Below the pieces are notes generated by a model, which saw only the letters and a program-made list of their open reading frames with translations, had not been told where the DNA came from and did no database searches. Source: Nitrospinota bacterium (GTDB lineage Bacteria > Nitrospinota > Nitrospinia > JACRGO01). Taken from it: DNA of 5,437 nt. Shown here in pieces: positions 1 to 5,437 of the stretch (position 1 is its first letter; every line of letters starts with the position of its first letter). A program made the position numbers and the translations under genes. The DNA is taken from the NCBI GenBank assembly GCA_016212295.1, contig JACRGO010000061.1, positions 1-5,437 of the forward strand. Direction: 5' to 3'.

Positions 1-138
1 CATAACGGCCTGTAAAATAGCCATGCCTGTAAATGAGCATAAGCATGGAAGGTGAAATTTTTACAATTTTTTTATCCAATAAAAAAGAATACCTTGTTGA
101 TTTAAAAGACTTTTTCTTATTTATGCGTAGGCTCTATA
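1..138. other. AT-rich leader upstream of the truncated kinase
   Basis: No gene is supported here. The stretch is much richer in A and T than the kinase that follows. It holds a 9-bp direct repeat, GCCTGTAAA, at 8-16 and 25-33, and a 6-bp inverted repeat, CCATGC (21-26) with GCATGG (43-48). A short open frame, ATG at 33 to TGA at 165-167, runs out of it and into the kinase gene in another frame; its product resembles nothing I recognise. A poor sigma-70-like pair can be drawn (TTGATT at 97-102 with weak -10 candidates), but I would not call it a promoter. The kinase reading frame is open leftwards only to the TAA at 103-105, so the missing receiver half is not encoded here. Confidence 0.6.
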
Positions 139-1701
139 GTGCTGGAAGGGAAAATGGACGGCATTGAAGCCGCCGGCCAAATCCATTCCCGTTTCGGCAT
201 CCCCATTATCTTCCAGACCGCCTACTCGGACGAAAAAATACTGGAACGGGCCAAGGAAATAGAACCCTTTGGATATTTGATCAAGCCCGTGCAGGAAAGG
301 GAATTGTACGCCGCAATCAAGATGGCCCTTTACAAGCGCGAGGTGGACGAGAAGCTCAGGGAAAACCAGAAGAAGCTGAGGCATGCCCTTAATGAAGCGC
401 TCAGGAGGAGGGCGGAGGTTGCCGCGCTTTTGGAAAGTTCGCGGGCCGTGCTGGAATACCGCAAGTTCGAGGACGCGGCGAAGGCCATCTTTGATTCCTG
501 CAAGAAGGTTACAGGGGCCGCAGCCGGTTACATTGCCTTGTTGACCCAGGACGGGTCGGAGACCGACGTCGTTTTTCTGGACTCCGGCGGGCGGCCTTGC
601 GACGTGGATCCCAATCTTCCAATGCCTATCCGGGGCCTTCGCGCGGAAGCATACCATACTGGAAAGGTTGTGTACGACAATGATTTTTCCGGGAGCCAAT
701 GGGCGTCCTTCATGCCGGAAAGGCACGTTGCCCTGGACAATGTCCTCTTTGCTCCCCTTATTGTTGAAGGAAAGGTGCTGGGCCTCATGGGCCTGGCCAA
801 TAAACCCAAGGGGTTCACGGAGAACGACTCCGTAATGGCCGCCGCCTTCGCGGAACACGCGGCCATTGCTCTGCAAAACAGCCGCGCCCTAATGGACTTG
901 CACAAAAAACATGAGGAATTGGAAAAAACTTTCGAAAAATTAAAAAAGGCCCAGTCGCTCTTAATCAGACAGGAAAAACTCGCTTCCCTGGGGACCCTTT
1001 CCGCTGGCGTGGCCCATGAAATCAAAAATCCCTTGAACATAATTTCCACTTCCGTCCAGTTGCTGCAGATGGAGGAAAATCTGTCCGAGGAAGCCAAGGA
1101 AGCCTATGGAACCATAATCCAGCAAGTCAACAGGGCCGCCAAAATCACTGAAAATTTAAGGGATTTCGCGCGGGAGCGAAAGCCGGAAATCAAGGAGATC
1201 GAACTTCACGCCTTTTTGGAGAAGACCCTTGCCCTGGTGGAATACGAAATGAAGGCGGAGAACCTGCAAATCGAAAAGAAATTCCACAAGGATCCAATTT
1301 ATATAAACGGGGACGAGGACCAATTGGCCCAGGTGTTTTTGAATATGATCGGCAACGCCAGGGACAGCATGAATGAAAAGCAGAAGTGCCATTCCTATGA
1401 AGACCTCCAGAAAATGGGATGGTCGGGGCGGTTGACGGTGCAAACCGGGGTTTCCGGTTCCCAGGCCTTTGTCCTGTTCCAGGACACTGGATCAGGCATG
1501 ACGGAGGAAGTGAAAGGAAAAATTTTCGATCCCTTTTTCACCACGAAAGGGGAGGGGAAAGGGACCGGGCTTGGGTTGTCCATTGCCTACGGCATCATTG
1601 AGGCCCACGGCGGGACTATCAAGTTTGAAAGCAAGGAAGGCAAGGGAACCAAGTTTGTCATTTTCCTTCCTTTAAACCGGCCAGAGGCCGGAACCAAATA
1701 G
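139..1701 (+). CDS. Soluble GAF-domain sensor histidine kinase with a half receiver domain at its N-terminus
   Basis: A cytoplasmic two-component kinase expected to autophosphorylate on His and pass phosphate to a receiver such as those encoded downstream. Order of parts in the 520 residues: C-terminal half of a receiver (1-66, with the switch Thr at 27 and conserved Lys49-Pro50); coiled coil (about 68-98); GAF domain (about 98-248, with the MPERH...LDNVLFAPL stretch common in kinase-linked GAF domains); second coiled coil (250-280); HisKA with phospho-accepting His293 in AHEIKNP; HATPase with N-box Asn402/Asn406, G1 box DTGSGM (449-454), F box DPFF (464-467) and G2 box GTGLGLS (475-481). No membrane segment or signal peptide is visible. 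The receiver lacks its acidic pair and phospho-Asp: the frame begins just after that position. The start is uncertain. GTG 139 has only a weak AGG (129-131) upstream, while ATG 154 has GGAAGGG (144-150) but tight spacing. The kinase core looks intact, so it may work without a functional receiver. It could instead be a 5'-truncated remnant. Confidence 0.9.
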   Translation: MLEGKMDGIEAAGQIHSRFGIPIIFQTAYSDEKILERAKEIEPFGYLIKPVQERELYAAIKMALYKREVDEKLRENQKKLRHALNEALRRRAEVAALLESSRAVLEYRKFEDAAKAIFDSCKKVTGAAAGYIALLTQDGSETDVVFLDSGGRPCDVDPNLPMPIRGLRAEAYHTGKVVYDNDFSGSQWASFMPERHVALDNVLFAPLIVEGKVLGLMGLANKPKGFTENDSVMAAAFAEHAAIALQNSRALMDLHKKHEELEKTFEKLKKAQSLLIRQEKLASLGTLSAGVAHEIKNPLNIISTSVQLLQMEENLSEEAKEAYGTIIQQVNRAAKITENLRDFARERKPEIKEIELHAFLEKTLALVEYEMKAENLQIEKKFHKDPIYINGDEDQLAQVFLNMIGNARDSMNEKQKCHSYEDLQKMGWSGRLTVQTGVSGSQAFVLFQDTGSGMTEEVKGKIFDPFFTTKGEGKGTGLGLSIAYGIIEAHGGTIKFESKEGKGTKFVIFLPLNRPEAGTK

Positions 1702-1720
1702 GGCTTCCGCCTTGACTAGC

Positions 1721-1727
1721 AAGGAGG
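1721..1727 (+). promoter_or_regulatory. Orphan Shine-Dalgarno sequence AAGGAGG
   Basis: A near-perfect Shine-Dalgarno core lies 20 bp after the kinase stop codon, but no credible start sits at the right distance. The nearest ATG (1744) is 16 nt away and opens only a 39-codon frame that consists of repeat DNA. It may be the former ribosome site of the downstream regulator, separated from its gene when the palindromic repeat arrived. That history is an inference. Confidence 0.4.
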
Positions 1728-1747
1728 ATCAGCGCATCAGTAAATGA

Positions 1748-1876
1748 TTAACTCCAGCCTTCAGGCTGGAGTTAACGAACAAACCCAGTGGGCTTTAGCC
1801 CTGAATATATCCTTGAAAGTCATGGCTAAAGCCCGACACTTATTTCCATTTTCTCCGCCATGAATGGCGGAGTTAT
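1748..1876. repeat. REPIN/BIME-like element: two inverted REP-type hairpins flanking a central inverted repeat
   Basis: Three palindromes sit in a row. Hairpin 1 (1748-1775) has a perfect 12-bp stem, TTAACTCCAGCC with its complement, and a TTCA loop. The central inverted repeat has 11-bp arms, GGGCTTTAGCC (1790-1800) and GGCTAAAGCCC (1824-1834), with a 23-nt loop; AGTG and CACT can pair just outside it. Hairpin 3 (1853-1872) has an 8-bp stem, CTCCGCCA with its complement, and a TGAA loop. Read on the opposite strand, hairpin 3 is a diverged copy of hairpin 1: both are 24 nt (1750-1773 and 1851-1874), begin AACTCC, share the TTCA loop and differ mainly by paired changes that keep the stem. Two REP-like hairpins in opposite orientation are the defining layout of REPINs, which are mobilised in trans by RAYT (Y1 HUH) transposases. 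No such gene is in the window. There is no U-run, so it is not a classical terminator. Confidence 0.75.
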
Positions 1877-1900
1877 TAAAAACCAATAATCACTCATTTC

Positions 1901-1928
1901 TGCCTGCGCATGCCCGCGCGCAGACAGG
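1901..1928. repeat. GC-rich hairpin downstream of the REPIN-like element
   Basis: CTGCGC (1904-1909) pairs with GCGCAG (1918-1923) across an 8-nt loop, and CAGG just beyond can extend the pairing imperfectly. The base composition differs sharply from the AT-rich bases on either side. AGACAGG occurs twice, at 1922-1928 and 1935-1941; the second copy provides the Shine-Dalgarno sequence of the following gene. It looks like a dispersed intergenic repeat, but copies elsewhere cannot be seen from here. Confidence 0.5.
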
Positions 1929-1938
1929 TGAATTAGAC

Positions 1939-1942
1939 AGGA
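1939..1942 (+). promoter_or_regulatory. Ribosome binding site AGGA that sets the start of the first regulator
   Basis: AGGA lies 8 nt before ATG 1951, an ideal spacing. It favours 1951 over the in-frame upstream ATG at 1864, which lies inside hairpin 3 of the repeat and has no ribosome site. Confidence 0.65.
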
Positions 1943-1950
1943 CTGAGCCA

Positions 1951-3198
1951 ATGCAGAACACGGAACAAAAATCCCGCGCGATTTTGATTGTGGACGACGA
2001 ACCCCAAATCTGCGCCAACATCGGCAAAATATTAAGCAAAAAGGGATTTATCTCCCTGGAGGCGCATAACGGGGTGGAGGCATTGAGCGTGTTGAAGGAA
2101 AAATTTGTCGATCTGGTCTTGCTGGACGTCAAGATGCCCCAAATGGGCGGCCTGGAAGCCCTGAAAAAAATAAAAGAAAAATACCCGGAAATAGAGGTCA
2201 TCATGGCCACGGCTTTTTCCGACCTGGAAACCGCTATCGAGTCCATGAAACACGGGGCCTTTGGCTTCCTTACCAAGCCTGTAAACGCGGAACACCTTGT
2301 CATGGAGATCAACAAGGCCCTTGAGCACGGGAGAATGCTCCGGCAAATTAAAATTTATGAAAAAAGACTGGAGATGAAGGTCGATGACAAGACCGAAGAG
2401 ACAAAATATTTATACGGTTTGTTGGAAGCTAACTTTGTCAAGGCCATCCATGTGTTTGTGGACCTTATAGCTCTAAGCGATCCCTTTTTGGCCGGGCACT
2501 CCAAGCGGGTGGCGGAATTGGCGGTGAAAACCGGACAAAAACTCAATCTGAATGAAAAACGGCTGCTGGACCTGGAGCAGGCCGCCTTGTTGCACGATAT
2601 CGGGAAACTGGGGGTCCCTGAAAGGATAAGATTTCTGCCTTATGAGGACCTCAACCCCAAGGAGAAATCACTGATGCAAAGACAAGCCCTGCTTGTCCAG
2701 CAAATTCTTGCATCGGCCAGTCATTTACAGAGGGCGGGGTTAATAATTAAAAGCCGCGCGGAAAGAGTGGACGGGAAAGGGTTTCCGGAAGGTCTGAAAG
2801 GCGATGAAATACCAATGGAATCACAAATTTTGTCGGTCGCTAACGCCTTTGAAAACAGCGCCAATAATCCCATGAAAAAAGAGAGCGATGAGTATGCCGC
2901 TGCCGCTTATTTGGAACGCGAAACAGGGAGCCGGTTCCGCCAAAAAGTGGTAAAAGTATTTTTAGAGGCCGTTGAAGAATTGAAATTCCGGCAAAAACAG
3001 GAAATGGCCCTCCCCCTGGCGGAATTGAAGGAAGGCATGGTTTTAACTAAAAACATTATTGATGATAACGGACAAATGGTCCTTTCAAAAGGAAGCCGGC
3101 TTACCTCCGCCCAGATCGCCATGATAAAAAATCATGATCTTTTCACCAGCACGGTCTCCCAAAGGATTTTCGTCTTGAAGGAGAGCATCGGCTCGTGA
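1951..3198 (+). CDS. Response regulator: receiver plus degenerate HD-GYP-like output domain
   Basis: A 415-residue cytoplasmic regulator. The receiver (about 9-125) is complete: acidic pair Asp15/Asp16, phospho-Asp59 in LVLLD, Thr87 and Lys109-Pro110. A charged signalling helix (about 126-165) leads to an HD-GYP-like domain (about 165-345). That family normally hydrolyses cyclic di-GMP at a two- or three-metal site. Here GHSKRV (His183) and HDIGK (His215, Asp216, Lys219) are kept, but the HHExxDGxGYP motif reads RAERVDGKGFP (269-279), the 'HP' His is Gln245, the Glu before the GH motif is Ala174, and the VAD Asp is Asn298. Catalysis is therefore unlikely. A C-terminal module (about 356-400) with LKEGMVL and a G-x-x-V-L-S-K-G turn is shared with the regulator at 3856-5094. 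The upstream ATG 1864 would add 29 residues coded by repeat DNA and is rejected. The gene lies 249 bp after the kinase, its probable partner, and converges on the toxin gene with a 14-bp gap and no terminator between them. Confidence 0.9.
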   Translation: MQNTEQKSRAILIVDDEPQICANIGKILSKKGFISLEAHNGVEALSVLKEKFVDLVLLDVKMPQMGGLEALKKIKEKYPEIEVIMATAFSDLETAIESMKHGAFGFLTKPVNAEHLVMEINKALEHGRMLRQIKIYEKRLEMKVDDKTEETKYLYGLLEANFVKAIHVFVDLIALSDPFLAGHSKRVAELAVKTGQKLNLNEKRLLDLEQAALLHDIGKLGVPERIRFLPYEDLNPKEKSLMQRQALLVQQILASASHLQRAGLIIKSRAERVDGKGFPEGLKGDEIPMESQILSVANAFENSANNPMKKESDEYAAAAYLERETGSRFRQKVVKVFLEAVEELKFRQKQEMALPLAELKEGMVLTKNIIDDNGQMVLSKGSRLTSAQIAMIKNHDLFTSTVSQRIFVLKESIGS

Positions 3199-3212
3199 AC
3201 AAAAGTCCAGCC

Positions 3213-3476
3213 TCAATAAACTTCATCGTGAGAGCCAATATCGAGGAGGTGGACAATGTCGTCGTATAGCTTGAATACGACTCTCAAATCTTGTGTCAGG
3301 GAGCAGGCGTATTTGCCTTTCAGGCGGCCTTTAAGAGGATGGGTGTGCAAAGTCGGATCAAAGGGATTGATAGAGAGTTTTGAAAGTAGAGTCTCGTATG
3401 TCTTTTGGAGCAAGGGGTTCCTTTTGAGTAATTTTTTTGAACGTTTACTAAAACTCCTTTCAAGTTCAAGCCTCAT
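3213..3476 (-). CDS. Type II toxin of the RelE/YafQ superfamily (probable mRNA interferase)
   Basis: An 87-residue basic protein. Toxins of this group cleave mRNA in the ribosomal A site and are held inactive by the partner antitoxin. Visible family features are a basic N-terminal helix (KRSKKLLKRNP, 11-21), NPFDPTLHTHPLKGRLKGKYACSL (37-60, given here by its key residues His44, His46, Lys49 and Lys53), DLRVVFKL (63-70) and the characteristic ending LLDIGSHDEVY (77-87) with His83. Length and motif order match an intact member. The frame is open further upstream, but the start at the ATG at 3476-3474 gives the usual MRLEL N-terminus and overlaps the antitoxin end by 11 nt. With no clear ribosome site, translation is probably coupled to the antitoxin. 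The family is clear; cleavage activity is inferred from it. Confidence 0.88.
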   Translation of the reverse strand: MRLELERSFSKRSKKLLKRNPLLQKTYETLLSKLSINPFDPTLHTHPLKGRLKGKYACSLTQDLRVVFKLYDDIVHLLDIGSHDEVY

Positions 3477-3702
3477 CATCGTCATCAGGGGCATTAAAGA
3501 TAGCCTGCATCGCCTCTTCAACGGAATTGCAGATTACAGAGTCATTCTCTTGTTCCGCCTTCAGCACGCGCTCCACGAATGCCTTGTGCTTTTTCTCTTT
3601 TTCAAGAAAATAGCCCACAATATCCAGAATCTCCTGGAGCCGTTTTTCTGGAAGTTGGGGGAGCAGATTGTCTATATTGGCGATAGCCATGCTCTTGGTC
3701 AT
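3466..3702 (-). CDS. Putative antitoxin paired with the RelE/YafQ-type toxin
   Basis: A 78-residue protein encoded immediately upstream of the toxin in the usual antitoxin-first order. The N-terminal half (about 8-37) is helical and contains LLPQLPEKRLQEILDIVGYF, a pattern of small antitoxin-like proteins. I see no ribbon-helix-helix or helix-turn-helix that I can name, so whether it binds its own promoter is open. The C-terminal part (about 57-78), SVEEAMQAIF followed by the acidic tail DDDDE, is the kind of flexible acidic segment that wraps a basic RelE-type toxin. The start may be ATG 3702, which would make the message nearly leaderless from the promoter at 3709-3738, or ATG 3690 (residue 5), which has a weak AAGAG before it. 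Identification rests mainly on its position next to a clear toxin. Confidence 0.75.
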   Translation of the reverse strand: MTKSMAIANIDNLLPQLPEKRLQEILDIVGYFLEKEKKHKAFVERVLKAEQENDSVICNSVEEAMQAIFNAPDDDDEA

Positions 3703-3708
3703 AAAATT

Positions 3709-3738
3709 ATCTTATGAAAAAAAGAATATAAGTGTCAA
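3709..3738 (-). promoter_or_regulatory. Sigma-70-like promoter for the toxin-antitoxin pair
   Basis: On the minus strand a perfect -35 box TTGACA (complement of 3733-3738) is followed after 18 bp by TAAGAT (complement of 3709-3714), four of six matches to the -10 consensus. Transcription would begin at about 3702, at or next to the antitoxin ATG. The outer arm of the CTAAAG palindrome ends 2 bp upstream of the -35 box. Confidence 0.6.
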
Positions 3739-3739
3739 G

Positions 3740-3833
3740 GAACTAAAGCGCCTAAAGTTGTGGTAGGTTTCTTTTTATAATGAAAAAATAGCTTCCACAA
3801 CTTTAGTCACTTTAAATTTTAGTTCACTTTAAA
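3740..3833. repeat. Nested palindrome made of CTAAAG/CTTTAG hexamers in the divergent promoter region
   Basis: The inner arms are a perfect 12-bp inverted repeat: CTAAAGTTGTGG (3752-3763) and CCACAACTTTAG (3795-3806). The outer arms are a perfect 8-bp inverted repeat: GAACTAAA (3740-3747) and TTTAGTTC (3818-3825). The 31-nt centre can pair further (TTTTT at 3772-3776 with AAAAA within 3783-3788). The hexamer CTAAAG occurs at 3743 and 3752. Its complement or a one-base variant occurs at 3801, 3810, 3817 and 3827, so the copies are about one helical turn apart. TCACTTTAAA is also directly repeated (3807-3816 and 3824-3833). It could be an operator serving the outward-facing promoters or a small mobile palindrome. 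The sequence alone does not decide. Confidence 0.65.
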
Positions 3834-3841
3834 CTTGAATT

Positions 3842-3847
3842 TATAAT
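3842..3847 (+). promoter_or_regulatory. Perfect -10 box TATAAT placed for a leaderless transcript
   Basis: TATAAT ends 8 nt before ATG 3856, so transcription would start at about 3854-3856, on or just before the start codon. No purine-rich ribosome site precedes the ATG. The -35 region is poor: TTTAGT at 3818-3823, with 18-bp spacing, lies in the outer arm of the palindrome. An activator or the palindrome itself may therefore matter for expression. Confidence 0.5.
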
Positions 3848-3855
3848 ATAAAACC

Positions 3856-5094
3856 ATGCAAACAAATCATGTCCTCGTGGTGGATGACGAAGTCAAGGTC
3901 TGCGAGATCGTAGGACGTTTTCTCCAGGCCAAGGGCTTCGTGGTGTCCCGGGCCCATAACGGACTGGAGGCGTTGGAGGCCTGCGCCTCCCAAAAGCCGG
4001 ACGTAGTCGTCATGGATATCCGGATGCCGAGGATGGACGGCGTGGAATGCCTGAAAAGAATCAAGGAGACGGCCCCGGATACTGAAGTCATCATGTCCAC
4101 CGCAGTGGAGGAATTGAACACCGGGATCTCCTGCATGAAAATGGGGGCCTTTGGGTATCTCAATAAACCGATAAACCTGGAAAATTTATTCATTGAGATT
4201 AACCGCTCCCTGGAACACCGGAGGCTGGTCCTTGAAAACCGGGATTATCAAATCAACCTGGAAAAAAAGGTGGAGGAGCGGACCCGTGAGGTCCTCCAAT
4301 TGAATGAAAAACTCAAGGAGAGTCTGCTGAATTCGGTGAGGATCACCTTGGGCATACTGGAGACCACCGACGTATTTTTCGCCGGGCATGCGAAAAGGGT
4401 CTCCATCTGGGCCGTGGCCGTCGCCCACTACATGGGCCTGGGCGCGCAAGAGGTCTTTGACATTGAATTGGCCGCGCTGCTGCACGAGATCGGCCAGATA
4501 GCCATCCCGGAGGAGATCAGGAACGCCTCCTTCAAGGAATTGTCCATCAGGGAAATCAACATGGTCAAGGAGTATCCGGCGCTCACGCAACGGATACTGT
4601 CCCCCTCGGAGGAGCTCCGAAGGGCCGGGGTTTTGGTCCGCCATCATCTGGAGCATCTTGACGGGACCGGTTTCCCTGACGGCCTTAAGGGAGACAGCAT
4701 CCCCCTGGGGTCGAGGATTATAGGCGTGGTTAATGCCTATGACGAATTGGAAAGCCGCAGGCGGTTCACTTCGGAAAAATTTCCTTCGGATAAAACCAAG
4801 GATGACTTCGTTTTTTCCAATCTGAGAAAACACGCGGGGAGGCATTATCAACCGGAGATCATCGACAAGCTGGAAGAGGCCCTGGCCGGCTACCATAAGC
4901 TCGCGAAGACGAGGGCTTTATGCACGGTAAATGAATTGAAGGCCGGCATGGCCCTGGCCTCGGATATTCATCTGCGCGGGGGGAAGCTGTTGATTAAAAA
5001 AGGGGCCATTCTGAGCGACGTACACGTGGCGAAACTCAACGCCTTATATAAAATGTATCTACTTGAGGGCGATATTTACATTTGGAAGTCATAG
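3856..5094 (+). CDS. Response regulator: receiver plus degenerate HD-GYP-like output domain (paralog of the regulator at 1951-3198)
   Basis: A 412-residue cytoplasmic regulator with the same architecture as the gene at 1951-3198. The receiver (about 4-120) is complete: Asp10/Asp11, phospho-Asp54 in VVMD, Thr82 and Lys104-Pro105. A signalling helix follows (about 122-160), then an HD-GYP-like domain (about 160-345) and the shared C-terminal module (about 358-400; LKAGMAL, then G-K-L-L-I-K-K-G). In the HD-GYP-like part, Glu169 and GHAKRV (His178) are present, but the HD dyad reads HEIGQ (His210, Glu211, Gln214 for Lys). The 'HP' His is Tyr240, the HHE motif reads H264-L-E266 followed by DGTGFP, and the VAD Asp is Asn293. 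Loss of cyclic di-GMP hydrolysis is likely, although Glu211 could still ligate a metal. It is divergent from the toxin-antitoxin pair. The start has no ribosome site and lies directly under a TATAAT. The stop codon TAG uses the first two bases of the palindromic element at 5093-5242. Confidence 0.9.
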   Translation: MQTNHVLVVDDEVKVCEIVGRFLQAKGFVVSRAHNGLEALEACASQKPDVVVMDIRMPRMDGVECLKRIKETAPDTEVIMSTAVEELNTGISCMKMGAFGYLNKPINLENLFIEINRSLEHRRLVLENRDYQINLEKKVEERTREVLQLNEKLKESLLNSVRITLGILETTDVFFAGHAKRVSIWAVAVAHYMGLGAQEVFDIELAALLHEIGQIAIPEEIRNASFKELSIREINMVKEYPALTQRILSPSEELRRAGVLVRHHLEHLDGTGFPDGLKGDSIPLGSRIIGVVNAYDELESRRRFTSEKFPSDKTKDDFVFSNLRKHAGRHYQPEIIDKLEEALAGYHKLAKTRALCTVNELKAGMALASDIHLRGGKLLIKKGAILSDVHVAKLNALYKMYLLEGDIYIWKS

Positions 5095-5242
5095 CGCGGC
5101 GTGGCCGCGACCAAAATAAATTTCGGCGTATTCAAACGTTTGATGATATTATTACGTTCAGAAATTTACGTTTTCCGCTTGAAATAAAATCAGCGTTGTA
5201 TGCTTCAAGAGAAATTTATTTTGGTTGCGGCCATGCCGCGCT
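5093..5242. repeat. 150-bp palindromic, MITE-like element abutting the regulator stop codon
   Basis: Two 32-bp terminal arms (5093-5124 and 5211-5242) are complementary at 30 of 32 positions. The two exceptions (5101 with 5234 and 5109 with 5226) are G opposite T, so an RNA copied from the plus strand would pair along the whole arm through G-U wobbles. Pairing continues imperfectly inward; for example, AACG...TGAT at 5135-5144 faces ATCAGCGTT at 5189-5197. Each end also folds by itself: CGCGGC/GCCGCG at 5095-5109 with a 3-nt loop, and GCGGC/GCCGC at 5227-5239. No protein-coding frame of note lies within, and I see no obvious target-site duplication. The shape fits a non-autonomous mobile element, or a long 3' RNA hairpin that could end or stabilise the regulator mRNA. 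Confidence 0.7.
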
Positions 5243-5251
5243 CCACCACAA

Positions 5252-5294
5252 ATTAAAAATTAAAAATTAAAAATTAAAAATCAAAAATCTAAAA
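5252..5294. repeat. Heptamer tandem array ATTAAAA
   Basis: Four exact copies of ATTAAAA (5252-5279) are followed by ATCAAAA (5280-5286) and a decayed 8-mer ATCTAAAA (5287-5294). The unit carries TAA in some frames, so translation crossing it is quickly stopped. Such arrays can vary in copy number by slippage; variation is not visible in one sequence. Confidence 0.75.
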
Positions 5295-5374
5295 TTAGAA
5301 GCTGTCTTGAAAAAAGCGTTTATTCTGAAAAGCAAACGTGCGGTTGTAATTTAAGAAGCCCGTTGACACACCCC

Positions 5375-5409
5375 GGCCTTCGGCCACCCCTCTCAAGAGG
5401 GGAATTTTT
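5375..5409 (+). terminator. Terminator-like tandem hairpin
   Basis: A small GGCC-TTC-GGCC hairpin (5375-5385) is followed by a stronger stem, CCCCTC (5387-5392) with GAGGGG (5397-5402), loop TCAA, then AATTTTT (5403-5409). Stem plus T-run fits intrinsic termination of plus-strand transcripts. It lies about 290 bp past the last stop codon. The same CCCCTC/GAGGGG plus AATTTT layout is also common as a dispersed intergenic repeat in many environmental genomes, so it may be a repeat that doubles as a terminator. Confidence 0.5.
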
Positions 5410-5437
5410 CAGAGGAAAAAATTTTTAATCGCCGGCG

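Follow-up and report, generated by a model that had tools for sequence, protein, structure and literature searches.

The hairpins at the ends of IS608-type transposons lie on the same strand and are accompanied by guide sequences. The 3' ends of RAYT genes have been found captured within BIMEs (Nunvar 2010, PMC2817692), and an origin of REPINs from an IS200-like ancestor has been proposed (Bertels and Rainey 2011, PMC3116915). Subclass 1.2 of the TnpA_Y1 transposases was reported without REPs and generally without IS200-type terminal structures (Quentin et al. 2018, PMC6006769). Here we describe a dispersed hairpin element. Its sequence and that of its relatives indicate that it is probably a non-autonomous miniature, formed when an IS200-like single-strand transposon bounded by inverted hairpins lost tnpA and its two ends were fused.

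The window, i.e. the whole stretch of DNA that was analysed (5,437 nucleotides), is the entire contig C5 of a host genome of 3.74 Mb in 237 contigs (90.5% complete). Two genes on the same strand enclose the element: a GAF/histidine-kinase gene, which stops at 1701, and a response-regulator/HD gene, which probably starts at 1951. Its features are:

1748-1878, + strand: core miniature element TTAACTCC...GGAGTTATTA, 131 bp; copies C47 and C70b stop at GGAGTTATTA and copy C125 starts at TTAACTCC
1748-1775, + strand: hairpin 1, left end, TTAACTCCAGCCT/AGGCTGGAGTTAA with loop TTCA; 13-bp perfect arms, conserved in the copies
1790-1804, + strand: palindrome GGGCTTTAGCCCTGA from the start-codon side of the putative parent's left end; it lies just ahead of the tnpA start in L137, L135, L114, L159 and L169
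1806-1829, + strand: probable tnpA remnant, TAT ATC CTT GAA AGT CAT GGC TAA (Y-I-L-E-S-H-G-stop)
1824-1834, + strand: palindrome GGCTAAAGCCC from the stop-codon side of the right end; pairs with 1790-1800
1851-1874, + strand: hairpin 3, right end, inverted, TTCTCCGCCA-TGAA-TGGCGGAGTT; stem invariant in 10 copies
1879-1954, + strand: right outer extension, common to about nine copies
1901-1928, no strand assigned: nested GC-rich palindrome TGCCTGCGCATGCCCGCGCGCAGACAGG, a separate dispersed repeat (query part 75-114 alone matches about ten places)

Both hairpins that a sequence-only reading had placed at 1750-1773 and 1851-1874 are present, the inner part of hairpin 1 (1750-1773) being AACTCCAGCC-TTCA-GGCTGGAGTT. 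The same reading had described a separate 11-bp inverted repeat; its arms exist, with GGGCTTTAGCC at 1790-1800 pairing with GGCTAAAGCCC at 1824-1834, but they are part of the two ends and not a separate unit. A hairpin pattern covering hairpins 1 and 3 had 3 matches in the window versus 0.01 expected, and the ssDNA fold of the element stretch reached -35.3 kcal/mol versus -12.5 in shuffles (z -8.5). The hairpin feet are TTATTAACTCC and GGAGTTATTA. In the window copy the left outer part GTAATAGTTCACCCCTATGGACAG has been lost, and the degenerate end of the right outer extension (1931-1954), which is GATTAGACAGGGCTGAACTATTAC in other copies, overlaps the start codon of the next gene. The element in the window is now a spacer with strong hairpins between the kinase and regulator genes, and a passive effect on the transcript is possible. 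Elsewhere in the window, a dispersed 35-bp inverted repeat (CTAAAGCGCCTAAAGTTGTGG...) occupies 3744-3814 and also occurs in the same-genus genome G001 at ~80% identity; a 32-bp inverted repeat, AGCGCGGCGTGGCCGCGACCAAAATAAATTTC, is found at 5093-5124 and 5211-5242, and similar pieces flank other copies (L053, L067). Two small overlapping genes on the - strand (3213-3521 and 3466-3702) resemble a putative RelE-type toxin and its antitoxin.

With the element as query, about 20 sites matched in the host genome, a copy count obtained by search only. In ten copies both hairpins lie together in a single short unit, and the remainder are split by inserted repeats or comprise one half only. The repeated inverted hairpin pairs anticipated by the sequence-only reading are thus found, with both hairpins at ten sites at least, and the element is neither single-copy nor never paired. 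Most copies are intergenic: 11 of the 18 checked cores touch no ORF of at least 100 aa, and the other seven mainly overlap short ORFs or 5' extensions. Short cores of 131-137 bp (window, C226, C70) have a short centre, while long cores of 156-173 bp have an additional GC-rich palindrome there. The copies are ~71-91% alike, which makes recent movement unlikely, and in every complete copy hairpins 1 and 3 each keep their own sequence. No target rule for insertion could be derived from the copies, and no intergenic region corresponding to an empty site was found in the only same-genus genome. Contig C226 carries a paralogue of the kinase locus, and the element sits there at the equivalent place; the window and C226 therefore do not count as two independent insertions. 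The 3' end of the kinase gene (window 1-1701; L002, C226:1-180) is nearly identical in these two contigs, and since C226 starts inside this duplicated gene the assembly must have broken there. C226 also has an extra partial left end ahead of the element.

Several copies reach GTAATAGTTCA(C/G)CCC on both outer sides, which creates a 15-bp outer inverted repeat. Because many host copies run out to this repeat, which is absent from intact elements elsewhere, the segment that moves may extend beyond the core. The element could also be a classical TIR-type MITE, in which a DDE transposase recognises the outer GTAATAGTTCA(C/G)CCC and the hairpin core is cargo only. All exact TIR matches in the genome (7/7) fall within the element family, and at C138 an unrelated interior has the same ends in inverted order. 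We nevertheless regard this explanation as unlikely: inspection by eye of the sequence around complete copies showed no target duplication, a full-length IS with these ends was not found, C125, C47 and C70b are without an outer part, and related elements elsewhere are without the outer repeat. Unrelated interiors of the CGCAGAGACGCAAAG type with the outer-repeat terminal TAATAGTTCA were observed in L044 (C138:36000-36159), L049 (C216:43068) and L047 (C190:199), and this common terminal reflects either a shared transposase or a shared target.

The reading as a miniature of an IS200-like transposon draws on relatives in other genomes. A one-genome-per-species scan for AACTCCRSCMTTCAKGSYGGAG gave 69 loci versus ~2 estimated by chance, most of them in Planctomycetota, Bacteroidota, Ignavibacteria-type and KSB1 genomes, several of which have many copies. 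At many loci GGCTTTAGCC follows ~20-25 nt past the hairpin, and several adjoin a 143-144-aa Y1 transposase gene; these hairpin-adjacent genes were missed with the host genome's own two Y1 proteins as queries. Intact elements in Bacteroidota consist of the AACTCC hairpin, GGGCTTTAGCCCTGA, tnpA, GTCATGGCTAAAGCC holding the tnpA stop codon, and then the inverted hairpin. Specifically, the order in L137 is hairpin, GGGCTTTAGCCCTGA, start codon, tnpA, stop codon in CATGGCTAAAGCC, spacer and inverted hairpin, and the same plan was found in L135, L092, L114, L159, L162 and L169. The window has both ends as in the intact elements, with just 1805-1823 between them. When the window ends were compared with tnpA flanks, L137 scored 30 (left) and 32 (right) and L169 scored 36 and 34, where null maxima were 14-15. 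For most tnpA genes the scores were 23-36 (null maxima 12-15); lower scores were obtained for the left ends of L092, L155 and L162 and the right end of L159, and the right-end score of L182 was taken at the wrong gene end.

The deletion path can be followed in part. The TnpA proteins of L169, L137 and L114 end in YNLGSHG, YNLQRHG and YAFESHG, respectively, each directly before the stop codon, and window positions 1806-1829 give YILESHG-stop in the tnpA frame. That this remnant spans only eight codons and overlaps a conserved palindrome counts against the miniature reading. In L169, from a Planctomycetes genome, the first six codons of tnpA are joined to residues ~100-143 (the last 44) between both ends, and this locus appears to be a part-deleted intermediate between the full and the miniature element. 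The miniature form also occurs in several Planctomycetota, again with the polarity CCTGA...TCATGG. In the members read by eye, left-end loops are TTYA and right-end loops TRAA, which makes the ends inverted; terminal inverted repeats are present in the intact elements, the Planctomycetota miniatures and the host-genome copies alike. In five Planctomycetota copies (L089, L104, L129, L139, L144) a GTAGAGACAGGTTTGAAACCTGTCTCTAC palindrome, a nested repeat, replaces part of the right arm at GGCTAAAG. In Helicobacter (L113, L153), AACTCCGCCCTTCAGGGCGGAG lies ~40 nt downstream of an IS200/IS605-type transposase gene, and a similar hairpin may therefore occur at ordinary IS605 right ends. No description of the element hairpin was found in the literature searched, which covered few subscription journals; the single REP paper containing GGCTTTAGCC concerns a Haemophilus REP, GTAGGGTGGGCTTtAGCCCACC. 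Such hairpin ends may already be catalogued in ISfinder.

The enzyme encoded between these ends is of the IS200/IS605 type. Two TnpAs scored against NCBIfam profiles reached 68.7-69.8 bits for IS200/IS605 (cut-off 55) versus 22-31 bits for the REP-associated transposase (cut-off 80). The TnpA profile can be aligned to the transposase of ISHp608, with the HUH and Tyr residues in register, and the Tyr motif, YI-NQEEHH, is the Y---Q--HH of TnpA_Y1 subclass 1.2. The same ends thus surround a tnpA with both HUH and Y---Q--HH, as is expected of a subclass 1.2-type derivative. In a tree built without reference subclass 1.2 sequences, the TnpAs formed a close group (support 84/97) and clustered with a wider Y---Q--HH set, apart from IS608 and IS200-type rows (separate clade, 100/99). 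The W-Q motif is found in L159, L160, L162 and most of the distant rows, and W-A in the others. In 11 of 16 genes of the wider Y---Q--HH group, the upstream and downstream flanks matched in inverted orientation better than the 95th percentile of cross-locus controls. The 11 include L187, L195 and L196, whose genomes belong to the window's class and had not been selected for hairpins. As an inversion test, this alignment was clear for the distant group, L157, L162 and L135; in the remaining close members a palindrome matches in either orientation, which left the result ambiguous, and the loop sequence was used there instead. It is conceivable, but we hold it to be somewhat short of an even chance, that Y---Q--HH (subclass 1.2) Y1 transposases are generally flanked by inverted hairpins and give rise to inverted miniatures. 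They would then represent a type of single-strand transposon that combines REPIN-like ends with an IS200-like enzyme, a living intermediate toward RAYT/REPIN systems. Distant Y---Q--HH tnpA genes within other inverted palindromes, e.g. CCCCGGAGGGGATA...ATG / TGA...TATCCCCTCCGGGG, were seen in L187, L194 and L196 (same-genus genome G001) and in L188 and L195 (G009).

The host genome itself has two Y1 genes, C179 (329 aa) and the RAYT gene C211, the latter being its single REP_Tyr_transpos gene (97.9 bits, cut-off 80). The sequence-only reading had called the element REPIN-like and had named a RAYT as its enzyme. A true REPIN, i.e. two inverted REPs spread by C211, would fit the presence of this gene, which is preceded at ~350-400 nt by a related hairpin (AACCCCAGCCTTAAGGCTGGGGTT with GGGCTAAAGCCC); the two inverted palindromes and the tie to a Y1 HUH transposase do hold, with tnpA between the same ends in other genomes. 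But C211 is bracketed mainly by GTTACGGATTTGCAATCCGTAACG repeats, a different palindrome family, with just one distant variant of the element hairpin nearby and no element copy adjoining it; the hairpin foot is without the GTAG/GTGG head, and genomes with these ends have an IS200-like TnpA beside them instead. A true REPIN is therefore improbable, and the evidence does not point to RAYT as the enzyme. At L032 (C211), the RAYT gene lies within a GTTACGGATTTGCAATCCGTAACG-type palindrome array (960-2260), and the one AACCCCAGCCTTAAGGCTGGGGTT hairpin upstream has GGGCTAAAGCCC/GGGACTTTAGTCCTGA on both sides.

Searches with E up to 10 found no TnpA of the matching type in the host genome. A matching TnpA was not found in nzgw514, which carries a closely similar element family, or in KSB1 either, despite many copies or hairpins there. 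With no matching tnpA in a 90.5% complete genome, mobility in the host is past or dependent on an unseen enzyme. None of 99 other genomes searched, of which 76 belong to the window's class, contained the element core, and its absence from those 76 suggests that the element was acquired by transfer, the enzyme then being lost or absent from the assembly.

The sequence-only reading had also argued that covariation between the two hairpins implies a selected fold. In an ungapped comparison, three facing pairs indeed differ between hairpins 1 and 3 with pairing kept; an equivalent reading is that one stem base pair was lost and another gained. Within the genome's own family no double changes were seen in 10 copies, and what separates the two hairpins is an old distinction of left from right end that has become fixed in the family, not covariation between copies. 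Between genomes the argument fared better: the three variable stem pairs were paired in 116 of 132 cells (shuffled mean 79, maximum 96) and hairpins were fully paired in 32 of 44 cases versus 9 in shuffles. Rows in this test were distinct genome/sequence pairs, and relatedness still inflates the result. This pairing supports selection for the stem, which the sequence-only reading had deduced on weaker grounds. The strong fold and the position between two same-strand genes might suggest that an attenuator or other structured RNA of the two-component operon is selected at this locus. This is very improbable given the dispersal of the element at ~20 unrelated sites, the lack of an Rfam match for the window and of a terminator-like T run, and the lack of double changes in the family. 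A scan for terminators and promoters found none.

We favour the miniature reading because of the end structure, the copy number, tnpA between the same ends elsewhere, the part-deleted intermediate, the tnpA-like tail and the conserved HUH/Tyr. Against it stand the lack of a matching TnpA in the host genome (though the similar family of nzgw514 likewise has none), the failure to find an empty site or a target rule, the outer repeat and the shortness of the remnant. In the proposed mechanism, a tnpA deletion would have joined the start-codon and stop-codon sides of the parent element. A trans-acting TnpA with the Y---Q--HH motif would bind the hairpins on single-stranded DNA, cut near both ends with its HUH/Tyr site and move the segment that the hairpins enclose, similar to the movement of REPINs proposed for RAYT. 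A Y1 transposase group that was reported to lack terminal structures would thereby acquire defined ends. The steps from full element to miniature would be visible in sequenced genomes, providing a testable model for the origin of REPINs from an IS200-like ancestor and accounting for the recurrence of this repeat in metagenome-assembled genomes across several phyla.

Compared with known systems, the element shares a HUH/Tyr transposase and hairpin ends with IS200/IS605 (IS608, ISDra2); unlike in IS608, its end loops are inverted, as in RAYT loci. It resembles PATE, the palindrome-associated transposable element of Haloquadratum (PMC3119063), as a core-deleted IS200/IS605-type derivative too short for a transposase, with palindromes near its ends and no target duplication seen, but PATE was described without terminal inverted repeats whereas the ends here are inverted. 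With REPINs/BIMEs and RAYTs (PMC2817692; PMC3116915) it has in common inverted palindromes around a Y1 gene, intergenic pairs and transposase-gene 3' ends captured inside the pair; it differs in having no GTAG/GTGG foot, an IS200-type TnpA and ~20 diverged copies instead of hundreds. TnpA_Y1 subclass 1.2 (PMC6006769) shares the Y---Q--HH motif, a length of ~145 aa, a C-terminal extension past the Tyr motif, low copy number and occurrence in Bacteroidota. Unlike that subclass as reported, tnpA is here bracketed by inverted hairpins and has spawned miniatures, it is also found in Planctomycetota and other phyla, and its close group is partly W-A, not W-Q.

Follow-up and report, generated by a model that had tools for sequence, protein, structure and literature searches.

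Do two neighboring genes that resemble cyclic di-GMP (c-di-GMP) phosphodiesterase genes encode enzymes, or regulators that have kept the fold and changed its use? The question is raised by the stretch of DNA analyzed here (the window), positions 1 to 5,437 of contig JACRGO010000061.1 from a Nitrospinota bacterium. It carries two intact open reading frames, adjacent and both on the forward strand, named here R1 (1951..3198) and R2 (3856..5094). Each encodes a response regulator composed of a receiver, a helical linker, an altered HD-GYP domain, and a C-terminal domain. A YafQ/RelE-type toxin-antitoxin pair sits between the two genes. On the same strand, positions 139..1701 encode a histidine kinase with a partial receiver, GAF, HisKA, and HATPase_c domains; the first half of its receiver is missing at the 5' end of the contig. 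No Rfam RNA was found in the window.

Membership of both families is clear from the profile searches. Pfam recognizes Response_reg and HD_5 (PF13487) in both proteins with E-values of about 1e-31 to 1e-33. The PF00072 receiver match has an E-value of 2e-31 in each, and the HD_5 matches (2452-2937 in R1, 4354-4857 in R2, forward strand) score 115.6 and 112.6 bits against a cut-off of 27.2 bits. The C-terminal domain of R1 and R2 matched no Pfam family above its cut-off. As had been predicted, the receivers are conserved: the acidic pair, phospho-Asp, Thr/Ser, and Lys are present as D15/D16/D59/T87/K109 in R1 and D10/D11/D54/T82/K104 in R2.

The metal site was read from an alignment of both proteins to the Persephonella marina enzyme PmGH (structure 4mcw), whose eight ligands are E185, H189, H221, D222, H250, H276, H277, and D305 (PMC4159591). 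At these columns, in order, R1 has F, H183, H215, D216, Q245, R269, A270, and N298, and R2 has F, H178, H210, E211, Y240, H264, L265, and N293. The HD dyad of R1, His215-Asp216 (2593..2598, this and the following on the forward strand), is retained; Gln245 (2683..2685) replaces H250, Arg269-Ala270 (2755..2760) replace H276-H277, and Asn298 (2842..2844) replaces D305. In R2, the HD dyad is replaced by His210-Glu211 (4483..4488), H250 by Tyr240 (4573..4575), the HH pair by His264-Leu265 (4645..4650), and D305 by Asn293 (4732..4734). Every R2 orthologue covering these sites has HE at the first and Asn at the last, with Tyr, Tyr, and Ser at the second and HQ, HL, and HL at the third. The lysine at the PmGH K225 column is kept in R1 (K219) and is Gln in R2.

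Members of the Y/F two-metal HD-GYP subfamily normally have Phe at the E185 column (PMC4159591), and this substitution is therefore not to be counted as damage. Of the seven shared ligands (H189, H221, D222, H250, H276, H277, D305), each protein retains three, short of the set expected of an active phosphodiesterase. The original prediction of two paralogous receiver/HD-GYP regulators with altered metal sites is borne out by the reading frames, the Pfam matches, and this alignment. Its count of about three remaining ligands agrees with the three of eight in R1 (H183, H215, D216), while its count of four in R2 is reached only by adding Glu for the HD Asp to the three exact matches (H178, H210, H264). 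Nor have the two proteins simply lost different halves of the site: they do differ at D222/K225, lost in R2, and at H276, lost in R1, but the losses at H250, H277, and D305 are common to both.

Alterations of this extent are not chance: of the genome's 18 HD_5 domains, 15 keep all usual ligands and one further domain (C134) departs at two; none of these is altered as strongly as R1 and R2. In PmGH, a single Ala change at H221, D222, H250, H276, or H277 abolishes activity, and K225 is also needed (PMC4159591). This mutagenesis, together with the intact sites elsewhere in the genome, gives good support to the prediction that phosphodiesterase activity has been lost in both proteins. Glutamate replaces aspartate as a ligand in some metalloenzymes. 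A remnant one-metal HD site (H183/H215/D216 in R1, H178/H210/E211/H264 in R2) might still cleave some phosphoester, and R1, which retains H...HD and K219, could still bind a single metal ion; mononuclear phosphomonoesterases are known within the HD superfamily (PMC4159591). We consider such residual activity improbable, given that PmGH depends on each of the residues named above and that both proteins carry Asn at the D305 column. Within the aligned blocks, neighboring positions hold no His, Asp, or Glu that could supply the missing ligands in shifted form.

Orthologues were sought in 77 genomes of the class, and a phylum-wide search covered those same 77. Three other genomes (G001, G013, and G015) carry an R2 orthologue, and the altered site of R2 is conserved in these orthologues, whose identity is 52-63%. 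No R1 orthologue was found in any of the 77, including the same-genus genome G001, rated 99% complete. A scan of GTDB contigs with R2 returned mostly receiver-only matches. The suggestion that the two genes are kept together as a heterodimer is thus not supported. On the question of whether the same substitutions recur in homologs of the locus, R2's altered site does recur, and the pair is not maintained in these genomes. An obligate R1-R2 heterodimer whose halves complement each other would suit two adjacent, same-strand genes retaining different residues. We regard it as barely credible: three genomes hold R2 without R1, the toxin-antitoxin pair separates the genes, and a shared site would still be short of the three ligands gone from both.

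The two proteins are old, separate lineages. A recent tandem duplication was considered and rejected, as R2 groups with its orthologues and the grouping of R1 with R2 has a p-AU of 1e-57. A large, class-wide sister clade of R2 carries a uniformly altered and conserved HD...F/I...QC...N site, apparently undescribed so far. The tree of R1, R2, and this QC clade is a polytomy compatible with one or several losses of the site; neither R1+R2+QC (p-AU 0.34) nor R1 with G004, an intact-site NosR-family member of the class (469.5 bits), is rejected (p-AU 0.46).

The altered HD-GYP domain of R2 is itself under purifying selection. It is as conserved as the receiver between orthologues (62% vs 62%; 58% vs 53%), it is conserved across two families, and the G013 and G015 orthologues differ with dN 0.15 against dS of about 2.5. 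Selection had been expected to act on phosphorylation input and no longer on catalysis; the receiver is indeed constrained, but the HD-GYP domain equally so. R1 is more diverged and is a single sequence, and constraint can be read for R2 only. That one or both proteins are functionless and heading for loss would fit an R1 that stands alone in the class and has diverged further; with open frames, intact receivers, and a conserved R2 domain in which dN is far below dS, such decay is highly improbable.

If not catalysis, the conserved function of R2 could be nucleotide binding. The two AlphaFold models are confident (pLDDT 89 and 87) and match the HD-GYP structures 4mcw, 4r8z, and 9rbz, with c-di-GMP-bound DvhD among the best matches. 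The VIA Z score of R2 against 4mcw is 21.9, in a comparison dominated by receiver matches that says little about the C-terminal domain. DvhD of Desulfovibrio vulgaris (9RBZ, 9RC0) binds c-di-GMP in the absence of metal and does not hydrolyze it, with M646, R650, and Y652 forming its guanine clamp (PMC13090378); in PmGH the clamp comprises L310 and R314 (PMC4159591). The clamp Leu/Ile, Arg, and aromatic residue are all present in R2 (as Leu/Arg/Phe) and in its full orthologues, and R1 has lost the clamp. At the DvhD contact columns L577, K582, Y621, M646, R650, and Y652, R2 has L, I, F, L, R, and F, and R1 has L, K, F, a gap, N, and M.

These residues divide the earlier suggestion that both proteins bind c-di-GMP: by analogy with DvhD, R2 may plausibly do so, whereas for R1 the idea is weak and a purely protein-interacting module is more likely, because its clamp is lost. 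R2-type proteins might even be primarily phospho-gated c-di-GMP receptors, DvhD-like effectors for which protein contacts are secondary. The retained clamp and the fact that c-di-GMP-bound DvhD is R2's best HD-GYP structural match make this a possibility to be taken seriously, yet not the favored one. The GYP Tyr is Phe in R2, Ile/Val stands in R2 and its orthologues where DvhD has Lys582 to bind phosphate, and the PmGH K317 column is Ser.

The architecture and mechanism class of R1 and R2 are already known from other bacteria. The NosR family (NF053512), exemplified by Burkholderia pseudomallei NosR (PMC12570481), is the best full-length NCBIfam match of both proteins and shares their layout of receiver, HD-GYP, and C-terminal domain as well as a kinase neighbor. 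R1 and R2 are not themselves placed in this family, scoring 284.2 and 276.1 bits, below its curated cut-off of 400. Some NosR members are degenerate too, with different residues lost: the B. pseudomallei protein has HG-GTP, is a kinase substrate, and is predicted to be inactive (PMC12570481), and another is found in B. pyrrocinia (NZ_CP150851.1, 566 bits). A search of the 90.5% complete genome gave no match to the FIST domain of NosP (PF08495). HnoD of Shewanella oneidensis, likened here by its description, is also a histidine kinase-controlled response regulator with a degenerate HD-GYP domain. As summarized in PMC6335343, citing Plate and Marletta 2012, it is without phosphodiesterase activity and suppresses HnoB, an EAL enzyme; the R1/R2 genome, in contrast, has no detectable EAL domain. 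As in HnoD and NosR, a receiver is joined in R1 and R2 to an HD-GYP domain without the catalytic ligands. DvhD resembles both in fold, in Asn at the D305 column (VAN), and in the kinds of ligands lost, but has SQ for HD and MN for HH and is a membrane protein with PAS and no receiver. It keeps Lys582, Tyr621, Arg650, and Tyr652; of these, R2 shares Arg and has Phe in place of each Tyr, and R1 shares Lys. Canonical HD-GYP phosphodiesterases (PF13487), PmGH among them, share fold and family, with a metal site largely lost in R1 and R2. Bd1817 of Bdellovibrio likewise has the HD-GYP fold without phosphodiesterase activity (PMC4159591), but it keeps a two-iron site, lacks the GYP Tyr, and matches R1 and R2 weakly in sequence.

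We therefore favor, with a probability of roughly 0.6, the reading of R1 and R2 as phospho-switched response regulators with a NosR/HnoD-like HD-GYP pseudo-phosphodiesterase output. A histidine kinase would phosphorylate the receiver; for R2, this would most likely be the adjacent kinase or one of its family. In each of the four genomes, R2 or its orthologue is preceded by a histidine kinase gene on the same strand. The kinase cores of three of these four are 52-56% identical, the range in which the window kinase matches those of G013 and G015. The incomplete receiver end of the neighboring kinase and the G001 kinase, just 28% identical to it, count against this part. The signal would then travel along the long helix to the HD-GYP domain. 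This degenerate domain would not hydrolyze c-di-GMP and would control other proteins by binding, a mode of action reported for HnoD and suggested for NosR. R2 would probably still bind c-di-GMP without metal, and R1 probably only proteins. The genome encodes 9 GGDEF along with its 18 HD_5 domains, and so targets within c-di-GMP signaling exist.

Automatic annotation would label both proteins c-di-GMP phosphodiesterases, which they most likely are not. As non-enzymes, they would alter the picture of c-di-GMP turnover in an organism that relies on HD-GYP proteins. A more speculative proposal, which we hold to be rather unlikely, is that R2 and its sister clade did not merely lose the old metal site but reshaped it, with Glu taking the place of Asp and Gln-Cys that of His-His. 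They would then be a lineage-specific set of receiver-controlled pseudoenzymes whose site, with one metal or none, senses c-di-GMP, redox state, or a binding partner. Judging by the conserved altered site of R2 and by the QC...N clade, HD-GYP pseudoenzymes under receiver control appear to be an established component of signaling in this class.

R1 (1951-3198, forward strand) and R2 (3856-5094, forward strand) encode response regulators with a receiver, an altered HD-GYP domain, and a C-terminal domain; in both, Pfam assigns the receiver and HD_5 (PF13487) with E values of about 1e-31 to 1e-33. The ligand columns of the Persephonella marina HD-GYP structure (PmGH) were placed by phmmer alignments to HD-GYP chains in the PDB and by a joint MAFFT alignment. 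PmGH has eight ligands, E185, H189, H221, D222, H250, H276, H277, and D305 (PMC4159591), at which R1 reads F-H-H-D-Q-R-A-N and R2 reads F-H-H-E-Y-H-L-N, so the site letters and residue numbers of the original prediction were right. Both proteins have lost H250, H277, and D305; specific to R1 is Arg at H276, and specific to R2 are Glu at D222 and Gln at K225. The column of the catalytic residue D183 is kept in both. Phe at the E185 column is no loss in itself, since Tyr or Phe stands there in about half of the family, in members predicted to bind two metals (PMC4159591). Because Ala changes at H221, D222, H250, H276, H277, or K225 essentially abolish PmGH activity (PMC4159591), hydrolysis by R1 or R2 would, by analogy, be improbable.

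Known response regulators of similar layout with dead HD-GYP domains include HnoD and NosR. HnoD has no phosphodiesterase activity and suppresses HnoB (PMC6335343); NosR of B. pseudomallei, with HG-GTP at its site, is phosphorylated by NosK and is a proposed regulator of another c-di-GMP enzyme (PMC12570481). NosR (NCBIfam NF053512) is the closest likeness of R1 (284 bits) and R2 (276 bits), both of which fall below the family cut-off of 400, and its B. pyrrocinia relative (566 bits) also carries the HG and GTP changes. A search of the genome (90.5% complete) for a FIST protein found none. Given these precedents and the improbable hydrolysis, R1 and R2 are probably phospho-switched pseudo-phosphodiesterases working by partner binding, and the general idea of non-catalytic regulators in the original prediction is reasonable.

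AlphaFold models, built on 22-sequence alignments, reached a mean pLDDT of 87.0 for R1 and 89.0 for R2, and their best HD-GYP matches in Foldseek were the c-di-GMP-bound degenerate domain of Desulfovibrio vulgaris (DvhD), PmGH, and PA4781. In DvhD, HD is replaced by SQ, HH by MN, and D305 by Asn; the protein binds c-di-GMP in the absence of metal and does not hydrolyze it (PMC13090378). Its contacts M646, R650, and Y652 correspond in R2 to Leu, Arg, and Phe, as in the full R2 orthologues (Ile for Leu in G013), and K582 to Ile; R1 keeps Lys at K582 but lacks the M646/R650/Y652 clamp. On these mapped contacts, R2 could plausibly bind nucleotide whereas R1 is unlikely to, and c-di-GMP sensing would likely be confined to R2.

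Orthologues of R2 occur in G001 (same genus, 63% identity), G013 (57%), and G015 (52-58%, split across two contigs). In the three that span the site, HE and Asn are retained, along with either H-L or H-Q. Identity to R2 is about equal in the HD-GYP domain and the receiver (62/62% in G001, 58/53% in G013), and the HD-GYP domains of G013 and G015 differ by a dN of 0.15 and a dS of about 2.5, the pair on which dN/dS rests since synonymous sites are saturated in the others. The R2-type altered domain is thus maintained, not decaying, and the earlier view that catalysis had simply left selection must be revised: selection acts on the altered output domain itself, at least in R2. The proposal of a pair kept together, possibly as a heterodimer, is not supported, as R1 has no orthologue among the 77 genomes of the class (best matches are R2 orthologues, 40%). 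A sister relationship of R1 and R2 was rejected (p-AU 1e-57).

In 4/4 genomes, R2 or its orthologue is preceded on the same strand by a histidine kinase gene; R1 separates the two in the window, as does a small receiver gene in G001. The kinase core is 52-56% identical to that of the window in G013 and G015 and more distant in G001 (28%), where the R2 orthologue belongs to a cluster (L134, G001:C604) ordered MotA, MotB, PAS kinase, receiver, R2, receiver, which hints that it may be connected with motility. The window kinase frame (139-1701) begins within a receiver domain, directly past the phospho-Asp position, preceded by AT-rich, non-coding sequence (1-140); this start reflects either truncation or a contig-end artefact, the window being the entire 5437-base contig C5. 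Between R1 and R2, on the minus strand (3213-3702), sits a YafQ/RelE-family toxin gene with a small overlapping upstream ORF, called an antitoxin from position only.

A tree of 26 proteins separates those that carry the C-terminal domain (100/99) from the shorter canonical receiver-HD-GYP proteins. Within the former group, R2 with its orthologues, R1, a NosR-family protein of G004 with an intact site (469.5 bits), and a 12-protein sister clade are separate branches of a polytomy, and tree tests do not separate one from several origins of the ligand losses. The 12-protein (QC) clade, from three other families of the class (f5, f8, f9), uniformly keeps HD and Lys, with F/I/Y for H250, Gln-Cys for HH (His-Cys in one), and Asn for D305; like R1, it lacks Arg at the DvhD R650 column. 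Its loci (L140, L141, L143, L145-L151) lie in G014, G048, G041, G039, G044, G043, and G037, with two genes divergently paired in both G014 and G048. A partial paralogue in G001 (C149) shows an intermediate state, its site lacking H277, D305, and the residue of the E185 column but no other ligand; its neighbors are an intact receiver-HD-GYP gene and a receiver-kinase gene. Also in G001, an intact canonical HD-GYP protein (L139, C455) is 57% identical to R2 in the receiver and only 29% in the HD-GYP domain; its cluster holds a kinase 48% identical to the window kinase, and the active and inactive outputs of one kinase family may have exchanged domains.

The genome of the window (3.74 Mb, 237 contigs, 90.5% complete) contains several repeats near these genes. 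A MITE-like element of about 150 bp (5090-5245; 32-nt inverted ends, 94%) begins at the R2 stop codon and has about 40 near-full-length copies, 83-93% identical. The R1 leader (1735-1951) holds a palindromic repeat present in a dozen or more places; the nearest copy (87%), together with the sequence following it, lies at C226:235-505 (L142), just upstream of a canonical receiver-HD-GYP gene, and the leader is therefore common to two receiver-HD-GYP genes. A 35-nt imperfect inverted repeat (80%) just upstream of R2 (3744-3814) is possibly a further small repeat element.

The same genome encodes 18 HD_5 domains, 15 with all usual ligands; only R1 and R2 are heavily altered, and the third departing domain (G000:C134:6149-6571) keeps HD with H189 changed to Asn and H276 to Glu. 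Nine GGDEF domains were found and no EAL domain above threshold in the genome at 90.5% completeness; therefore, c-di-GMP signaling is present, and the recognized phosphodiesterases are HD-GYP proteins only. Pseudoenzyme HD-GYP response regulators are already known as a kind of protein; the interest lies in the lineage-specific, conserved remodeling of the metal site.
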